A stretch of 64,000 nucleotides of DNA, from contig JAZKBU010000009.1 in assembly GCA_040388375.1 (NCBI GenBank), positions 62,001 to 126,000 on the forward strand, written 5' to 3'. Position 1 is the first letter of the stretch, and every line of letters starts with the position of its first letter. The translations under genes were made by a program, and so were the position numbers. This DNA comes from Bacteroidota bacterium. Its GTDB lineage: Bacteria > Bacteroidota > Bacteroidia > UKL13-3. Of this stretch, positions 1-64,000 are shown one piece after another. The notes below the pieces were generated by a model that saw only the letters and a program-made list of their open reading frames with translations, searched no databases and had not been told where the DNA came from.

Positions 1-248
1 AAGATGTATATGAATTAATTGCAGACAATACTTCCATCTCAATTAAAAAATCCAAGACTTTTGGCTGGCATGACATTGAAAAAATTGAAACCTTTAGCCG
101 CAGACCAATTGGACATCGAATGGCTAAAAAATACATTAAATTGGTTCTTAAAGACGGTGAAATAATAGTTTTGGACGCTTCTAATTATGATATTTGGTAC
201 GAAGACCTAAAAGAAGAACTTCTTTCACTAAGGAGAATGAACAACTAG
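1..248 (+). CDS. C-terminal end of an unrecognised protein (partial)
   Basis: An open frame enters from the left edge and ends at TAG 246-248, giving about 81 residues without the start. The fragment reads as alternating beta strands (a KTFGWHDIEKIE segment and a KYIKLVLKDGEIIVL segment) followed by a charged helix ending in RRMNN. This resembles the end of a small PH-like or bacterial membrane-associated domain, but I do not recognise the family. The stop codon runs straight into GCATAAC (249-255), similar to the start of the palindrome that covers the stop of the DUF262 gene further on. Confidence 0.6.
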   Translation, partial: DVYELIADNTSISIKKSKTFGWHDIEKIETFSRRPIGHRMAKKYIKLVLKDGEIIVLDASNYDIWYEDLKEELLSLRRMNN

Positions 249-325
249 GCATAACACGCGTCTGCCGCAAGTATCGCCAACTTATTGTAACCCCAAAACC
301 ATAAATTAAAAGCCCGTTTTACAAC

Positions 326-355
326 TTGTATACGTAAATAAATAAAATACTTTTG
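326..355 (+). promoter_or_regulatory. Bacteroidota-type promoter for the FRG/DUF262 operon
   Basis: TTG at 326-328 is followed after exactly 19 bases by TACTTTTG at 348-355, an exact match to the -33 TTG / -7 TAnnTTTG consensus of Bacteroidota. The FRG start codon lies 20 bases downstream, so the leader would be very short. The match is read from the sequence; activity is inferred. Confidence 0.7.
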
Positions 356-375
356 TGATATAAAGCCTAACACCA

Positions 376-1158
376 ATGACAGAACCCATTAAGACAATAA
401 CACAATTCCTTGAAAATATCGAAGAATTGACAACTAAAAACGAAAAGCTTTGGTTTCGTGGTTTAGAGAGCAACAAGCATAAACTTTGTCCTTCTATTTT
501 TAGACCGCCTTTTTCTTCATCAAACGAAGAACAATTTTTAAACAAATTTAAGTCAAGAGCAATCCCTTTTATAGAATCAAACTATCAAAACTATGACTAT
601 TGGCATTGGTTGTTTTTGATGCAACATCATGGAGTACCAACAAGACTTTTGGACTGGTCTTCAAGTGCTATAACAGCTTTAGCATTTGCAGTTTTATATC
701 GTGATGGAAAATATAAAGATGATGATGCAGTAGTATGGTGTTTGAATCCAGTTATCTTAAACGATGAAAATCGTATCCGTATGAAATTGTCTCCAACAGA
801 AATCATACCTGATATTACTCTCAAAAAGGAATTAATGCCAACCTACAAATTCAATCCTACTGGAATTGTTAAATATCCAATTGCAATCACAGGACCATTA
901 AACAGTGCTAGAATTGTTGCACAAAAAGGAACATTTACATTATTTCCAGATACCACTGCTTTCAATCTTGAAGAAACAGATGACTCAAGTAGTTTTTTGA
1001 CAAAAATTACTATTTCTAAAGAAAGTGTAGAAAATATAAAAAGACAGCTTTCAACTTTGGGGGTTACTGAGAGTACAATTTTCCCAGAACTTCCTAGCCT
1101 TGGACTTGAAATTAAAAGAGAATTTATTGATTCATTAAATCCACTAACTAATGTTTAA
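376..1158 (+). CDS. FRG domain-containing protein
   Basis: A 260-residue protein with the hallmark FRG motif at residues 27-29 (in LWFRGLES) and the second conserved block QHHGVPTRLLDW at 83-94, followed by an S/A/T-rich helix. These define the FRG domain (Pfam family named for the motif), which fills most of the protein. There is no signal peptide or membrane segment, so it should be cytoplasmic. The family's biochemical activity is not settled; members often occur in accessory and defence-like loci. The start at 376 sits just after a consensus promoter. The gene overlaps the following DUF262 gene by 8 bases (1151-1158), implying translational coupling and joint function. The domain call is secure; a defence role is inference. 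Confidence 0.9.
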   Translation: MTEPIKTITQFLENIEELTTKNEKLWFRGLESNKHKLCPSIFRPPFSSSNEEQFLNKFKSRAIPFIESNYQNYDYWHWLFLMQHHGVPTRLLDWSSSAITALAFAVLYRDGKYKDDDAVVWCLNPVILNDENRIRMKLSPTEIIPDITLKKELMPTYKFNPTGIVKYPIAITGPLNSARIVAQKGTFTLFPDTTAFNLEETDDSSSFLTKITISKESVENIKRQLSTLGVTESTIFPELPSLGLEIKREFIDSLNPLTNV

Positions 1159-2269
1159 AATATACAAACTTGGGGAATTTGGAGATTTTAATATTGAAAC
1201 AATAATCTCCTTGCGTAATTCAATAGATTTTCACCCCGTCTATCAAAGATATGGTGGTATTTGGAGTAAAGAAAAAAAACAGCTTTTCATAGACACAATA
1301 CTCAATGATTATGATACCCCTAAATTTTATTTTAATTATTTTTCTGACTCATCAAACCCACTAAACTCCAGCAATAAAATATATGCTATAGTTGACGGAA
1401 AGCAGAGATTAGAGGCAATTTTTGACTTTTTAGCAGACAAGTTTCCTTTATCACAAGAATTTAGATTTTATGATAATGAAAACTTACAATTAAAGAATTT
1501 AAAATATTCTGAGATTGCCGAAAAACACCCTTTTATTTTATCTAAATTTTACAATTACAATTTAGACATTATCCTTATCGATACTGATGATGAAGACAAG
1601 CTAGAAGAATTGTTTTTAAGATTAAATGGTGGAGAAGCATTGACAAATGCGGAAAAAAGAAATGCAATCGGTGGAGAGTTTAATCGAAAAGTAAGAGAGA
1701 TTGTCGAAACTCATAACTTTTTTACAAATAAATTAAGATTCAACAACCCAAGATATCAGTATCAAGACCTGTTCATAAAACTTGCTTTGACCGAGCTTAA
1801 TGACGAGTTGGTATCATTCAAAAACAATATTCTTTACGATTTTATAAAAGATAATAAAAGTTTTGATTCAAATATTTCTAATGTTTTTACCAAAGTTGAA
1901 AACAATCTAAATGAATTCAAAGAATGTTTTAAAGACAAGGATCCGTTGTTATCATCGAAAGGTGTTTTACCAGTGTTCTATTTTTTCTATACACGACATC
2001 TCCCTGAAAATGAAATGTTCTACAGTTTTTTAATTGAGTTTGAAGAAATAAGAAAGGAGAATAGAAAAAAAGAAAGTTCCCAAGCCAATCCTGTTCTTGT
2101 TGAATATGATAGATTAAACCAGCAAGGAGTTCATTTAGAAAAATCATTAAGACTAAGATATAAAGTAATTGAAAAGACATTCAATCATTTTAAAAGGTTT
2201 GGCTCACTAGCGGATATTCAAATTGAAGAAGTGCCGAATTATGAAGACGATGAAAATATCAGCACATAA
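1151..2269 (+). CDS. DUF262 domain-containing protein (GmrS/ParB-like nucleotide-binding fold)
   Basis: A 372-residue protein with DUF262 signatures: HPVYQRYGGIW (residues 28-38), the catalytic-type DGKQR motif (82-86, the family's DGQQR) and LFLRLNGGEALTNAEKRNA near 153-171. DUF262 is the NTPase/ParB-like half of GmrSD-type modification-dependent restriction enzymes and of other defence proteins. The C-terminal part (about 220-372) is helical and lysine/glutamate rich. I see no DUF1524 HNH motif, so the usual nuclease half is absent and the partner is the overlapping FRG protein. The stop codon TAA is itself the outer arm of a palindrome (2267-2355). Family call firm; antiphage role inferred. 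Confidence 0.88.
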   Translation: MFKIYKLGEFGDFNIETIISLRNSIDFHPVYQRYGGIWSKEKKQLFIDTILNDYDTPKFYFNYFSDSSNPLNSSNKIYAIVDGKQRLEAIFDFLADKFPLSQEFRFYDNENLQLKNLKYSEIAEKHPFILSKFYNYNLDIILIDTDDEDKLEELFLRLNGGEALTNAEKRNAIGGEFNRKVREIVETHNFFTNKLRFNNPRYQYQDLFIKLALTELNDELVSFKNNILYDFIKDNKSFDSNISNVFTKVENNLNEFKECFKDKDPLLSSKGVLPVFYFFYTRHLPENEMFYSFLIEFEEIRKENRKKESSQANPVLVEYDRLNQQGVHLEKSLRLRYKVIEKTFNHFKRFGSLADIQIEEVPNYEDDENIST

Positions 2270-2355
2270 CAGCACCTACCAAAAAGGCGGGGTTTCGTTA
2301 TCCAAAGACAGTTTTGTGGTAAAAGTACCGCCCTTCGGGTAGCTGCAAACCGTTA
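2267..2355. other. attC-like imperfect palindrome over the DUF262 stop codon
   Basis: An 89-base element with nested complementary arms: TAAC 2267-2270 with GTTA 2352-2355, CTACC 2276-2280 with GGTAG 2338-2342, and GGCGG 2286-2290 with CCGCC 2328-2332, separated by unpaired bases and a 37-base loop. This layout (conserved outer TAAC/GTTA, interrupted arms, start inside the gene's stop codon) is that of an integron attC recombination site or a related Bacteroidota intergenic element. The flanking bases match the attC core consensus only partly, and no integrase gene is in the window. Confidence 0.5.
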
Positions 2356-2387
2356 CAAAAGAAATTTTATTTATAAACCATATCATA

Positions 2388-2699
2388 CTACAACTTGCCT
2401 ATCGGCTTTTGCTTCTTTAACTCTTCGTAAATCTGTTTAGCCAGTTGGTGCATGTTGTTATAATTATTTTTAAGGCTTATGTGTTTACTCTTGTTTAAAA
2501 GACCTACGTAATAGGTATGCACCTGTTCGTTTTGGGTTTGGTTGGTATAACCCATTAGGGTCATTACCTTATCGCCAATGTTGGTATAGTATTGGTCAGC
2601 GTCCAAGTCTAAACTCATTAATGCATTAACCAGTTTGGTATTAATTAAATCATCTAAAATAAGAGAGGTAATAAATTTGTGTTTGTTTTTAAGTTTCAT
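2388..2699 (-). CDS. Hypothetical protein, 103 residues
   Basis: A predicted soluble, mostly helical protein, rich in Lys, Asn and Leu, with no signal peptide and no motif I recognise. It is transcribed away from the XRE-type regulator gene at 2894. The shared 194-base region between them carries four phased direct repeats, which suggests that regulator controls this gene. I cannot assign a function. The start at 2699 is the first Met in an uninterrupted frame, and the codon use resembles the neighbouring genes. Confidence 0.55.
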   Translation of the reverse strand: MKLKNKHKFITSLILDDLINTKLVNALMSLDLDADQYYTNIGDKVMTLMGYTNQTQNEQVHTYYVGLLNKSKHISLKNNYNNMHQLAKQIYEELKKQKPIGKL

Positions 2700-2764
2700 G
2701 GTAAGCAGGGGTTTATAACGAAACGATGCGTTTTTTTTATTTTATAAGTGCAATTGTTTGTTTA

Positions 2765-2851
2765 GATTTTCTATACTAAAGTTTGATTTTCTAAACAAAA
2801 ATATAATTATTCTACACAAATCATATAATTTAATACAGATTTTCTAAACAA
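2765..2851. repeat. Four phased direct repeats, putative operator array
   Basis: GATTTTCTAAACAA occurs exactly at 2785-2798 and 2838-2851. A close variant, GATTTTCTATACTA, is at 2765-2778, and a weaker one, ending in TTCTACACAAA, is at about 2810-2820. The shared TCT cores are at 2770, 2790, 2811 and 2843, that is 20, 21 and 32 bases apart, close to two, two and three DNA turns. They lie between divergent genes, one of which encodes a small HTH protein. The repeats are direct observation; an operator role is inferred. Confidence 0.55.
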
Positions 2852-2893
2852 TTGTCGTAAATAACTAAATTTCAGTCCTGAAAATCAGAACCA

Positions 2894-3109
2894 ATGACCG
2901 AATTAGGATTATTTTTAGCCAAAAAATCAGCGAGTAAGGCTGAAATTTCAAAGAAGACTGGAATTAGTAAATCTCGTATTAGCGAGCTTACCTTAAATAC
3001 TGCATCTCATTTAAGAGCAAAGGAACTTTACATGATTGCTTTGGCTATAGACACAGACCCTTGTGAATTGCTGAACTTCATCTGTAAGGATTTAAAATTA
3101 GATAAATAA
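2894..3109 (+). CDS. Small XRE/Cro-type helix-turn-helix regulator
   Basis: A 71-residue protein made almost entirely of one Cro/C1-type HTH. The segment SKAEISKKTGISKSRISEL (about residues 14-32) is the helix-turn-helix, followed by two further helices typical of the fold. It probably binds DNA as a dimer. The gene is divergent from the 103-residue hypothetical gene, and the phased repeats just upstream are candidate binding sites, so autoregulation is plausible. The ATG follows the last repeat copy by 42 bases. A strong terminator lies 32 bases after the stop. The target genes are unproven. Confidence 0.8.
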   Translation: MTELGLFLAKKSASKAEISKKTGISKSRISELTLNTASHLRAKELYMIALAIDTDPCELLNFICKDLKLDK

Positions 3110-3141
3110 TGTGAAGAAGGAATTTAGCTATTACTAAACAA

Positions 3142-3173
3142 AAAAGCCCTTGTACTTTCGTACAAGGGCTTTT
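3142..3173. terminator. Bidirectional intrinsic terminator
   Basis: A perfect 14-base-pair stem (AAAAGCCCTTGTAC with GTACAAGGGCTTTT) around a TTTC loop, with A and T tracts on either side. It sits between the convergent XRE gene (ends 3109) and the 234-residue gene (ends 3198) and can serve both. Confidence 0.85.
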
Positions 3174-3197
3174 ATTGTTTTAAAGATTGCTTACGGG

Positions 3198-3902
3198 TTA
3201 AACAATAGGAGCTGTAGGCTCATCCGGAGGGGTTGGGTTGTCGTTATCAACCAGCAACAAACCAAAGTTAAAGTAACTGTTAAAAGCTGCTTCGTTACCA
3301 ATAGTACGGGCAGCTATAAGCAGTACACAAGTGGTTAAATGCTCGGTTAATGCTTTTCTGTTTTTTTGCATTTCCGTTTGCGATGATTTTTTGCTGGATT
3401 TGGATGATACCTGTGTTTCCCTCGCATCCACATAAGCAGTTTGTAAAGTAGTGAGGTTGCGTACAAAATCGGCTGATAATTGAGCTGTGTATTTAGCAGC
3501 AGTAGCACTGTACCTATACAGCAATACTTTTATGCCCTCAACCGTAGCACCATAATACTCCCTAAGCCCCTGTGGGTAAAACTCGGTATAAATAGGTGTG
3601 TTTTTGCCAAATTTGGCTTTAATGGCGCCTTCTTCGCGGCCAATAAATTCTAAAATGGCATCGTAAGCATCTTGTCGGCTAATGGTGCCACCCTTTTGTA
3701 CGGCACTGCTCATAGCCAGCGTACCATAGGTGTTTACAAAATCCTGGTGCAAAGTAACCAGCAGCGTTTTGTCGGCTGTGGGCAGTACGGAGTTTTGCAT
3801 GGTAGTTAATCTGCTAATTAAATCGGTAGCAAATAAATTCAGTTCGTTTCGGCTAAAGGTTTGACTGCCGAACAAGTTTTTGGTTAGTTTTAAGTAATTC
3901 AT
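3198..3902 (-). CDS. Hypothetical protein, 234 residues
   Basis: A predicted cytoplasmic, alanine/threonine-rich, mainly helical protein. It has a low-complexity serine/lysine linker (SSKSSKKSSQTEMQKNRK) near residues 167-184 and a proline-rich C-terminal tail (NPTPPDEPTAPIV). There is no signal peptide or transmembrane segment, and I do not recognise the family. It ends at a shared terminator with the XRE gene. About 100 bases upstream of its start begins the 42-bp tandem repeat array (3999-4285), which therefore occupies its promoter region or the trailer of the metal-transporter gene. Confidence 0.65.
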   Translation of the reverse strand: MNYLKLTKNLFGSQTFSRNELNLFATDLISRLTTMQNSVLPTADKTLLVTLHQDFVNTYGTLAMSSAVQKGGTISRQDAYDAILEFIGREEGAIKAKFGKNTPIYTEFYPQGLREYYGATVEGIKVLLYRYSATAAKYTAQLSADFVRNLTTLQTAYVDARETQVSSKSSKKSSQTEMQKNRKALTEHLTTCVLLIAARTIGNEAAFNSYFNFGLLLVDNDNPTPPDEPTAPIV

Positions 3903-3998
3903 ATGGGGTATGTGAATGTTTCAACAGTGAAATAAAATAATTTATTTTTAAATGTCAAGTTAATGTAGATGAAAAATAAATAATTTTTACTGCCCCTT

Positions 3999-4285
3999 AA
4001 AAACTACATGTATAGGTAAAACATGTTTTTAGTACATGTTAAAAACTGAATGTATATGAAAAACATGTTTTTGATACATGTTAGAAACTGAATGTATAGC
4101 TAAAACATGTTTTTAGTACATGTTAGAAACTGAACATATAGGTAAAATATGTTTTTGGTACATGTTAAAAACTGAACATATAGGTAAAACATGTTTTTAG
4201 TACATGTTAGAAACTGAACATATAGGTAAAACATGTTTTTGGTACATGTTAAAAACTGAATGTATATGTAAAATATGTTTGGGGC
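3999..4285. repeat. 42-bp tandem repeat (minisatellite), six full copies plus a partial seventh
   Basis: Copies start at 3999, 4041, 4083, 4125, 4167 and 4209, each exactly 42 bases, with a decayed copy from 4251. Each unit contains (A/G)AAACTGAA, an ATA-rich centre and two ACATGT (or ATATGT) palindromes about 13 bases apart, which can form a hairpin. Variant bases (AGT versus GGT/GAT, AAAAACT versus AGAAACT) partly alternate, suggesting past duplication of an 84-base pair. Stops occur in the frames I read on both strands, so it is non-coding. It fills most of the gene-free stretch 3903-4306; nothing else is seen there. Confidence 0.9.
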
Positions 4286-4306
4286 AATAATGCTTTTACC
4301 CGTTTG

Positions 4307-5101
4307 CTATTTTGCTAGTTTTAGTATTTTAAATGCCCCTAGCCCAACAATAAAAAACACAATTGTTCCAACTATAAGGTCCGGATATTTTGAATTGGTG
4401 AGGTAAACAAGTACACCCGCTATAATAACACCTATGTTTACTATTACATCGTTTGATGTAAAAATCATGCTTGCCTGCATATGTGCTTCTTTGCTTTTAC
4501 TTTTTTGTAACAAATACAAGCAAGCCGCATTGCCAATTAAAGCCAGTATTGAAATAATTATCATTGTTTCAAATGTGGGCACATTTTCAAACCCGGTAAA
4601 GCGCCTTATAACTTCTACAAAGCCAAAAACAGCAAGAATTAGCTGGAAGTAACCACTGGCCTTTGCTATATTCTTTTTTCTTGCCAATGCACCCCCAACC
4701 GCAAAAAGCGCAAGCCCGTAAACAATGCTATCCGCAAACATATCCAAGCTATCAGCCACAAGCCCCATTGAGTTTGAAATAAAGCCGGTTAATAATTCCA
4801 GTACAAAAAAGAAAAAATTAATGGCTAAAACCTGCCACAAAAGTTTGCGTTCCTGTTTGTGATTGTCTGTAAACGTGTAGTTATCTGCCAAAACACTATC
4901 AATAAGTGAAGTGTCAAACTTTAAATTGTCAAGCCGTTGAAATATCTGATCATAATTGTCTAAGTGAAAAACCGTCAATTGCCTGTTGGCAATATCAAAA
5001 TCCAGCGATTTTATATTTGACAAATCGCCCAATTTCATCCGTATCATTTGCTCTTCCGAGGGGCAATCCATTTTTGATATTCTAAAGGTTGTTTTTTGCA
5101 T
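4307..5101 (-). CDS. Cation diffusion facilitator-type transporter with N-terminal HMA-like domain
   Basis: A 264-residue protein in two parts. Residues 1-75 form a heavy-metal-associated-like domain with one cysteine (KMDCPSEEQ, C13) in place of the usual CxxC. From about residue 85 there are five to six membrane helices of the CDF fold. Helix 2 carries ADSLDMFADS, giving a DxxxD pair where many CDF zinc exporters have HxxxD, and helix 5 carries SNDVIVNIG. It probably moves a divalent metal out of the cytoplasm, but the residue pattern makes zinc uncertain. The usual CDF C-terminal cytoplasmic domain is missing; the N-terminal HMA-like domain may substitute. It is transcribed alone, away from the SDR gene. 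Confidence 0.8.
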   Translation of the reverse strand: MQKTTFRISKMDCPSEEQMIRMKLGDLSNIKSLDFDIANRQLTVFHLDNYDQIFQRLDNLKFDTSLIDSVLADNYTFTDNHKQERKLLWQVLAINFFFFVLELLTGFISNSMGLVADSLDMFADSIVYGLALFAVGGALARKKNIAKASGYFQLILAVFGFVEVIRRFTGFENVPTFETMIIISILALIGNAACLYLLQKSKSKEAHMQASMIFTSNDVIVNIGVIIAGVLVYLTNSKYPDLIVGTIVFFIVGLGAFKILKLAK

Positions 5102-5260
5102 TATTTGTTCTTATTGGTTACAATTCCTTTACTCATTCATAAAATAAGGCAGGGAAGTTAGTAAATAGCTGTTGTTACCCAAACAATAGATAACCATTTA
5201 TAAGTCGGCACATTTTTTCTATTATTGAAAAATAATAATTTATTAAATAACAGGCATAAC

Positions 5261-5956
5261 ATGGAAAATAAAACGGTAATTATTACAGGTGTTTCGGGCA
5301 ATTTAGGGCAAGCCGTGCTTCAATTGTTTTTAGCAAAAAACTATACGGTTATTGGCACTGTTAACCACCATGACACCACTGCTGCTGCAACAGAAAACCC
5401 CAGGCTGGAGAAAGTTGCTGTAGATTTAACAAACGCTGCGGATACCGAAAAGTTTATGCAACAGGTTATTGCAAAGCACAAAACCATTGATGCCGTAATA
5501 CTAACAGTAGGTGGGTTTGCTATGGGCAACGTGGCACAAACCCAAACCGCTGATGTATACCAGCAATACAAACTTAATTTTGAAACGGCTTATAATGTGG
5601 CTCGCCCTGCTTTTGAACAAATGATGAAACAACAACAAGGGCGCATTTTTATGGTTGGTTCAAAACCCGGCTTAGATGCCAGTAAAGGAAAAGGCATGGT
5701 GGCTTATAGTTTAAGTAAATCGCTTATTTTTAAACTGGCCGAAATATTAAACCACGAAGCAAAAGGGCACAATGTGGTAACGAGTGTAATTGTACCAAGT
5801 ACTATTGATACACCACAAAACCGCAAAGCAATGCCCGATAGTAATTTTGATGCTTGGGTAAAACCGGAAGCCATTGCCCAAACCATTTATTTTTATTGTA
5901 GCCCTGAAGCAGCAGCTTTAAGAGAGCCCGTAATAAAACTATATAACAACAGCTAA
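5261..5956 (+). CDS. Short-chain dehydrogenase/reductase (SDR) family oxidoreductase
   Basis: A classical SDR of 231 residues from the ATG at 5261. A longer frame reaches back to a TTG at 5225, but the family begins at MENKTVIITG. The cofactor-binding TGVSGNLG lies at residues 9-16, VGG at 83-85, catalytic Ser near 134 and YSLSK at 149-153 (Tyr149, Lys153). It should reduce or oxidise a carbonyl/alcohol substrate with NAD(P) in the cytoplasm; the substrate cannot be told. The C-terminal part has the usual IVPSTIDTP segment. Single-gene unit with no clear terminator. Confidence 0.9.
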   Translation: MENKTVIITGVSGNLGQAVLQLFLAKNYTVIGTVNHHDTTAAATENPRLEKVAVDLTNAADTEKFMQQVIAKHKTIDAVILTVGGFAMGNVAQTQTADVYQQYKLNFETAYNVARPAFEQMMKQQQGRIFMVGSKPGLDASKGKGMVAYSLSKSLIFKLAEILNHEAKGHNVVTSVIVPSTIDTPQNRKAMPDSNFDAWVKPEAIAQTIYFYCSPEAAALREPVIKLYNNS

Positions 5957-6232
5957 GCATAAACAGGCAACTACGGGTATTTTCTTCCACTGAATTATAG
6001 GTTCTCTTTCCGTTTTCCTCATTCTCTTATTTTACTTCGGTTTTGGTAAAGCTGTACTAAATTTTAACCTAAAAATTAAAATCCATTTGGAACTTAAATT
6101 TCTTTTTAGATATTTGCCATTATTTATAATCAATCTAAATAAAACTATTAGTGATTATATATGAGCGAAATAAAAATTTTATTATAGCCATATATACTAC
6201 CGGGAACCAATCATTAACGCATTAATTAAATT

Positions 6233-6418
6233 ATGAAATTTGCACTTGAAATATTAAAGAAACACAAAGAAGTGTGCGAAATTAATTTAAATGGCTTGCC
6301 CGGCATGATTGCAAAACCACACCTACAACAAAACTACCAACAAAACCTACGCGATTTAAAATCGGCAATTAAACTACTTGAAACCACCGAAAAAATAAGG
6401 CAAAAAGGAAGTTTATAA
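6233..6418 (+). CDS. Small hypothetical protein, 61 residues
   Basis: A short, basic, helical polypeptide (MKFALEILKKHKEVCEI at the N-terminus, then a second helix ending LLETTEKIRQKGSL). There is no signal peptide or known motif. The preceding 276 bases (5957-6232) contain no gene that I can see, only AT-rich sequence. It is followed 81 bases later by another small gene on the same strand. The frame is clean and starts with a good ATG, but I cannot exclude a chance ORF. Confidence 0.5.
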   Translation: MKFALEILKKHKEVCEINLNGLPGMIAKPHLQQNYQQNLRDLKSAIKLLETTEKIRQKGSL

Positions 6419-6499
6419 ATCCATAAAATAAAGTACCCCATACTCATTTATAAATACCCAATTTTCTATATTGCACTAAGCAAAAACCAATTTATTTAT

Positions 6500-6796
6500 A
6501 TGGAAAGTTACGAAACACTTAGCGAAGCTATAAACAGTTTAAAGCAACAAGGCTATACCGAAGATTTTAACTTACAACAAAGTTGTATTGAATGCAGAAA
6601 TGGCGAATACCAGCTATTTCACGATGAGTTCCATATAGATAAAACGTTCCGATTTGAAGACAATACCGACCCCGCAGACCAGAGTATTTTATATGCCATA
6701 TCATCAGAAAAATATCATTTAAAAGGCGTTTTGGTAAATGGATATGGTATTTACTCCGATAGCATTACCAACGAAATGGCCGACAAATTAAAATAG
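6500..6796 (+). CDS. Conserved small protein of the family often labelled phosphoribosylpyrophosphate synthetase
   Basis: A 98-residue protein with the layout of a small family widespread in Bacteroidota: YETLSEAINSLKQQGYTEDF at the start, a C-x-C-like CIEC pair, EFHIDKTFRFE, DQSILYAISS, KGVLVNGYGIYSD and a closing helix. Databases often name this family phosphoribosylpyrophosphate synthetase, but the protein is a third of the size of Prs and lacks its PRPP-binding loop, so that name should not be trusted. It is cytoplasmic, of unknown function, and ends shortly before a bidirectional terminator. Confidence 0.75.
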   Translation: MESYETLSEAINSLKQQGYTEDFNLQQSCIECRNGEYQLFHDEFHIDKTFRFEDNTDPADQSILYAISSEKYHLKGVLVNGYGIYSDSITNEMADKLK

Positions 6797-6823
6797 TTAC
6801 TACAAACAAATACTAATAGCATA

Positions 6824-6858
6824 AAAAAGGCTTGGTTGTTCATTCACCAAGCCTTTTT
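6824..6858. terminator. Bidirectional intrinsic terminator
   Basis: A 12-base-pair stem (AAAAAGGCTTGG with CCAAGCCTTTTT) around an 11-base loop, flanked by A and T runs, between a plus-strand gene ending at 6796 and a minus-strand gene ending at 6893. Confidence 0.85.
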
Positions 6859-6892
6859 ATTTTACAAAACTATATGCGCTTCAACGCTTCAT

Positions 6893-8446
6893 TTACTCTA
6901 CAATTAACCTTTGGGTTGAAGCTCCCCTATCAGTAGTTAATTGCACTATATATACACCTGCAGGTAAATCGTTAACTGCTACTTTAGTTAATTCACCTAC
7001 GGTAATCGTTTTCATTTTTTTGCCTGTAATATTATAAATAGCCAGCTCCGCTCCTTTTATCCCATCTCCGTCTATAGTTATTTCCTGCTTAGTCGGGTTA
7101 GGATAAATAGTAAATACAGGTTTCCTTAACACCTCTGTAATACCTGTACCTGCATTGTTTTTATACCAAGCCTTTACACTATCTACAGCGCTGTTTAAAG
7201 CACAAACCGATGCTATATTATCACCACTTTCAGCTCTTGCATATACAAATGCCATGGTAACATTAAACGATTCATCAGGCTGCAAAGTACGTGGTGTTAT
7301 GCTGGCCAATATACGCCTGTCTCCAGGCTCAATATTTGATCCGCCTTCCCACCAACCCGTTTTTTCACAAGGATTACCGGCAAAAGAAAACTTAGTAATA
7401 GCACCCGTGCTGTTATGCCCCGTACCCGATCCTGTTTTAGGTGTACCATCCATCCACATGCCTTTCATATAATTATAATAATCAGCCGGAGTATTTGGAT
7501 TACCCATTACTGCACTATTCGTATTGCTGTAATACATACTGGACCACAAAGGCTCATTCAATACCACACAGGCTTGTGCCGGAGGGGTTGTTCCGTAACC
7601 CATAATTCCATCATCATCATCGTCACCATTAAATGCATAAATCATATTTCGTACTGAGTCAGTAGCAATATAATCATCAGTAGAATTACCTAAATCAAAA
7701 TCAACCCAGGTGGAGAAAAACAACGAATCGTAGGTATTTATTGACTTATTGGTAACCAAATAATCAACAAACAAAGTATTATCCAAAGTACTATTCTTAT
7801 ACTGGTACACCATTCTGTTTATTTGCACTTTTAATGGCAGGCCTAAACTTTCTGTATGGTTTACATTATCGTTCATCATACTAAAAGTGCTTATATCACC
7901 TTTAATCAATGGATAATCGCCCGACAATGGTTCATACTTATTGTTATTGTTAACGTCCACAAAAGGAGCATAATCATTCATAGTATCCTTACCATACACA
8001 TTGCCCCTTGCAGGCCATTCCAGAATATCTTTGTAAGTATTTGCATCAGGAGTTTGACCTGCATTAATAGTGCTTCTAAACACTTGAATATCGGTTTTTG
8101 AAACAACCCAAATTTTGTTCCAATAAACTAAAAAGGGACCCGTGTTTGAACTGGATACCGGACCTTGTATTAAATCCCTCCCATTCTGCCTGTAAACCTC
8201 TGCCATTAAATGCAACTGGTTATTACTTGTTCCGGCTATCCATGGCGATGCAGCAAACACCGTACTTTTATTGCTGTTTTTAGGCACAGTAAATTTAGAA
8301 CTTACTCCATCCCAAAACAAACTGCCTTGGTTAGTAATTTTTGCGCTTACATTATTAAAGTCCAGCATACGGGATTGAGTTTGAGCTTGCCCTTGCTTAT
8401 ATAAAAATAGAAGGCTTAACAGCAGGTAGTAAATAATTTTTCTCAT
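6893..8446 (-). CDS. Exported protein with type IX secretion (T9SS) C-terminal sorting domain
   Basis: About 517 residues from the Met at 8446, which begins a signal peptide (MRKIIYYLLLSLLFLYKQGQAQ); a frame extension to 8479 is unlikely to be used. The body is Asn/Gly/Tyr rich and contains an EF-hand-like acidic stretch (DVNNNNKYEP) and a DDDDDGIMGYG segment, suggesting calcium binding. The last 75 residues form a T9SS type A sorting domain (FTIYPNPTKQEITI, then GVYIVQL). Such domains direct export through the type IX system and anchoring or release at the surface. I cannot assign an enzymatic role. Monocistronic, with a good terminator. Confidence 0.85.
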   Translation of the reverse strand: MRKIIYYLLLSLLFLYKQGQAQTQSRMLDFNNVSAKITNQGSLFWDGVSSKFTVPKNSNKSTVFAASPWIAGTSNNQLHLMAEVYRQNGRDLIQGPVSSSNTGPFLVYWNKIWVVSKTDIQVFRSTINAGQTPDANTYKDILEWPARGNVYGKDTMNDYAPFVDVNNNNKYEPLSGDYPLIKGDISTFSMMNDNVNHTESLGLPLKVQINRMVYQYKNSTLDNTLFVDYLVTNKSINTYDSLFFSTWVDFDLGNSTDDYIATDSVRNMIYAFNGDDDDDGIMGYGTTPPAQACVVLNEPLWSSMYYSNTNSAVMGNPNTPADYYNYMKGMWMDGTPKTGSGTGHNSTGAITKFSFAGNPCEKTGWWEGGSNIEPGDRRILASITPRTLQPDESFNVTMAFVYARAESGDNIASVCALNSAVDSVKAWYKNNAGTGITEVLRKPVFTIYPNPTKQEITIDGDGIKGAELAIYNITGKKMKTITVGELTKVAVNDLPAGVYIVQLTTDRGASTQRLIVE

Positions 8447-8671
8447 AATGTTATTTTTTATGAAAGGTAAGTCAGTCAATTTTAAAAATAGGTTGCGTAA
8501 GTGTTTTTATAGAACACAAAAGTTATATGAATACGATTAAAATAAAAAACTTAGTTTTGTGAACTCAAAAAACAAAACGAATAAATGTAGTATATAATTT
8601 CTTTTAAAAAATAAACAGAGTACCACTAACATGGTAAACTTTAATTATTCACTTTTTAAAGAAATAAATGT

Positions 8672-10261
8672 ATGCTTATTATTCAAAACATTCTATACAA
8701 ACATCCCAATAAAGATTTATTGTTCGACAACATAAATCTGAAAATAAATAAACAAAATAAAATAGCCCTTATTGGCAATAACGGTGTAGGTAAATCAACA
8801 CTGCTTAAAATTATGGCAGGTGCTTTACAACCTTTAAGTGGTTTGGTAAATGCAGATACAAAGCCCTATTATATTCCACAACATTTTGGTCAGTTTAACA
8901 GCTATACTATTGCACAAGCATTGCAACTTGAAGACAAACTAAATGCATTACAAGCAATACTTGCAGGCGAAGTAACAGAGGCTAATTTAGCTTTATTAAA
9001 TGATGACTGGGGCATTGAAGAACGTTGTCGGGAAGCATTAACCCAATGGCAGTTAAGTGGGCTTGATTTGACACAAAAAATGGAAACATTAAGTGGTGGT
9101 CAAAAAACCAAAATCTTTCTGGCTGGCATAAGTATTCATCAACCCGAAATTGTTTTAATGGACGAACCAAGTAATCATTTAGACCTACAAAGCAGAAACC
9201 TGTTGTACCATTTTATACAAACTACAACAAGCACTTTAGTAGTAGTTAGCCACGATAGAAAATTGTTAAACCTACTGAACACTGTTTATGAATTAAGCAA
9301 ACAAGGCATAAATATATATGGAGGCAATTACGATTTTTATACGGAGCAAAAAGCAATAGAACGTAATGCACTGAATATTGATATTAAAAGCAAAGAGAAA
9401 GCTTTACGCAAAGCCAGGGAAATAGAAAGAGAAACGCTTGAGAGAAAACAAAAACTGGATGCACGTGGAAAGCAAAAACAGGAAAAAGCGGGAGTACCTA
9501 AAATAATGATGAATACCCTCCGCAACAATGCAGAAAAAAGTACTTCGCGTTTAAAAAATACTCATGCTGAAAAAACAGATAGCATTACAAAACAACTAAA
9601 CGAATTACGTACCTCTTTACCCGATGCAGACAAAATAAAACTGGGCTTTAACAACTCTGCTTTACACCAAGGAAAAATATTAATAACTGCAACAAATATT
9701 AACTTTACATACAACCAAAAACAGCTTTGGAAACAGCCATTAAATATAACCATTACCAGTGGTGAAAGAATAGCCATACAAGGAATAAACGGTTCAGGTA
9801 AAACCACTTTAATAAAACTATTTTTAGGGCTTATAACAACACAATCAGGCACTATTCAAAAAGCACCTATAAAAGCTATTTACATTGACCAAGATTATTC
9901 ATTAATAGATAATAAGCTCAGCGTTTACGACCAAGCACAACAATTTAATACAAGCGCTTTAGCTGAGCATGAAATAAAAATACGCTTAACCCGGTTTCTG
10001 TTTACAAAAAACTATTGGGACAAACCTTGTTCTGTTTTAAGTGGTGGAGAAAAAATGCGTTTAATACTTTGCTGTCTCACAATCATTCATCAATCGCCAG
10101 ATATGATTATTTTAGATGAACCAACCAACAATTTAGACATTCAAAACATTGAAATATTAACAACAGCTATTAATAATTATCAGGGAACTCTCATTGTAGT
10201 TTCGCACGATGAATACTTTTTAAAACAAATACATATAGCACGTACAATAGCTTTAAATTAA
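8672..10261 (+). CDS. ABC-F family ATP-binding protein
   Basis: A 529-residue soluble protein with two ABC ATPase domains and no membrane segments. Domain 1 has Walker A GNNGVGKST at residues 35-43, signature LSGGQKT near 140 and Walker B VLMDEPSNHLD. Domain 2 has GINGSGKTT near 372, LSGGEKMRL near 455 and MIILDEPTNNLD. A charged coiled linker (about 225-300) joins them, as in ABC-F proteins that act on the ribosome's E site. It may be a translation factor or an antibiotic-resistance type ABC-F; the sequence alone does not decide. It has its own strong terminator. I saw no leader peptide in the 225 bases upstream. Confidence 0.9.
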   Translation: MLIIQNILYKHPNKDLLFDNINLKINKQNKIALIGNNGVGKSTLLKIMAGALQPLSGLVNADTKPYYIPQHFGQFNSYTIAQALQLEDKLNALQAILAGEVTEANLALLNDDWGIEERCREALTQWQLSGLDLTQKMETLSGGQKTKIFLAGISIHQPEIVLMDEPSNHLDLQSRNLLYHFIQTTTSTLVVVSHDRKLLNLLNTVYELSKQGINIYGGNYDFYTEQKAIERNALNIDIKSKEKALRKAREIERETLERKQKLDARGKQKQEKAGVPKIMMNTLRNNAEKSTSRLKNTHAEKTDSITKQLNELRTSLPDADKIKLGFNNSALHQGKILITATNINFTYNQKQLWKQPLNITITSGERIAIQGINGSGKTTLIKLFLGLITTQSGTIQKAPIKAIYIDQDYSLIDNKLSVYDQAQQFNTSALAEHEIKIRLTRFLFTKNYWDKPCSVLSGGEKMRLILCCLTIIHQSPDMIILDEPTNNLDIQNIEILTTAINNYQGTLIVVSHDEYFLKQIHIARTIALN

Positions 10262-10267
10262 GCTTAC

Positions 10268-10307
10268 ATAAAAGCCTTGCCCAATGAGCAAGGCTTTTAT
10301 TTTTTTT
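10268..10307 (+). terminator. Intrinsic terminator after the ABC-F gene
   Basis: A perfect 13-base-pair stem (ATAAAAGCCTTGC with GCAAGGCTTTTAT) around a 7-base loop, followed by a run of T, seven bases after the stop codon. Confidence 0.88.
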
Positions 10308-10377
10308 GACATTGCAGTCTAAAACCTTTCCAAAACAAATTTCATTACATTTGATTTTGGAGATATTTTAAAACTGT

Positions 10378-11007
10378 ATGACAACCTATAAAGCCCTCAT
10401 TTTTGATTTAGGAAAAGTAGTATTTGACGTATCGTTCGACAGAACCTTTCAATACTGGGCAAATCTATCAGGGAAATCGTTTGATGAAATAAAAACCAAT
10501 TTTAAGTTTGATACCTTTTTTGGTGCTTTTGAACGTGGTGAAATTTCAGCACAAGTCTTTCGTGAATCCATTTCAAAACAACTTAATCTATCGCTTTCTG
10601 TCCATGACTTTGATAAAGGCTGGTGTGACCTTTATTTAGAAACTTATAATGGTATAGACGAATTATTAAGTCATTTAAAAACCCAATATAAAATAGTAGC
10701 ATTAACCAATACAAACATTATTCATAACGAGGTATGGACCGTTAAATATGCTGATACACTAAAGCATTTTGAAAAAATATTTTCTTCCCATGAAATTAAA
10801 CTACGAAAACCCGAAAAACAATCGTACCAAATAGTACTTGATTACTTGCAACTAGACCCCTCGCAAACAGTTTTCCTGGATGACAATATGGAAAACATAC
10901 ATGCGGCACAGCAATTAGGTATACAAAGCATTTTAGTTACTACACAAGTACAAATGAAACTAGACTTACAACAACTTGGAATTTTAAATAGAAGCTTTAC
11001 AGTATAA
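10378..11007 (+). CDS. HAD-superfamily phosphatase, YihX-like
   Basis: A 209-residue HAD subfamily IA hydrolase. Motif I is IFDLGKVVFDV at residues 9-19: the first Asp is the nucleophile and the usual second Asp is replaced by Gly, as in YihX-type sugar phosphatases (DLGN). Motif II is LTNTN near 114-118, motif III Lys lies in the LRKPEKQSY segment, and motif IV is FLDDNMENIHAA near 161. It probably dephosphorylates a small phosphorylated metabolite in the cytoplasm. It ends seven bases from the convergent AraC-type regulator gene. Substrate unknown. Confidence 0.87.
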   Translation: MTTYKALIFDLGKVVFDVSFDRTFQYWANLSGKSFDEIKTNFKFDTFFGAFERGEISAQVFRESISKQLNLSLSVHDFDKGWCDLYLETYNGIDELLSHLKTQYKIVALTNTNIIHNEVWTVKYADTLKHFEKIFSSHEIKLRKPEKQSYQIVLDYLQLDPSQTVFLDDNMENIHAAQQLGIQSILVTTQVQMKLDLQQLGILNRSFTV

Positions 11008-11014
11008 CCAACAA

Positions 11015-11998
11015 CTACAACAGTGCTTCCTTATTATATTTGTTTCTATACTCCAATGGCGATACCCCCGTTATTTTTCTAAACACCTCCCGAAACGCTT
11101 TTACATCCGAATAACCAACTTCGTACATTACCTCATTAATGGTTTTACGACTGTTTTCAAATGATTTTTTAGCCGATTCTATCTTTACCCTTTGCGCATA
11201 CTCAACAGGCGTATTGCCCGTTGCCTTAATAAATCGTCTGTCAAAATTCCGTCTACCTACCGAAAACTGAGCCGACAAATGCTCCACAGATATTTTTTCA
11301 TCCAACTTACTTTCAATGTATGCTTGAGCCTGCTTTACCATTTCATCCCCGTGTAACTTCTGTCCTTTAAATATAATAAATGCAGATTGGCTTTGTCTAT
11401 CCATTTCTATCTGAAATACTTTAGCACAGAAAATAGCCGTTTGCCTGTCATAATATTTCTCTACCAGATAAATCATTAAGTTTAAGAAAGAATAAGCACC
11501 ACCGTTGGTATAAATACCATTTTCATCCGTAATCAGTTTATCCGTTTGTAAATCTACTTCAGGAAACATGTTCCTGAAATTATCAGCCACCGCCCAATGA
11601 GTAGAGCAGCTTTTGCCATTTAACAAACCCGATGAAGCCAGCATAAATGCACCCGTACATATACTGGCTACCTCTGCACCATTTTTATATTGTTGCTCAA
11701 TCCAGTCAATCAGCAATTGGTTTCCCTTTACCGCTTTCTCGTAATTATGGTTCAACGAAGGAATAATAATCAAATTGGTTTTTTCAATAGCTGAAATATG
11801 CGTATGCGGTTTCACACTAAACAAACCATCATAAAAGGTTACTTCTTTTGAAATACCTGCTAACTGAATAGTAAACAATTCATTTTTACCCATCTGCTTC
11901 CAATACGCATTAGCCCTTGAAAATATTTTGTAAGCACCTACTATACTGCTTAAGTTATTTTCTCCGTCAGGAACTATTATAGTTAAATGTTGCATCAT
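11015..11998 (-). CDS. GlxA-type transcriptional regulator: DJ-1/PfpI domain plus AraC HTH
   Basis: About 327 residues from the Met at 11998; nine extra residues are possible up to 12025. The N-terminal half is a DJ-1/PfpI-like domain with the elbow cysteine in CTGAFMLASSG, followed by the THWA segment. The C-terminal 100 residues are an AraC-type double helix-turn-helix ending in GVSPLEYRNKYN. This GlxA-like architecture normally senses a metabolite through the DJ-1 domain. It is divergent from the NTF2-like/SRPBCC gene set at 12120-13462, the most likely target, with about 120 bases of shared upstream region. The effector is unknown. Confidence 0.88.
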   Translation of the reverse strand: MMQHLTIIVPDGENNLSSIVGAYKIFSRANAYWKQMGKNELFTIQLAGISKEVTFYDGLFSVKPHTHISAIEKTNLIIIPSLNHNYEKAVKGNQLLIDWIEQQYKNGAEVASICTGAFMLASSGLLNGKSCSTHWAVADNFRNMFPEVDLQTDKLITDENGIYTNGGAYSFLNLMIYLVEKYYDRQTAIFCAKVFQIEMDRQSQSAFIIFKGQKLHGDEMVKQAQAYIESKLDEKISVEHLSAQFSVGRRNFDRRFIKATGNTPVEYAQRVKIESAKKSFENSRKTINEVMYEVGYSDVKAFREVFRKITGVSPLEYRNKYNKEALL

Positions 11999-12119
11999 TA
12001 TTCTTTTTTGCAAACATAACATCATCTCTTGTCCAAATCAACCCATTACAAGGTCTATTTCACACCCTGCTTTATTACTATTCAGACAATATGTTTGTGC
12101 TATAAAATCAAGAATAAAA

Positions 12120-12503
12120 ATGACAGAATCAACAAATAGTAAGATAATGACAACCCGTGAAGTGGCATTTCGTTTCAATGAATTAGCACAACAAGAAAAA
12201 TGGTTCGAAATTCAGGAAGAACTTTTTGCTGATGATGTAAAAAGTATTGAACCTGTAAACTCTCCTTACATGGGTTATGCCGAAGGCAAGGCCAACGTTC
12301 GCAAAAAAGGCGAAGACTTTGTAAAAAAGATAGAAGCTTTTCATGGAGCAACTACAAGCGAGCCTGCTGTAGGTGGAAATTATTTTGCAGTTGGCAGAGA
12401 AATGGAAATTACCTTACAAGAGTTTGGAAGAATACAAATGAATCAGGTAATGCTTTATGAAGTAAAAAACGGTCAGATTGTATCAGAGCAATTCTTTTAT
12501 TAA
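12120..12503 (+). CDS. SnoaL-like/NTF2-fold protein
   Basis: A 127-residue protein of the NTF2 fold: a helical start (TTREVAFRFNELAQQEKW), the FADDVKSIEP strand, and beta strands ending in LYEVKNGQIVSEQFFY, typical of SnoaL-like domains. These are small cyclases, isomerases or ligand-binding proteins. No catalytic pair can be assigned with confidence. A TATGTTTG sequence at 12090-12097 could be a -7 promoter element, but there is no matching TTG at the right distance. It is the first of three co-directional genes facing a DJ-1/AraC regulator. An in-frame Met at residue 10 is an alternative start. Confidence 0.75.
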   Translation: MTESTNSKIMTTREVAFRFNELAQQEKWFEIQEELFADDVKSIEPVNSPYMGYAEGKANVRKKGEDFVKKIEAFHGATTSEPAVGGNYFAVGREMEITLQEFGRIQMNQVMLYEVKNGQIVSEQFFY

Positions 12504-12520
12504 TAATCAAACAATAACTT

Positions 12521-13012
12521 ATGAATAACCAAAATTACACAACCAGTTTCCTTGTAGATCAATCACCGGAAGCAGTATTCAATGCTATCAACAATGTACG
12601 TGGGTGGTGGTCAGAACAAATTGAAGGCAGCACAAATAAACCAGATGCAGAGTTTAACTACCACTATCAGGACATCCATATTTGCAAAATGAAAATAGTT
12701 GAGTCCATTCCCAACCAAAAAGTAGTTTGGCTTGTAATGGAAAATTATTTCAATTTTACCAAAGACAAAACAGAATGGAAAGACACAAAAATTAGTTTTG
12801 AAATAACGCAACAAGGCAACAAAACACAAGTAGTTTTCACACACATAGGTTTAGTACCGGCATACGAATGTTACAATATTTGTTCCGATGCCTGGGGTAA
12901 CTACATAAATGGCAGCCTAAAAAGTTTGATTGAAACAGGCAAAGGAAAACCCAATCCGTATCAAACTGCTATTGACAATGCAGCTACTTTACAAAAAGAC
13001 AATGAACAATAA
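12521..13012 (+). CDS. SRPBCC (AHSA1-like) domain protein, copy 1
   Basis: A 163-residue START/SRPBCC-fold protein: [26 protein letters not shown] at the start is the classic AHSA1 opening (strand, then the SPEEVF helix and WWS). TQVVFTHIGLVP and the final amphipathic helix (AWGNYINGSLKSLIETG) complete the fold. It probably binds a hydrophobic ligand, or acts as a chaperone-associated domain; no substrate is evident. It begins 17 bases after the NTF2-like gene and is followed 3 bases later by a close paralogue, so the two arose by tandem duplication. Confidence 0.85.
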   Translation: MNNQNYTTSFLVDQSPEAVFNAINNVRGWWSEQIEGSTNKPDAEFNYHYQDIHICKMKIVESIPNQKVVWLVMENYFNFTKDKTEWKDTKISFEITQQGNKTQVVFTHIGLVPAYECYNICSDAWGNYINGSLKSLIETGKGKPNPYQTAIDNAATLQKDNEQ

Positions 13013-13015
13013 CCT

Positions 13016-13462
13016 ATGAGTAACCAAAATTACACAGCCAGCTTCTTGGTAAATCAATCACCGGAAGAAGTATTCAATGCTATCAATAATGTTTACGGAT
13101 GGTGGTCAGAAGATTTTAAAGGCCATTCAGAAAAACTACATGATGAGTTTGAAGTTAACTTTAAGGATATGCATTATTCTAAACAAAAACTGATAGAACT
13201 AATTCCAAATAAGAAAGTAGTTTGGTTGGTTACCGATAGCCATCTGAGCTTTCTTAAAAACAAAGCCGAATGGAACAATACCCAAATCCATTTCGACATA
13301 ACTAAACAAAACGACAAAACACAAATCATCTTTACCCACATGGGTTTAGTTCCCCAAATTGAATGTTTTAACGATTGCTCCAACGGCTGGAATTATTACT
13401 TACAAGGTAGTTTATTAAACCTGATAACAACAGGCAAGGGAAACCCAAATGTATTGAAGTAA
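13016..13462 (+). CDS. SRPBCC (AHSA1-like) domain protein, copy 2
   Basis: A 148-residue paralogue of the preceding gene. The N-terminus ([20 protein letters not shown]) and the C-terminal [15 protein letters not shown] segment match copy 1 closely, while the middle has diverged (more acidic, with different aromatic residues). It ends shorter, lacking copy 1's last 15 or so residues. The tight spacing implies one transcript with the upstream two genes, ended by the hairpin at 13486-13523. Divergence concentrated in the interior may reflect a different bound ligand (inference). Confidence 0.85.
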
Positions 13463-13485
13463 TAACGATTTAAATAAACATAAAA

Positions 13486-13523
13486 AAATCCCCAAGACTT
13501 GAATACAAGCTTGGGGATTTTTT
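13486..13523. terminator. Bidirectional intrinsic terminator
   Basis: A stem of about 15 base pairs with one bulged A (AAATCCCCAAG and CTTG paired with CAAG and CTTGGGGATTT) around an AATA loop, flanked by A and T tracts. It serves the SRPBCC gene on plus and lies two bases beyond the 3' end of tRNA-Arg on minus. Confidence 0.85.
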
Positions 13524-13524
13524 G

Positions 13525-13598
13525 TAGTCCCTGAAGGACTCGAACCTTCGACCTACGGTTTAGAAAACCGTTGCTCTATCCAGCTGAGCTAAGAGACC
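13525..13598 (-). tRNA. tRNA-Arg (anticodon UCU)
   Basis: The reverse complement folds as a 74-base cloverleaf. The acceptor is GGTCTCT paired with AGGGACT (including G-U pairs), the D arm contains AGCTCAGCTGGATAGAGC, the anticodon stem is ACGGT/ACCGT with loop TTTCTAA (anticodon TCT, reading AGA), and the T arm contains GGTTCGAGTCC. The 3' CCA is not encoded. It lies directly upstream of a strong hairpin on its own strand and decodes AGA, a likely favoured Arg codon in this AT-rich genome. Confidence 0.95.
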
Positions 13599-13692
13599 AA
13601 ATGAGGGATGCAAATAAAACTAATTCCAATTTCTATTACAAAATTTTCAATCAATCAATTTACAAATTTCTGTTATTGAAACAGTTTAAATT

Positions 13693-13717
13693 AAACCCTT
13701 AGCAAAGCCAAGGGCTT
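13693..13717 (-). terminator. Probable terminator of the rpsF-rpsR-rplI operon
   Basis: Read on the minus strand, an 11-base-pair stem with two G-U pairs (AAGCCCTTGGC with GCTAAGGGTTT) around a TTT loop, about 20 bases after the rplI stop, followed by AATTT. The T run is short, so it may be leaky. Confidence 0.55.
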
Positions 13718-13735
13718 AATTCAAATTTTTAAATA

Positions 13736-14176
13736 TTATTCTGCTACTACTTCAACTTTAATAGTAACTGAAACTTCACGGTGTAAGTTTACAATAGCTT
13801 CGTAGCTACCTAATACTTTTACATCATCAATTTCAATTTTACGTCTATCAATATCAAAGCCTTTAGTTTTTAAAGCTTGTGCTACTTGAAGTGGAGTAAT
13901 AGAACCAAATATTTTTCCATTTGCACCTGCTTTAGTTGCAATTGAAATAACCATGTCTTTCATGCTTTCGCTAGTAGTTAAAGCATCAGCTTTCATCTTT
14001 TCGCGTTTCATAGCACCTTGACGGTTGTTTTCTTCCATCATTTTCAAGTTACCTGGTGTAGCCATAATAGCCATACCTTTAGGGAATAAGAAGTTATTTG
14101 CATAACCATCTTTTACTTGAACAACTTCACCTTGTTTACCAAGGTGTTTCATGTTTTCTTTTAAAATAATTTTCAT
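13736..14176 (-). CDS. rplI: 50S ribosomal protein L9
   Basis: A 146-residue L9. The N-terminal rRNA-binding domain opens MKIILKENMKHLGKQGEVVQVKDGYA with NNFLFPKGMA, joined by a long helix (about 42-75) to a C-terminal domain containing GANGKIFGSIT. It binds 23S rRNA near the L1 stalk base. It is the third gene of rpsF-rpsR-rplI, starting 25 bases after rpsR, an order usual in bacteria lacking an inserted ssb or priB. Length is normal for the family. Confidence 0.97.
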   Translation of the reverse strand: MKIILKENMKHLGKQGEVVQVKDGYANNFLFPKGMAIMATPGNLKMMEENNRQGAMKREKMKADALTTSESMKDMVISIATKAGANGKIFGSITPLQVAQALKTKGFDIDRRKIEIDDVKVLGSYEAIVNLHREVSVTIKVEVVAE

Positions 14177-14200
14177 CGCTTGTTTTCTCCTTCAATTAAA

Positions 14201-14479
14201 TTATTTAATCATATCTCCTGTAAAAGGTAAAACTGCGATGTGACGGGCACGTTTAACAGCTTGCGATATTTTACGTTGAAACTTTAAAGATGTTCCAGTT
14301 AATCTACGAGGTAAAATTTTACCTTGGTCGTTTACAAACTTCAATAAGAAATTTGCATCCTTATAATCAATATACTTAATACCATTCTTTTTAAAGCGGC
14401 AATACTTTTTGCGCTGAATTGCATCCGGAGTAGTATTAAATACTGAAGAACCAGTATATTTTTTTTGTGCTTTTGCCAT
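14201..14479 (-). CDS. rpsR: 30S ribosomal protein S18
   Basis: A 92-residue S18 with the family core KKYCRFKKNGIKYIDYKD, FLLKFVNDQGKILPRRLTG and KFQRKISQAVKRARHIAVLPF. It binds the central domain of 16S rRNA as a heterodimer with S6, encoded just upstream. The start codon overlaps the last base of rpsF (14479), so the two are translationally coupled, which fits their 1:1 assembly. Only one Cys remains, so there is no zinc site. Confidence 0.97.
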   Translation of the reverse strand: MAKAQKKYTGSSVFNTTPDAIQRKKYCRFKKNGIKYIDYKDANFLLKFVNDQGKILPRRLTGTSLKFQRKISQAVKRARHIAVLPFTGDMIK

Positions 14480-14895
14480 TACTTTTTAGCCTCCTGTTGT
14501 TTAGTGGTATTCTTACTTTGATTAAACTCGCCATTACGTTTACGTACGTTGTAATGAACCGCATGCTTATCTAAAGCAGTAGTTAAAAAACGCATAATAC
14601 GTTCATCGCGTCTGAAAGCTAATTCGAAGGTACTAACAAAAGAAGCTGGTGCTTTGTACTCATAAATGTGGTAAAAGCCTGTACTTTTCTTTTGAATAGG
14701 GTAAGCCAATTTGGTTAACCCCCAGTTTTCTTCATGAATCAGCTCTCCGCCATTTTCCGTAATTAATTTACGGTATTTGGCAACAGCGTCTTTCAGCTGT
14801 TCGTCAGAGAGTACGGGTGTGAAAATAATCACAGACTCATAGTTGTTAAGGACAACACTCTCTACTTTTTTTGTTTTGGTTGTTTTGGTTGCCAT
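14479..14895 (-). CDS. rpsF: 30S ribosomal protein S6
   Basis: A 138-residue S6 with the ferredoxin-like core YESVIIFTPVLSDEQLKDAV, GLTKLAYPIQKKSTGFYH and FRRDERIMRFLT. The family norm is about 95-110 residues; here there is a lysine-rich N-terminal extension (ATKTTKTKKVESV) and a Lys/Gln-rich tail. It pairs with S18. The operon has a consensus promoter on the minus strand at 14925-14954. The resulting leader is only about 20 bases, too short for the S6:S18-binding leader known in other phyla. Confidence 0.97.
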   Translation of the reverse strand: MATKTTKTKKVESVVLNNYESVIIFTPVLSDEQLKDAVAKYRKLITENGGELIHEENWGLTKLAYPIQKKSTGFYHIYEYKAPASFVSTFELAFRRDERIMRFLTTALDKHAVHYNVRKRNGEFNQSKNTTKQQEAKK

Positions 14896-14924
14896 TTAAA
14901 CTGTTTTTTATTTTTTTAGGGCTG

Positions 14925-14954
14925 CGAAAATAAATTTATTATTTGTTAATCCAA
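14925..14954 (-). promoter_or_regulatory. Promoter of the rpsF-rpsR-rplI operon
   Basis: Read on the minus strand, TTG (14954-14952), exactly 19 bases, then TATTTTCG (14932-14925), one base off the Bacteroidota -7 TAnnTTTG. The rpsF start lies 29 bases downstream. Position and spacing are seen directly; function inferred. Confidence 0.65.
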
Positions 14955-14995
14955 ACTATACGCCCTAAAAAGTAATTAATTTTTGAAACGTCCTC

Positions 14996-15025
14996 TTGTA
15001 TAGTCTTGTATTTTTAATACTTTTG
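14996..15025 (+). promoter_or_regulatory. Promoter of the TPR histidine kinase gene
   Basis: TTG at 14996-14998, 19 bases, then TACTTTTG at 15018-15025, an exact match to the Bacteroidota -33/-7 consensus. The start codon at 15042 follows 16 bases after the -7 box, leaving almost no leader. Confidence 0.7.
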
Positions 15026-15041
15026 GCTACCCTAATTTTTC

Positions 15042-16901
15042 ATGAGAACCTTTTTTTTACTCGTATTTATCTGTTTTTTACAATTTAAAGTGCATGCTAC
15101 TTTCGACACAAAAGCGGCATTTCAACTATTACAGGAACAGCGTTTAGCAGACCACGATGAAAAGGTTTTACAAACAGCTGATTCCATTATTAATAATACA
15201 GACGATAAAAAGAAATATCCTGACGTTATTTTCAGTTCCTATTATGCAAAAGCTGAAATTCAACAATTTAGGGGTGATCCGGAACAAGCCATAAAAAATT
15301 TAATTGATGCTTCTAATTACCTGCATTTAATTTCAAATAAAGCATTTGTATACAGGTATTACCTTACGCTGGGTATTGCTTATTACGCTGAGCAAGACTA
15401 CGAAAGTGCTTTAAAACAGTTTTATATATCACTCCACTATTGTAGGCTGGCAACCCATTTCCGCGATAGATATTGGGTACAGAACAATTTAGATAATATT
15501 GGCCTTTGTTACTTTAAGCTCCAAAACTACAAACTAGCAGAATATTACTATAGGAAGGCAATTGACGAATCTAAGAAAACAAGCAATTCGCAAGGTATGG
15601 TAGTAGCTTTAACCAATTTAGCTAAACTTTACCTAACACAAAACAAAACAAGTCAAGCCATTGCGCTATTTAAAGAGGCCATAACTATTAATAATGCAGC
15701 CAAACTTTTTTTACCCGACCTAAATGCAGAAATAAACATAAGTCTTCTTGGTATTTATATTGAACAGTTTAATCATCTTAAAGTAGTTGAGCAGATTAAA
15801 TTATTAGAATCTGTTAAACAGCATTTCAGCCAAAAAAACTTTGCCGATTATTATCTGGACTTATCAAATTATCAATTTGATAAAAAAGATTACGAAAACG
15901 CCTATAAAAACCTCATTCAGTCTAAACATATATACGATAGTTTAAATAATGCCTATAAAAAAATAAATTTAACCTCTAAAATTTTCGAAAACTACCAGGA
16001 AGAATATAGCAAAGCCGAATACGAAACACTGGAAGAGAATGAAGAAATTGCTTTTATTATTTTATATATAGCTATATTACTGCTTATTATTATTTTATTT
16101 TACATAGTTAATTCACAAAAAATAAAAATAAAAAACAAGCAACTTAAAGAGCTGAACGATAGTTTAATTTTAGAAAAACAAAAACAAGAGAAATTAAATA
16201 TTCAACTTCAAAACTCAGTTGATTTAAAAGACTACTCTATTGCCACCATTGCCCACGATATTAGAAACCCTATTGGAAGTATTAAGCTATTAGCAGAAAT
16301 ACTAAAGCGAGATATAGCTGATGAAAGAGTTAGCAAAGAAGATTTTGCGGAATGTTTTGATATGATTCATAAAAGTGCAGTAAATGGGCTGGATGTAATC
16401 AATGAACTTTTAGAAAGTGCTAAAATAAACAATATAAAAGACATTAATAAAGTACCGCTAAACCTTGACGATGTTTTAGCCAATGTTTTAAATGACTTAA
16501 AACAAGTAAGCATTGAAAAACAAATTACTATAGAAATTGAAACCATAGAAAAACCCATTATTGAGGGCGACCCTATTAAACTTTACCGGGTATTTGAAAA
16601 CTTAATAAGCAATGCTATTAAATTCAGTTATCCCAAATCAAAAATAACAATTACCCTTTCTAACACTGATTCAGAAATAGTTGTGGCCATTAAAGACAGC
16701 GGTACGGGTATAGACAGTGACCACTTAAACACGCTGTTTGACCCTTTTAACAAACATGCTAAACAAGGCACAAGCGGAGAAAAAACAATCGGTTTAGGGT
16801 TATCCATTACCAAACGAATAGTAGAAATTCACCATGGTAAAGTTTGGGTAGAAAGCAAGCTCAACGAAGGAAGTGTTTTTTACGTAGCGCTCAAAAAATA
16901 A
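15042..16901 (+). CDS. TPR-repeat sensor histidine kinase
   Basis: A 619-residue hybrid of the type common in Bacteroidota: a signal peptide (MRTFFLLVFICFLQFKVHA), periplasmic tetratricopeptide repeats from about residue 45 to 310 (for example NLDNIGLCYFKLQNYKLAEYY), one membrane helix near 334-355, a short coiled coil, then HisKA with the phosphoacceptor in IAHDIRNPIGS (His near 404) and an HATPase_c domain with NLISNAIKFS, DSGTGID and GLGLSI. No receiver or DNA-binding domain is attached, and no response regulator is adjacent, so it is an orphan sensor. mazG follows 10 bases later and is probably co-transcribed. Confidence 0.92.
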   Translation: MRTFFLLVFICFLQFKVHATFDTKAAFQLLQEQRLADHDEKVLQTADSIINNTDDKKKYPDVIFSSYYAKAEIQQFRGDPEQAIKNLIDASNYLHLISNKAFVYRYYLTLGIAYYAEQDYESALKQFYISLHYCRLATHFRDRYWVQNNLDNIGLCYFKLQNYKLAEYYYRKAIDESKKTSNSQGMVVALTNLAKLYLTQNKTSQAIALFKEAITINNAAKLFLPDLNAEINISLLGIYIEQFNHLKVVEQIKLLESVKQHFSQKNFADYYLDLSNYQFDKKDYENAYKNLIQSKHIYDSLNNAYKKINLTSKIFENYQEEYSKAEYETLEENEEIAFIILYIAILLLIIILFYIVNSQKIKIKNKQLKELNDSLILEKQKQEKLNIQLQNSVDLKDYSIATIAHDIRNPIGSIKLLAEILKRDIADERVSKEDFAECFDMIHKSAVNGLDVINELLESAKINNIKDINKVPLNLDDVLANVLNDLKQVSIEKQITIEIETIEKPIIEGDPIKLYRVFENLISNAIKFSYPKSKITITLSNTDSEIVVAIKDSGTGIDSDHLNTLFDPFNKHAKQGTSGEKTIGLGLSITKRIVEIHHGKVWVESKLNEGSVFYVALKK

Positions 16902-16910
16902 GATATTACA

Positions 16911-17693
16911 ATGAATACATTAAAAGATAAACACGATGCATTTGAACGCATGTTAACCATCATGGATGAGTTAAGAGAAAAATGTCCGTGGGATAAAAAA
17001 CAAACCTTAGAAAGCTTACGCCATTTAACTATAGAAGAAACTTATGAGTTAAGCGATTCCATTATAACCAATAACTTAGGTGAACTAAAAAAGGAATTAG
17101 GCGATGTTTTGTTACATATTATATTTTATGCAAAAATAGCCAGCGAACAAAACGAATTCGACATTGCTGACGTGATGAATACATTATGTGAGAAATTAAT
17201 TGTACGACACCCACATATATACGGTGATGTAATAGCCGAAACCGAAGAACAGGTAAAAGAAAACTGGGAACAAATAAAACTAAAAGAAGGTAACAAATCA
17301 GTGTTAAGTGGTGTAAGTGCTGGCATACCAAGCTTGGTAAAAGCCCTTCGTATGCAAGAAAAAGCAGCGCAGGTTGGTTTTGATTGGGAAACACCGGAAC
17401 AGGTTTGGGCCAAAGTAAACGAAGAGTTAGAGGAATTTAAGGAAGAGCTAGACATACCTAATAATCAAATAAAAACAGAGCAGGAATTTGGCGATTTGCT
17501 TTTTTCGTTGGTTAATTTAGCCCGTAAAAACGGCATAAATCCGGATAATGCATTGGAATACACCAATCAAAAGTTTAAAAACAGGTTTATGTTTATTGAA
17601 GAACGAGCCAATACCATGGAAAAAAAATTAACCGACCTCAATTTAACAGAAATGGACCTTATTTGGAATGAAAGTAAACAACATGGTCTTTAA
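16911..17693 (+). CDS. mazG: Nucleoside triphosphate pyrophosphohydrolase MazG
   Basis: A 260-residue full-length MazG with two tandem MazG domains. The first has LREKCPWDKKQTLESLRHLTIEETYEL with the EExxE and later ExxD metal-binding helices (LGDVLLHIIFYAKIA). The second contains GFDWETPEQVWAKVNEELEE and FGDLLFSLVNLARK. It hydrolyses NTPs to NMP and pyrophosphate, cleaning damaged nucleotides and modulating stress nucleotide pools. It follows the sensor kinase gene by 10 bases. Confidence 0.94.
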   Translation: MNTLKDKHDAFERMLTIMDELREKCPWDKKQTLESLRHLTIEETYELSDSIITNNLGELKKELGDVLLHIIFYAKIASEQNEFDIADVMNTLCEKLIVRHPHIYGDVIAETEEQVKENWEQIKLKEGNKSVLSGVSAGIPSLVKALRMQEKAAQVGFDWETPEQVWAKVNEELEEFKEELDIPNNQIKTEQEFGDLLFSLVNLARKNGINPDNALEYTNQKFKNRFMFIEERANTMEKKLTDLNLTEMDLIWNESKQHGL

Positions 17694-17881
17694 ACATTTA
17701 ACTGGCAGCATTTCTATGTAAGCAGCAAAATAAGCCACATACAACCAGTTGAAAGTAAGCTTTATGTCTTATTTTAATCTATTTAAATTATTCAAAAACA
17801 ATTTATTTTATTAAATTGTATTAGCTGAATTCATAAAAGTTTCGGTTTTTTCATTTTTTATGTTTTAATTTGCAAGCACAT

Positions 17882-18550
17882 ATGAGTAATTACGGAAAAA
17901 AAATAAGTTTAATATTAATAGCATTTTTACTTATTGCTAATATTAATGTTATAGCACAAAAAAAGATGCCGTTTAGTATTTACGTTAATGCGAATTATGC
18001 GTACACTGTTTTTGATGTAAATACAGCTAAAGCTGGATTTGGCGAATTAGGTGTTAGATTCAATGCATTTGATGGCCTTCAAATTGGTTTACAAGGAACC
18101 TATCATCAATTTACCAAAGATAATTTTGACCTACAAGCAGCAGCTTTATACTCTACAACTTTGATGGGTGCGGAGTTAAACGCCCTATATGAGTTTAAAG
18201 TACAAAACGATATTTTTGTTGGACCCGGAATAGGGTTTAACGTAAGTACATTTAAAAACGAAACTACATTTAACAATGAAGTAAAGGTTTCGAGTAACCT
18301 GACTAAACCTATTTATGTATACAGATTTTTTGTTAACGCCAGAAAAGCATTAACCAGCAAATTTGATATACAAGGCGGACTTTCATGGAATATGCCACAG
18401 TCTAAATATATGGATGGTGTTGCTTTACAGAAAAAAGGATTTGATACCGATAATTTTTTAGGCCTTCACATTGGCCTTGTTTACCACTTAGGATCTAAAG
18501 TTCCTAAACGCTTCTCACGTTCAAGAAGATTACGTTGTCCAAGATTTTAA
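17882..18550 (+). CDS. Outer-membrane beta-barrel protein
   Basis: About 222 residues from the ATG at 17882 (a TTG at 17870 is less likely). A signal peptide (ISLILIAFLLIANINVIAQ) is followed by alternating aromatic strands typical of a small porin-like barrel (GLQIGLQGTYHQF, IFVGPGIGFNVSTF, FLGLHIGLVYHLGS). After the last strand there is an unusual arginine-rich tail (RFSRSRRLRCPRF) ending in Phe. It has no assigned function. The 188 bases upstream hold no other gene; I see AT-rich sequence only. A strong terminator follows. Confidence 0.75.
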   Translation: MSNYGKKISLILIAFLLIANINVIAQKKMPFSIYVNANYAYTVFDVNTAKAGFGELGVRFNAFDGLQIGLQGTYHQFTKDNFDLQAAALYSTTLMGAELNALYEFKVQNDIFVGPGIGFNVSTFKNETTFNNEVKVSSNLTKPIYVYRFFVNARKALTSKFDIQGGLSWNMPQSKYMDGVALQKKGFDTDNFLGLHIGLVYHLGSKVPKRFSRSRRLRCPRF

Positions 18551-18553
18551 TAC

Positions 18554-18587
18554 AAAAAAAGCGATGAAAATTTCATCGCTTTTTTTA
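18554..18587. terminator. Bidirectional intrinsic terminator
   Basis: A perfect stem of about 15 base pairs (AAAAAAGCGATGAAA with TTTCATCGCTTTTTT) and a tiny loop, between convergent genes ending at 18550 and 18589. Confidence 0.88.
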
Positions 18588-18588
18588 T

Positions 18589-19197
18589 TTAGTTAATTTC
18601 ATCATAACTATCCCAAGACCTGATGGTAAAACCAACAAATATAGTTCTTGGCTCATTATCGTAAGATAAATTCAATACAAACCTACCATATATAGGAATA
18701 CAAGTACCAATGGTAAATGTTGGTAATAAACGGGCATCCTGCTTTTCTTCAATCCAATATTTAGTAGGATCAAATTTCTCCTGATACTCTTTATACACTT
18801 TCTTTTTTGTTATACCCATACCTATATACAAAGGTATTTTAGGGGTTAGTGTTATAACTAATGAAGGGGCAACAAAATAAGCATAGGAAATACTTTGTTC
18901 CCCAGTAAATAAATTATTAGCCCTGATGGAATCTAAAAATGGCTGGTCGCCTGCTTTACCTCTTACAGGCTCCATAAAATCCTTGATACCAAATCGGTAA
19001 CTGATAGCAAAACCCACTTTTTTAAAAAAAACATGATTCCCTCCCAACATTAGTTGTTCAGATGGAATAGCTCCCATGCCAAAACAATTGTAGGCAATAA
19101 ACTTTTGCATATGCGTTTTATTTTCCCTATTGGCATATTGAGCAAAAACGGGTGCAGTAAAAAGAATAAACAGTCCTAATAATATATTTTTTTTCAT
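18589..19197 (-). CDS. Secreted or outer-membrane protein of unknown function
   Basis: A 202-residue protein with a signal peptide (MKKNILLGLFILFTAPVFAQ) followed by amphipathic strands (VGFAISYRFGIKD, LVITLTPKIPLYIGMGITKKK, RFVLNLSYDNEPRTIFVGFTIRSW). This is consistent with an eight-stranded barrel, or a periplasmic beta protein. No family recognised. The start at 19197 lies 33 bases from the divergent trmD frame, so the two promoters must be very close or overlap. Confidence 0.7.
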   Translation of the reverse strand: MKKNILLGLFILFTAPVFAQYANRENKTHMQKFIAYNCFGMGAIPSEQLMLGGNHVFFKKVGFAISYRFGIKDFMEPVRGKAGDQPFLDSIRANNLFTGEQSISYAYFVAPSLVITLTPKIPLYIGMGITKKKVYKEYQEKFDPTKYWIEEKQDARLLPTFTIGTCIPIYGRFVLNLSYDNEPRTIFVGFTIRSWDSYDEIN

Positions 19198-19251
19198 AGC
19201 GGGCGAAAATAAAATTTATAATTTCATTTAATGACTATTATTTTGCAGCTG

Positions 19252-19926
19252 ATGCGAATAGATATAATTACCCTACATCCTCCTTTAATTGAAAATGTAT
19301 TTAACCACTCTATTTTAAAAAGAGCCCAAGAAAAAGGGATAGTAGAAATTGTTTTGCATAACCTACGCGATTATGGATTGGGTAAACACAAGCAAGCAGA
19401 CGATTATGCCTTTGGTGGCGGAGCAGGTATGGTTATGATGATAGAACCCATTGATAATTGTATAGCAGCCTTAAAAGCAGAACGCACCTACGATGAAATT
19501 ATATACATGAGTCCAGATGGGGAGGAATTTGTACAGTCAACGGCTAACCAATTATCATCCTTAAAAAATATCATTATTTTATGTGGGCACTATAAAGGTA
19601 TTGATGAACGCATAAGGCAATATTTAGTAACCAAAGAAATTTCTATTGGAAATTATGTACTTACCGGGGGTGAATTAGCCGCTGCTGTTATAGTTGATGC
19701 CGTTGTACGTTTAATTCCGGGAGTTTTAAACGATGCACAATCAGCTTTAAGTGATTCGTTTCAAGACGATTTAATTAGTCCGCCAGTTTACACAAAACCA
19801 TTTGAATACAAAGGTTGGACTGTTCCCGAAATACTTTTAAGTGGCCATCAGGCCAAAATAGAAGAGTGGAAAATGCAGCAATCCATTGAAAGGACGAAGC
19901 AACGAAGACCTAATTTGCTCAAATAA
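19252..19926 (+). CDS. trmD: tRNA (guanine37-N1)-methyltransferase
   Basis: A 224-residue TrmD from the ATG at 19252, giving the family start [10 protein letters not shown]; an earlier ATG at 19231 adds seven residues and is less likely. The knotted SPOUT fold shows [37 protein letters not shown] and the C-terminal RRPNLL. It methylates G37 of tRNAs with SAM, preventing frameshifting. It is followed by rplS, as in many bacteria, but rimM and rpsP are not next to it here. Confidence 0.96.
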
Positions 19927-19968
19927 ATAAGGCTTCAAATATTTTTAAATTATTTGCAGAAAAAATAT

Positions 19969-19998
19969 TTGCATTTTTATAAAATAGACTTACTTTCG
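19969..19998 (+). promoter_or_regulatory. Promoter of rplS
   Basis: TTG at 19969-19971, 19 bases, then TACTTTCG at 19991-19998 (one base off TAnnTTTG), 28 bases before the rplS ATG. It allows rplS to be transcribed apart from trmD. Confidence 0.65.
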
Positions 19999-20025
19999 CA
20001 GTCCAATTTTTTGACCAGAATAGTT

Positions 20026-20382
20026 ATGAATTATACAGAAGCAATAAAATTAGTTGAATCAGAATTTACAACAGGAAAAACATTTCCTACTTTTAAAGCT
20101 GGTGATACTATAAACGTATATTACAAAATCAGAGAAGGTGCTAAAGAGCGCATTCAGCAATATCAAGGTGTTTGTCTACAACGTAGAAATTCTAGCATTG
20201 CAGAAACTTTTACAGTTCGTAAAATTTCTAACGGTGTTGGTGTTGAACGTATTTTCCCTTTATACAGCTTAAATATTGATAAAATAGAGGTGGTCAGCCG
20301 CGGAAAAGTTCGCAGGGCTCGTTTGTTCTACTTACGCGCTTTAACTGGTAAAGCTGCCAAAATCAAAGAGAAAAGAGGTTAG
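20026..20382 (+). CDS. rplS: 50S ribosomal protein L19
   Basis: A 118-residue L19 from the ATG at 20026 ([14 protein letters not shown]); the frame runs 24 codons further upstream, across the promoter, so that extension is not coding. Core motifs are [51 protein letters not shown] and [19 protein letters not shown]. It lies at the 30S-50S interface near the bridge region. It ends in a clear terminator. Confidence 0.97.
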
Positions 20383-20406
20383 TTTTTTCATAGTTAAATT
20401 GGAAAG

Positions 20407-20440
20407 CCCTAATTCATTCATTGAATTGGGGTTTTTTTTT
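20407..20440 (+). terminator. Intrinsic terminator of rplS
   Basis: A 10-base-pair stem (CCCTAATTCA with TGAATTGGGG, one G-U pair) around a 5-base loop, followed by nine T residues. Confidence 0.88.
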
Positions 20441-20503
20441 GAAAATTTTTATTTATTAATCAAACAAAATGAATGGCATTAATTAATTTGCCAGCTTAAT
20501 TAT

Positions 20504-23185
20504 ATGACAAAAGAAATTTCTAAAACATACAGCCCACAAGCTATAGAAGACAAATGGTATAGCTACTGGTTAGACAATAAATATTTTCACGCTACTCCTG
20601 ACGAAAGAGAACCATACTGTATAGTTATTCCCCCACCCAATGTTACAGGTGTTTTACACATGGGTCATATGCTAAACAATACTATTCAGGATGTTTTAAC
20701 TCGTAGAGCACGTATGCAAGGCAAAAATGCTTGCTGGGTTCCGGGAACAGACCATGCCAGTATTGCAACAGAAGCTAAAGTTGTTCAAATGTTACGCGAA
20801 CGTGGTATAAAAAAATCGGATTTAAGCAGAGAAGATTTTTTAAAATATGCCTGGGAATGGAAAGAAAAGTATGGCGGAATTATACTGGAGCAACTTAAAA
20901 AATTAGGTGCCAGTTGCGATTGGGATAGAACCCGTTTCACCATGGAACCCAATTTAAGTGAGGCAGTAATTGAAGTATTTATTGACCTGTATAATAAAGG
21001 ATTAATTTACCGTGAGTTACGTATGGTAAACTGGGATCCACAAGGTAAAACAGCTTTGAGCGATGAGGAGGTTATTTATAAAGATGTACAGTCAAAACTG
21101 TATTATATAAAATATTATTTAACTGAAAAATCGAAAACAGAAATTCAAAATTCGGATTTTGTTGTTATTGCTACTACCCGTCCTGAAACTATTTTGGCTG
21201 ATACAGCTATTTGTGTAAATCCTAATGATGAACGTTTTAAGCATTTAATTGGTAAAAAAGTTTTGGTTCCTTTTATTAACCGTGAAATTGAAATTATAGC
21301 CGATGAATATGTAGCCATGGATTTTGGTACCGGTTGCTTAAAAGTTACGCCTGCTCACGATAAAAACGATTACGATTTAGGTAAAAAACACCAACTTGAA
21401 GTAATTGATATTTTAAACGAAGAAGGCTTTTTAAATGAAAAAGCGCAAGATGAACGCTACATAGGTAAAGACCGTTTTGCTGTACGTAAGCAAATTGCTG
21501 TTGATTTAGAAGAAGCAGGACATCTTTTAAAAATAGATGAGTACAAAAACCAAGTTGGTACCAGTGAAAGAACCGGTGCTGTAATTGAACCCCGCTTAAC
21601 ATTACAGTGGTGGATTGATATGAAGAAATTTTTGGCTAAAAACCCGCAGGTATTGGATGCGGTAATGAGCGATGAAATTAAGTTTCATCCTGCCAACATG
21701 AAAAATACCTACAAGCACTGGATTGACAATATTAAAGACTGGTGTATCAGTCGCCAACTTTGGTGGGGGCAACAAATACCTGCGTGGTATGATGAAACAG
21801 GAAATTATATTGTTGCAAAAACGAAGGAAGAAGCGATTGAGAAATTCAAAATCCAAAATCCAAAATCCGAAATCCAAAATATTAAGCAGGATGAAGATGT
21901 GTTAGATACTTGGTTCAGCTCTTGGTTATGGCCAATTAGTGTTTTTGATGGCTTTAAAGAAAAAAATAACGAAGACATCAAATATTTTTATCCGACCAAT
22001 GATTTAGTAACTGCTCCTGAAATTATGTTTTTTTGGGTAGCCCGTATGATTATGGCCGGATACGAATGGATGGGGCAAAAACCATTTAGCAATGTTTATT
22101 ATACCGGAATTGTACGCGATAAACAACGTAGAAAAATGAGCAAATCATTGGGTAATTCTCCTGATCCATTGGATTTAATTGCACAGTATGGGGCTGATGG
22201 TGTACGAATGGGTATGCTTATTTGCAGTCCTGCCGGTAACGATATTTTATTTGACGAAAGCCAAGTAGAACAAGGCCGAAACTTTGCCAATAAAATTTGG
22301 AATGCTTTCCGTTTGGTAAAAGGTTTTGAAGTAAAACCTGATAGTGAATTTGCTGCTGATTTATTGGCAAGCAATACCATTTCAGCACAATGGTTTGAAA
22401 CCAGATTCAACACAGCCTTACTGGAAATTGAAGAAAAATGTAAAGACTACAAATTAAGCGAAGCCTTAATGATGATTTACAAACTGATTTGGGACGATTA
22501 CTGTGCTTGGTACTTGGAAATGATTAAACCAGTTTACGGTGAACCATTGAACGAAAGTACTTACCAAACAACAGTTCATTTCTTTGAGCAATTAATGAAA
22601 GTATTGCATCCGTTTATGCCTTTTATTACCGAAGAAATTTGGCAAGAATTAGCAGAAAGAAAAGAAGGTGAAAGCATTTGTGTTGCCGCATATCCAACTG
22701 TAGAGACGTTGCATGCAGCATCTACTAAAGCAGTGTCCCCACAATTAAACAATACATTTGAAACCATTACGAAAGTACGTGAATTGCGCAACAGTAAAGG
22801 TATTAGCCCTAAAGAAGCTTTTGAAATAGTTATAAGCACAACTCAAATTAATTTGTACGAACCATATCAGTTTTTAATAAAAAAACTAGCTAATGTTTCA
22901 AGTATTCAATTCAATATAGAAGCGCCTAATTTTGTTTCATTACCTGTTGCTACAGACCAAGTATTTGTAAAACTAAATATTGAAATTGATGCGGAAGCTG
23001 AACGTGAAAAAATTAACAAGGAAATAGAATACCTAACCGGCTTTATGGCTAGTGTTGATGTTAAATTAAGTAACGAAAAATTTGTAGCCAATGCCAAACC
23101 TGATTTGGTTGAGAAAGAGCGTCAGAAGAAAGCAGATGCTATGGCTAAAATAGAAATATTGAAGCAAGGTTTAGCTGGTTTATAA
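20504..23185 (+). CDS. valS: Valyl-tRNA synthetase
   Basis: An 893-residue class Ia synthetase: HMGHML (HIGH motif) in PPPNVTGVLHMGHML near 40-55, the CP1 editing domain (about 170-400; VIATTRPETILADTA, GTGCLKVTPAHD), KMSKS in RRKMSKSLGN near 545, an anticodon-binding domain, and a C-terminal coiled coil (EAEREKINKEIEYL). It charges tRNA-Val. Two oddities are repeat-derived inserts: an EIQNSDF segment near residue 215 and KFKIQNPKSEIQNIKQ near 447-462, coded by a 7-base tandem repeat. Both keep the frame. Single gene with a terminator. Confidence 0.97.
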   Translation: MTKEISKTYSPQAIEDKWYSYWLDNKYFHATPDEREPYCIVIPPPNVTGVLHMGHMLNNTIQDVLTRRARMQGKNACWVPGTDHASIATEAKVVQMLRERGIKKSDLSREDFLKYAWEWKEKYGGIILEQLKKLGASCDWDRTRFTMEPNLSEAVIEVFIDLYNKGLIYRELRMVNWDPQGKTALSDEEVIYKDVQSKLYYIKYYLTEKSKTEIQNSDFVVIATTRPETILADTAICVNPNDERFKHLIGKKVLVPFINREIEIIADEYVAMDFGTGCLKVTPAHDKNDYDLGKKHQLEVIDILNEEGFLNEKAQDERYIGKDRFAVRKQIAVDLEEAGHLLKIDEYKNQVGTSERTGAVIEPRLTLQWWIDMKKFLAKNPQVLDAVMSDEIKFHPANMKNTYKHWIDNIKDWCISRQLWWGQQIPAWYDETGNYIVAKTKEEAIEKFKIQNPKSEIQNIKQDEDVLDTWFSSWLWPISVFDGFKEKNNEDIKYFYPTNDLVTAPEIMFFWVARMIMAGYEWMGQKPFSNVYYTGIVRDKQRRKMSKSLGNSPDPLDLIAQYGADGVRMGMLICSPAGNDILFDESQVEQGRNFANKIWNAFRLVKGFEVKPDSEFAADLLASNTISAQWFETRFNTALLEIEEKCKDYKLSEALMMIYKLIWDDYCAWYLEMIKPVYGEPLNESTYQTTVHFFEQLMKVLHPFMPFITEEIWQELAERKEGESICVAAYPTVETLHAASTKAVSPQLNNTFETITKVRELRNSKGISPKEAFEIVISTTQINLYEPYQFLIKKLANVSSIQFNIEAPNFVSLPVATDQVFVKLNIEIDAEAEREKINKEIEYLTGFMASVDVKLSNEKFVANAKPDLVEKERQKKADAMAKIEILKQGLAGL
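21847..21880. repeat. 7-bp tandem repeat inside valS
   Basis: CAAAATC repeats at 21847, 21854 and 21861, then CGAAATC at 21868 and CAAAAT at 21875, about five units in frame within valS. A related sequence, AAATTCAAAATTCGGATTTT, occurs at 21141-21160 in the same gene. Because 7 is not a multiple of 3, only some copy numbers preserve the frame. Confidence 0.85.
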
Positions 23186-23200
23186 TAATCATCTTTAATA

Positions 23201-23231
23201 AAAAAAGCCACTCTTTTGGAGTGGCTTTTTT
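23201..23231. terminator. Bidirectional intrinsic terminator
   Basis: A perfect 13-base-pair stem (AAAAAAGCCACTC with GAGTGGCTTTTTT) around a TTTTG loop, between valS (ends 23185) and the minus-strand gene ending at 23235. Confidence 0.9.
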
Positions 23232-23234
23232 TTA

Positions 23235-24548
23235 TTATTCATTATCTACCAATTGTTTCATTTTTCCTTCCATTAAGCGGTCATTGAATTTTTGAATAAC
23301 CTTTTCGTATTCATTGATATTAAACAACGCTTTTTTCTTACGCATATAAGCTATTATATCTCCATCAGGAAATAACCCCATATCATTACGAGGCACGTTA
23401 AATGGTTTTGGTAATGCCTGCATCTTATCATCGTATACATGTAACCCATAAGTAAACTTATTGGAGAACTCTGATAAATCATCGCAAAACGAGGCAATAA
23501 AGAAATTAGATGAATCAAAATCGTCCGGTTCGGGCATTACCTCTCCCTGTTGGTTTAAGAAAACGTTATTGAAATTTTTATTGACAATTTTCAATGCGGA
23601 AGTATCGTAAAAGAACAACACTTTACTAAACTTATAATTTTTAGTAAACTTCTCAACCACCATTTTATTGGTAGCTTCCTGCTGAAAGTGTAATTGTTGA
23701 ATTTCTGAATATTTTTCTAACTCACGCAATACTTTTTCTTCGTTGGGGTTTGTAGTTGGTAACATTACCAAAAGGGTACCTTTACTTAATTTTAATAATT
23801 GTTTCTGTGTTTCTTCGTTTTCATCAAACAAAACCTTTCCTATTTGTACCGCACTTAATCTTATACCTAATTCAAATAAATCAGGGCGCCCTTTAACATA
23901 ATTAATATTATTCTGATTGGTAAAACTATGTACATACTTTATATCAAAATTACCTATTGAGCTAAACTTAAAACTCAAGCCCAACATGCCTGAAAAATCA
24001 AAATCACCTGCTTTGTTTTTATTGGCATCAACTCCACCTTGTGCTAATCTGTACTCGCCATTTTCTAATATTTCTGTATAGCTATACAATAAAAAGGATG
24101 GTCTGACACCTAAAATAATTCTAAAGTCAGAGCTGCTTCTATCCGGTATTAAATGCAAGGCAAACGAAGGGTCATAATAATAACCGCCATACTGGTTATC
24201 TAAATTTCGTTCTCTGCTGCTAATAATATTTAATGCTACGGGTTCAATGGCGTAATCCCATAAACTTACAAAACTATTTACATAATACTTGTTAAAAGGC
24301 CTGGTTAAAAATAAGCTTATGCGGGGTAGTGCTCTACCGGAATAGTTACCATATTGAGCTCCTAATAAATTAAAGTTTACATCTAAACCCACTCCAAAAT
24401 TTAAATTATTAGGGTCCATTTTATGCAACAATAATTTTTTTGTAGCTGGAGGTGTTGTTACTTCCTTACTTTTTTTTACTTGCGCAAAAACACTGTTAAA
24501 ACTTAAACAAAGCGTTAAAATATATAAATACGTACTTATTTTTTTCAT
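23235..24548 (-). CDS. Outer-membrane barrel protein with C-terminal soluble domain
   Basis: A 437-residue protein with a signal peptide (MKKISTYLYILTLCLSFNSVFAQ). Residues about 45-235 are alternating beta strands with aromatic ends, as in a barrel. From about 250 the character changes: LSKGTLLVMLPTTNPNEEKVLRELEKY looks like the start of an alpha/beta domain, followed by charged helices (FNINEYEKVIQKFNDRLMEGKMKQ). I do not recognise either half. The gene starts 6 bases after queG and shares its transcript, although there is no obvious functional link. Confidence 0.7.
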   Translation of the reverse strand: MKKISTYLYILTLCLSFNSVFAQVKKSKEVTTPPATKKLLLHKMDPNNLNFGVGLDVNFNLLGAQYGNYSGRALPRISLFLTRPFNKYYVNSFVSLWDYAIEPVALNIISSRERNLDNQYGGYYYDPSFALHLIPDRSSSDFRIILGVRPSFLLYSYTEILENGEYRLAQGGVDANKNKAGDFDFSGMLGLSFKFSSIGNFDIKYVHSFTNQNNINYVKGRPDLFELGIRLSAVQIGKVLFDENEETQKQLLKLSKGTLLVMLPTTNPNEEKVLRELEKYSEIQQLHFQQEATNKMVVEKFTKNYKFSKVLFFYDTSALKIVNKNFNNVFLNQQGEVMPEPDDFDSSNFFIASFCDDLSEFSNKFTYGLHVYDDKMQALPKPFNVPRNDMGLFPDGDIIAYMRKKKALFNINEYEKVIQKFNDRLMEGKMKQLVDNE

Positions 24549-24554
24549 GTTAGC

Positions 24555-25484
24555 CTATGCTTTATTTATGAAGTCAATATTTCTCTTCAAACCGTTGTAT
24601 TTGGTTCTTTTTACCGGTGATTTTTTAAATAATGTATTGAATACTTGTTCGGTTATTTCCTCCCAATCTTTTTTTTGCATGTGTAATAACTCATTTGGGG
24701 GTTCAAATAAAGGCTCATTGTGAGCTTGTGAAAATCTATTCCAGGGGCATACATTCTGGCAAACATCACATCCAAAAGCCCAATTATCGAATTTATTTTT
24801 CATTTCTACAGGAATAGCTTCCTTGAGTTCAATAGTAAAATAACTGATACACTTACTTCCATCAACTACTGAAGGAGCAATAATAGCCTGTGTAGGACAG
24901 GCATCAATACAAGCGGTACAAGTACCGCAATGGCTAGTCGTGGGTGAATCGTAAGCTAAATCTAAATCAATAATCAGTTCGGCTAGGAAAAAAAAGGAAC
25001 CATTTCCTTTATTAATTAAATTCCCATTTTTACCAATCCAACCCAATCCACTTTTTGCTGCCCATGCCCTTTCTAAAATAGGTGCGGAATCCACAAAACA
25101 ACGACCTCCTACTTCGCCTATTTCTTCCTGAATATATGCGAGTAACTCGGTTAACTTGTCTTTTACTACATAATGGTAATCTTGTCCGTATGCATACTTA
25201 GATATTTTGGGTGCATCAGCATGTAATTGTGTTTTGGGTGTATAATAGTTATATAGCAAACTCACTACTGACTTTGCTCCATCAACTAAAATAGTCGGGT
25301 CCAACCTTTTGTCAAAATGATTTTCCATATAAGCCATTTTGCCATTTTTATTTTCTCTTAACCACTTTTCTAATTTAGGTGCTTCTGAGGCCAAATACTC
25401 TGCTTTGCTTATACCACAAAAACTAAAGCCTAAATCGGCAGCTTTATTTTTTATTAATTGGGCATACTTTGTTTTGTTTGGCAT
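24555..25484 (-). CDS. queG: Epoxyqueuosine reductase QueG
   Basis: About 309 residues from the Met at 25484. It shows the QueG layout: an N-terminal cobalamin-binding reductase domain ([31 protein letters not shown]) and two 4Fe-4S clusters formed by [12 protein letters not shown] and [10 protein letters not shown]. It performs the last step of queuosine synthesis, reducing epoxyqueuosine to queuosine in the tRNA wobble position. The HEAT-like C-terminal extension of some QueG proteins is absent, as is common. It is the first gene of an operon with the barrel protein. Confidence 0.95.
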
Positions 25485-25545
25485 AGCAATTGACAAAAAT
25501 GATTAGTTACATTTGAAATAAAAAGAAATAAATACTATGGTATTC

Positions 25546-25830
25546 ATGGTCGAAATAAAATTACCGGATGAAATTGATAGCCATTTTATGCGTAAAATTC
25601 CTAGTCACAGAGCATTCATCAATCAATTAATTAATCAGGGTAAAATTCAAAGTTACACTATTAATGAGGAAAGAACACGTGGCTGGATTATTTTTAATAC
25701 GGAGAACGAAGCTGAAGTTAATACTATAATGGAGCAATTACCTTTGTATGAATTTATTCAATCTAAAATACACAACGTAATGGTACACGATAGTGAAATG
25801 TTTCGTTTCCCTAAAATGCACATGAATTAA
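25546..25830 (+). CDS. Small muconolactone isomerase/YciI-like protein
   Basis: About 94 residues from the second ATG at 25546 (MVEIKLPDEI); an ATG at 25537 adds three residues. The order strand, helix (FINQLINQGKIQSYTI), strand (RGWIIFNTENEAEV), helix (TIMEQLPLYEFI) and strand matches the dimeric alpha-beta barrel of YciI and muconolactone isomerase-like proteins. No catalytic residue stands out and no pathway partner is adjacent. It is divergent from queG, only about 60 bases away. Confidence 0.65.
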   Translation: MVEIKLPDEIDSHFMRKIPSHRAFINQLINQGKIQSYTINEERTRGWIIFNTENEAEVNTIMEQLPLYEFIQSKIHNVMVHDSEMFRFPKMHMN

Positions 25831-25936
25831 TATCATTAATTCGTCCATCAATCAGTAGCTCATAAGTTATTATAATTCTCATTTCTATAATGGAATGACC
25901 TTATATTTGCCCACCATTTCATTATAATACTTACTG

Positions 25937-26989
25937 ATGTTTTATTCAAAAGACAGATTACTTCAATTTTCGAAAAATATTTTTATACAATGTGGAATGC
26001 CTGAAAACGAGGCACAGCAAGCTGCAGATGTTTTAATTAGTGCTGACTTACGCGGTATTGATTCGCACGGAGTAGCCAGGTTAAGCGGCTATGTAAGACT
26101 ATATGAAACGCAAAGGGCTAACATGACACCCAAGTGGGGTATTATTCATGAAACACCGAGTACTGCCACCATTGATGCTGATAATGGTTTAGGGTTGGTA
26201 GTGGCCCCACAAGCTATGCATATAGCTATTGAAAAAGCTAAACAGGTGGGTACGGGTTGGGTTGCTATTCAAAATTCCAATCATTTTGGTATAGCAGCTT
26301 ACCACGCCATGAAAGCACTTCCTGAAAACATGATTGGCATAGCCATGACCAATGCAAGTCCATTGGTTGCTCCTACTCATTCAAAGGAAAGAATGCTGGG
26401 AACAAACCCTATTTGTGTTGTTTTTCCTGCAAAAAAATACAACCCGGTGGTTATTGATATGGCAACAAGCGCTGCTGCAAATGGTAAGTTAGAAATTGCG
26501 CAAAGAAACAATAAACAGATACCTTTAGGTTGGGTACAAGATAAAGATGGGAACGATAGTGTTGATGCAAACGAGTTAAAAAACAAAGGTTCATTGCTTC
26601 CTTTAGGAGGTCATAAGGGTTATGGTCTTGGTGCCCTTGTAGATATTTTAACAGGTGTTCTTTCCGGTGCCAATTATGGGCCTTGGGTTCCTCCTTTTGT
26701 ATCTTTTCTAAATCCATTAAACGATTTACCCGGTAAAGGCATCGGGCATTTTTTAGGCGCTATGCGCATAGATGCTTTCAGGCCTGCTGATGATTTTCTA
26801 CATCATATTGATAACTGGATTGAACGTTTTAAAAATGCAGAAAGAATTAATTCCGATCAAAAAATTATTATTCCCGGTGAGCCAGAGTTTGAAATGGAAA
26901 CTGAACGACTTCAAACAGGTATACCACTAAATAAGTTGGTGGAGGACGATTTATTGAAACTAGCCGAACAATTTAACATAGTACTATAA
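25937..26989 (+). CDS. Ldh-family (malate/lactate/ureidoglycolate) dehydrogenase
   Basis: A 350-residue member of the NAD(P)-dependent malate/L-lactate dehydrogenase family that is unrelated to the common Rossmann-fold enzymes. Signatures include DLRGIDSHGVARLSGY, the catalytic-type NSNHFGIAAYHA segment, GTNPICVVFP, DMATSAAANGKLE and LGGHKGYGLGALVDILTGVLSGANYG. It oxidises a 2-hydroxy acid to a 2-oxo acid in the cytoplasm; the exact substrate cannot be read from sequence. TATATTTG at 25902-25909 could be its -7 box. It is followed 14 bases later by maf. Confidence 0.9.
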   Translation: MFYSKDRLLQFSKNIFIQCGMPENEAQQAADVLISADLRGIDSHGVARLSGYVRLYETQRANMTPKWGIIHETPSTATIDADNGLGLVVAPQAMHIAIEKAKQVGTGWVAIQNSNHFGIAAYHAMKALPENMIGIAMTNASPLVAPTHSKERMLGTNPICVVFPAKKYNPVVIDMATSAAANGKLEIAQRNNKQIPLGWVQDKDGNDSVDANELKNKGSLLPLGGHKGYGLGALVDILTGVLSGANYGPWVPPFVSFLNPLNDLPGKGIGHFLGAMRIDAFRPADDFLHHIDNWIERFKNAERINSDQKIIIPGEPEFEMETERLQTGIPLNKLVEDDLLKLAEQFNIVL

Positions 26990-27003
26990 TTTAAAGCCGA
27001 GTC

Positions 27004-27585
27004 ATGAATAAAAAAATAATACTAGCTTCAAAATCGCCAAGAAGACAAGAGTTAATAAAGGGGCTTGAATTAAATTATGAAGTTTTCACTTATGAAGTGG
27101 ATGAAACTTTTCCTGCTGAATTAAAAGCCGGAAATATTGTTACTTATCTGGCTGAAAAAAAATCTGCAGCTTACCCTAAACCACTCGGTAACGATGAAAT
27201 ACTTATTACTGCTGATACAATAGTATGGGTAAATGACCATGTATTAAACAAACCTGAGTCTAAGCAAGAGGCCTTTGCCATGCTCAATGAAATTTGTGGT
27301 ACTACACACCATGTTTATACCGGAGTTTGCATGAAAAGCAATACAGAAAGCATTACCTTTTTTGATACCAGTTTGGTTACTATTAATAACCTAAGTGATG
27401 CTGAAAAATGCCATTATATTAACAACTACAAACCTTTTGATAAAGCGGGCAGTTATGGCATTCAGGATTGGTTTGGATATACCGCTGTTGAAAAAATTGA
27501 AGGCTGCTTTTATAATGTAATGGGATTACCTGTTAGAAAAATATACAGCGAGCTTAAAAAACAAAATTGGTTTTCGCTGCCCTAA
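27004..27585 (+). CDS. maf: Maf family nucleotide pyrophosphatase
   Basis: A 193-residue Maf protein: SKSPRRQEL near the start, ITADTIVWVNDHVLNKP, the H-x-V-Y-T-G segment (THHVYTGVC), KAGSYGIQDWFG and NVMGLPV. Maf proteins hydrolyse dTTP/UTP or modified nucleotides to monophosphates, a housekeeping role. The QDWFG segment is the form seen in dTTP/UTP-type (YhdE) members. It probably shares a transcript with the dehydrogenase gene, and its end is 3 bases from the convergent Ppx/GppA gene. Confidence 0.93.
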   Translation: MNKKIILASKSPRRQELIKGLELNYEVFTYEVDETFPAELKAGNIVTYLAEKKSAAYPKPLGNDEILITADTIVWVNDHVLNKPESKQEAFAMLNEICGTTHHVYTGVCMKSNTESITFFDTSLVTINNLSDAEKCHYINNYKPFDKAGSYGIQDWFGYTAVEKIEGCFYNVMGLPVRKIYSELKKQNWFSLP

Positions 27586-27588
27586 GTA

Positions 27589-28506
27589 TTAATTATACAT
27601 GGAGTAAATAGCTCCTTCTTTCATGGCATAATTGGAGCAAATTAATTTTTTAATGTCTGCTATTTCTATAATTGTTTCTATCAGTATAGTGGCTATTGAA
27701 ATATATTCTGCTCTAAAATCAACCATCCCTTTTAACTTTAAACGCTGTTCAATAGTTGATGTAAGAATTAACTCATTAAACATTTCAAACTCTTTTATAT
27801 GTATTTCAAATGCGTTTTTAGTGAGTGAAATAGGAATAACATGTAAATCGTTAATGACCACATCTACCAAGGTTTCAAAACTTCCTGCAGTGCCTATCAG
27901 TACTTTTAACGGATAATATTTAATTGCTTTTTTTAAAGGCTCTAATTCGTTTAAAATATATTCTTTTATATTTTGTATTTCTGCTGTTGTTGGTGGGTTT
28001 TGAGGGCAGAATTTCTCAATTAGTCTTACGGCACCTAAATCAAAACTTTGTTGCCAATGAACAGATTGATGACGGCCAATAATAAACTCAACACTGCCTC
28101 CGCCAATATCCATTACCAATATTTCATCTTCAGGTAATTTAAATGATTTTGATGCTCCATTATATACATACAAGGCTTCTTCATTGCCATCAATTATTGA
28201 TATATCAATTCCCAGTAGTTCTTTAATTCTATTGACTAAAACAGACCCGTTGCTGGCATTTCGAATAGCTGAAGTTGCCAGTGCTTTTATATCAGTAATA
28301 CCTAATCCATCAATATATGATTTGAACTGAGTTAATGCGGTAATGGCCCGCTGCATAGCCGCATCGGTTATGGTATTAGAAACCATTCCTCCTAAACCTA
28401 TTTTAACAGGAAACTCCAAATTAACGGCAGGGTTTAACTGCCCGTTTTTTATTTCTGCAATTAGTAAATTAAAAGTGTTTGAACCTAAATCAATTACTGC
28501 CTTCAT
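27589..28506 (-). CDS. Ppx/GppA phosphatase family protein
   Basis: A 305-residue ASKHA-fold protein with AVIDLGSNTFNLLIAEI, the ALATSAIRNASNG segment, DIGGGSVEFIIG (phosphate-binding) and LIGTAGSFETLVDV. These are the two N-terminal domains of exopolyphosphatase/pppGpp phosphohydrolase; the C-terminal HD-like part of full-length Ppx is missing, so this is the short form common in Bacteroidota. It should cleave polyphosphate or pppGpp. It is transcribed alone on minus. Confidence 0.9.
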   Translation of the reverse strand: MKAVIDLGSNTFNLLIAEIKNGQLNPAVNLEFPVKIGLGGMVSNTITDAAMQRAITALTQFKSYIDGLGITDIKALATSAIRNASNGSVLVNRIKELLGIDISIIDGNEEALYVYNGASKSFKLPEDEILVMDIGGGSVEFIIGRHQSVHWQQSFDLGAVRLIEKFCPQNPPTTAEIQNIKEYILNELEPLKKAIKYYPLKVLIGTAGSFETLVDVVINDLHVIPISLTKNAFEIHIKEFEMFNELILTSTIEQRLKLKGMVDFRAEYISIATILIETIIEIADIKKLICSNYAMKEGAIYSMYN

Positions 28507-28530
28507 TCATTCAAATTTAATAAAAATAAA

Positions 28531-28570
28531 AAAAGAAAGGTGCTTAAATTTAATTAAGCACCTTTCTTTT
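28531..28570 (-). terminator. Terminator of the large exported protein gene
   Basis: A perfect 17-base-pair stem (AAAAGAAAGGTGCTTAA with its complement) around a 6-base loop with A/T runs on both sides, 28 bases after the stop of the 1388-residue gene. Confidence 0.88.
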
Positions 28571-28597
28571 TTAAACTGATTGGTTTATCAATTCAAG

Positions 28598-31500
28598 TTA
28601 TTTAACTACGCTTATTTTATGCGTATACACTTTATTGTTTGTTTCCACCTGTATTAAGTAAACACCATTTGCAAAAGCTGACAAATCAATTTGTTTTTCA
28701 ACTAAATCGTTTTTGTTAATGGTTATTGTTTTAGCTAAACCACCTACTGCATTGTATACTTTAATGTTTACATCGTCAGTTAATGCTTCAAATAATTTTA
28801 GTTTTAATAAACCATTACTTGGGTTTGGATATATAGCTACAATATTGTTTGCATTTAATACATCTTCTACTGATGATGAATTGGCTACTACATTTACTGT
28901 TCTGATTGTCGGTGCTGATTGATTACCTGATAAATCTGTTACTTTATAAGATACACTGAACAATCCTTCTACATCGCCAAAGTAATCTCCATTACCATTT
29001 TGAGGTAAATTACTTACTATGGTAAGATTTTTTCTTATTTGTGCATCTGTATTATAATTATCTGATATTTGAACACCTGGGTCATTAAACACACTCCAAC
29101 GTATTAAATTAACCGTTGTTGCGCCTAATAACGATATTGTAGGTGCTTTACCATCTTTTACTATAATAGTTCTTGTTATAAATTCCACATTACCTGAACC
29201 ATCTGTTACTGTGTATATTTGAGTATATGTTCCTAATGAATCTACACGTAAATCAGTTGTTTTGGTTAAATATAAATTGTTAACCGGCCAGTAATTATCA
29301 CTTACGCCAACTCCCGGGTCATTATAAACCTCATTTACTTCTATTTCTAAAGGCGAAGCGCCATTCAAAGTAATGCTTGGTTTTATTTTATCAGTTACAT
29401 TTACTTCTAACCTTAATTGTGCAGCTGCATTACCTGACTCATCTACTAAATCATAAACTACATAGTAAATACCAATCAAATTAGGGTTAACAACTCCAAC
29501 ATAAGTAGGTGTTAATTGTGCTTTAGAATTATAATTATCTGACCAATTAATAGCTTCTAATGGTTCAAAATTAGTTAATACTTGGTGCAGATATGGAATC
29601 CCTTTAGCTATAATAACAGGCTTGATTGTATCTTGAACAATAATTGTTCTATCTACAAATTTGGTAAAGCTAAATGCATCGGTAATTGTATATCTTGTAG
29701 TATAAGTGCCTATAACATTTTCATTCAGGTCAGTTGTTTTTACCACATTAGCACTAATGTCTGCACCTGTATTATCTAATGCAATTACACCTGGATCAAC
29801 AAAAGGTGTTTTTACATTGGTACGTACTGTTGAACCACCAAGTAAAGCAATAGCAGGACCTGTATTGTTTAATTCTACTATAACTGTACGTATTAAAGTA
29901 TCTGATACATTACCTGAGTAATCTTTTACAAAATATTTAATGGTATAAACACCCAAGTTACTTGTATCTAATGTTGATACTATTTGTACTCTGCCTGCAA
30001 TATTACCTTCTATATTATCTGTTGCCAATACCCAAGGATCATTGAAGGTTTTGTTAATCTCGGTACGTACAATGTTGTTACCCAATAATGATATGACAGG
30101 CTTAACATTGTCTTTATTAATAGCTACATTAAAGTCTTTAAACATACCTATTACCGAGTACACTGAATTAAACTGGGTAGAGTTGGCTAAATCTGTTCCT
30201 ACACGCATACGGGTAGTTCCATAACCTTGGGTTGGTGAGATAACAATAGTATCGATTAACTGAGCATCACCATTGTTTATTTTGTTTAATACTAACTCAT
30301 TGCTTTCAAAGTTGGCATTAAAGTTTAAATCTATCCAAACTTTGTAATCCATATTGGTTCCTGCACTTGGTCTGTTTATTACAATAGCGTATTTACCACC
30401 CCTGTTTACATTAGCTAATTGGGTAGTGGTATTAATATATTGATAAGTTGGACCTGTAAAATTAGTAAATGTTGAATCAACACTACTTAACCTTACTCTT
30501 CTAATACCCATGGTAGCATCAGCCACACTTGAAAATACAGTACCCGAACCAGGTGTTTGGTATGCACTTACTTGTATAAAGGCTGTTTTGGTTACTGAAT
30601 CTACACCAAAATTATTAGTAGTAACTAAACGTATAGTATAAGCAACAGGGCTTGTTAAACGTACCTGTGGGTTTTGACTGTTAGCACTGGTTCCATTGAT
30701 GAATTGTACTGCATTAGGGCTGAATATCCAGTTCCATTGTGTTACACCATAAACTGATTGATCAATCAATTTAAAAGTATCGGTATTAAAGCCTAAAAAT
30801 TTATCGGCAGTAAAACGGGCTATCGGAATTCTGTTAATAGGTAAAAAGGTTACTGTTTTTCTAATCGTATCTGAACCTACACAGTTATAAGCCACCATGG
30901 TAATTACACGTGATAGCGGGGTAGTTACTAAAAACGTTCTGGTTGGGTTAGCTGAGGTTGAATCAAACAAACCATTACCATCTGTATCCCATGAGTATTT
31001 CATCAAAGTACCTGTTGAAGTATTTACATAACTTACCGGTTGGTTTGAATAGAAAGTATCAGGTATATTAAACGATGCTGTTGGTTTACTGTAACTGGCC
31101 GGTTTAGCTTCCCAACGGAAAGAAAAAGTGGCTGAATCGTATCCGCCTGGAATAGTAGCACTACCAGGTTTGTATTTAAAACTTAAACTGCTTCCACCAC
31201 GTATAATTGATTGAGCCGGGCTTAAAGGTAATTGACCCGTGCTGCTGGCTCCTACTGCTGTTAAACGTGGTGAGGTAGTAGAATTCGGACCATTGAATAT
31301 TTCTATACTATCACCAGGTAACATTTTAATTCTTTCAATATATAATGTAACTGAATCAGCACAAGGTGCAATGGTAAAACCAGGGCAACTTGGTGACCAT
31401 AAACTTCTGGCATAACTGGTATATGGACCTGATACACCATATAAAAATCCTATTGGTTCGCTACTTTGGTATGAAGTTCCTGCACACATATTTATACCAG

Positions 31501-32764
31501 TGAATACTTGTACATAGCTTGGCTTACAAATAGAATCCGTCCCTCGATTATTCCATACGCGTAAACATACTCTAAATACACCAGGGTCAAAGGCTGCAAA
31601 ACGGGGATTGGATATAGTATTACTTGGATTAAAGTAGTTAGGAAATGCATTGGGATCTGTGGCACAAGTGGCACAAGGTGGATCAAAACTCCATTCCCAC
31701 TGGTTAGGACCATTGGTTGATAAATCTAAAAGAGGTGCTTCTTCACCAAAACCTAATTTACGTTTAAAGCTGATAAAATCTGCTTTTGGTTTTTGACTTG
31801 GTGTATCTACATAAATAAATTTAACAATAGAATCTAATAATGAATCGCGTTTGTAATTATTTACTGCTAATAGTTTTACACGTTTTAAACCTGGTGAGGT
31901 AAAGGTATAAGTAAAGTGGTTGCTATATTTAGCTGTATCAATATAACCGGCATAAATACCCGCTGTGGTGCGATTATAACCAGGGTATAATGGGTTTTCA
32001 TCAGGTAAATTCCAAAACACACGGCTTTGGAAACTTGAAGTATTTAATATGGTTTGAGGACTATTAATCCATACCGTATCGGGTGTATAAAAATTAGCTA
32101 TTGGAGGAAGTGCTACCCCTGAACTAAGAATGGTCATTTGCATATTGGGTCTGTTGGTATAATTTGTACCTGCATTACCAATAGGACACATTACACCTGT
32201 ACTATTATCATCCCAAGCCTGAATAACAGAATTGAATGATGTAACTGTATTAGCCACTGCAGGAGATGCAGTAAAACTATTGTTACCATTGTCATGGCAC
32301 AAATCAATTAATAAATTAGATGTTCCGTCCCAAGTAAAAGGTGTTTGAAAAGTATGTGTATTCCAACCACTTACCGGTACATAAGCCGCAGTAGTGTAAA
32401 CCTGAGTCAAACCTGTATTATCCCATGCTGTTGATAACACCGAAACTGTGGTGTTTTTCATTTTAATGGTATAATTGTTATGAGAACCGGATGCATTTTG
32501 GGTAATTACATTAAACGCCAATGTAGATATAGTACTTTGAGAACCATAACCTAAAGTATTTAATTCAGAGGCTAAAATAAGAAGTTGTATTTTTGATTGA
32601 GAGAACCAAGCTCCATAAGGAGTAGGTTGAGTGTTGGTAGCATTGGTGGTAGTGCCTGTTCCGATAGTAATTACTGTTTGTGCTTGCACAAATGAAATTC
32701 CCATCAACATAAAAAGGATGCAAGTAAGCATGCCCCTTTTTAAAATTTGTAATTCTGGTTTCAT
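28598..32764 (-). CDS. Large exported multi-domain protein: PKD, GEVED, five Ig-like repeats, T9SS signal
   Basis: A 1388-residue protein with a signal peptide (ending FVQAQT) and several modules: an N-terminal beta-sandwich (about 30-220), PKD-like domains (one around PTASFNIPDTFYSNQPVSY), a CUB-like stretch, a GEVED segment (MDYKVWIDLNFNANFESNEL) near 800, and five tandem DUF5011 Ig-like repeats of about 75 residues from about 895 to 1285, each ending in a TVIV-like strand. A T9SS type A sorting domain closes it (AIYPNPSNGLLKLKL to KISVVK). It is likely a surface adhesin or binding protein. It follows the MbnH-like gene by 58 bases, probably in one operon. A CAAA repeat sits directly before its start codon. 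Confidence 0.9.
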   Translation of the reverse strand: MKPELQILKRGMLTCILFMLMGISFVQAQTVITIGTGTTTNATNTQPTPYGAWFSQSKIQLLILASELNTLGYGSQSTISTLAFNVITQNASGSHNNYTIKMKNTTVSVLSTAWDNTGLTQVYTTAAYVPVSGWNTHTFQTPFTWDGTSNLLIDLCHDNGNNSFTASPAVANTVTSFNSVIQAWDDNSTGVMCPIGNAGTNYTNRPNMQMTILSSGVALPPIANFYTPDTVWINSPQTILNTSSFQSRVFWNLPDENPLYPGYNRTTAGIYAGYIDTAKYSNHFTYTFTSPGLKRVKLLAVNNYKRDSLLDSIVKFIYVDTPSQKPKADFISFKRKLGFGEEAPLLDLSTNGPNQWEWSFDPPCATCATDPNAFPNYFNPSNTISNPRFAAFDPGVFRVCLRVWNNRGTDSICKPSYVQVFTGINMCAGTSYQSSEPIGFLYGVSGPYTSYARSLWSPSCPGFTIAPCADSVTLYIERIKMLPGDSIEIFNGPNSTTSPRLTAVGASSTGQLPLSPAQSIIRGGSSLSFKYKPGSATIPGGYDSATFSFRWEAKPASYSKPTASFNIPDTFYSNQPVSYVNTSTGTLMKYSWDTDGNGLFDSTSANPTRTFLVTTPLSRVITMVAYNCVGSDTIRKTVTFLPINRIPIARFTADKFLGFNTDTFKLIDQSVYGVTQWNWIFSPNAVQFINGTSANSQNPQVRLTSPVAYTIRLVTTNNFGVDSVTKTAFIQVSAYQTPGSGTVFSSVADATMGIRRVRLSSVDSTFTNFTGPTYQYINTTTQLANVNRGGKYAIVINRPSAGTNMDYKVWIDLNFNANFESNELVLNKINNGDAQLIDTIVISPTQGYGTTRMRVGTDLANSTQFNSVYSVIGMFKDFNVAINKDNVKPVISLLGNNIVRTEINKTFNDPWVLATDNIEGNIAGRVQIVSTLDTSNLGVYTIKYFVKDYSGNVSDTLIRTVIVELNNTGPAIALLGGSTVRTNVKTPFVDPGVIALDNTGADISANVVKTTDLNENVIGTYTTRYTITDAFSFTKFVDRTIIVQDTIKPVIIAKGIPYLHQVLTNFEPLEAINWSDNYNSKAQLTPTYVGVVNPNLIGIYYVVYDLVDESGNAAAQLRLEVNVTDKIKPSITLNGASPLEIEVNEVYNDPGVGVSDNYWPVNNLYLTKTTDLRVDSLGTYTQIYTVTDGSGNVEFITRTIIVKDGKAPTISLLGATTVNLIRWSVFNDPGVQISDNYNTDAQIRKNLTIVSNLPQNGNGDYFGDVEGLFSVSYKVTDLSGNQSAPTIRTVNVVANSSSVEDVLNANNIVAIYPNPSNGLLKLKLFEALTDDVNIKVYNAVGGLAKTITINKNDLVEKQIDLSAFANGVYLIQVETNNKVYTHKISVVK

Positions 32765-32765
32765 A

Positions 32766-32785
32766 TTTGTTTGTTTGTTTGTTTG
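32766..32785. repeat. Five-copy TTTG microsatellite just upstream of a start codon
   Basis: TTTG five times (CAAA five times on the coding minus strand), one base before the ATG (32764-32762) of the 1388-residue exported protein. Copy number changes here would alter leader length rather than reading frame. Confidence 0.85.
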
Positions 32786-32804
32786 CTTTTATTTTGTTCG
32801 TATA

Positions 32805-32824
32805 AATTACTAAGCTTAGTAATT
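32805..32824. promoter_or_regulatory. 20-bp perfect palindrome between MbnH-like gene and the large exported protein gene
   Basis: AATTACTAAGCTTAGTAATT is its own reverse complement and overlaps the stop codon of the MbnH-like gene (32825-32823). No T run follows on either strand, so it is not a standard terminator; a dimeric regulator site or an mRNA processing hairpin is possible. Confidence 0.45.
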
Positions 32825-33941
32825 AAGGCTTAGCAAATTTAGTATTTTTTATAAAACTACTGTCAGTCATTGTTTGTAAAAATGCAATTAAATCCTGCTT
32901 TTGTTCAAGTGTTAATTGTAAACCCAAAGGAAGATGCTTTGCTATTAGAGGATCAACCCATGGCGAATTCTTTACTCCTGAATCATAAAAATCAATTACT
33001 TCTTCCAATGTTTTTAAGCTGCCATCATGCATATAAGGAGCCGTGAAAGCCAGATTACGCAGACTAGGTGTTTTAAATTTTCCTATATCATTTGATTGAT
33101 TAGTTATACGAAACAAACCTGAATCGGTTGGGTTTTCAGACAAACCATTGTTATGCATTTGAAAATCAGTCATAAAAACGCTTTTATCAGCGCCATGGCA
33201 ATGAAAGCAATCTGCTCCTTTTAAGCCCAAAGCCGGATTATTCTCTGAAATGAATAACAGCAAGCCATTTCGCTCTGATTCTGTAAAAACACCTAGGTTT
33301 CTGGTTGCCAAATATTGGTCGTACTTTGAATTAAATGACAATAGGGTTCTTTCGAACTGAGCAATAGCCTTTTGTATTAGTAATGTGTAAATGGAATCGG
33401 TACCGAAAGCTTTCTTAAATAGCTTAGGATAAAACGGATGCGCTTGAAGTCTTGAAATAATAACAGGCAGGGAGCCCGCCATTTCGTTTGGCGCTTGTAT
33501 AGGAACTATGGACTGCCTTTCTAAGCTGGGAGCCGCTCCATCCCAAAAAAACTTATGAACGGAAGCTGATTTACTTTCCTGATATGCCAGATTAAATAAA
33601 GGCATTGCATTTCTTGTACCCTTTTCTCCTGTTACTCCTACACTAAAATCTAATCCATTATCGGTAAAGGCAAAACTTTGGTTATGGCAACTGGCACACG
33701 ATTGGGAGTTGTTAGCCGATAACATTGTTTCGTAAAATAATTTTCGACCTAATTCAACTCCTTCTTCCGTTAGTGGATTATCGGCTGGAGGCTGTATATA
33801 GTTATTGGGGGTAAAATAAGATGGATATTCTATGATATATGGAGTTGGACTTTCTTGTCCGAATTCTAATTTTTTATCCTTTACGCATGATGCATAAAAG
33901 ATTAAAACTAAAACCAATAACAAGTAAGCAATTTTTCTCAT
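32823..33941 (-). CDS. Dihaem cytochrome c peroxidase/MauG family lipoprotein, MbnH-like
   Basis: A 372-residue lipoprotein (lipobox Cys at residue 19, FYASC) with two haem c sites, CASCH at 82-86 and CFHCH at 245-249, and other family marks: ELGRKLFYETMLSANNSQSC, RNAMPLFNLAY, FKTPSLRNLAFTAPYMHDGSLKTLEEVIDFYDSG. It belongs to the bacterial cytochrome c peroxidase/MauG group. The gene lies 7 bases after an MbnP-like gene, the pairing seen in copper systems where the MauG-like MbnH oxidises a tryptophan of MbnP to kynurenine. I infer that role here; a plain peroxidase remains possible. Haem maturation would use the Ccm genes at 61116-64000. Confidence 0.88.
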   Translation of the reverse strand: MRKIAYLLLVLVLIFYASCVKDKKLEFGQESPTPYIIEYPSYFTPNNYIQPPADNPLTEEGVELGRKLFYETMLSANNSQSCASCHNQSFAFTDNGLDFSVGVTGEKGTRNAMPLFNLAYQESKSASVHKFFWDGAAPSLERQSIVPIQAPNEMAGSLPVIISRLQAHPFYPKLFKKAFGTDSIYTLLIQKAIAQFERTLLSFNSKYDQYLATRNLGVFTESERNGLLLFISENNPALGLKGADCFHCHGADKSVFMTDFQMHNNGLSENPTDSGLFRITNQSNDIGKFKTPSLRNLAFTAPYMHDGSLKTLEEVIDFYDSGVKNSPWVDPLIAKHLPLGLQLTLEQKQDLIAFLQTMTDSSFIKNTKFAKP

Positions 33942-33948
33942 CTATTAA

Positions 33949-34743
33949 CTACTTTAATTTAACATCCTGCAGTATAAACATAGCATTCATATTGGGTAAC
34001 AACTTAGCTAAACTTGGTTCATTTGCATTGTGAATATTACGTTTATCTACTTTTAAATCGTAGGTGTTGGGCGTATTAAAAAATTTGCCTAAATCCATTT
34101 TAATTTCAACATCAACTCCGTTTGTTGCGTTTTTCACTTTAAATGATGATAAATCAAATGCCTTGTTTACTAAATTTTTATTTCCACCTACATCTAAACT
34201 GAAGGTTACTAAATCAGTGGTACGTCCTTCCAGTCTATAAAATATATAACCACTTGTCCAGTTCCAGTACATTCCTAACGATGGATCAAGCGCTCCTGTT
34301 TGCTCACCGGTGCTATTTGCCACACTATCAACACCCAAATCAAACCTTATAGAATCATATAATCCTGCCGGAACTTTGCTTATTGAAACAATATATTTAA
34401 AAGCATCATCTCCCTGATTTAAATTATAGGTTCCAATATTTGTCCAGGTGTTTTTAAGTTTATCTTTTAACTGAATATTAGAAATACGGTATGATAAATT
34501 AGAGATTGTAAGTGTATCTTTCGCATTGTTTATATAGTTCTGTGAGCCATAAACAATGGGCTGAGCATTAAAATAATGAGAGAAATTTAAGGATGCTTTT
34601 CCATCTGTGGCAAAAAGCAATCCGGTGTAATTGGTTATGGTATCCAATTCATTAACCGTTTTTTTGTTCACCGTATCAGGATCTTTGCTACAACTCATTA
34701 TTAAAACAGAAAAAAAGCAGCATATAAAAATTATTTTTTTCAT
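33949..34743 (-). CDS. MbnP-like lipoprotein
   Basis: A 264-residue lipoprotein (lipobox IMSC, Cys18). The body fits the MbnP family: KASLNFSHYFNAQPI near 49-63, YRISNIQLKD, VPAGLYDSIRFDLGVD at 124-139, and the conserved LGMYWNWTSGYIFYRLEG around 156-173, which provides tryptophans W160 and W162 (W100 is another). In methanobactin operons MbnP binds copper after its partner MbnH modifies a tryptophan. Here the partner-like gene follows after 7 bases, but no methanobactin precursor is visible. CAAATATA at 34762-34769 is a minus-strand -7 box (TATATTTG), without a clear TTG. Confidence 0.82.
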   Translation of the reverse strand: MKKIIFICCFFSVLIMSCSKDPDTVNKKTVNELDTITNYTGLLFATDGKASLNFSHYFNAQPIVYGSQNYINNAKDTLTISNLSYRISNIQLKDKLKNTWTNIGTYNLNQGDDAFKYIVSISKVPAGLYDSIRFDLGVDSVANSTGEQTGALDPSLGMYWNWTSGYIFYRLEGRTTDLVTFSLDVGGNKNLVNKAFDLSSFKVKNATNGVDVEIKMDLGKFFNTPNTYDLKVDKRNIHNANEPSLAKLLPNMNAMFILQDVKLK

Positions 34744-34833
34744 GACCTTTATTTATTTTACCAAATATACCATCTTGCATGGCGAAATAAAACAGTATAA
34801 ATATAAAATTTACTTAAAAATACACTAATAATA

Positions 34834-35325
34834 ATGGCAAGTTTTGATATAGTTTCTAAAATTGATTTACAAAAAATTGATAATGCTATTAACACAGCAG
34901 ACAAAGAATTGGTAAATAGGTATGATTTAAAAGATGCTGAATGTAGCATTGAATTAGACAAAAAAGGTAAAATTGTAAAAATTCAAGCTAACCAAGATAT
35001 GGCTTTAAAAAGTATTATTGACATTATATTAGGTAAGTTCAGCAAGCAACAATTGGATGTAAGAAGCCTGGATTTGAGCAAAGAGCCGAGGCCAAGTGGT
35101 AAACTTATTTTACAGGATTTACCTATTAAAGAGGGTTTGGATAAAGAGGCTGCAAAAAAAGTAGTGGCGTTTTTAAAGGAATCTAAACTAAAAATCCAAG
35201 CCAGTATTATGGATGATCAGGTTAGGGTAACGGGTAAACAAATTGACGATTTACAAGAGGCAATGGCTAAAGTAAGGTCACATGATTTTGATGTGCCTTT
35301 GCAGTTTGACAATATGAGAAGCTAA
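34834..35325 (+). CDS. YajQ family nucleotide-binding protein
   Basis: A 163-residue YajQ protein: MASFDIVSKIDLQKIDNAIN start, NRYDLKDAECSIELD, and the C-terminal VRVTGKQIDDLQEAMAKVR with the ending DVPLQFDNMR. It consists of two ferredoxin-like domains. Some members bind cyclic di-GMP and act with transcription factors, and others bind RNA or nucleotides; the role here is unknown. Length and ending are standard. Monocistronic, divergent from mbnP and followed by a strong terminator. Confidence 0.93.
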   Translation: MASFDIVSKIDLQKIDNAINTADKELVNRYDLKDAECSIELDKKGKIVKIQANQDMALKSIIDIILGKFSKQQLDVRSLDLSKEPRPSGKLILQDLPIKEGLDKEAAKKVVAFLKESKLKIQASIMDDQVRVTGKQIDDLQEAMAKVRSHDFDVPLQFDNMRS

Positions 35326-35343
35326 CTCCATCTTTACTATTAT

Positions 35344-35382
35344 AAAAAAAGTCCATTTACTAAATTGTAAATGGACTTTTTT
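35344..35382. terminator. Bidirectional intrinsic terminator
   Basis: A perfect stem of 16 base pairs (AAAAAAGTCCATTTAC with its complement) around a 6-base loop with A and T tracts, between the YajQ gene and the M36 protease gene. Confidence 0.9.
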
Positions 35383-35402
35383 ATTTGTAATAAAATCAAT
35401 GC

Positions 35403-37970
35403 TTATTCAATTATCAATTTCTTGGTAACGCTACCCTCATTTGATTTTATGGTTATTAAATAAATACCTGCTTTGCAGAATGAAATATCTAAATCGCTTG
35501 TGCTTTCGCTAATATTAATAGTTGAACTTTGAAGTTCTTTACCACTAATGTCAAATATAGTGTATTCGCAAACTCCTAAATTATTAGGTGCGTTAATAGA
35601 GAATTTGCCGTTACTAGGATTAGGAAATAATTTAATACCAATGGTTGCATTTTGTTCTGTAACACTATTTGATAAATCTGTTGGTAAATCGAATGCCTGC
35701 GTTCCATCTGATCTTGAACTGGCAGCACCTTGCGAAGCAGAAAAACCAAGGCCTCTTCTTGCAAATGCTTTCCAAATAATATCTTTATTGGCATTGCCAT
35801 TTAAGATAGAATCTGCTTTTAAAATAGCATTTCTAGAATCAACAAAACCGGGGTTACATGGTTGTAATTTTAAACCTTCTACTACTAATCTTAATGCTTT
35901 ATTGTTTCCACCGTTACCTGTGTATACATTTTCATCAAAACCGTATCGGTCTATCATGGCAAGGTACATATCGTACAACATGCTGCACCAAACAAAACCA
36001 ACGCCATGTGGTATTGCAAATGTTTTAATACTATTATAGGTAGCAGGATTTATAGTCATGTTTCTGCTGTATTTATAGTTACGTATTCCTAAACCGTTTG
36101 TATCCTGGTTAATTAAATGTGTTCCCATTCCTCTACTCGCTAATGTAGTTTCATATGGTTTTGATGTTAAAACCAAAGCAAAGAAATCGCTCCAACCCTC
36201 TCCTGCTTGTTCCTGATTGGTTAAACACGATGAGTTAGCTGCACCACCCGTTAAACGGCCTGAAATACCGTGTCCGTATTCGTGGGCAATTACGCCATTG
36301 TCAAAATCGCTATCGTAAGTAGGTGATGTAGCTGATACTGTTGATGAATCGTATAAGCTTAAAGTAACTATTCCCGAGTCTAAATATTTTTTTATTTTAA
36401 CACCGTCTGCCTGGCTCATCATTACGGAAGGAATTGTAATTCCACTTGAACCACTGCCTGTCATAGCATAAATAGCTTGTGAACTGTTGTTAAATACAAT
36501 AACAGCTATAGCTCCTGCTTGTTGTGCTGCATTTACTTTGGTTACAAATCCACAAGTGCCTCTGTCTATTAAGGCAATTTTTCCGTTTACTTCAGTTGCA
36601 TTTACCAATGGAGTGGTACAGCCTTCAGCCGGTTTTGTTCCGCCTCCGTTTACCAATACTAGTTGGCCTGTTATAGGATATACACCTAACTTAGGTCCAA
36701 AACTTGACTGTACTGCATCATACTTACCGGCAATAGCAGCAGGTGCTTCAATTTGTACATTTTTGGTTGCAGTGGCTCCATTTACCCATAAATACATTTG
36801 CATACGGCCATTGGTTCCATCTGCAGGAGCTGAAAAATTTGCGTTGTTGGTTCCACTTCCATCTTGTGCATCGGCAAAAACAAAATCGTCTCCTTCGCCT
36901 TTGTTGGTATAATTTGTACTTTGGTAATTACCTGATTCTTCATCAAAACCATAATGATAAAATACATCATGTATGGTATTATTCCAGAAATACAAATTGG
37001 TAATGGCTGCATTTAAATTTCCTCTTGGGCTTCCTCCTAAGGTATAATCATAATCAAAAACCAAATTAGCGCCTGCATCCGGTGAATAACCATCGGTGCC
37101 ATTGGTCGCCAAAGTATCTTCTTTAGCCCATACATTATTACCTCTTGTAATGGTATATTCTGCTCCGGCAACTCCATTGTCATCGTGCCATCCGTAAGGC
37201 GATGCCACAACATCATATGCGTTACTCACTAATTTTCTACTACCTCTTGCCGGGCTTTCTAATGGTATTGGAAATACTCTGTATGTTCCTCCGGCATCAG
37301 CCTTGCCTAAACTAGGCTCATCATCAAAATTAAAATAATAGGGTTTGTTTTGTTTTGAAGCAGCCATTTCAGCCGGATTACATTTAGTGGTGTAATTTGA
37401 TTTGTGAATAATTGAACCGTCAGCGGCATCAATAACCAAATCTAACCAATCGCTGGTTTCGTCATTCAATACTTCAATTTGCCATGCTGAAAACAGTTTA
37501 TTGTCTTTTATAAAATAAACTAACTTTCCTTTAACGGCCTCGCTTGACATCGCTTTATCTTCAATTTCAAACTTGTTATCTTGCAAAATAATTGCTTTGT
37601 TTAATGCTTTATTTGGAATACTCGCCTCATTTAAAGCCACATTTAAAGCCTGGCTGGCATCGTATTTTGTACTATTTGCTACTTCTGCAGTATTTAATAA
37701 AAACAGGTTTTTATTAAATATATTTCCATTTTTATCTAAGTGAATACTGCTTTGGGTATTGTAAATTTCGCTATTTTGAAATTGTTGTTTAAAATAAATA
37801 TGGGTTATTTGTGTTTGTTTATCCGTATGCGAACTATTGATAAATAACTGCTCTTCTGTTATCCATTTGTAACCTAATTCGTGTAAATAATTTTTGAGTG
37901 ATGTTTTATTAACTTGTGCTTTTAAGGTAACAATTAAACAGACTAGTAAAATAGTAAAATATTTTTTCAT
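35403..37970 (-). CDS. Secreted M36 (fungalysin) family metallopeptidase with PA domain and T9SS signal
   Basis: An 855-residue protein with a signal peptide (MKKYFTILLVCLIVTLKAQ), an N-terminal inhibitory propeptide (about 25-200), and the zinc site VIAHEYGHGISGRLTGG (HExxH near residue 563) with the downstream GEGWSDFFAL glutamate. A protease-associated (PA) domain is inserted at about 440-560 (GCTTPLV, IALIDRGTCGFVTKV). A C-terminal T9SS sorting domain (LFPNPSNGKFSI to KKLIIE) marks export by the type IX system. It should degrade extracellular protein for nutrition. Single gene on minus with a strong terminator. Confidence 0.94.
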   Translation of the reverse strand: MKKYFTILLVCLIVTLKAQVNKTSLKNYLHELGYKWITEEQLFINSSHTDKQTQITHIYFKQQFQNSEIYNTQSSIHLDKNGNIFNKNLFLLNTAEVANSTKYDASQALNVALNEASIPNKALNKAIILQDNKFEIEDKAMSSEAVKGKLVYFIKDNKLFSAWQIEVLNDETSDWLDLVIDAADGSIIHKSNYTTKCNPAEMAASKQNKPYYFNFDDEPSLGKADAGGTYRVFPIPLESPARGSRKLVSNAYDVVASPYGWHDDNGVAGAEYTITRGNNVWAKEDTLATNGTDGYSPDAGANLVFDYDYTLGGSPRGNLNAAITNLYFWNNTIHDVFYHYGFDEESGNYQSTNYTNKGEGDDFVFADAQDGSGTNNANFSAPADGTNGRMQMYLWVNGATATKNVQIEAPAAIAGKYDAVQSSFGPKLGVYPITGQLVLVNGGGTKPAEGCTTPLVNATEVNGKIALIDRGTCGFVTKVNAAQQAGAIAVIVFNNSSQAIYAMTGSGSSGITIPSVMMSQADGVKIKKYLDSGIVTLSLYDSSTVSATSPTYDSDFDNGVIAHEYGHGISGRLTGGAANSSCLTNQEQAGEGWSDFFALVLTSKPYETTLASRGMGTHLINQDTNGLGIRNYKYSRNMTINPATYNSIKTFAIPHGVGFVWCSMLYDMYLAMIDRYGFDENVYTGNGGNNKALRLVVEGLKLQPCNPGFVDSRNAILKADSILNGNANKDIIWKAFARRGLGFSASQGAASSRSDGTQAFDLPTDLSNSVTEQNATIGIKLFPNPSNGKFSINAPNNLGVCEYTIFDISGKELQSSTINISESTSDLDISFCKAGIYLITIKSNEGSVTKKLIIE

Positions 37971-38093
37971 AATTTTTTTATATCAAGTCAAAAATAGAAT
38001 AAGTTTTTAAAAAACAAACCCTTACAATTAGTAAATGGACTATTGGGTATAAACAACTATTTTGCACCACCGTTTTTGAAAAAAGAAATTTAG

Positions 38094-39098
38094 ATGAAAA
38101 AAGAAATTGTTGTAAGTGGTATCAGACCAACAGGAAACTTACATTTAGGCAACTATATGGGTGCTGTTAAAAATTTTATAAAGATGCAGCATGAATATAA
38201 TTGCTATTTTTTTATAGCAGACTACCACTCGCTCACAACACATCCAAATCCTAAAAGTTTACACAAAAATGTCAAACAGGTATTAGCTGAATATATAGCC
38301 TGTGGTATTAACCCTGAGGCGTGTACCATTTATATTCAAAGTGATTTACCGGAAATAGCTGAACTGTATTTGCTATTGAATATGCACGCTTATAAAGGTG
38401 AATTGGAAAGGGTATCATCATTTAAAGAAAAAGCCAAATTGCATCCTGACAATATTAATGCAGGATTACTTACTTACCCTGTTTTAATGGCAGCCGATAT
38501 ACTTATTCATAAAGCGGTTAAAGTACCTGTAGGTAAAGACCAGGAGCAACACCTGGAAATGGCCAGAACTTTTGGCAACCGATTTAACCGAATATATGAA
38601 CATGAATTATTTCCGGAACCGCAGGCTTTTAACTACGGCAACAATTTGGTTAAAGTTCCTGGCTTACAAGGGGGAGGTAAAATGAGTAAAAGTGATGGTG
38701 ATGCAAACGTTATTAATTTAATAGATGATGAAGCCCTGGTTAGAAAAAAAATAATGAAAGCGGTAAGCGATGTGGCTCCAACGGAACCAAACGCTACACC
38801 CAGCCAGGCCGTTCAAAATTTATTTGATTTAATGCAACTTGTTTCGGCTAACGATGTAATTGAACATTACAAAAATACTTTTGCCGATTGCAGTATTCGG
38901 TATGGCGATATGAAAAAACAATTGGCTGAAGATATGGTACAGTTTGTTTCACCTATAAAAAAACAAATTGATGCTATTATGGAAGATGAAGCATCGTTAA
39001 ATAAAATTGCTAAAACGGGTAGAGACAAAGCAATGGAAAGTGCCTCTAAAACAATAGCAGAAGCAAGGGATTTAATAGGCTTCAAAAAATTCTACTAA
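38094..39098 (+). CDS. trpS: Tryptophanyl-tRNA synthetase
   Basis: A 334-residue class Ic synthetase: the HIGH-type TGNLHLGNYMGA near 13-24, YPVLMAADILIHKAVKVPVGKDQEQHLEM, and KMSKS in GGGKMSKSDGD near 198-206. It charges tRNA-Trp. Length is standard. ribF starts one base after its stop, so the two are co-transcribed. The gene is divergent from the M36 protease. Confidence 0.97.
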   Translation: MKKEIVVSGIRPTGNLHLGNYMGAVKNFIKMQHEYNCYFFIADYHSLTTHPNPKSLHKNVKQVLAEYIACGINPEACTIYIQSDLPEIAELYLLLNMHAYKGELERVSSFKEKAKLHPDNINAGLLTYPVLMAADILIHKAVKVPVGKDQEQHLEMARTFGNRFNRIYEHELFPEPQAFNYGNNLVKVPGLQGGGKMSKSDGDANVINLIDDEALVRKKIMKAVSDVAPTEPNATPSQAVQNLFDLMQLVSANDVIEHYKNTFADCSIRYGDMKKQLAEDMVQFVSPIKKQIDAIMEDEASLNKIAKTGRDKAMESASKTIAEARDLIGFKKFY

Positions 39099-39099
39099 C

Positions 39100-40041
39100 A
39101 TGAAAGTTTACTATAACATAAATGATTTACCCCCCATTAAAAATGCCATTGTTAGTCAAGGCACTTTTGACGGTGTTCATTTAGCACATAAAAAAATAAT
39201 TGAAAGACTTAAGCAATTAGCCAAACAAAAAAATGGGGAAACGGTGCTCATGACTTTTGAGCCTCATCCCAGAATGGTTCTATTTCCTAGCGACCATGGC
39301 TTGCAATTATTAAGTACACTCAAGGAGAAAATACATTTATTAGAAAAAACAGGTATTGACCACTTATTGGTTATTCCTTTTACCAAAGAATTTTCAAGAC
39401 AAAGCTCTGAGCAATTTATAAGGGATATACTGGTAAACAAACTGCATACGCATACCTTGGTTATTGGCTACGACCACCGATTTGGTAAAAACAGGGAAGG
39501 CTCGTTTGAGCACTTAAAAGAATATTCTTCACTTTATGGGTTTGAAGTAGAGGAAATACCTGAGCAGGATATTGATGATATAGCGGTTAGCTCAACTAAA
39601 ATAAGAACAGCTTTATTAAATGATGATATAATCACTGCTAAAAAATATTTAGGCACTAATTATGTTTTAGAAGGTACAGTAGTTAAAGGACAACAGCTTG
39701 GCAGAACAATTGGTTATCCAACCGCTAATATTGAAGTTGACAATACTTTTAAACTGATTCCAACAGATGGCGTTTATGCTGTGTGGGTTTGGCATAACAA
39801 TATTAAATACGGAGGCATGTTAAACATTGGCAATAACCCTACCATTGAAAACAAAGGCCGAAGTATTGAAGTAAACATTTTTAATTTTGCCAAAGAAATT
39901 TATGGCGAAACCATCACCATTGAATTTGCTTTGAAACTAAGGAACGAAGAGAAATTTGATGGATTAGAAACTTTAAAAAATCAATTGGCATTAGATAAAG
40001 AAAACACATTGAAAACACTTGGTTTACAAGTTACGGAATAA
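39100..40041 (+). CDS. ribF: Bifunctional riboflavin kinase/FAD synthetase
   Basis: A 313-residue RibF. The N-terminal FMN adenylyltransferase domain has SQGTFDGVHLAHKKI, VMTFEPHP-like LMTFEPHPRMV, VIGYDHRFGKNREG and SSTKIRTALL. The C-terminal riboflavin kinase domain has YVLEGTVVKGQQLGRTIGYPTANIEV, DGVYAVWV and GMLNIGNNPT. It makes FMN then FAD from riboflavin. Coupled to trpS, with only one base between them, so an FMN riboswitch is not expected and none is seen. Confidence 0.97.
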   Translation: MKVYYNINDLPPIKNAIVSQGTFDGVHLAHKKIIERLKQLAKQKNGETVLMTFEPHPRMVLFPSDHGLQLLSTLKEKIHLLEKTGIDHLLVIPFTKEFSRQSSEQFIRDILVNKLHTHTLVIGYDHRFGKNREGSFEHLKEYSSLYGFEVEEIPEQDIDDIAVSSTKIRTALLNDDIITAKKYLGTNYVLEGTVVKGQQLGRTIGYPTANIEVDNTFKLIPTDGVYAVWVWHNNIKYGGMLNIGNNPTIENKGRSIEVNIFNFAKEIYGETITIEFALKLRNEEKFDGLETLKNQLALDKENTLKTLGLQVTE

Positions 40042-40124
40042 CAAAATTTGTTTTAATTGTATTTCTATGATTAAATAATATTTTTACACCATAAAAAGCG
40101 TATTTACATTCGCACTATAAACTG

Positions 40125-40664
40125 ATGAACGCCAAAACTATCCTTGAGAAAAAGCAATTCAGCATTGTAATTGACAGGCTTTGTTATGAGCTTATTGAAA
40201 AACATGGCAATTTTAACCACTCTGCTATTATAGGATTGCAACCCAGAGGCATTTTTTTAGCCAGACGGGTAATTAAAAGGCTTCATGAAATAACCAACAA
40301 TACAAACATACTTTACGGAGAGTTGGATATTGCCTTTTACAGAGATGACTTTAGAAGAGGCAATGAGCAAATAGTACCTAATGCCATGAATATTAATTTT
40401 ACGGTTGAAAACAAAAAAGTAATTTTAATTGATGATGTATTGTACACTGGGCGTACCATACGTGCCGCGTTGGATGCTTTGGTTGATTTTGGCCGACCAG
40501 ATAAAGTGGAATTGATGGTATTAATTGACAGGCGATATAGCCGACACTTACCTATTCAGCCTGACTATACGGGCATAACTGTAGATACAAGAGCTAATGA
40601 TAAAGTAAAAGTGGAATGGAAAGAAAATAACAAAGCAGATTTAGCCATGATTGTAAGTAGTTAA
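40125..40664 (+). CDS. pyrR: PyrR-type uracil phosphoribosyltransferase/pyrimidine regulator
   Basis: A 179-residue type I phosphoribosyltransferase with the PyrR layout: GLQPRGIFLARRV, the PRPP-binding loop VILIDDVLYTGRTIRAALDALVDFG, and VELMVLIDRRYSRHLPIQPDYTG. In Firmicutes PyrR binds pyrimidine mRNA leaders and attenuates transcription; I found no PyrR-type anti-antiterminator hairpin in the 84 bases upstream, so RNA binding here is unproven. pyrB follows 63 bases later, supporting a pyrimidine role. TACATTCG at 40105-40112 may be the -7 box. Confidence 0.93.
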   Translation: MNAKTILEKKQFSIVIDRLCYELIEKHGNFNHSAIIGLQPRGIFLARRVIKRLHEITNNTNILYGELDIAFYRDDFRRGNEQIVPNAMNINFTVENKKVILIDDVLYTGRTIRAALDALVDFGRPDKVELMVLIDRRYSRHLPIQPDYTGITVDTRANDKVKVEWKENNKADLAMIVSS

Positions 40665-40727
40665 AGCTATACCTAAACTACAACCAAGTTAGTAAATGCC
40701 TATTATAACAAACAGTAAAAAACATCA

Positions 40728-41654
40728 ATGAAAAAGTTTACGCAAAAGCACTTGTTAGGAATAAAAGATATTAACCCTACCGATATTGAGCTAATATTTG
40801 AAACCGCAGATAACTTTAAAACGGTTATCAATAGGCCTATTAAAAAAGTTCCTTCATTGCGTGATGTTACTATTGCCAATATATTTTTCGAAAACTCTAC
40901 CCGAACCCGTATCTCATTTGAATTAGCACAAAAACGCTTAAGCGCTGATATTGTCAATTTTTCTGCATCATCGTCATCGGTTTCAAAAGGTGAAACACTG
41001 ATTGATACGGTTAATAATATTTTAGCCATGAAAGTTGACATGGTAGTTATGCGCCACCCGGCACCGGGTGCGGCCATGTTTCTTTCACAACACATTAATG
41101 CAAGTATAATAAATGCCGGAGACGGTACTCATGAACACCCCACACAAGCTTTACTCGATGCCTTTTCTATAAGAGAAAAACTGGGAACTGTTCAAGGAAA
41201 AAAAATAGTTATAGTAGGTGATATTTTACACTCGCGTGTGGCCCTTTCCAATATTATTTGCTTAAAAAAATTAGGCGCAGAAGTAATGGTATGTGGGCCA
41301 AGTACACTTATACCAAAACACATTGAAAGTTTAGGGGTATTGGTCGAAAACAATTTAATGAAAGCTTTAAACTGGTGCGATGTGGCTAATATGCTTCGTA
41401 TTCAGTTAGAACGTCAGGATATTAAATACTTTCCATCGTTACGTGAATATAGTATGCTGTATGGATTGGATAAAGAACGCCTTGATTCATTAAACAAAGA
41501 AATAGTTATTATGCACCCTGGGCCTATTAACAGAGGGGTTGAGATTACCAGCGAAGTAGCCGACAGCAAACATGCTATTATTTTAGATCAGGTTGAAAAC
41601 GGTGTAGCCATTAGAATGGCTGTTATGTATTTACTGGCGGGTCAAAAAGCGTAA
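40728..41654 (+). CDS. pyrB: Aspartate carbamoyltransferase catalytic subunit
   Basis: A 308-residue ATCase catalytic chain with the carbamoyl-phosphate motif STRTRISFELA (about 51-61), the SSVSKGET loop, MRHPAPGAA, DGTHEHPTQALLDAF and HPGPINRGVEI. It catalyses carbamoyl phosphate plus aspartate to carbamoyl aspartate, the first committed step of pyrimidine synthesis. pyrI is not adjacent, so it resembles the regulatory-subunit-free type. It ends 6 bases from the convergent glycosyltransferase gene. Confidence 0.97.
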   Translation: MKKFTQKHLLGIKDINPTDIELIFETADNFKTVINRPIKKVPSLRDVTIANIFFENSTRTRISFELAQKRLSADIVNFSASSSSVSKGETLIDTVNNILAMKVDMVVMRHPAPGAAMFLSQHINASIINAGDGTHEHPTQALLDAFSIREKLGTVQGKKIVIVGDILHSRVALSNIICLKKLGAEVMVCGPSTLIPKHIESLGVLVENNLMKALNWCDVANMLRIQLERQDIKYFPSLREYSMLYGLDKERLDSLNKEIVIMHPGPINRGVEITSEVADSKHAIILDQVENGVAIRMAVMYLLAGQKA

Positions 41655-41660
41655 TACGTT

Positions 41661-42848
41661 TTATTTATTATTTTCCTTTTCATCAGTATGATGCGGAGTA
41701 GCAATAAAGGAGCGATTGGCTCCTTTCAATTTAGTCATTCCTTTTACCATTGAAAAAAACACCAAAGGTAGCTTTTGCAGTGCACTAAAATATTGCATGC
41801 TATAAAACTTACGTGGCAAACTAATAGATGCTGTAATAATAATGGCTATAGCATTTATAACGCTTAAAACAAACAATGGCTCATAAAAAAAGTAGGTTAT
41901 AAAAGGCATTATAAAACATAAAACCAACGTGAATATTTTAGGTAATAAAGTAAACTGCAAAATTTTATTTACATAGTTTATATTACCTTTAAACAACATT
42001 TGGTAAATAGATTGCAAAACATTTTTGCGTAAGTAGAAAAACTGGGCTGAAAACCAACGTGTACGTTGTTTATTCAAATCATCTAAAAACCGTGTTTTCT
42101 CATCATACAGATTAACCGTTGGACAATATTTAGTTTTTAATTTTTGTTTGGCTAACAACAATTCAATCTCTTTATCGTATCCGCCAACGGCTTGTATATT
42201 TAAAATATCGCTCAAAAAAAACTGGCGCTCAAATACAATTCCTGAACCAATTAATGCGGTTTGTAAACCAATATTCTGATGGGCTTGCCTAAATATGGAG
42301 TTATTAATTTCTTCACTGAAGGCATCTAAAATGGCTATGGGAGTATCTAAATTTTTAGCCATTCTATGAGTTTGTATCAATGGAATATCTTTTTCAATTT
42401 CATTGTTCAGTTTCTTCAAAAAATCAACTTCCATTACATTGTCAATATCTAATAAAACAACATAATCGTAATCGCTATTGCGCAGCAAATTTTCTGTTTC
42501 GCGTATACTGTTGGCTTTGGTCGGATAAGGTAAATGCAACTCTATTATTTTAATAGGCATTTGTTTTAAAGTTGCAATTGTTTCCTGTAATAAACCATCA
42601 CCCACCACTATAATATCGAACTTATCCTTACTATAATTTTGCAATAAATTTTGGGTAACACTCTCTAAAATTACTTTGTCATTTTTATAAGCAATAACCA
42701 TGACACCATATTTATACAAATGTTTATTTCCTTCCTTTACTTTATTTGATCTAAATACGGATAGAACACCAAAAAAAGTGAGGTAAAAAACATTAAACGT
42801 AACAGTAATGACTAAAATTATAATAATAAAACTGACCGCTGTTGACAT
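41661..42848 (-). CDS. Membrane glycosyltransferase, family 2
   Basis: A 395-residue GT2 enzyme with an N-terminal membrane helix (about 5-30), the nucleotide-binding GVMVIAYKND stretch, a DxD-type metal motif in VVLLDIDNVME (near 130-140), an acceptor-site Q-R-x-R-W in KQRTRWFSAQFF near 260, and three C-terminal membrane helices (from about 300). It probably polymerises or transfers sugars for a surface glycan or exopolysaccharide. No neighbouring polysaccharide genes are seen, so the product is unknown. The next gene on this strand is ZIP, about 100 bases upstream. Confidence 0.87.
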   Translation of the reverse strand: MSTAVSFIIIILVITVTFNVFYLTFFGVLSVFRSNKVKEGNKHLYKYGVMVIAYKNDKVILESVTQNLLQNYSKDKFDIIVVGDGLLQETIATLKQMPIKIIELHLPYPTKANSIRETENLLRNSDYDYVVLLDIDNVMEVDFLKKLNNEIEKDIPLIQTHRMAKNLDTPIAILDAFSEEINNSIFRQAHQNIGLQTALIGSGIVFERQFFLSDILNIQAVGGYDKEIELLLAKQKLKTKYCPTVNLYDEKTRFLDDLNKQRTRWFSAQFFYLRKNVLQSIYQMLFKGNINYVNKILQFTLLPKIFTLVLCFIMPFITYFFYEPLFVLSVINAIAIIITASISLPRKFYSMQYFSALQKLPLVFFSMVKGMTKLKGANRSFIATPHHTDEKENNK

Positions 42849-42950
42849 GTTTAAGTGCTAAATTTTAAATTTTGTATTCAACCAAATTAAACAAATAAAA
42901 TTTATTTAATGCAATTTATTATACACACCTTACTTGGATAGCCCAACTTC

Positions 42951-43676
42951 TCAAGACGAAAAAACAACCACTAAGGCCAATAAAACACCCGCTAAAACCG
43001 CATAGGTCTTATAAGTAGAAAACTTATGGTGCTCTGACGATTCGAATAATATGGTAGTAGAAATATGTAAAAAAGTACCTATAACAAAAGCCATAAACTG
43101 GTTAAAAACAAAATCGGGAACAGAGTAATTTAAACTATAGCTTAATATGGCTCCTGTAGGCGAAGCTAAACTATACGTTATCATCAAACCAATGATAAGC
43201 TTGTTATTAATTTGTAATCCTTTTAAAATAACAGCCAACGCAAATGCAGCAGGAAATTCATGTAATGCAATTCCTGCCAGCAATGAATAACTAATAGATG
43301 CATTGTCTTGCATAAATGCACCCAATGGTATTCCTTCTAAAAAACTGTGTAAACACATGCTGATAATAATACCAAAGGGAACCACGTGTTTCTTTACTAC
43401 ATCGTGTAAGTGAAAATGCCCGTGTTCAATTCCTTTTGAATATTTTTCGAGTAAAATCTGAAACCAAAATCCGGCTAAAATAAAAACACCGGTGTATTTA
43501 TTGGCATTGGAATATACCTCCGGCATTAAACTTACAATGGTTATTGAAAACAAATAAGCTCCCGCAAACGACAATAACAATTTTAATTTTTTCTCATCGT
43601 ATTTGCCTGAATTAATAGCGGCCATTGACCCTAAAAAAGGCGAAAGAAAAAGGATAAACAAAAATAAAAAACTCAT
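42951..43676 (-). CDS. ZIP family divalent metal transporter
   Basis: A 241-residue membrane protein with about eight helices. The metal-site helices carry CLHSFLEGIPLG (helix 4) and LHEFPAAFALAVIL (helix 5), the H-x-x-x-E and HE signatures of ZIP importers. A histidine-rich loop (HGHFHLHDVVKKH) precedes helix 4, the usual cytoplasmic metal-binding loop. It probably imports zinc or iron. Its start overlaps the end of the PAP2 gene by 4 bases, making a three-gene operon with the methyltransferase. Confidence 0.9.
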   Translation of the reverse strand: MSFLFLFILFLSPFLGSMAAINSGKYDEKKLKLLLSFAGAYLFSITIVSLMPEVYSNANKYTGVFILAGFWFQILLEKYSKGIEHGHFHLHDVVKKHVVPFGIIISMCLHSFLEGIPLGAFMQDNASISYSLLAGIALHEFPAAFALAVILKGLQINNKLIIGLMITYSLASPTGAILSYSLNYSVPDFVFNQFMAFVIGTFLHISTTILFESSEHHKFSTYKTYAVLAGVLLALVVVFSS

Positions 43677-44254
43677 TCTTTTATATTATTAATTAAAGCA
43701 GGCTTTATATATTTTAAGCTATACTTTGCGAAAGAAATACCAAATAAAACACCAATTAATCCGCCACAAATTACATCTAATGGGTAATGAACGCCAACAT
43801 ATATTTGCGAGAATGAAATAGCTAAGGCCCACACAATAGCAACAGGAATAACCCATAAGCTTATGTGTTTAAAATAATAAATTAAAAACAATGCCAACGC
43901 AAAATGGTTGGTTGCGTGAGCAGATACAAAACTATATCCATTACAACTGCTTATTAAATGCCTTACCATTCCCTGCAAACCGGGTTCACTACAAGGTCTT
44001 ATACGCATAAATGTTTTCTTAACTAAATTAGCACTAAATTGATCGCTTACAAAAATCATTAAGGCAACAACCAACAATATTTTCCAAGTGTTTATACCAT
44101 AGTTTTTGTAAAAAAAATAAACCAGCAAAGCATAAGGCACATACCAAACAGCCTGGTTTCGCAATATTGGACACAACCAATCTAAAAAAGGACTAGCCAA
44201 GCCATTGTTTATAGCTAAAAACCATTGTTTATCAAGTGCCAGTATTTCCTCCAT
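43673..44254 (-). CDS. PAP2-family membrane phosphatase
   Basis: A 193-residue protein with several membrane helices and the three phosphatase signature motifs: KKTFMRIRPC (KxxxxxxRP), SFVSAHATNH (SxH) and YVGVHYPLDVICG (SRxxxxxHxxxD-like). The residues fit a lipid-phosphate or undecaprenyl-pyrophosphate phosphatase acting on the periplasmic side. Cell wall recycling of the lipid carrier is the likeliest role, but phosphatidic acid cannot be excluded. Start overlaps nothing upstream; the methyltransferase ends 3 bases earlier. Confidence 0.88.
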   Translation of the reverse strand: MEEILALDKQWFLAINNGLASPFLDWLCPILRNQAVWYVPYALLVYFFYKNYGINTWKILLVVALMIFVSDQFSANLVKKTFMRIRPCSEPGLQGMVRHLISSCNGYSFVSAHATNHFALALFLIYYFKHISLWVIPVAIVWALAISFSQIYVGVHYPLDVICGGLIGVLFGISFAKYSLKYIKPALINNIKE

Positions 44255-44257
44255 GTA

Positions 44258-44995
44258 TTATTTTTTTTGTGCAATAAAAATCAACCTGTCACTTTCTGTA
44301 GCATCGAAATTTTCTAAACTATAATTACCAAAAACTTTAATTATTTTAAAATTAGTATCTTCAAACAATTTTTCAAAATCGGCTAAAAGCAATAGCTGCA
44401 CTTCTTCCTGGTAGCTATGTTTTTCTCCTTCGGCTTCAAACTTTATTGTTTTATAAATTTTATTATCAGCAATTTCTTTAGAGGTATGAAAAGTGATTCC
44501 TTCTATTTCTTTGGTATCAACACAGTTTCGTCTCAACTTAATTTTTTCAGCATTAAAAAAATCGAGTAATAAAAAACCATTGGGTTTTAAACAAGCATTA
44601 AACTGGTGTAATACTTCATGGTTTTCGGTATCTGATTTAAAGTAAGCAAAGCTGGTAAACAAGTTAAAGGCATAGTCAAATTCATTGTTCCTGTTCAGGC
44701 AACGTAAATCTGCCTCAGCAAAATGCAATGTTTCATTTTCAAACTGTTTGGCAAAAGCAATACTATTGGCTGATAAATCAACACCCAATACATTAAAACC
44801 TGCTTTATTCAAAAAAACGGAATGCCTACCTTTACCACAAGCCAAATCAATAACGTGTGCATTTTGAGGCATATTAAAGAACGCTATTACATTATTTAGA
44901 AACATTTCTGCTTCTGTATAATCACGGTCTTTATACAGTATATGATAGTAAGGCGAGTTAAACCAATCAGCAAACCACTCTTTATTATTTGTCAT
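44258..44995 (-). CDS. Class I SAM-dependent methyltransferase
   Basis: About 245 residues from the Met at 44995 (MTNNKEWFADWFNSPYYHILYKDRDY); the frame extends to 45037, but the hydrophobic extra residues are unlikely to be used. The SAM motif I is VIDLACGKGRHSVFL, then GVDLSANSI (motif II region) and FNLFTSFAYFKS. It is a small soluble methyltransferase of unknown substrate, of a type common in Bacteroidota. It heads the operon with the PAP2 and ZIP genes. Confidence 0.87.
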   Translation of the reverse strand: MTNNKEWFADWFNSPYYHILYKDRDYTEAEMFLNNVIAFFNMPQNAHVIDLACGKGRHSVFLNKAGFNVLGVDLSANSIAFAKQFENETLHFAEADLRCLNRNNEFDYAFNLFTSFAYFKSDTENHEVLHQFNACLKPNGFLLLDFFNAEKIKLRRNCVDTKEIEGITFHTSKEIADNKIYKTIKFEAEGEKHSYQEEVQLLLLADFEKLFEDTNFKIIKVFGNYSLENFDATESDRLIFIAQKK

Positions 44996-45162
44996 AATTG
45001 AAAGGGCAAATAAAAGCATTATAAATTGAAAATGCATAAACTATTAAGCCAATAAAAGCTAAGTAAAATGAATAAAATTAGTTGTTTACACTAATAATTG
45101 ACCCTCAAAGCATAATGAACAGGGTAACACTTTATTTGGTGTTTTTTCGTTTATTTGCCTTA

Positions 45163-48100
45163 ATGCGTAAGCTACTGCTAATAGTTATCATTTGTGTGTG
45201 TGGCACTTTAAATGCCCAAAATAGATTCAAATCTATTTTACTTACAAATGATAGTATTACGCTTGATTCCAACAGTATTCAAAAAAACTCTATCAAAATC
45301 AGCACCGCACAAACTAGTTATGTGGAAGGCATAGATTTTAGAATAAATTATTATTACAGAGCCCTAATCAATTTAAAAATACCAAAAGGAACTGTGGTTG
45401 ATGTTAAATACGGAGCCAGTAACTTTAATTTAAGCCAGGTATACTTACAAAAATCAACCAACATTATTGACGTAGAAGGCAAAGAAACTAAAAACCCTTT
45501 CTTGTACATTCCCAATGAAAATGAGTTTAGTGCTATTAGCGGGCAAGACAAAGGCTTAAAAATAAACGGAAGTATTATGCGTGGATTGGGTTTAGGTAAT
45601 GCGCAAAATGTGGTGGTGAACTCCAATTTAAACCTTCAGTTAAGTGGAAAAATAAACAATGAAATTGATGTGCTGGCTGCTATAAGTGACGATAACAACC
45701 CCATTCAACCGGAAGGAAACACCCAGCAACTGCAAGACTTTGACAAGGTATTTATTCAATTAAGTAAAGACAAAACAAAAGTAGTAATTGGCGATTTTGA
45801 AATGCGTAAACCAAGCGAAAGCTACTTTTTAAACTACAATAAAAAATCGAGAGGGGCACAAGCACAGACGGCATTTGCTTTAGGCAATAAAGGCAATTTA
45901 CAGGTTGGTGCAGAACTGGCTATTAGTCGCGGACGTTTTGCGCGGAACACTATTACGGCTATTGAAGGTAATCAAGGCCCTTATCGTTTACAAGGAGCCA
46001 ATGGCGAGTTGTTTATTATACTTATTTCGGGTACGGAAGCTATTTATTTGGATGGAGAAAAATTAAACAGGGGTGAACAAAACGATTATATTATTGATTA
46101 CAACAGTGGTGAATTAACCTTTACACCCAAAAGAATCATTACCCAATATAGCCGTATAGTTGCTGAATTTCAGTATAGCGATAGAAACTTTGCACGTACT
46201 ATTTTTACCAGTCAGGCACAGTATTCAACAAAAGATTATGCTATTCATGCAGCATACTATACGGAACAGGATGATAAGGACCAACCCTTTCAACAAAACT
46301 TAACGGATAGTGATAAAAAAATACTGGCTGGCGTTGGCAATAATTTAAACCAGGCTGTAGTAAGTGGTGCAACCCGAGTAGCCACATTTACCAATACCAA
46401 AATTTTGTATCGGCTTATTGATACATTGGGTTCTACCGGTGTGTACGTTTATACCAATACTGATGCAAACGATTCTATTTTTTATGAAGTAAAATACAGC
46501 AATGTTGGAAACAACAATGGTAATTATATCCAATCAGCCTCTTCGGCCAATGGCAGGGTATTTCAGTTTGTAGCACCCATTAACGGTGTAAAGCAAGGTA
46601 ATTTTGAACCTGTTATTTTATTAACAGCTCCCAATCAAATGCAGATGATGACTGCTGGAGTGGAGTTCTCAAAAATAAAAAACACCCAGATAAATGTAGA
46701 AATAGCCCAAAGCGATTATAACAGAAATTTATTTAGTTCTGCTGACAAACAAAACGACAAAGGTTATGGGGTGAAAGTTGATGTAAAAAACAATATAGAA
46801 TGGAGCAAAAAATGGGAAGTAAACAACCAGATTAAATACGAATGGGTTGATAATAATTTCAGGTATGTGGAGCGTTACCGGAATGTGGAATTTGACAGGA
46901 TATGGAACAGGCAGCTAAATAATACCAGCACTAAAGATACAGGGTATAATGAACATATAGTATCGGGCAGAACAAGTTTACAATACAATAAAACAAGCAA
47001 TGTTTACTACCAGATTGCTATGTATAACAGAAACACCAGTTATGTTGGTTTGCAACATACTACAGGTGCTTTAATTAATACATTAACCAATCAATTTAAA
47101 TTAGATGCAGAGTTTTTAAGCATCCATATTAACGATAAAAATTTATTGTTAAACGTACCACAAAACCAAACCAATAAATACGCTGCCGGCTATATCCGAA
47201 CTCAATTTAAACACCAGTTAGGCATTAATTATACAAATGAGCAAAGCAAGTTTTATAAAACGGGCGACAGCTTATTAAGCGGTAGTTTTGCTTACAATCA
47301 AAGTAATGCTTTTTTCCAAAATACTGACACGACACGTATTAAATACCGACTTGATTATACCAATAGAAATGATTTACAGGCAAACAATACTTCTTTTAAA
47401 TTATACAGTATAGCTCAAAATGTAAACTCCAGTTTGGTACTTAACCAAACTAATGGTAACAAACTTAATTTAAACTTTACTTTCAGAAATTTCGAATTGG
47501 TTGACTCTGCTTTTACCAATGTAAAACCTGAAAGAACTATACTGGCGCGTATTGAGTATGACTATAGTTTTGCCAAACGTTTTTTTACAGCCAATACTTA
47601 TTACCAAATAGGAAGTGGCAATGAACTACGCAGGGATTTTAGTTATATAGAAGTACCGAAAGGACAAGGAATATATGTATGGCAAGACTTTAACAAAGAC
47701 GATGTGCAACAATTAAACGAGTTTGTAATTGCCAGTTTTGCTGATAAGAACATAGCTAACTTTATACGTGTATTTTTACCTACTAACTCCAGTATTAAAA
47801 CCAACTCTGTTCAGTTTAACCAAACCTTAAATATAAACCCGGCCAGTGTATGGTTTAATCAAAAAGGCATTAAACACTTTTTTGCTTTATTCTATAACCA
47901 ATCAGGATTACGCATTGAACGAAAAATAGTAGCCGACAACACTTTTAATTTTGCCAATCCATTTGCCAATCAGTTTAATGATACCGCATTGATAAACGTA
48001 AACAGTGTAGCCCGGAATACTTTGTTTTTTAACCGAAGCAATACCACTTTTGGTGCTGACTGGAGCATACAGGATAACCAAAGTAAAATATTTTTAACCA

Positions 48101-48648
48101 ATGGTATTGATAGCAGACGCAAATTAGAGAATGGCATTAATACACGTTGGAACCTGAACGAAATATGGACCATTAACCTGTTGTACAATTTTGGTGTACG
48201 TAGTTATATATCGCAATTTTTTACGCAACAAAATTACGAATACAATTACTATGAGTGGAAGCCCAAACTCATTTACCAGGCTACTAAAAATTTCAGAACC
48301 ACACTCAATGCCAGTTATAGCGAAGCACAGAACAGTCAAACATACGGTTCGCAAAAAGGTAAAACAACTGAAGTAGGTATTGAAATGCGTTATAACTTTA
48401 CCCAAATAGGTGTTTTAAGTGCGCGTTATAGTTTATACGAAGTATCATTTAACGGAGAAGCTGCCAGCAATTTAGGCTATGATATGTTACAAGGTTTAAC
48501 CACCGGTCGTAACCAACTATGGAATGTAAATTTACAACAACGTATAGGGCAAAATATTCAGTTAAATATTAATTACGATGGCAGGGTTTCGGGCTTAAGC
48601 GATACTATTTTACATGTTGGCAGAATGGAAGCGCGTTATATTTTCTAA
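45163..48648 (+). CDS. Very large predicted outer-membrane barrel protein, unknown function
   Basis: About 1161 residues from the Met at 45163, which begins a signal peptide (MRKLLLIVIICVCGTLNAQ). Frame-internal Mets at 45115 and 45082 are less likely starts. The N-terminal 300 residues contain SGQDKGLKINGSIMRGLGLGN, LDFDKVFIQLSKDKTKVVIGDFEMR-like segments and KKSRGAQAQTAFA. The remainder is hundreds of residues of alternating aromatic beta strands ending in Phe (MEARYIF), as expected for a large barrel. No TonB box or plug domain is clear. Conserved-looking but unassigned. It ends 6 bases from the convergent lhgO. Confidence 0.75.
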   Translation: MRKLLLIVIICVCGTLNAQNRFKSILLTNDSITLDSNSIQKNSIKISTAQTSYVEGIDFRINYYYRALINLKIPKGTVVDVKYGASNFNLSQVYLQKSTNIIDVEGKETKNPFLYIPNENEFSAISGQDKGLKINGSIMRGLGLGNAQNVVVNSNLNLQLSGKINNEIDVLAAISDDNNPIQPEGNTQQLQDFDKVFIQLSKDKTKVVIGDFEMRKPSESYFLNYNKKSRGAQAQTAFALGNKGNLQVGAELAISRGRFARNTITAIEGNQGPYRLQGANGELFIILISGTEAIYLDGEKLNRGEQNDYIIDYNSGELTFTPKRIITQYSRIVAEFQYSDRNFARTIFTSQAQYSTKDYAIHAAYYTEQDDKDQPFQQNLTDSDKKILAGVGNNLNQAVVSGATRVATFTNTKILYRLIDTLGSTGVYVYTNTDANDSIFYEVKYSNVGNNNGNYIQSASSANGRVFQFVAPINGVKQGNFEPVILLTAPNQMQMMTAGVEFSKIKNTQINVEIAQSDYNRNLFSSADKQNDKGYGVKVDVKNNIEWSKKWEVNNQIKYEWVDNNFRYVERYRNVEFDRIWNRQLNNTSTKDTGYNEHIVSGRTSLQYNKTSNVYYQIAMYNRNTSYVGLQHTTGALINTLTNQFKLDAEFLSIHINDKNLLLNVPQNQTNKYAAGYIRTQFKHQLGINYTNEQSKFYKTGDSLLSGSFAYNQSNAFFQNTDTTRIKYRLDYTNRNDLQANNTSFKLYSIAQNVNSSLVLNQTNGNKLNLNFTFRNFELVDSAFTNVKPERTILARIEYDYSFAKRFFTANTYYQIGSGNELRRDFSYIEVPKGQGIYVWQDFNKDDVQQLNEFVIASFADKNIANFIRVFLPTNSSIKTNSVQFNQTLNINPASVWFNQKGIKHFFALFYNQSGLRIERKIVADNTFNFANPFANQFNDTALINVNSVARNTLFFNRSNTTFGADWSIQDNQSKIFLTNGIDSRRKLENGINTRWNLNEIWTINLLYNFGVRSYISQFFTQQNYEYNYYEWKPKLIYQATKNFRTTLNASYSEAQNSQTYGSQKGKTTEVGIEMRYNFTQIGVLSARYSLYEVSFNGEAASNLGYDMLQGLTTGRNQLWNVNLQQRIGQNIQLNINYDGRVSGLSDTILHVGRMEARYIF

Positions 48649-48654
48649 AACAAA

Positions 48655-49866
48655 TTACACGCGTTGCAAAGCGATGGTAGCAATGGTATTCCCTATACTT
48701 AAACTACTCGTAGCAGCCGGACTTGGCGCATTTAAAATATGAATGGCATTGGCTTCTTCTATTATTTTAAAATCATCTATCAATCCACCAAACCTATCGC
48801 AAGCTTGTGCTCTTACGCCTGCTTCTGCCGGTATTAAATCATCTTCCTGAATGGCAGGAACTAATTTTTGCAAAGCTTTGGTAAATGCTGTTTTACTAAA
48901 CGAACGATAAAATTCTCCCATACCTGTTTTCCAATATTTTAAAGCTACTTTTCTAAATCCGGGCCAAGCGAGGCTTTCCATTGTTTCTTTAAAATCAAAA
49001 TCGCTCATGTGGTAACCTTCACGCTTAAATGCAAACACCGCATTGGGCCCAGCCTCTACTCCACCATCTATCATACGCGTAAAATGTACACCCAGGAAAG
49101 GAAAATTAGGGTCTGGTACAGGATAAATTAAGTTATTAATTAATTTCCTTTTTTCTGGCTTCAGCATAAAATATTCACCTCTAAAGGGAATAATCCGAGT
49201 ATCTAAATTAGGTTTGGTTAGTGCAGCTACTTTATCGCTATACAAGCCGGCACAATTAATATATTGTTTAGTTTCGAAAGTTTGTTGTGCGGTATGAATA
49301 ATAGAATAACTATCAAAAGTATCAATTGATTCAACCTTATGGTTTAAATATATTTCAGCTCCATCAGCCACAATTAATGCAGCTAACTTTTCACAAACAA
49401 CGGTATAATCAATAATACCTGTATAAGGTACATGAATGGCTTTTACACCGTTTAAATTGGGTTCAAACTCTTTTATCCGTTCTTGTTCTATAATGGTATT
49501 TTTAACCAAACCATTTTCTAAACCTCTATTGTATAATTTATCTAATTCTACTATTTCATCTTTATTGGTTGCCACTACTAACTTACCACATAACTCAAAC
49601 GGAATATCGTGTGTAGTACAAAAGTCAATCATCATTTGGTAGCCCTGCAAACAATTTTGTGCTTTTAAACTACCCGGCTTATAATATAATCCTGAATGAA
49701 TAACACCACTGTTATGGCCTGTTTGATGGGCAGCAACAGCACTTTCTTTTTCAATAACTGCTATATGTAACTGTTTGTTTTTTTGCAGCAACTGATAAGC
49801 TGTAGCTAATCCAACTATTCCACCACCAATAATTATAAAATCGTATTTAGAATTTTTGACCATCAA
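48655..49866 (-). CDS. lhgO: L-2-hydroxyglutarate oxidase
   Basis: A 403-residue FAD-dependent oxidase of the DAO family: the dinucleotide site IIIGGGIVGLATAYQL at the N-terminus, TGHNSGVIHSGLYYKPGSLKAQ (the signature of LhgO), FRGEYFMLKP, and PDPNFPFLGVHFTRMIDGGVEAGPNAV. It oxidises L-2-hydroxyglutarate to 2-oxoglutarate, a metabolite-repair or lysine-breakdown step coupled to the respiratory chain. It overlaps the upstream MFS gene by 20 bases, so the two are translated together. Confidence 0.92.
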   Translation of the reverse strand: MMVKNSKYDFIIIGGGIVGLATAYQLLQKNKQLHIAVIEKESAVAAHQTGHNSGVIHSGLYYKPGSLKAQNCLQGYQMMIDFCTTHDIPFELCGKLVVATNKDEIVELDKLYNRGLENGLVKNTIIEQERIKEFEPNLNGVKAIHVPYTGIIDYTVVCEKLAALIVADGAEIYLNHKVESIDTFDSYSIIHTAQQTFETKQYINCAGLYSDKVAALTKPNLDTRIIPFRGEYFMLKPEKRKLINNLIYPVPDPNFPFLGVHFTRMIDGGVEAGPNAVFAFKREGYHMSDFDFKETMESLAWPGFRKVALKYWKTGMGEFYRSFSKTAFTKALQKLVPAIQEDDLIPAEAGVRAQACDRFGGLIDDFKIIEEANAIHILNAPSPAATSSLSIGNTIATIALQRV

Positions 49867-51061
49867 CTGAACGCAATCTTGAAGCTATGTATATACTTAA
49901 TAAAGCCATGCCCACACTAAAATAACCTAATATTTCATAGTGTACCAATTTGCCATCAACAGTGGTAACTACAACACCTGCAAAAAATGCAGCTACGCCA
50001 TTTGCCAACTGCTGAATTGAGCTATTGAAACTCATAAAACTGGCTCTTATTTTTGGATCAACTGCTCCGGTCACCATTGCTTGCATAGGGATAAATCGAC
50101 CAGAAAATATAAAAAATACAGCCGATAAAGTTAATACCATGTACAATGGATGTGGCCCTAAATTGGTAATAAGATAAACAGGAATTACGTATACCGTAGC
50201 TAAGCTTATAAATACAACCAACTTTCCAAACTTATCAGCTAACTTTCCAATTAATGGTGATGTAAATATGGTAACTCCACCTCCTACTAAATATATTAAA
50301 GGTAAATCTTCTTCACGCATACCGACATTGCTTACCATGTAAGGACTTAGGAAAGGAATAATACAAAAGTGTCCCATCATCATTACCACACCAAATGATA
50401 ATGCCAATAAATTATTTTTATTGCTAAAAATAGCTTTTATATTTTTCATTACATCCATTTGTGCTGCTGCCAACTGAAGCTCTTTTGATTGGCGGGGTAC
50501 AAATTTGCTTACTAAAAAATAAACCGGAATACCCAATATGGCTAATAACAAAAAGGGAGCATGCCACCCTAAAAAATCATATTGTTTTGTATGGGTAGCT
50601 ATATATATACCAAAAGGCACACCAGCTACTGAAGCCAAACTAAAAGCTGCCATAATAAATCCCATTGCCTGACCACGTCTTTCAAAAGGGATAGCATCAC
50701 TTACTATAGCTAAAATAATGGCTCCTAAAACACCTCCAAATAAACCTGTAGCAAACCTGGCAATTAACAAGGTAATATAAGTGGGTGCTAAACCACAAGC
50801 AAAAGTACCTATTAAAAAACCAATGAATACCCGCATTAAATAGTCTTTACGGTCAAATTTATTAATAATAAAAGTGGTTACTATTCCTGAGATAAACGCG
50901 CTTATTGAATAAGAAGATACTAGCAAACCAAAGTCAGCTGGAGTAATTCCAAAAGTACTGATTAGGTTTGGACCAAGTGGCATCATTATCATAAAATCCA
51001 TGATGTTTACAAAGTTTATTGATGCCAGTGTAAACAACATTATACGTTCTGTTTTGTTCAT
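49847..51061 (-). CDS. Major facilitator superfamily (DHA1-type) transporter
   Basis: A 404-residue protein with about 12 membrane helices. It contains the DHA1-like ATGLFGGVLGAIILAIVSDAIPFERRGQAMGFIMAAFS segment (motif A/C region) and SFNSSIQQLANGVAAFFAGV. These resemble drug or sugar-efflux carriers. The substrate cannot be told. It sits between an exonuclease gene (ends 12 bases upstream) and lhgO (overlapping by 20 bases), so all three share a transcript, although no common pathway is obvious. Confidence 0.88.
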   Translation of the reverse strand: MNKTERIMLFTLASINFVNIMDFMIMMPLGPNLISTFGITPADFGLLVSSYSISAFISGIVTTFIINKFDRKDYLMRVFIGFLIGTFACGLAPTYITLLIARFATGLFGGVLGAIILAIVSDAIPFERRGQAMGFIMAAFSLASVAGVPFGIYIATHTKQYDFLGWHAPFLLLAILGIPVYFLVSKFVPRQSKELQLAAAQMDVMKNIKAIFSNKNNLLALSFGVVMMMGHFCIIPFLSPYMVSNVGMREEDLPLIYLVGGGVTIFTSPLIGKLADKFGKLVVFISLATVYVIPVYLITNLGPHPLYMVLTLSAVFFIFSGRFIPMQAMVTGAVDPKIRASFMSFNSSIQQLANGVAAFFAGVVVTTVDGKLVHYEILGYFSVGMALLSIYIASRLRSVDGQKF

Positions 51062-51072
51062 TTATCTATTTT

Positions 51073-51849
51073 CTATTTTTTGCCGGCTCCAAAGCCCTGC
51101 ATTTTTATTTTTGTTAATTTTCTTTTTGTATCTAATGAAAAATCATTGTCCATCATCCATTGGTAATAGCCCGGTTCATTTTTAAAAACTTCGGCAACCG
51201 ATTTACCTTTATGTTTTCCAAAATTAAATACCTCTAATCCTTTATCGTTTAGTACAATTCTGCCCGCTAAATCAACCAAATTGCCTTGTCCACTTACTTT
51301 GTGTAACGATTCCATATCATTGCCCAAACTTTCGTAACGTGCAATTTGAGCCTTTAACACTTCTAATGTAGCTAATGTATCGGCTTCTGCACTATGGGCA
51401 TTCTCCAATGTTTTATCGCAATAAAACTTATAGGCTGCGCTCAATGTACGTTGTTCCATTTGATGAAAAATACGTTGCACATCTACAAATTTTCTGCCTT
51501 CGGTTTCAAACTCAACCCCGGCACGTAACATTTCTTCTACCAACATGGGGAAGTCAAACTTATTAGAGTTAAATCCTCCAAAATCGCATCCTTTAAAATA
51601 CTCTGTATATTCTTTGGCTTTTTCGGCAAACAAAGGCATGTCTTTTACGTCTTCGTCAAATATGCCATGTATAGCAGAAACTTCGGCTGGTATTGGTATA
51701 GTGGGATTAAAACGTTGGGTTCTTACTTCTTCTGTTCCATCAACTGCTATTTTCACTGTAGCCATTTCTACAATTCTATCTGTAGATATGCTTATTCCGG
51801 TTGTTTCTAAATCAAATATTACTAACGGACGCTTTAAATTCAATGTCAT
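51073..51849 (-). CDS. DEDDh 3'-5' exonuclease (DnaQ/ExoX-like)
   Basis: A 258-residue protein with the three exonuclease motifs: IFDLETTG near residues 12-19 (D, E), FNSNKFDFPML near 95, and NAHSAEADTL near 150 (H, D), the DEDDh set. A C-terminal module (FNFGKHKGKSVAEVFKNEPG to SLDTKRKL) is the small zinc-free domain found in ExoX-type exonucleases. It trims 3' ends of DNA, in repair or proofreading. First gene of the exonuclease-MFS-lhgO operon. Confidence 0.92.
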   Translation of the reverse strand: MTLNLKRPLVIFDLETTGISISTDRIVEMATVKIAVDGTEEVRTQRFNPTIPIPAEVSAIHGIFDEDVKDMPLFAEKAKEYTEYFKGCDFGGFNSNKFDFPMLVEEMLRAGVEFETEGRKFVDVQRIFHQMEQRTLSAAYKFYCDKTLENAHSAEADTLATLEVLKAQIARYESLGNDMESLHKVSGQGNLVDLAGRIVLNDKGLEVFNFGKHKGKSVAEVFKNEPGYYQWMMDNDFSLDTKRKLTKIKMQGFGAGKK

Positions 51850-51898
51850 TTATTCTGGTTATTTTACCTCTCTAAAAAATCTATAATTTCAAAAACAA

Positions 51899-51925
51899 AA
51901 AATGCAAGTTATCAACTTGCATTTT
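51899..51925 (-). terminator. Terminator of the pRiA4b ORF-3-like gene
   Basis: A perfect 12-base-pair stem (AAAATGCAAGTT with AACTTGCATTTT) around an ATC loop, 17 bases after the gene's stop, with flanking A/T tracts. Confidence 0.8.
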
Positions 51926-51941
51926 ATAGTTATTTGTGTGT

Positions 51942-52553
51942 TTAATATTCGTCTAATCCACCACCTGAAGCAGGTTCTGTTCCCTCCTCCTCTTCACTAT
52001 CACTATCTTTTGCAAACAAGCCAAATTCATCGGCTTCGTCATCACTTATTTCACCACCCGCTTCTTCTGTTTTATCTAAATAATTTTTTGTTATCTCGTC
52101 AAACTCATTGTCATCAACCAAGCCGAATTTTTGTACTTTATCGTATTGCTTTGGTGCTAATCCAACTGATTTACCAATACGCGGATAGGTAAACTTAGGG
52201 TTTTCTTTTATTTCAATACCAAACAACTCTAAATGCATAGACCACAATGCCATAAAATCGTACACATAAATAATTTTTTGATGTGGGTCATTTATATAAG
52301 TACTTAATTTAGCCGTTTTCATTTCTGGTATTGGATTTTCAGGATCATCCGTCATATCCTCTAAAGTAATTTCCTGTAACTTACGCCACGTATCATTACT
52401 CATATAAAACGATGCTAATTGCTTATCGTCAAATGCAATTGACTCAAGAATTGTTTTATGTAAATCAAAAAATGTTTGGTTCGACTTAATTTCAATTACG
52501 CGGTAAGTATCCTCGTAATCTTCAAAAGTTAACTTAAATTTATATACTGCCAT
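51942..52553 (-). CDS. Plasmid pRiA4b ORF-3-like protein with acidic tail
   Basis: A 203-residue protein. Residues about 5-130 match the pRiA4b ORF-3-like domain (YKFKLTFEDYEDTYRVIEI, FDLHKTILESIAFDD, ASFYMSNDTW, IYVYDFMALWSMHLEL), named from a plasmid but widespread on chromosomes. From about 165 it becomes strongly acidic (SDDEADEFGLFAKDSDSEEEEG) and ends in a Gly/Ser/Asp stretch, probably disordered. Function unknown; the acidic tail suggests electrostatic binding of a basic partner. No transposase or plasmid gene is nearby. Confidence 0.8.
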   Translation of the reverse strand: MAVYKFKLTFEDYEDTYRVIEIKSNQTFFDLHKTILESIAFDDKQLASFYMSNDTWRKLQEITLEDMTDDPENPIPEMKTAKLSTYINDPHQKIIYVYDFMALWSMHLELFGIEIKENPKFTYPRIGKSVGLAPKQYDKVQKFGLVDDNEFDEITKNYLDKTEEAGGEISDDEADEFGLFAKDSDSEEEEGTEPASGGGLDEY

Positions 52554-52638
52554 GGATTATTTTTTGCTGCGCAAATTTGTGTATTTTTAAAGCAAATTAC
52601 AAAGGGTATTTTTCAATAATTTTAATTGCTTAAAATAA

Positions 52639-52673
52639 GAAAAACCTGCCCAAAAGAATTGAACAGGTTTTTC
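52639..52673 (-). terminator. Terminator of the OmpA-family gene
   Basis: A perfect 10-base-pair stem (GAAAAACCTG with CAGGTTTTTC) around a 15-base loop, 20 bases after the stop codon at 52693. Confidence 0.75.
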
Positions 52674-52692
52674 TAAGTAAATATTTTTTTCG

Positions 52693-54165
52693 TTATTTTT
52701 TTCTTATCAGTCTAAATTCCACTTTTCTATCTAAACCTTCTGTATTTAGCTTATACTTTCTAACAAATACATCGCGTTCACTAAATACCAATACTCGCTT
52801 GGTATCTATTTCATATATTTTAGTTAACTGACGTTTAACTGCCAAAGCTCTTTTTTCAGCAATGGTTAATTGGGTTAAATCCGGTTTATTATTATCAGCA
52901 TGGCCAATAACGGCTAACATAACTGAGGTATCAACTGTCATTATCCTGGCTATTTGGTGTAATAGCGGATATTGCTCTACGTGTATATCGTATTTATTAG
53001 GCGGAAAGGTTACCACTGGTAATCCATATCCATCGCCACTTAAAGTCACAAACTCTGCTTCCGGTATTGAATCGTTAAAACCTAATACATCTATAGAGGC
53101 ATTATTTTTCACATTTACTGCTGGGTAATAGGTGCTCAACATTTGGTTAAATCCAAAAGGATCAGGATCAACTGAATCAGGAATACCATCCACATCACTA
53201 TCAAGAGCCACACCTTTTACATCTACTTTATAACCTGGTTTTGTATTGCTTTCGTTATCTAAGTAATCAGGAATTCCATCTCCGTCTGAGTCTTTTTTCA
53301 TTTCATCCTGCGACTGAGCTGCTTTTTTACTTAAATCTTCGTACATGGTACTAATTGGATTATACCAGTCAGCATGTGTTTTACGTTTTTGTCCAACAAA
53401 CTTGTAGCCAATAGTTACAGCAAATGAACCAAAAAAATCAGGATAATTTTGCACACCACCATACATATCTAAGCTATCAGTTTTCGTTGCATTTACAACC
53501 GTTTCTATTCCCAAATCAATTTCTTCGCTCATTTTAAATTTAATACCTACTCCAATAGGAACTGCTAAATCAGTTCCTGTATAAGTACCTTTTGTGGTAG
53601 CTGTTCCAATTTTCTTATCTCTGATGGCATCACTAAATGCAACTGATAAACCTGTAAAAGCGTATAAATTGGTGTTGGGGTGTTTTTTCTTAAAGCTTAA
53701 TGTGCCTAAATTAACCATAACATTAACTCCAACCTGTGTAATGCTATTTGAAAAACCATAATCTTTTTTTACAGTTTCTGTACTTTTACCTGAATAGGTA
53801 CCGTAAACACCTTGTAATCTAAATGCCAATATTGGACTGGCTGAATATTTTAAGAAACCTCCAAAAACAGGATTAACTACATCTTGCTCAATATCAAAAA
53901 AATTATAACTACCTCCAACACTTAAACCCAAAGTCCAACGGCTTATCGGTTCGGTAGGAAATATTACAGCATTCTCATTTGTTTTCTCTTCACCGGTAAC
54001 AATAGGCTTTGGCCTACCCTCGCCTGTATTAATTGGCTTAGGCTTATCGTCATCCACCGTTTTGGTTGCTTTAGCCTTCGCTTTCTCCTTAGTATCAGTG
54101 TCTTTTTGCTGACCAAAAACCAAAGTGGATACAAATAAGAATATTAGAAATAAATAGTTTTTCAT
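52693..54165 (-). CDS. OmpA-family outer-membrane protein with thrombospondin type 3 repeats
   Basis: A 490-residue protein with a signal peptide (MKNYLFLIFLFVSTLVFGQ), a lysine/threonine-rich linker, and an N-terminal eight-strand barrel region (about 75-260). Two calcium-binding TSP3 repeats follow (DSDGDGIPDYLDNES and DSDVDGIPDSVDPD, near 293-335). A C-terminal OmpA peptidoglycan-binding domain (VIGHADNNKPDLTQLTIAEKRA to GLDRKVEFRLI) is near 410-490. It probably links the outer membrane to the peptidoglycan. A single gene on minus, with a near-consensus -7 box (TACTTTAG) upstream. Confidence 0.9.
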   Translation of the reverse strand: MKNYLFLIFLFVSTLVFGQQKDTDTKEKAKAKATKTVDDDKPKPINTGEGRPKPIVTGEEKTNENAVIFPTEPISRWTLGLSVGGSYNFFDIEQDVVNPVFGGFLKYSASPILAFRLQGVYGTYSGKSTETVKKDYGFSNSITQVGVNVMVNLGTLSFKKKHPNTNLYAFTGLSVAFSDAIRDKKIGTATTKGTYTGTDLAVPIGVGIKFKMSEEIDLGIETVVNATKTDSLDMYGGVQNYPDFFGSFAVTIGYKFVGQKRKTHADWYNPISTMYEDLSKKAAQSQDEMKKDSDGDGIPDYLDNESNTKPGYKVDVKGVALDSDVDGIPDSVDPDPFGFNQMLSTYYPAVNVKNNASIDVLGFNDSIPEAEFVTLSGDGYGLPVVTFPPNKYDIHVEQYPLLHQIARIMTVDTSVMLAVIGHADNNKPDLTQLTIAEKRALAVKRQLTKIYEIDTKRVLVFSERDVFVRKYKLNTEGLDRKVEFRLIRKK

Positions 54166-54217
54166 AATTTTAATTGAAAAATTTCGTACTGCTAAAGTAT
54201 TAATTATGTGGCAATAA

Positions 54218-54240
54218 AAAAGCCCCTAGAAGGGGCTTTT
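54218..54240 (-). terminator. Terminator of the SPOR-domain gene
   Basis: A perfect 10-base-pair stem (AAAAGCCCCT with AGGGGCTTTT) around an AGA loop, 10 bases after the SPOR-domain gene's stop codon. Confidence 0.85.
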
Positions 54241-54249
54241 ATCTACACA

Positions 54250-55476
54250 CTAATGTTTATAGTATACATGCATCCATGCATTTGGTTCTATATTCTCGCG
54301 GCACTCTTTTAGTACACTCAATGCTAATTGTCTATCTCCCGTACTTATTGCCATTACTCTATAATATCTCGAACCTTTTGATCTAAATACTTTTGCATCA
54401 TATCCTTTAGCAATTAATTTATTTCTAAATCTCACTGCAAACATTCTGCTTCTAATTGTATAGCAACCCATTACTACATTATAAACTGAATCTGGCTCTC
54501 CAAATTCTTTTCTTGTATTTGAGTTAGCTACTGCCGGATTTGTATTTGGTGTGTTTTCTACTTTTGGAGTAGGAGGAACTACCGCTACTGGTTGTTTAAC
54601 CGGTTCTTTCACTGTTTCTATTGGTTTAACCACTTTAACCGAATCTACTGGTTTTGTAACAACGGCCAATTTAGTTGTATCTTTTTTAGGTACTTCAGTA
54701 ACCGGTGGAGTTGGTTTAACAATAGGTTTTTTAATAACCGGTATTTTCTCAACAGGTTTGGCTTTTTTCTTACGTTTAAGATTCCAGTCAATTAAATCTT
54801 TATTTTTATTGGCTAAAACTTTGTAGCTGATTCCTACATTGATTGATAGAATATTATTGTATCCTTCATCATTAGGAGCCCCATCTAACCAATATGTATC
54901 TACGTAGTCAAAAGCTATTCCTCCAGAAAGATCAAAAGCATAGTTTAAATAATATTTTGCCTGAGCACCTAAACGGTAAACATAAAAAGGAGAAGTATAA
55001 GTATCGTTTAATTTAATAACTACATTATTAACCAATGTATAGCTTACATCATGGTACATTAACCCACCACCTGCGTAAACATATAGATTCAATTTACCTT
55101 GGTCATTCTTTTTTAGTATGGGTGTTAAATTTAACATACCTACAATGCTGTACATGTCGTTCGACATGCTATATGATTTTATATTTCCATCACTAGCAGC
55201 AGGAAAGCCTCCCAATAAAGAAGAATTTGCACTAGAGTTACTTCCACTTATGTTTAAATGTGTTAATTGTCCCTGAATAGAAAACTCTCTAGAAAACGAA
55301 TACCTAAGAGAACCCGCAAATGAATTATTAAAATCGTTTCCAACATTTGTAAACATGTAAGGTACACCAACTTGCAAATCGGCACTTAAGTTTGTGGCTT
55401 GTTTTCCTCTCTGTGCAGACACACGAATGCCTATTCCAAGAACCAACAAAATAAATATTCCTACCGTTTTTTTCAT
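54250..55476 (-). CDS. Outer-membrane barrel protein with C-terminal SPOR domain
   Basis: A 408-residue protein with a signal peptide (MKKTVGIFILLVLGIGIRVSAQ), a barrel region (about 25-220; YSFSREFSIQGQLTHLNI, LNLYVYAGGGLMYHDV), and a long proline/valine/lysine-rich linker (about 230-320; KPIVKPTPPVTEVPKK). The C-terminal SPOR domain (about 335-408; YNVVMGCYTIRSRMFAVRFRN, SRYYRVM) binds peptidoglycan lacking stem peptides, usually at division septa. It therefore appears to tie a barrel to septal wall. Consensus promoter at 55512-55541. Confidence 0.88.
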   Translation of the reverse strand: MKKTVGIFILLVLGIGIRVSAQRGKQATNLSADLQVGVPYMFTNVGNDFNNSFAGSLRYSFSREFSIQGQLTHLNISGSNSSANSSLLGGFPAASDGNIKSYSMSNDMYSIVGMLNLTPILKKNDQGKLNLYVYAGGGLMYHDVSYTLVNNVVIKLNDTYTSPFYVYRLGAQAKYYLNYAFDLSGGIAFDYVDTYWLDGAPNDEGYNNILSINVGISYKVLANKNKDLIDWNLKRKKKAKPVEKIPVIKKPIVKPTPPVTEVPKKDTTKLAVVTKPVDSVKVVKPIETVKEPVKQPVAVVPPTPKVENTPNTNPAVANSNTRKEFGEPDSVYNVVMGCYTIRSRMFAVRFRNKLIAKGYDAKVFRSKGSRYYRVMAISTGDRQLALSVLKECRENIEPNAWMHVYYKH

Positions 55477-55511
55477 TTAAATAAAGTTGTTATACAAATC
55501 AGTTAACTTTG

Positions 55512-55541
55512 CAAAGATAATTTATAATTTTATCTTAACAA
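55512..55541 (-). promoter_or_regulatory. Promoter of the SPOR-domain gene
   Basis: Read on minus, TTG (55541-55539), 19 bases, then TATCTTTG (55519-55512), an exact Bacteroidota -33/-7 match, 35 bases before the start codon at 55476. Confidence 0.7.
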
Positions 55542-55648
55542 CATTAGCGCAATCACTTTGTCATTAATTTAGTACACTTTACGTAAAATATTTATTGTCA
55601 CTTTATTAATGTTAATGAGGTTTTTGCAGCTTAAATAGTTTTTACAGC

Positions 55649-56194
55649 ATGTTAAACCAGAAAATCAAAAACTCAGACTTAAATAGAAAAACTATTGAAG
55701 AGAATCTTAATGCTATTAAACTAAATATCACTGTAATACTTGATAATGTGAGAAGTGCTCAGAATGTAGGTTCCATTTTTCGTACTTCTGATGCTTTTAA
55801 TGTAGATAGAATATATTTATGTGGTATTACGGCAACGCCACCTAATAAAGAAATTTTCAAAACAGCTTTAGGGGCTACAGAAAGTGTAAAATGGGAACAT
55901 TATGAAAATATTAATTCTCTGGTGGAAATCTTAAAATCTGAACAGTACACTGTTATAAGTATTGAACAAACTGCTAATGCGCAAATGCTACATGAAGTAT
56001 CATTTCAATTAAACGAAAAATATGCTTTTGTTTTCGGTAATGAAGTAGATGGGGTAAGCCAAACTGTTATTGATAATAGCCATGGGGTAATTGAAATTCC
56101 TCAATTTGGCAGCAAACACTCCTTAAACATATCAGTATCAGCCGGGGTAATTCTTTGGGAAGCAGCTAAACAATTAGCTGTTAATCATCAATAA
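55649..56194 (+). CDS. TrmH/SpoU-family RNA 2'-O-methyltransferase
   Basis: A 181-residue SPOUT protein with the three family blocks: VILDNVRSAQNVGSIFRTSDAF (motif 1), FVFGNEVDGVSQ (motif 2) and IEIPQFGSKHSLNISVSAGVILWE (motif 3, which forms the knot and SAM site). It methylates a ribose 2'-OH in tRNA or rRNA. The short form without the L30e-like domain is typical of TrmH/TrmL-like tRNA enzymes, but the target is uncertain. The start could be a few codons later. It overlaps the convergent bshC by 14 bases. Confidence 0.9.
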   Translation: MLNQKIKNSDLNRKTIEENLNAIKLNITVILDNVRSAQNVGSIFRTSDAFNVDRIYLCGITATPPNKEIFKTALGATESVKWEHYENINSLVEILKSEQYTVISIEQTANAQMLHEVSFQLNEKYAFVFGNEVDGVSQTVIDNSHGVIEIPQFGSKHSLNISVSAGVILWEAAKQLAVNHQ

Positions 56195-57767
56195 TATGTA
56201 ATGAAAAATCAAAAGCATCGGCATGTTGCTTTACTTTGCTAATAAAAGGCAAAGACGGATTTAAATCATACATCATTACATTCTCTGAGCGTTCCTGAAA
56301 AACACCTAAAGGAAAAAGTCTTTCTTTTAACTTTAGCAATTTCTCAATATTGTCTTCTTGCTTTTGTTGACGTGCTTTTTTGTAAGATTTCAGGTGAGTT
56401 CCTAATTGTTTTTTATTTTCCAGTTTTAACGCAAGTATTTCTTTTGTAGTAGCCTGGTCTATATTTTTAACCTCATCAATAATACTTTGAAAAAGGGTAT
56501 CTATTTGATTGATTACTTCTGGCAAATTACTTGACGATTGTTTTTGTAAAAACAGATCGGCTAATTCACTATCGTTTAAAAATAAGTCAACAAGGGCTAA
56601 GCCCATTTTTTCCGCCTTATCACTGATCGATTTGTTTAACAATAAAAATGAATTGCGTTGCATTAAAACAGGATATGCAATATTAAATGTATCAAAAACA
56701 TTTTTCAGTTGTAACCAATAGGCTACTTCTGCTGGACCTCCAATATAGGCTAAGTTAGGTAAAATAAGTTCCTGGTAAACAGGCCTCAATACTACATTGG
56801 GGCTAAACATTTCGGGATTATTAGCTATTTCCACAGCCATTTCTTCTTTGGTAAAAACTACTGAAGTATCCTGTAATTTATATCCATTACTTTCGGGTTT
56901 AATCAATTTACGGCCAAACTCGTTGTGTAAATAAAAAAAGTTAACCTCTCTCCCGTTTATCTGCAATTTATAGGATTCTTCTAAACGTTTATTGGTTTCC
57001 TTAATAGCCTTAAATGTAGTTTGGTTTAAAACATCTTGTTCAATAACGGGTTGCAATTCCTTTTTCAAGTCAGCATTATCAGCATCAATAATTATCAAAC
57101 CTTCGTTTTTAAACAACTCATACACCAAACGCCTAGTAGCTACGGATAGGTTTTCGTCAGGACTGTAACATTTTTTTAATAATTCAATCCAGTTTTTTGA
57201 TTGTTGTCTTTCACCAAGTATGCTCGCTATTTCATCAATTATAGGTGCTAAACCCTTGTTATTTACTCTGCCAACGGGTTTACCGTTGGTTTCATTTTGC
57301 CATTTAACTTGTTTGCCAAATAATTGTACAGTGCTTATTTCTTCAAAATCGTGGTCTTCACTAGCCATCCAAAATACAGGCACAAAATGTTGTTCCGGAT
57401 ATTTTGCTTTTAACTGTTCCGCTAAATTTATAATGGTTACTATTTTATAAATAAAGTAAAGTGGGCCGGTAAATAAAGCCAATTGGTGGCCGGTAGTAAC
57501 AGTAAAAGTATTGTTGTTCTTAATTTTTTCTATTTGAGCCTTTGTTTCATTATTTAGCTCAATACCAGCTTCTGCATATTGCTTTAGCAAAACATCAACT
57601 AAAACTGCTCTGGTAGCATTGTTATAATTTTTGTTTTTTATAGCCTCACCAAAGGAGTCAATGTTGGGGGTATATTTATAAAATGATTTTAGTTTTTCGT
57701 CCTGATTAATGTAATCAACAGTAATTGGAGGTAATAAGCCTGTTTGTGTTAATGAAATTTTTTGCAT
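56181..57767 (-). CDS. bshC: Bacillithiol biosynthesis cysteine-adding enzyme BshC
   Basis: A 528-residue BshC: DYINQDEKLKSFYKYTPN near the start, the conserved VTTGHQLALFTGPLYFIYKIVT, VPVFWMASEDHDFEEI, and NLAYIGGPAEVAYWLQLKNVF. It adds cysteine to glucosaminyl-malate in the final step of bacillithiol synthesis, the low-molecular-weight thiol of many Bacteroidota and Bacilli. bshA and bshB are not in the window. Length is standard. Monocistronic on minus. Confidence 0.94.
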   Translation of the reverse strand: MQKISLTQTGLLPPITVDYINQDEKLKSFYKYTPNIDSFGEAIKNKNYNNATRAVLVDVLLKQYAEAGIELNNETKAQIEKIKNNNTFTVTTGHQLALFTGPLYFIYKIVTIINLAEQLKAKYPEQHFVPVFWMASEDHDFEEISTVQLFGKQVKWQNETNGKPVGRVNNKGLAPIIDEIASILGERQQSKNWIELLKKCYSPDENLSVATRRLVYELFKNEGLIIIDADNADLKKELQPVIEQDVLNQTTFKAIKETNKRLEESYKLQINGREVNFFYLHNEFGRKLIKPESNGYKLQDTSVVFTKEEMAVEIANNPEMFSPNVVLRPVYQELILPNLAYIGGPAEVAYWLQLKNVFDTFNIAYPVLMQRNSFLLLNKSISDKAEKMGLALVDLFLNDSELADLFLQKQSSSNLPEVINQIDTLFQSIIDEVKNIDQATTKEILALKLENKKQLGTHLKSYKKARQQKQEDNIEKLLKLKERLFPLGVFQERSENVMMYDLNPSLPFISKVKQHADAFDFSLHIIDD

Positions 57768-57828
57768 TTTAAATCAATTCAATAGTCTAAAAACTAAATC
57801 AATTCAGACCCATTATTTTAATTGTTTA

Positions 57829-59142
57829 TTATCCGATTATTTCTCCGTACAAATCAAAATCTTCGGCACTGGTAATTTTCACATTGGCAAAATCGCCAAT
57901 TTTAGCATAGTATTTTTTAGCATCTACCAATACTTCATTATCAACCTCAGGACTATCAAATTCAGTACGTCCAACCCACATGCCATTTTCTTTTCTATCA
58001 AATAAAACTTTAAATACTTTGCCTACTTTCTCTTGGTTTTTTTCGGCTGATATAAGTTGTTGTATTTCCATAATGGTTGCCGCTCTTTCCTCTTTTACTT
58101 CTTGCGGAACATCATCAACCAAGGTTCCTGCATGGGTTCCTTCTTCATGGCTATAAGTAAAAATACCTAACCTGTCAAATCTGTTGCGTCTAACAAAATC
58201 GCATAAGTCTAAAAAATCTTGCTCTGTTTCTCCCGGATGGCCAGCAATAAGTGTAGTTCTAATGGCAATTCCCGGTACACGTGCTCTTATTGAGTCAACT
58301 ACTTCCTGTGTACGTTTTTCGGTAATTCCCCTACGCATTACTTTCAGCATATTATCGCTGGTATGTTGTAATGGAATATCAATATACTTACAAATATTAT
58401 CTCGTTCGGCAATTACATCTAATGCTTCTAATGGAAATTGACTTGGATAAGCATAATGCAACCTAACCCATGCCACACCTGCTACATCAGAAACACGTCT
58501 TAACAATTCTGCTAATTTGCGTTCACCATATAAGTCTAATCCGTAATAAGTACTGTCTTGTGCTATTAGTAAAATTTCTTTAGTACCATTTTTTACCAGA
58601 TTTTTCACTTCAGTTTCTATTTGCTCAAAACTTTTCGAAACGTGTTTACCACGCATAATAGGAATGGCACAAAAAGAACAAGGCCTGTCACAACCTTCTG
58701 AAATTTTTAAATAAGCATAATGGCTAGGTGTAGTTAATAAGCGCTCGCCTATCAACTCTTGTTTATAATCAGCTCCTAATGTTTTTAGTAGCTGTGGTAA
58801 ATGTAGTGTACCAAAATATTCATCTACATCTGGAATTTCTTTTTCTAAATCGGGTTTATAACGCTGGCTTAAACAACCTGTAACATATAGTTTATCTATT
58901 TGTCCTTCTTGTTTAGCTTCGGCATAACGTAAAATAGTTTCAATACTTTCCTGTTTTGCATTTTCAATAAATCCGCAAGTATTAATAATAACTATATTGG
59001 CATCGTCTTTCAACGACTCATGGGCCACATCAAAATCGTTTGCTTTTAACTGGCTATATAATACTTCACTGTCAACAACGTTTTTGCTACAACCAAGTGT
59101 TATAATATTTATTTTATCTTGTTTACGTGTTTTGGTCTTCAT
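57829..59142 (-). CDS. rimO: Ribosomal protein S12 methylthiotransferase RimO
   Basis: A 437-residue radical-SAM methylthiotransferase. The N-terminal MTTase domain (LGCSKNVVDSEVLYSQL) holds one cluster; the radical-SAM motif CDRPCSFCAIPIMRGKH (CxxxCxxC) holds the other. The FVRRNRFDRLGIFTYSHEEGT stretch and a C-terminal TRAM domain complete the RimO layout. It methylthiolates Asp88 of ribosomal protein S12. Start is the first Met in the frame. The ftsY gene lies 78 bases upstream. Confidence 0.95.
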   Translation of the reverse strand: MKTKTRKQDKINIITLGCSKNVVDSEVLYSQLKANDFDVAHESLKDDANIVIINTCGFIENAKQESIETILRYAEAKQEGQIDKLYVTGCLSQRYKPDLEKEIPDVDEYFGTLHLPQLLKTLGADYKQELIGERLLTTPSHYAYLKISEGCDRPCSFCAIPIMRGKHVSKSFEQIETEVKNLVKNGTKEILLIAQDSTYYGLDLYGERKLAELLRRVSDVAGVAWVRLHYAYPSQFPLEALDVIAERDNICKYIDIPLQHTSDNMLKVMRRGITEKRTQEVVDSIRARVPGIAIRTTLIAGHPGETEQDFLDLCDFVRRNRFDRLGIFTYSHEEGTHAGTLVDDVPQEVKEERAATIMEIQQLISAEKNQEKVGKVFKVLFDRKENGMWVGRTEFDSPEVDNEVLVDAKKYYAKIGDFANVKITSAEDFDLYGEIIG

Positions 59143-59220
59143 GTAAATTTTCTACTTCCATTTTATTTTACCGCTTTTGTTACAAAACCAATCAACCGGT
59201 TTTTCTTAATCAGTAAAATA

Positions 59221-60174
59221 TTATTTCTTAAATAAAGAGTCAACAAACTCTACTTTGTTAAATACTTGTAAATCATCAATACCCTCGCCCACTCCAATAT
59301 ATTTTACCGGAATTTTAAACTGATCGGCTATACCAATTACTACACCACCTTTAGCAGTGCCATCTAATTTGGTTAATGCCAGTGCATTTACCTCAGTAGC
59401 TGCCGTAAACTGGCGGGCTTGTTCAAACGCATTTTGACCTGTACTTGCATCTAACACTAATAAAATTTCATGGGGAGTACCATCTTGTACTTTACCCATT
59501 ACGCGTTTTATTTTTGAAAGCTCATCCATTAAGCCCACTTTATTGTGTAAACGACCTGCGGTATCTATTATACATACATCTGCATTGTTATCAACTGCAT
59601 ATTTTACAGCATCAAAGGCTACAGAAGCCGGGTCGGTATTCATGCCGTGTTCTACCACATGCACATCATTGCGTTGTCCCCAAATTTTTAATTGCTCCAC
59701 TGCAGCAGCTCTAAAGGTATCGGCTGCGCCTAGTACTACTTTTTTACCTGCTTTTTTAAATTGATTGGCTAATTTACCAATAGTAGTAGTTTTACCTACA
59801 CCATTTACACCAACTACCATTATTACATATGGCTTATGGTCGGGTAAATTTTCAAAACTACTTAAATTTTCATTGTTGTATTCGTCAAGTAGTATGGCAA
59901 TTTCTTCCTTCAGTAAATTGTTTAATTCGGAAGTACCAACGTATTTATCTTTTGAAACTCTTTTTTGAAGCCTGTCAATTATTTTAAGGGTAGTTTCAAT
60001 TCCAACATCACTGCTCACTAAAATTTCTTCTAGCTGGTCTAAAAAGTCATCATCGACCGAGGCTTTACCAACAAGGGCTTTACTAATTTTGTCTAATAAG
60101 CTAGTCTTGGTTTTTTCTAAACCTTGATCTAATTTTTCTTTTTTTTCTTTACTAAAAAAACTAAAAATTCCCAT
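59221..60174 (-). CDS. ftsY: Signal recognition particle receptor FtsY
   Basis: A 317-residue FtsY with a short charged A-region (MGIFSFFSKEKKEKLDQG) and the NG domain: N helices (about 20-95), P-loop GVNGVGKTTTIGKLA near 118-132, DTFRAAAVEQL, DTAGRLHN near 205, and TKLDGTAKGG near 270. It is the GTPase that docks SRP-ribosome complexes at the membrane. A terminator at 60255-60288 separates it from the upstream ribosomal genes, so it has its own promoter. Confidence 0.96.
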   Translation of the reverse strand: MGIFSFFSKEKKEKLDQGLEKTKTSLLDKISKALVGKASVDDDFLDQLEEILVSSDVGIETTLKIIDRLQKRVSKDKYVGTSELNNLLKEEIAILLDEYNNENLSSFENLPDHKPYVIMVVGVNGVGKTTTIGKLANQFKKAGKKVVLGAADTFRAAAVEQLKIWGQRNDVHVVEHGMNTDPASVAFDAVKYAVDNNADVCIIDTAGRLHNKVGLMDELSKIKRVMGKVQDGTPHEILLVLDASTGQNAFEQARQFTAATEVNALALTKLDGTAKGGVVIGIADQFKIPVKYIGVGEGIDDLQVFNKVEFVDSLFKK

Positions 60175-60254
60175 TATTTTACTTAGCTATTTGCTAATTA
60201 AATGATTTTTCAGAAACAAAACAATTCATTTCAATTAGCTATTTTAAAAATACA

Positions 60255-60288
60255 AAAAGCATTCTGAAAGTATTATCAGAATGCTTTT
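60255..60288 (-). terminator. Terminator of the rpmB-rpmG-DUF4295 operon
   Basis: A perfect 13-base-pair stem (AAAAGCATTCTGA with TCAGAATGCTTTT) around an 8-base loop, with T residues after it on the minus strand, 27 bases after the DUF4295 stop. Confidence 0.85.
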
Positions 60289-60314
60289 CTATAAATATTT
60301 CATTACAAAACTAA

Positions 60315-60464
60315 CTAAGCTTTGAAATGTGATTTTACGTCTTCGTTAGGAATAATTTCAGACTTAAATGAGTAAGCTCCTTTTTTATTCTTTACTGCGC
60401 GATAAACTTTTGCATAATCTTTACCGCTTGATGTTTTTAATGTAGCAACAACTTTTTTTGCCAT
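60315..60464 (-). CDS. DUF4295 small protein
   Basis: A 49-residue basic protein starting MAKKVVATLKTSSGKDYAKV and ending VKSHFKA. It matches DUF4295, a tiny family that follows rpmB-rpmG in Bacteroidota. Its charge and position next to two large-subunit proteins suggest a ribosome-associated role (inference). It lies 31 bases after rpmG and is followed by the hairpin at 60255-60288. Confidence 0.88.
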   Translation of the reverse strand: MAKKVVATLKTSSGKDYAKVYRAVKNKKGAYSFKSEIIPNEDVKSHFKA

Positions 60465-60494
60465 GGTCTGATTCCTTTATATTTTAAGGGGTGA

Positions 60495-60677
60495 TTATTT
60501 AATTTCTTTGTGTACAGTTTTACGTTTTAAAATTGAATTGTATTTTTTCAATTCTAAACGCTCAGTTGTATTTTTTTTATTTTTAGTAGTTATGTAACGA
60601 CTAGTTCCAGGCATCCCTGAAGTTTTGTGCTCGGTACACTCCATAATAACTTGAATTCTATTTCCTTTTTTTGCCAT
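60495..60677 (-). CDS. rpmG: 50S ribosomal protein L33
   Basis: A 60-residue L33: [38 protein letters not shown] and the [10 protein letters not shown] end. It contains one Cys only (C14), so it is the zinc-free C-minus form. It binds 23S rRNA near the E site. Second gene of the rpmB operon, 17 bases after rpmB. Confidence 0.96.
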
Positions 60678-60694
60678 TGCTTAATCTCCTTAAA

Positions 60695-60925
60695 TTAAAT
60701 TTTGCCGTTTTTAACAAAATCGTTTAACACTGTGGTAATTCCTTTTTTAGAAATAGTTTTGATTGCTTTTGTGCTTACGCGCAAAGTAATCCATTGACCT
60801 TCTTCAGGAATATAAAATTTTTTATCTTGTAGGTTAGGATAAAAGCGTCTTTTGGTTTTTGTATTCGAATGAGATACATTATTTCCTTTTAAAGCTTTTT
60901 TACCTGTTAAATCACAAACTCTCAT
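60695..60925 (-). CDS. rpmB: 50S ribosomal protein L28
   Basis: A 76-residue L28 from the Met at 60925 (MRVCDLTGKKALKGNNVSHS); the frame extends to 60985, but L28 proteins begin at this point. It then shows NTKTKRRFYPNLQ, ITLRVSTKAIKTISKKGI and the VLNDFVKNGKI end. It has Cys4 only, so lacks a zinc site. It leads the operon rpmB-rpmG-DUF4295. Confidence 0.95.
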   Translation of the reverse strand: MRVCDLTGKKALKGNNVSHSNTKTKRRFYPNLQDKKFYIPEEGQWITLRVSTKAIKTISKKGITTVLNDFVKNGKI

Positions 60926-61115
60926 GGCGTTATTTTTCGTAATAAGGGCTGCAAATATCTTATAATTATTTTTAAATGCAAGCATTAATAAAAAAAACTT
61001 TTAAAAATACTTTATTGTCTCGTTTTTAACTGAGCAGCCCAGTCGTCAAAAGTAACACTTAACTAAATATTATCATACTTAAAAAATAATATTTCCTTTT
61101 TTATACTTTCGCCTC

Positions 61116-61772
61116 ATGATTAAATGGTGGAAAATAGCAGGATTTATTCTTGTTCTTTATTCAATTATACAAGGTTTATATGGGGCTATCCCTAATTTGC
61201 CTATACTTGAAAATAGCATCAGGAACTTATATTTCCATGTTCCTATGTGGTTTACAATGATTAGTTTGTTGCTGTTTTCATTTATTTACTCCATTCAAAC
61301 GCTGAATAATAAAACTACCGTTGATTTAAAAAAGGATGCAATGGCAGAGGTATATGCCACCACAGCGATGCTTTTTGGAATTGCTGGCTTATGTACCGGA
61401 ATGGTTTGGGCAAAAAATACCTGGGGTGCTTATTGGACCAATGACCCTAAATTAAATGCTGCAGCAGTGGCCATGTTGCTATATGCTGCTTATTTTGTGT
61501 TGAGAAGCAGTATTGATGACCAAGAAAAAAGAGCACGAATAGCTGCGGTATTTAATGTGTTTTGTTTCCCTATTTATGTGGTATTGGTTTTTGTATTACC
61601 ACGATTGACGGATTCATTACACCCGGGAAATGGTGGAAACCCCGGTTTTAACGCTTATGATTTGGATAGCAGATTACGTATGGTATTTTACCCTGCGGTA
61701 TTGGGATGGATTTTAATGGGATTTTGGATAGCCGATATTGGCGTAAGAATAAATAAATTAAACAAAATATGA
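61116..61772 (+). CDS. ccmC: Cytochrome c biogenesis protein CcmC (haem exporter)
   Basis: A 218-residue integral protein with six membrane helices and the CcmC/CcsA family signature WAKNTWGAYWTNDPKLNAA (the tryptophan-rich, haem-binding WWD-type segment) near 100-118, plus conserved histidines in periplasmic loops (YFHVP near 46). It delivers haem to CcmE on the periplasmic side. It starts the Ccm cluster; ccmD overlaps its stop by four bases (ATGA). TACTTTCG at 61104-61111 may be its -7 box. Confidence 0.92.
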   Translation: MIKWWKIAGFILVLYSIIQGLYGAIPNLPILENSIRNLYFHVPMWFTMISLLLFSFIYSIQTLNNKTTVDLKKDAMAEVYATTAMLFGIAGLCTGMVWAKNTWGAYWTNDPKLNAAAVAMLLYAAYFVLRSSIDDQEKRARIAAVFNVFCFPIYVVLVFVLPRLTDSLHPGNGGNPGFNAYDLDSRLRMVFYPAVLGWILMGFWIADIGVRINKLNKI

Positions 61773-61942
61773 AATTGATTGTTAATCAAGCTAAAATAAG
61801 CACAAGTGAACTGCCTAGTTTAGCAAGCGATAATAAAATGACGGTGGTAATTATTGTGATTGCCATTATATTTACATTGATTACTGCTTTTTTAGTTTTC
61901 TTGGATTTAAGATTAAGAAAAATAGAAGCAAAAAATAAATAA
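61769..61942 (+). CDS. ccmD: CcmD-like small membrane protein
   Basis: A 57-residue protein whose start overlaps the ccmC stop as ATGA. A short N-terminal region precedes one membrane helix (VVIIVIAIIFTLITAFLVFL, about 26-45), then a positively charged end (RLRKIEAKNK). This is the size, topology and position of CcmD, which helps release holo-CcmE from CcmABC. Sequence identity in this family is always low, so the name rests on context. Confidence 0.8.
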   Translation: MKLIVNQAKISTSELPSLASDNKMTVVIIVIAIIFTLITAFLVFLDLRLRKIEAKNK

Positions 61943-61951
61943 TAGCACTAA

Positions 61952-62335
61952 ATGAAAAAATCGAGTATTATAATCATTGTTTTAATTGCTATTGCTATTG
62001 CTGCAATTATAAGTACTACCAGCGATGCCAGCAGCTATGAAAATTTTTCAGTAGCAGCAGAAAACCCAGGTAAAGAATTTCACGTGGTAGGCACATTAAA
62101 CAGGCAAAAAGAAAAATATTTCGACCCTAAAAAGGATGCCAACTACTTTAGTTTTTTTCTTATAGATGAAAAAGGGCAAGAGCAAAAAGTAATTTACCAT
62201 GCACCAGAACCGGCAGATTTTGAACGCAGCGAAAAAATTGTAATTATTGGTAAAATGGATGGCGACCATTTTGAAGCCAGTAAAATACTTTTAAAATGTC
62301 CGAGTAAATACAACGATACTCAGGTAAAAGTATAA
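61952..62335 (+). CDS. ccmE: Haem chaperone CcmE, cysteine (CxxxY) type
   Basis: A 127-residue protein with an N-terminal membrane anchor (SIIIIVLIAIAIAAII) and the CcmE OB-fold: HVVGTLNRQ, YFSFFLIDEKGQEQKVIYH, and KIVIIGKMDGDHFEASKILLKCPSKY. In E. coli CcmE the haem-binding residue is a His in a HxxxY motif; here the position is Cys116 with Tyr120 (CPSKY), the CxxxY variant found in some bacteria and archaea. It carries haem from CcmC/CcmD to CcmF. Starts 9 bases after ccmD. Confidence 0.93.
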   Translation: MKKSSIIIIVLIAIAIAAIISTTSDASSYENFSVAAENPGKEFHVVGTLNRQKEKYFDPKKDANYFSFFLIDEKGQEQKVIYHAPEPADFERSEKIVIIGKMDGDHFEASKILLKCPSKYNDTQVKV

Positions 62336-62352
62336 AGATTAACAGCATTGCA

Positions 62353-62390
62353 AAAAACACCTTACCCCAAAACGGTAGGGTGTTTTTTTT
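62353..62390 (+). terminator. Terminator between ccmE and ccmF
   Basis: An approximately 13-base-pair stem with one G-U pair (AAAACACCTTACC with GGTAGGGTGTTTT) around a 7-base loop, followed by Ts, 17 bases after ccmE. It suggests ccmF has its own promoter; TACATTTG at 62438-62445 is a candidate -7 box. Confidence 0.75.
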
Positions 62391-62464
62391 GACTTCACTC
62401 ATAATTTTTTTTAAGCTATGCATTCACTCCCTTTAATTACATTTGCCTTTTATTGTAATCATAC

Positions 62465-64000
62465 ATGAATAATATAATTTTTGAAGGAGAACACCTGTGG
62501 ATTGGAAATATAGGGCGCTTAGCCGTTATTTTTAGTTTTATTACTTCTATACTTTGTGCTGTTAGTTATTATTTAGCCGAAAAAAGGCCACTTGAAACAA
62601 CGTGGAAAAAAATAGCTTTCATGGGTTTCAGCATTCACAGTGCTGCTGTTCTCACCATTATTGGCTCTTTATTTTTTATTATTTACAAACATTATTTCGA
62701 ATACCATTATGCATGGCAACATAGTAGCCGCGATTTGCCTGTCCATTTTATGATTTCGTGTTTTTGGGAAGGCCAAGAAGGAAGTTTTCTGCTTTGGATT
62801 TTTTGGCAAATGGTTATTGGTTGGTTGCTTATAGGCACGGCAAAAGGCTGGACAAACCCTGTTATGTTTGTATTAATGCTTTCGCAAATAGCCCTTTCTA
62901 GCATGCTATTAGGCGTTAAAGTTTTCGGAATTAAATTTGGCAGCACCCCTTTTGAATTGTTACGCAACGCCATGGGGAATGCACCTATTTTTAAACAACC
63001 TGATTATTTAAGTAAAATAAAAGATGGCAATGGTTTAAACCCTTTGTTACAAAACTATTGGATGGTTATTCATCCGCCTACTTTGTTTTTTGGCTTTGCT
63101 ACTACGGTTGTTCCTTTTGCTTTTGCCATAGCTGCTTTAATGCGTAAGCAATATAGCGAGTGGATAAAACCAGCTTTACCATGGGCTTTAATCAGTGTTA
63201 TGGTATTGGGTACAGGTATTATTATGGGTGGCTTCTGGGCTTACGAAAGTTTAAGCTTTGGAGGCTATTGGGCTTGGGATCCAGTTGAAAATGCATCGTT
63301 GGTGCCTTGGTTAACATTGATAGCTGGTTTACACTTAATGCTTATATACAAAGCAACGGGTAATGCCTTACAAGCTACTTTTGGTTTTATTATTGTTACC
63401 TTTTTATTTGTGCTTTACGCTACCTTTTTAACTCGCAGTGGTATATTAGGAAACTCATCTGTTCATTCGTTTACTGATTTAGGTATGAGTGGCCAGTTGT
63501 TGCTTTTTGTATTAATGTTTGTATGGCTTACACCATTGGTTATAGAAGAAAAACCTAAATTATTCTGGGCCAATTTTATTGGTTTACTTATTTTAGTTTT
63601 TGGCATATTAGCCAGTGAAAAAATGAGCATTAGCAAATGGCCTTTAACGGGGATTGGGATTATTGCTATTGGTTTAAATATATTTTATATTGTAAAAAAG
63701 GTTCCCGGTTCTAAAAAGGATGATGAAATATATACCCGTGAGTTTTGGATGTTTATTGGCAGCTTAATGCTTGGCATTTCATCGTTTCAAATAATAATTA
63801 CTACCTCTATTCCTGTATTTAATAAGTTATTTGATTTAAAACTGGCCCCTCCTACTGATGTAATCGGGCATTACAATAAATGGCAAATGCCTTTGGCTAT
63901 TATTATAGCTTTACTAACGGGAATAGCCAATGTAATAAAATACAAAAAAAATGGCGGGGAGGGTTTAAAAAAACTTATTATCCACTTAGCTATCGCAGGT
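62465..64000 (+). CDS. ccmF: Cytochrome c-type haem lyase CcmF (partial, cut by window end)
   Basis: The first 512 residues of a large membrane protein starting MNNIIFEGEHLWIGNIGR, with no stop before the window end. It shows CFWEGQEGSFLLWIFW near 96-111, NPLLQNYWMVIHPPTLFFG, and the CcmF tryptophan-rich signature GGYWAWDPVENASLVPWL near 274-291. This is CcmF, the haem lyase that attaches haem to apocytochrome CxxCH motifs, such as those in the MbnH-like protein upstream in the window. Multiple membrane helices are visible. The C-terminal part is outside the window. Confidence 0.96.
   Translation, partial: MNNIIFEGEHLWIGNIGRLAVIFSFITSILCAVSYYLAEKRPLETTWKKIAFMGFSIHSAAVLTIIGSLFFIIYKHYFEYHYAWQHSSRDLPVHFMISCFWEGQEGSFLLWIFWQMVIGWLLIGTAKGWTNPVMFVLMLSQIALSSMLLGVKVFGIKFGSTPFELLRNAMGNAPIFKQPDYLSKIKDGNGLNPLLQNYWMVIHPPTLFFGFATTVVPFAFAIAALMRKQYSEWIKPALPWALISVMVLGTGIIMGGFWAYESLSFGGYWAWDPVENASLVPWLTLIAGLHLMLIYKATGNALQATFGFIIVTFLFVLYATFLTRSGILGNSSVHSFTDLGMSGQLLLFVLMFVWLTPLVIEEKPKLFWANFIGLLILVFGILASEKMSISKWPLTGIGIIAIGLNIFYIVKKVPGSKKDDEIYTREFWMFIGSLMLGISSFQIIITTSIPVFNKLFDLKLAPPTDVIGHYNKWQMPLAIIIALLTGIANVIKYKKNGGEGLKKLIIHLAIAG

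Follow-up and report, generated by a model that had tools for sequence, protein, structure and literature searches.

Several described systems are built on a DUF262 protein. GmrSD and BrxU combine this domain with a DUF1524/HNH domain, and DUF1524 is also found in the phosphorothioate-sensing SspE, in which recognition of modified DNA triggers the DUF262 NTPase, which then activates the attached effector domain (PMC10952713). Menshen couples an NsnA-like DUF262 protein without DUF1524 to a separate partner, predicted to be an OLD-type nuclease (PMC10952713), and PD-T4-2 likewise has a DUF262 component without DUF1524. FRG proteins come from a different direction: according to PMC9503650, which cites Burroughs and Aravind 2020, the Frg family belongs to the ADP-ribosyltransferase (ART) superfamily and is a potential NADase immunity effector.

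The window (the whole 64,000-nucleotide stretch of DNA analysed) contains an FRG gene followed by a DUF262 gene. With GmrSD and BrxU the pair has in common the DUF262 domain, its DG[KQR]QR motif and the predicted N-terminal fold, but no DUF1524/HNH nuclease was found in the protein or noticed beside it, and the partner is FRG. The DUF262 fold is also common to SspE and the pair, which differs in having no DUF1524 and no ssp genes seen beside it. The layout resembles that of Menshen, a DUF262 protein lacking DUF1524 with a separate partner, but FRG stands in the partner's place and an OLD/TOPRIM gene was not recognised. PD-T4-2_A matched neither window protein at E<=1, though the PADLOC model matches other DUF262 proteins. 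PDC-S15, which going by its name is presumably a single-gene candidate, differs from the case here, in which FRG belongs to a fixed two-gene unit. No single PADLOC system was matched by both FRG and DUF262, and the literature searched yielded no paper on an FRG-DUF262 pair, in agreement with a preliminary description of this DNA that had called the pair undescribed as a defence system; an earlier mention is possible, for example in Burroughs and Aravind 2020 or Burroughs et al. 2015. The features of the locus are as follows.

326-355, + strand: match to a Bacteroidota-type promoter, TTG-N19-TACTTTTG (sequence pattern)
376-1158, + strand: FRG protein, an ORF of 260 aa with a predicted ADP-ribosyltransferase-like fold; proposed effector
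451-462, + strand: FRG motif W-F-R28-G29, lying in the first strand of the model (secondary structure, alignment)
622-657, + strand: QHHGVPTRLLDW, FRG residues 83-94 (alignment)
922-924, + strand: FRG Q183, invariant, just ahead of a predicted strand
1151-2269, + strand: DUF262 protein, an ORF of 372 aa with no HNH domain; proposed sensor/NTPase switch (ORF, PF03235, structural model)
1202-1666, + strand: GmrSD_N (DUF262) domain, ParB/Srx-like fold, residues 18-172 (PF03235, 3e-15)
1394-1408, + strand: predicted nucleotide-binding motif DGKQR, residues 82-86 (alignment)
1667-2200, + strand: all-helical C-terminal part in the model, residues 173-350, with no nuclease motif detected
2266-2357, + strand: attC-like repeat that follows the stop codon of DUF262 (related sequences at other sites of the genome)
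Upstream of the window: CBASS 4TM effector, cyclase and TmtA (L119 2149-7265, equal to 50149-55265 on contig 9 of the window's genome, G000)

Re-reading the ORFs reproduced the two gene coordinates and the 8-base overlap of the preliminary description exactly, and both reading frames are intact. At E<=1 the DUF262 protein matched PF03235 and no other Pfam family. Across an alignment of 56 homologues D82, G83, Q85 and R86 are invariant, and PF03235 was found in all 56, whereas DUF1524 (PF07510) was found in none, bearing out the earlier statement that the HNH half is missing. A specific check for DUF1524-type residues in the C-terminal part, by Pfam and by alignment columns, found none: no HNH-type His is conserved there, and the sole His-rich column (84%) has Tyr in the window. 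The AlphaFold2 model (pLDDT 90) matched BrxU, SspE, ParB-family CTP-binding proteins and DndI, the best structural matches being 7p9k and 7p9m (GmrSD/BrxU type); SspE (6jiv) aligned with Z 7.9 over 143 residues. The BrxU alignment ends at BrxU residue 431 of 580, consistent with a missing C-terminal nuclease in the DUF262 protein. The closest PADLOC model was NsnA (4.8e-20), which we take to be the Menshen component. We know of no demonstrated mechanism for a DUF262 protein that lacks DUF1524. One could suppose that the DUF262 protein does the cutting and that FRG is an accessory or modified-base-binding subunit, since some proteins of ParB/Srx fold have been proposed to act as nucleases (PMC4619093); we regard this as very unlikely, given that DUF1524 is the nuclease in the characterised GmrSD, BrxU and SspE and that the invariant D-G-x-Q-R residues correspond to the nucleotide pocket.

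The FRG protein matched PF08867 at 1e-21 (78 bits, against a Pfam cut-off of 25) and, among PADLOC models, only PDC-S15 (3e-56); an NCBIfam search gave nothing meaningful, and sequence searches returned no usable solved-structure relative of either protein. Burroughs and Aravind (2020; J Bacteriol 202:e00365-20) are reported to have already proposed the Frg family as ART-superfamily immune effectors. In the AlphaFold2 model of FRG (pLDDT 85) the best PDB matches were nearly all ADP-ribosyltransferases: PltA, heat-labile toxin A1, cholera toxin A1, Tpt1/KptA and the Rhs toxin TreX, and further pertussis S1, DarT, pierisin, ParT and VPA0770. These matches are weak (Z <=5.6, Foldseek E 0.07 at best) and by themselves suggestive of an ART-type fold. 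The ART assignment therefore draws on the fact that nearly every match is of one kind and on the published classification, which agrees, the protein also matching the Frg family of PMC9503650. R28 of the FRG motif is present in all 53 homologues that cover the position and is a candidate NAD-pocket Arg. H84, T89, R90, D93 and W94 are invariant across 54 homologues, and the full set of invariant polar residues comprises R28 (where covered), R43, H84, T89, R90, D93, N129, R179 and Q183, the last being a candidate third active-site position by inference. Position 96 is Ser in the window versus Glu in 50 of 54 homologues. No Glu was identified in FRG at the third position usual for ARTs, and catalysis may therefore differ or be lost.

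To determine how the two genes are distributed, we scanned 84,980 species genomes, one genome per species, for the DUF262 protein. This gave 61 DUF262 loci, 55 of which have FRG directly upstream on the same strand, a ratio that holds for this clade rather than for DUF262 proteins at large because the scan pattern was built from FRG-linked sequences. A 4-base overlap (ATGA) joins the two genes in 33 of the 55. The pair occurs in at least eight phyla, being present in Pseudomonadota, Bacteroidota, Campylobacterota, Verrucomicrobiota, Acidobacteriota, Planctomycetota, Bacillota and Thermodesulfobacteriota and in one metagenome-assembled genome (MAG) labelled archaeal; it is also present as annotated genes on a Hymenobacter plasmid. 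In a sample of the window's own phylum it was found in 3 of 296 genomes; as pattern scans miss members, its prevalence is a lower bound. The six loci without FRG are a contig that starts within DUF262 (L058), a 5'-truncated, decayed copy nested in the FRG-linked branch (L102) and four distant DUF262 proteins (L106, L107, L108 and L113), so that FRG adjoins DUF262 in every intact member of the clade. Viral contigs gave the same picture, with FRG adjacent in 15/15 close DUF262 relatives and 0/11 distant matches. FRG genes also occur in Peduovirus P22H1 (LR595870.1) and Salmonella phage SEN8 (KT630647.2), in whose records the window DUF262 query had no match.

The two genes have been inherited together. 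In the DUF262 tree the FRG-linked proteins form one branch (support 92/99) that otherwise holds only the one decayed copy, and FRG and DUF262 distances correlate in a mirror-tree comparison with r = 0.94 (best of 2000 permutations, 0.48). Between the window and its nearest relative (L053), dN is 0.17 for FRG and 0.22 for DUF262, while the synonymous sites are almost saturated; dN/dS is well below 1 for each gene, which shows purifying selection. The pairing is thus neither chance nor local, and it is old. Of the two findings that the preliminary description said would refute it, rare conservation of the pair and DUF1524-type residues in DUF262, neither was obtained. The tight overlap and fixed gene order would also suit a toxin-antitoxin pair in which DUF262 holds an FRG toxin inactive until phage takeover frees it, and ART toxins are known in such pairs, ParT, DarT and VPA0770 being among the FRG matches. 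However, DUF262 has an NTPase fold with a conserved nucleotide motif, unlike the usual antitoxins, and FRG genes occur without DUF262, for example in P2-like phages, so keeping FRG in check does not in general require DUF262. We consider a toxin-antitoxin pair unlikely, noting that it overlaps with a reading in which DUF262 is a sensor and FRG its effector.

The genomic surroundings support a defence role. The 273 neighbour ORFs at the genome loci included about 6 cytosine C5 methylases as well as several restriction enzymes of type II (Eco29kI-like, HinP1I-like and EcoRII-like). The methylases are the one neighbour type that we compared with a background, and then roughly: the family occurs about once per genome (118 genomes), which gives an expectation of ~0.1 among 273 ORFs against the 6 seen, taking ~3,000 genes per genome and with related loci not being independent. 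The window's genome has, 7-12 kb upstream of FRG-DUF262, CBASS genes (4TM effector and cyclase) and then a gene for the Tiamat-like TmtA. The check for defence genes in the neighbourhood thus turned up restriction-modification genes, proviral regulators and the upstream CBASS/TmtA genes.

On viral contigs the neighbours are integrases, CI-type repressors and DNA methylases, and at three loci (L145, L149 and L154) the gene 2-15 bases upstream, in the same direction, resembles a phage repressor by its sequence start. Residence in proviruses beside CI repressors and integrases would fit a regulatory or maintenance module of mobile elements with no part in defence, but the pair is common outside recognised proviruses too, where restriction-modification and CBASS/TmtA genes are found close by, and a position next to CI is also typical of superinfection-exclusion genes; we think such a non-defence function improbable.

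At three other viral loci (L148, L152 and L156) FRG is preceded, at a distance of 2-15 bases, by a C5 methylase read in the same direction, possibly a three-gene version with a self-marking enzyme. These methylases are relevant to the idea that DUF262 binds foreign DNA as GmrS and ParB do, and that FRG, instead of cutting it like an HNH nuclease, ADP-ribosylates it in the manner of DarT or pierisin. Where a GmrSD-type DNA reader would have its nuclease, this pair does have FRG, and DNA- or RNA-acting ARTs (pierisin, Tpt1/KptA and DarT) are among its structural matches. Yet the matches favour DNA-acting ARTs no more than protein-acting ones, the methylase is missing at most loci, and no macrodomain reversal enzyme was recognised in searches that were not aimed at one. 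We hold ADP-ribosylation of DNA by FRG to be unlikely, and the fuller version, restriction of invading DNA by this modification with, in some cases, an own cytosine methylase marking self, to be a little less probable still.

FRG is not the only neighbour that DUF262 has acquired. In related branches a SIR2-like partner is operonic with DUF262 (L005, L006 and L117): it lies directly upstream in L005 (407-2568) and L006 (1477-3563), and in L117 (2885-5882; Hymenobacter plasmid NZ_CP110137.1) an SspD-like gene, DUF262 and a ThsA-like SIR2 stand in a row on one strand, placing a phosphorothioation-type gene beside a DUF262-SIR2 pairing; the ThsA-like partner is of an NADase family. A HEPN-like gene (weak match to RiboL-PSP-HEPN) adjoins DUF262 in L007 (94-2115) and L008 (1441-3127), and an AAA ATPase is operonic with it in L009 and L113. 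HEPN genes have been recorded in operons with ParB-like genes (PMC3710099). All these operons have the layout of the FRG pair, DUF262 beside a possible toxic effector, but differ in effector fold and in DUF262 branch. FRG is therefore one of several exchangeable partners. The preliminary description had FRG in place of HNH; FRG is indeed the adjacent partner, but the phrase understates the range, which takes in SIR2, HEPN and AAA as well. The simplest reading is a shared sensor/switch, DUF262, whose effectors can be swapped, the one here having an ART fold. We suggest that DUF262 acts as an interchangeable front end that can be joined to four or more types of partner (FRG, SIR2, HEPN and AAA) in addition to HNH nucleases.

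We therefore favour, at somewhat better than even chances, a two-gene antiviral module in which an NTP-driven DUF262 sensor would license an ART-type FRG effector. By analogy with SspE, the DUF262 protein, as a ParB/Srx-fold nucleotide-dependent switch, would recognise a sign of infection, most likely foreign or modified DNA such as that of a phage, and NTP binding or hydrolysis would release or activate FRG. FRG in turn might destroy or use NAD+ or ADP-ribosylate a cellular target, and the infected cell would be stopped (abortive infection). The FRG family, widespread yet little understood, would thereby gain a constant partner and a role open to testing, and the pair makes the action of Frg on NAD+ directly testable. 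The two genes are found as a fixed unit across many phyla, in prophages and, in some genomes, in integron-like cassettes, and they most likely form an antiviral system. Confirmation would make it one that spans phyla and of which the tool libraries used here recognise just two unrelated halves.

Evidence for mobility comes from the flanks of the pair. The 3' repeat has relatives in the same genome (E = 3e-22, 2e-11 and 2e-5), each directly after a co-oriented ORF, and carries AAC...GTT ends in the fashion of attC. The preliminary description had called it an attC-like palindrome; its folding is no better than that of shuffled sequence (z = 0.19), so it is attC-like by position and ends and not by folding energy, and its reading as a cassette boundary rests on the genomic copies and on core sites. 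Such sites are seen in relatives, most clearly in four loci (L054, L069, L070 and L099), in which a core of 9-10 bases after DUF262 is the exact complement of a core 20-41 bases before FRG. The pair thus probably moves as a two-gene integron-like cassette in some Bacteroidota; in the window itself the 3' repeat is the one clear cassette feature. The promoter at 326-355, previously described as perfect, agrees with the Bacteroidota -33/-7 pattern and has a suitable position, but the window holds 4 such matches where chance predicts 2.6, so the match alone is not significant.

Elsewhere in the genome, related attC-like repeats follow various ORFs on contig 1, at about 142-233 kb, and on contig 5, at 63.1 kb (L127-L130 and L133-L136). 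Two tyrosine integrases of 356 aa each, which resemble integron integrase at a level below threshold, are encoded in the same part of contig 1. We do not claim a true integron integrase, as the model matches are sub-threshold here and also fell below the cut-off in 14/14 control genomes.

Downstream of the pair, a gene of 103 aa (window 2388-2699) has a second copy, 84% identical, on contig 1 (86375-86677); it matched no family and was found in none of nine genomes of the same genus. No empty insertion site was obtained from the same-genus genomes, which lack this gene and, for the gene upstream of the pair, have diverged relatives only. Further on, at 3142-3173, the window has a perfect 14-bp inverted repeat with a 4-base loop, likely a bidirectional terminator. 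This hairpin is the source of weak Rfam near-matches at 3027-3261, all of which lay over it and were below threshold.
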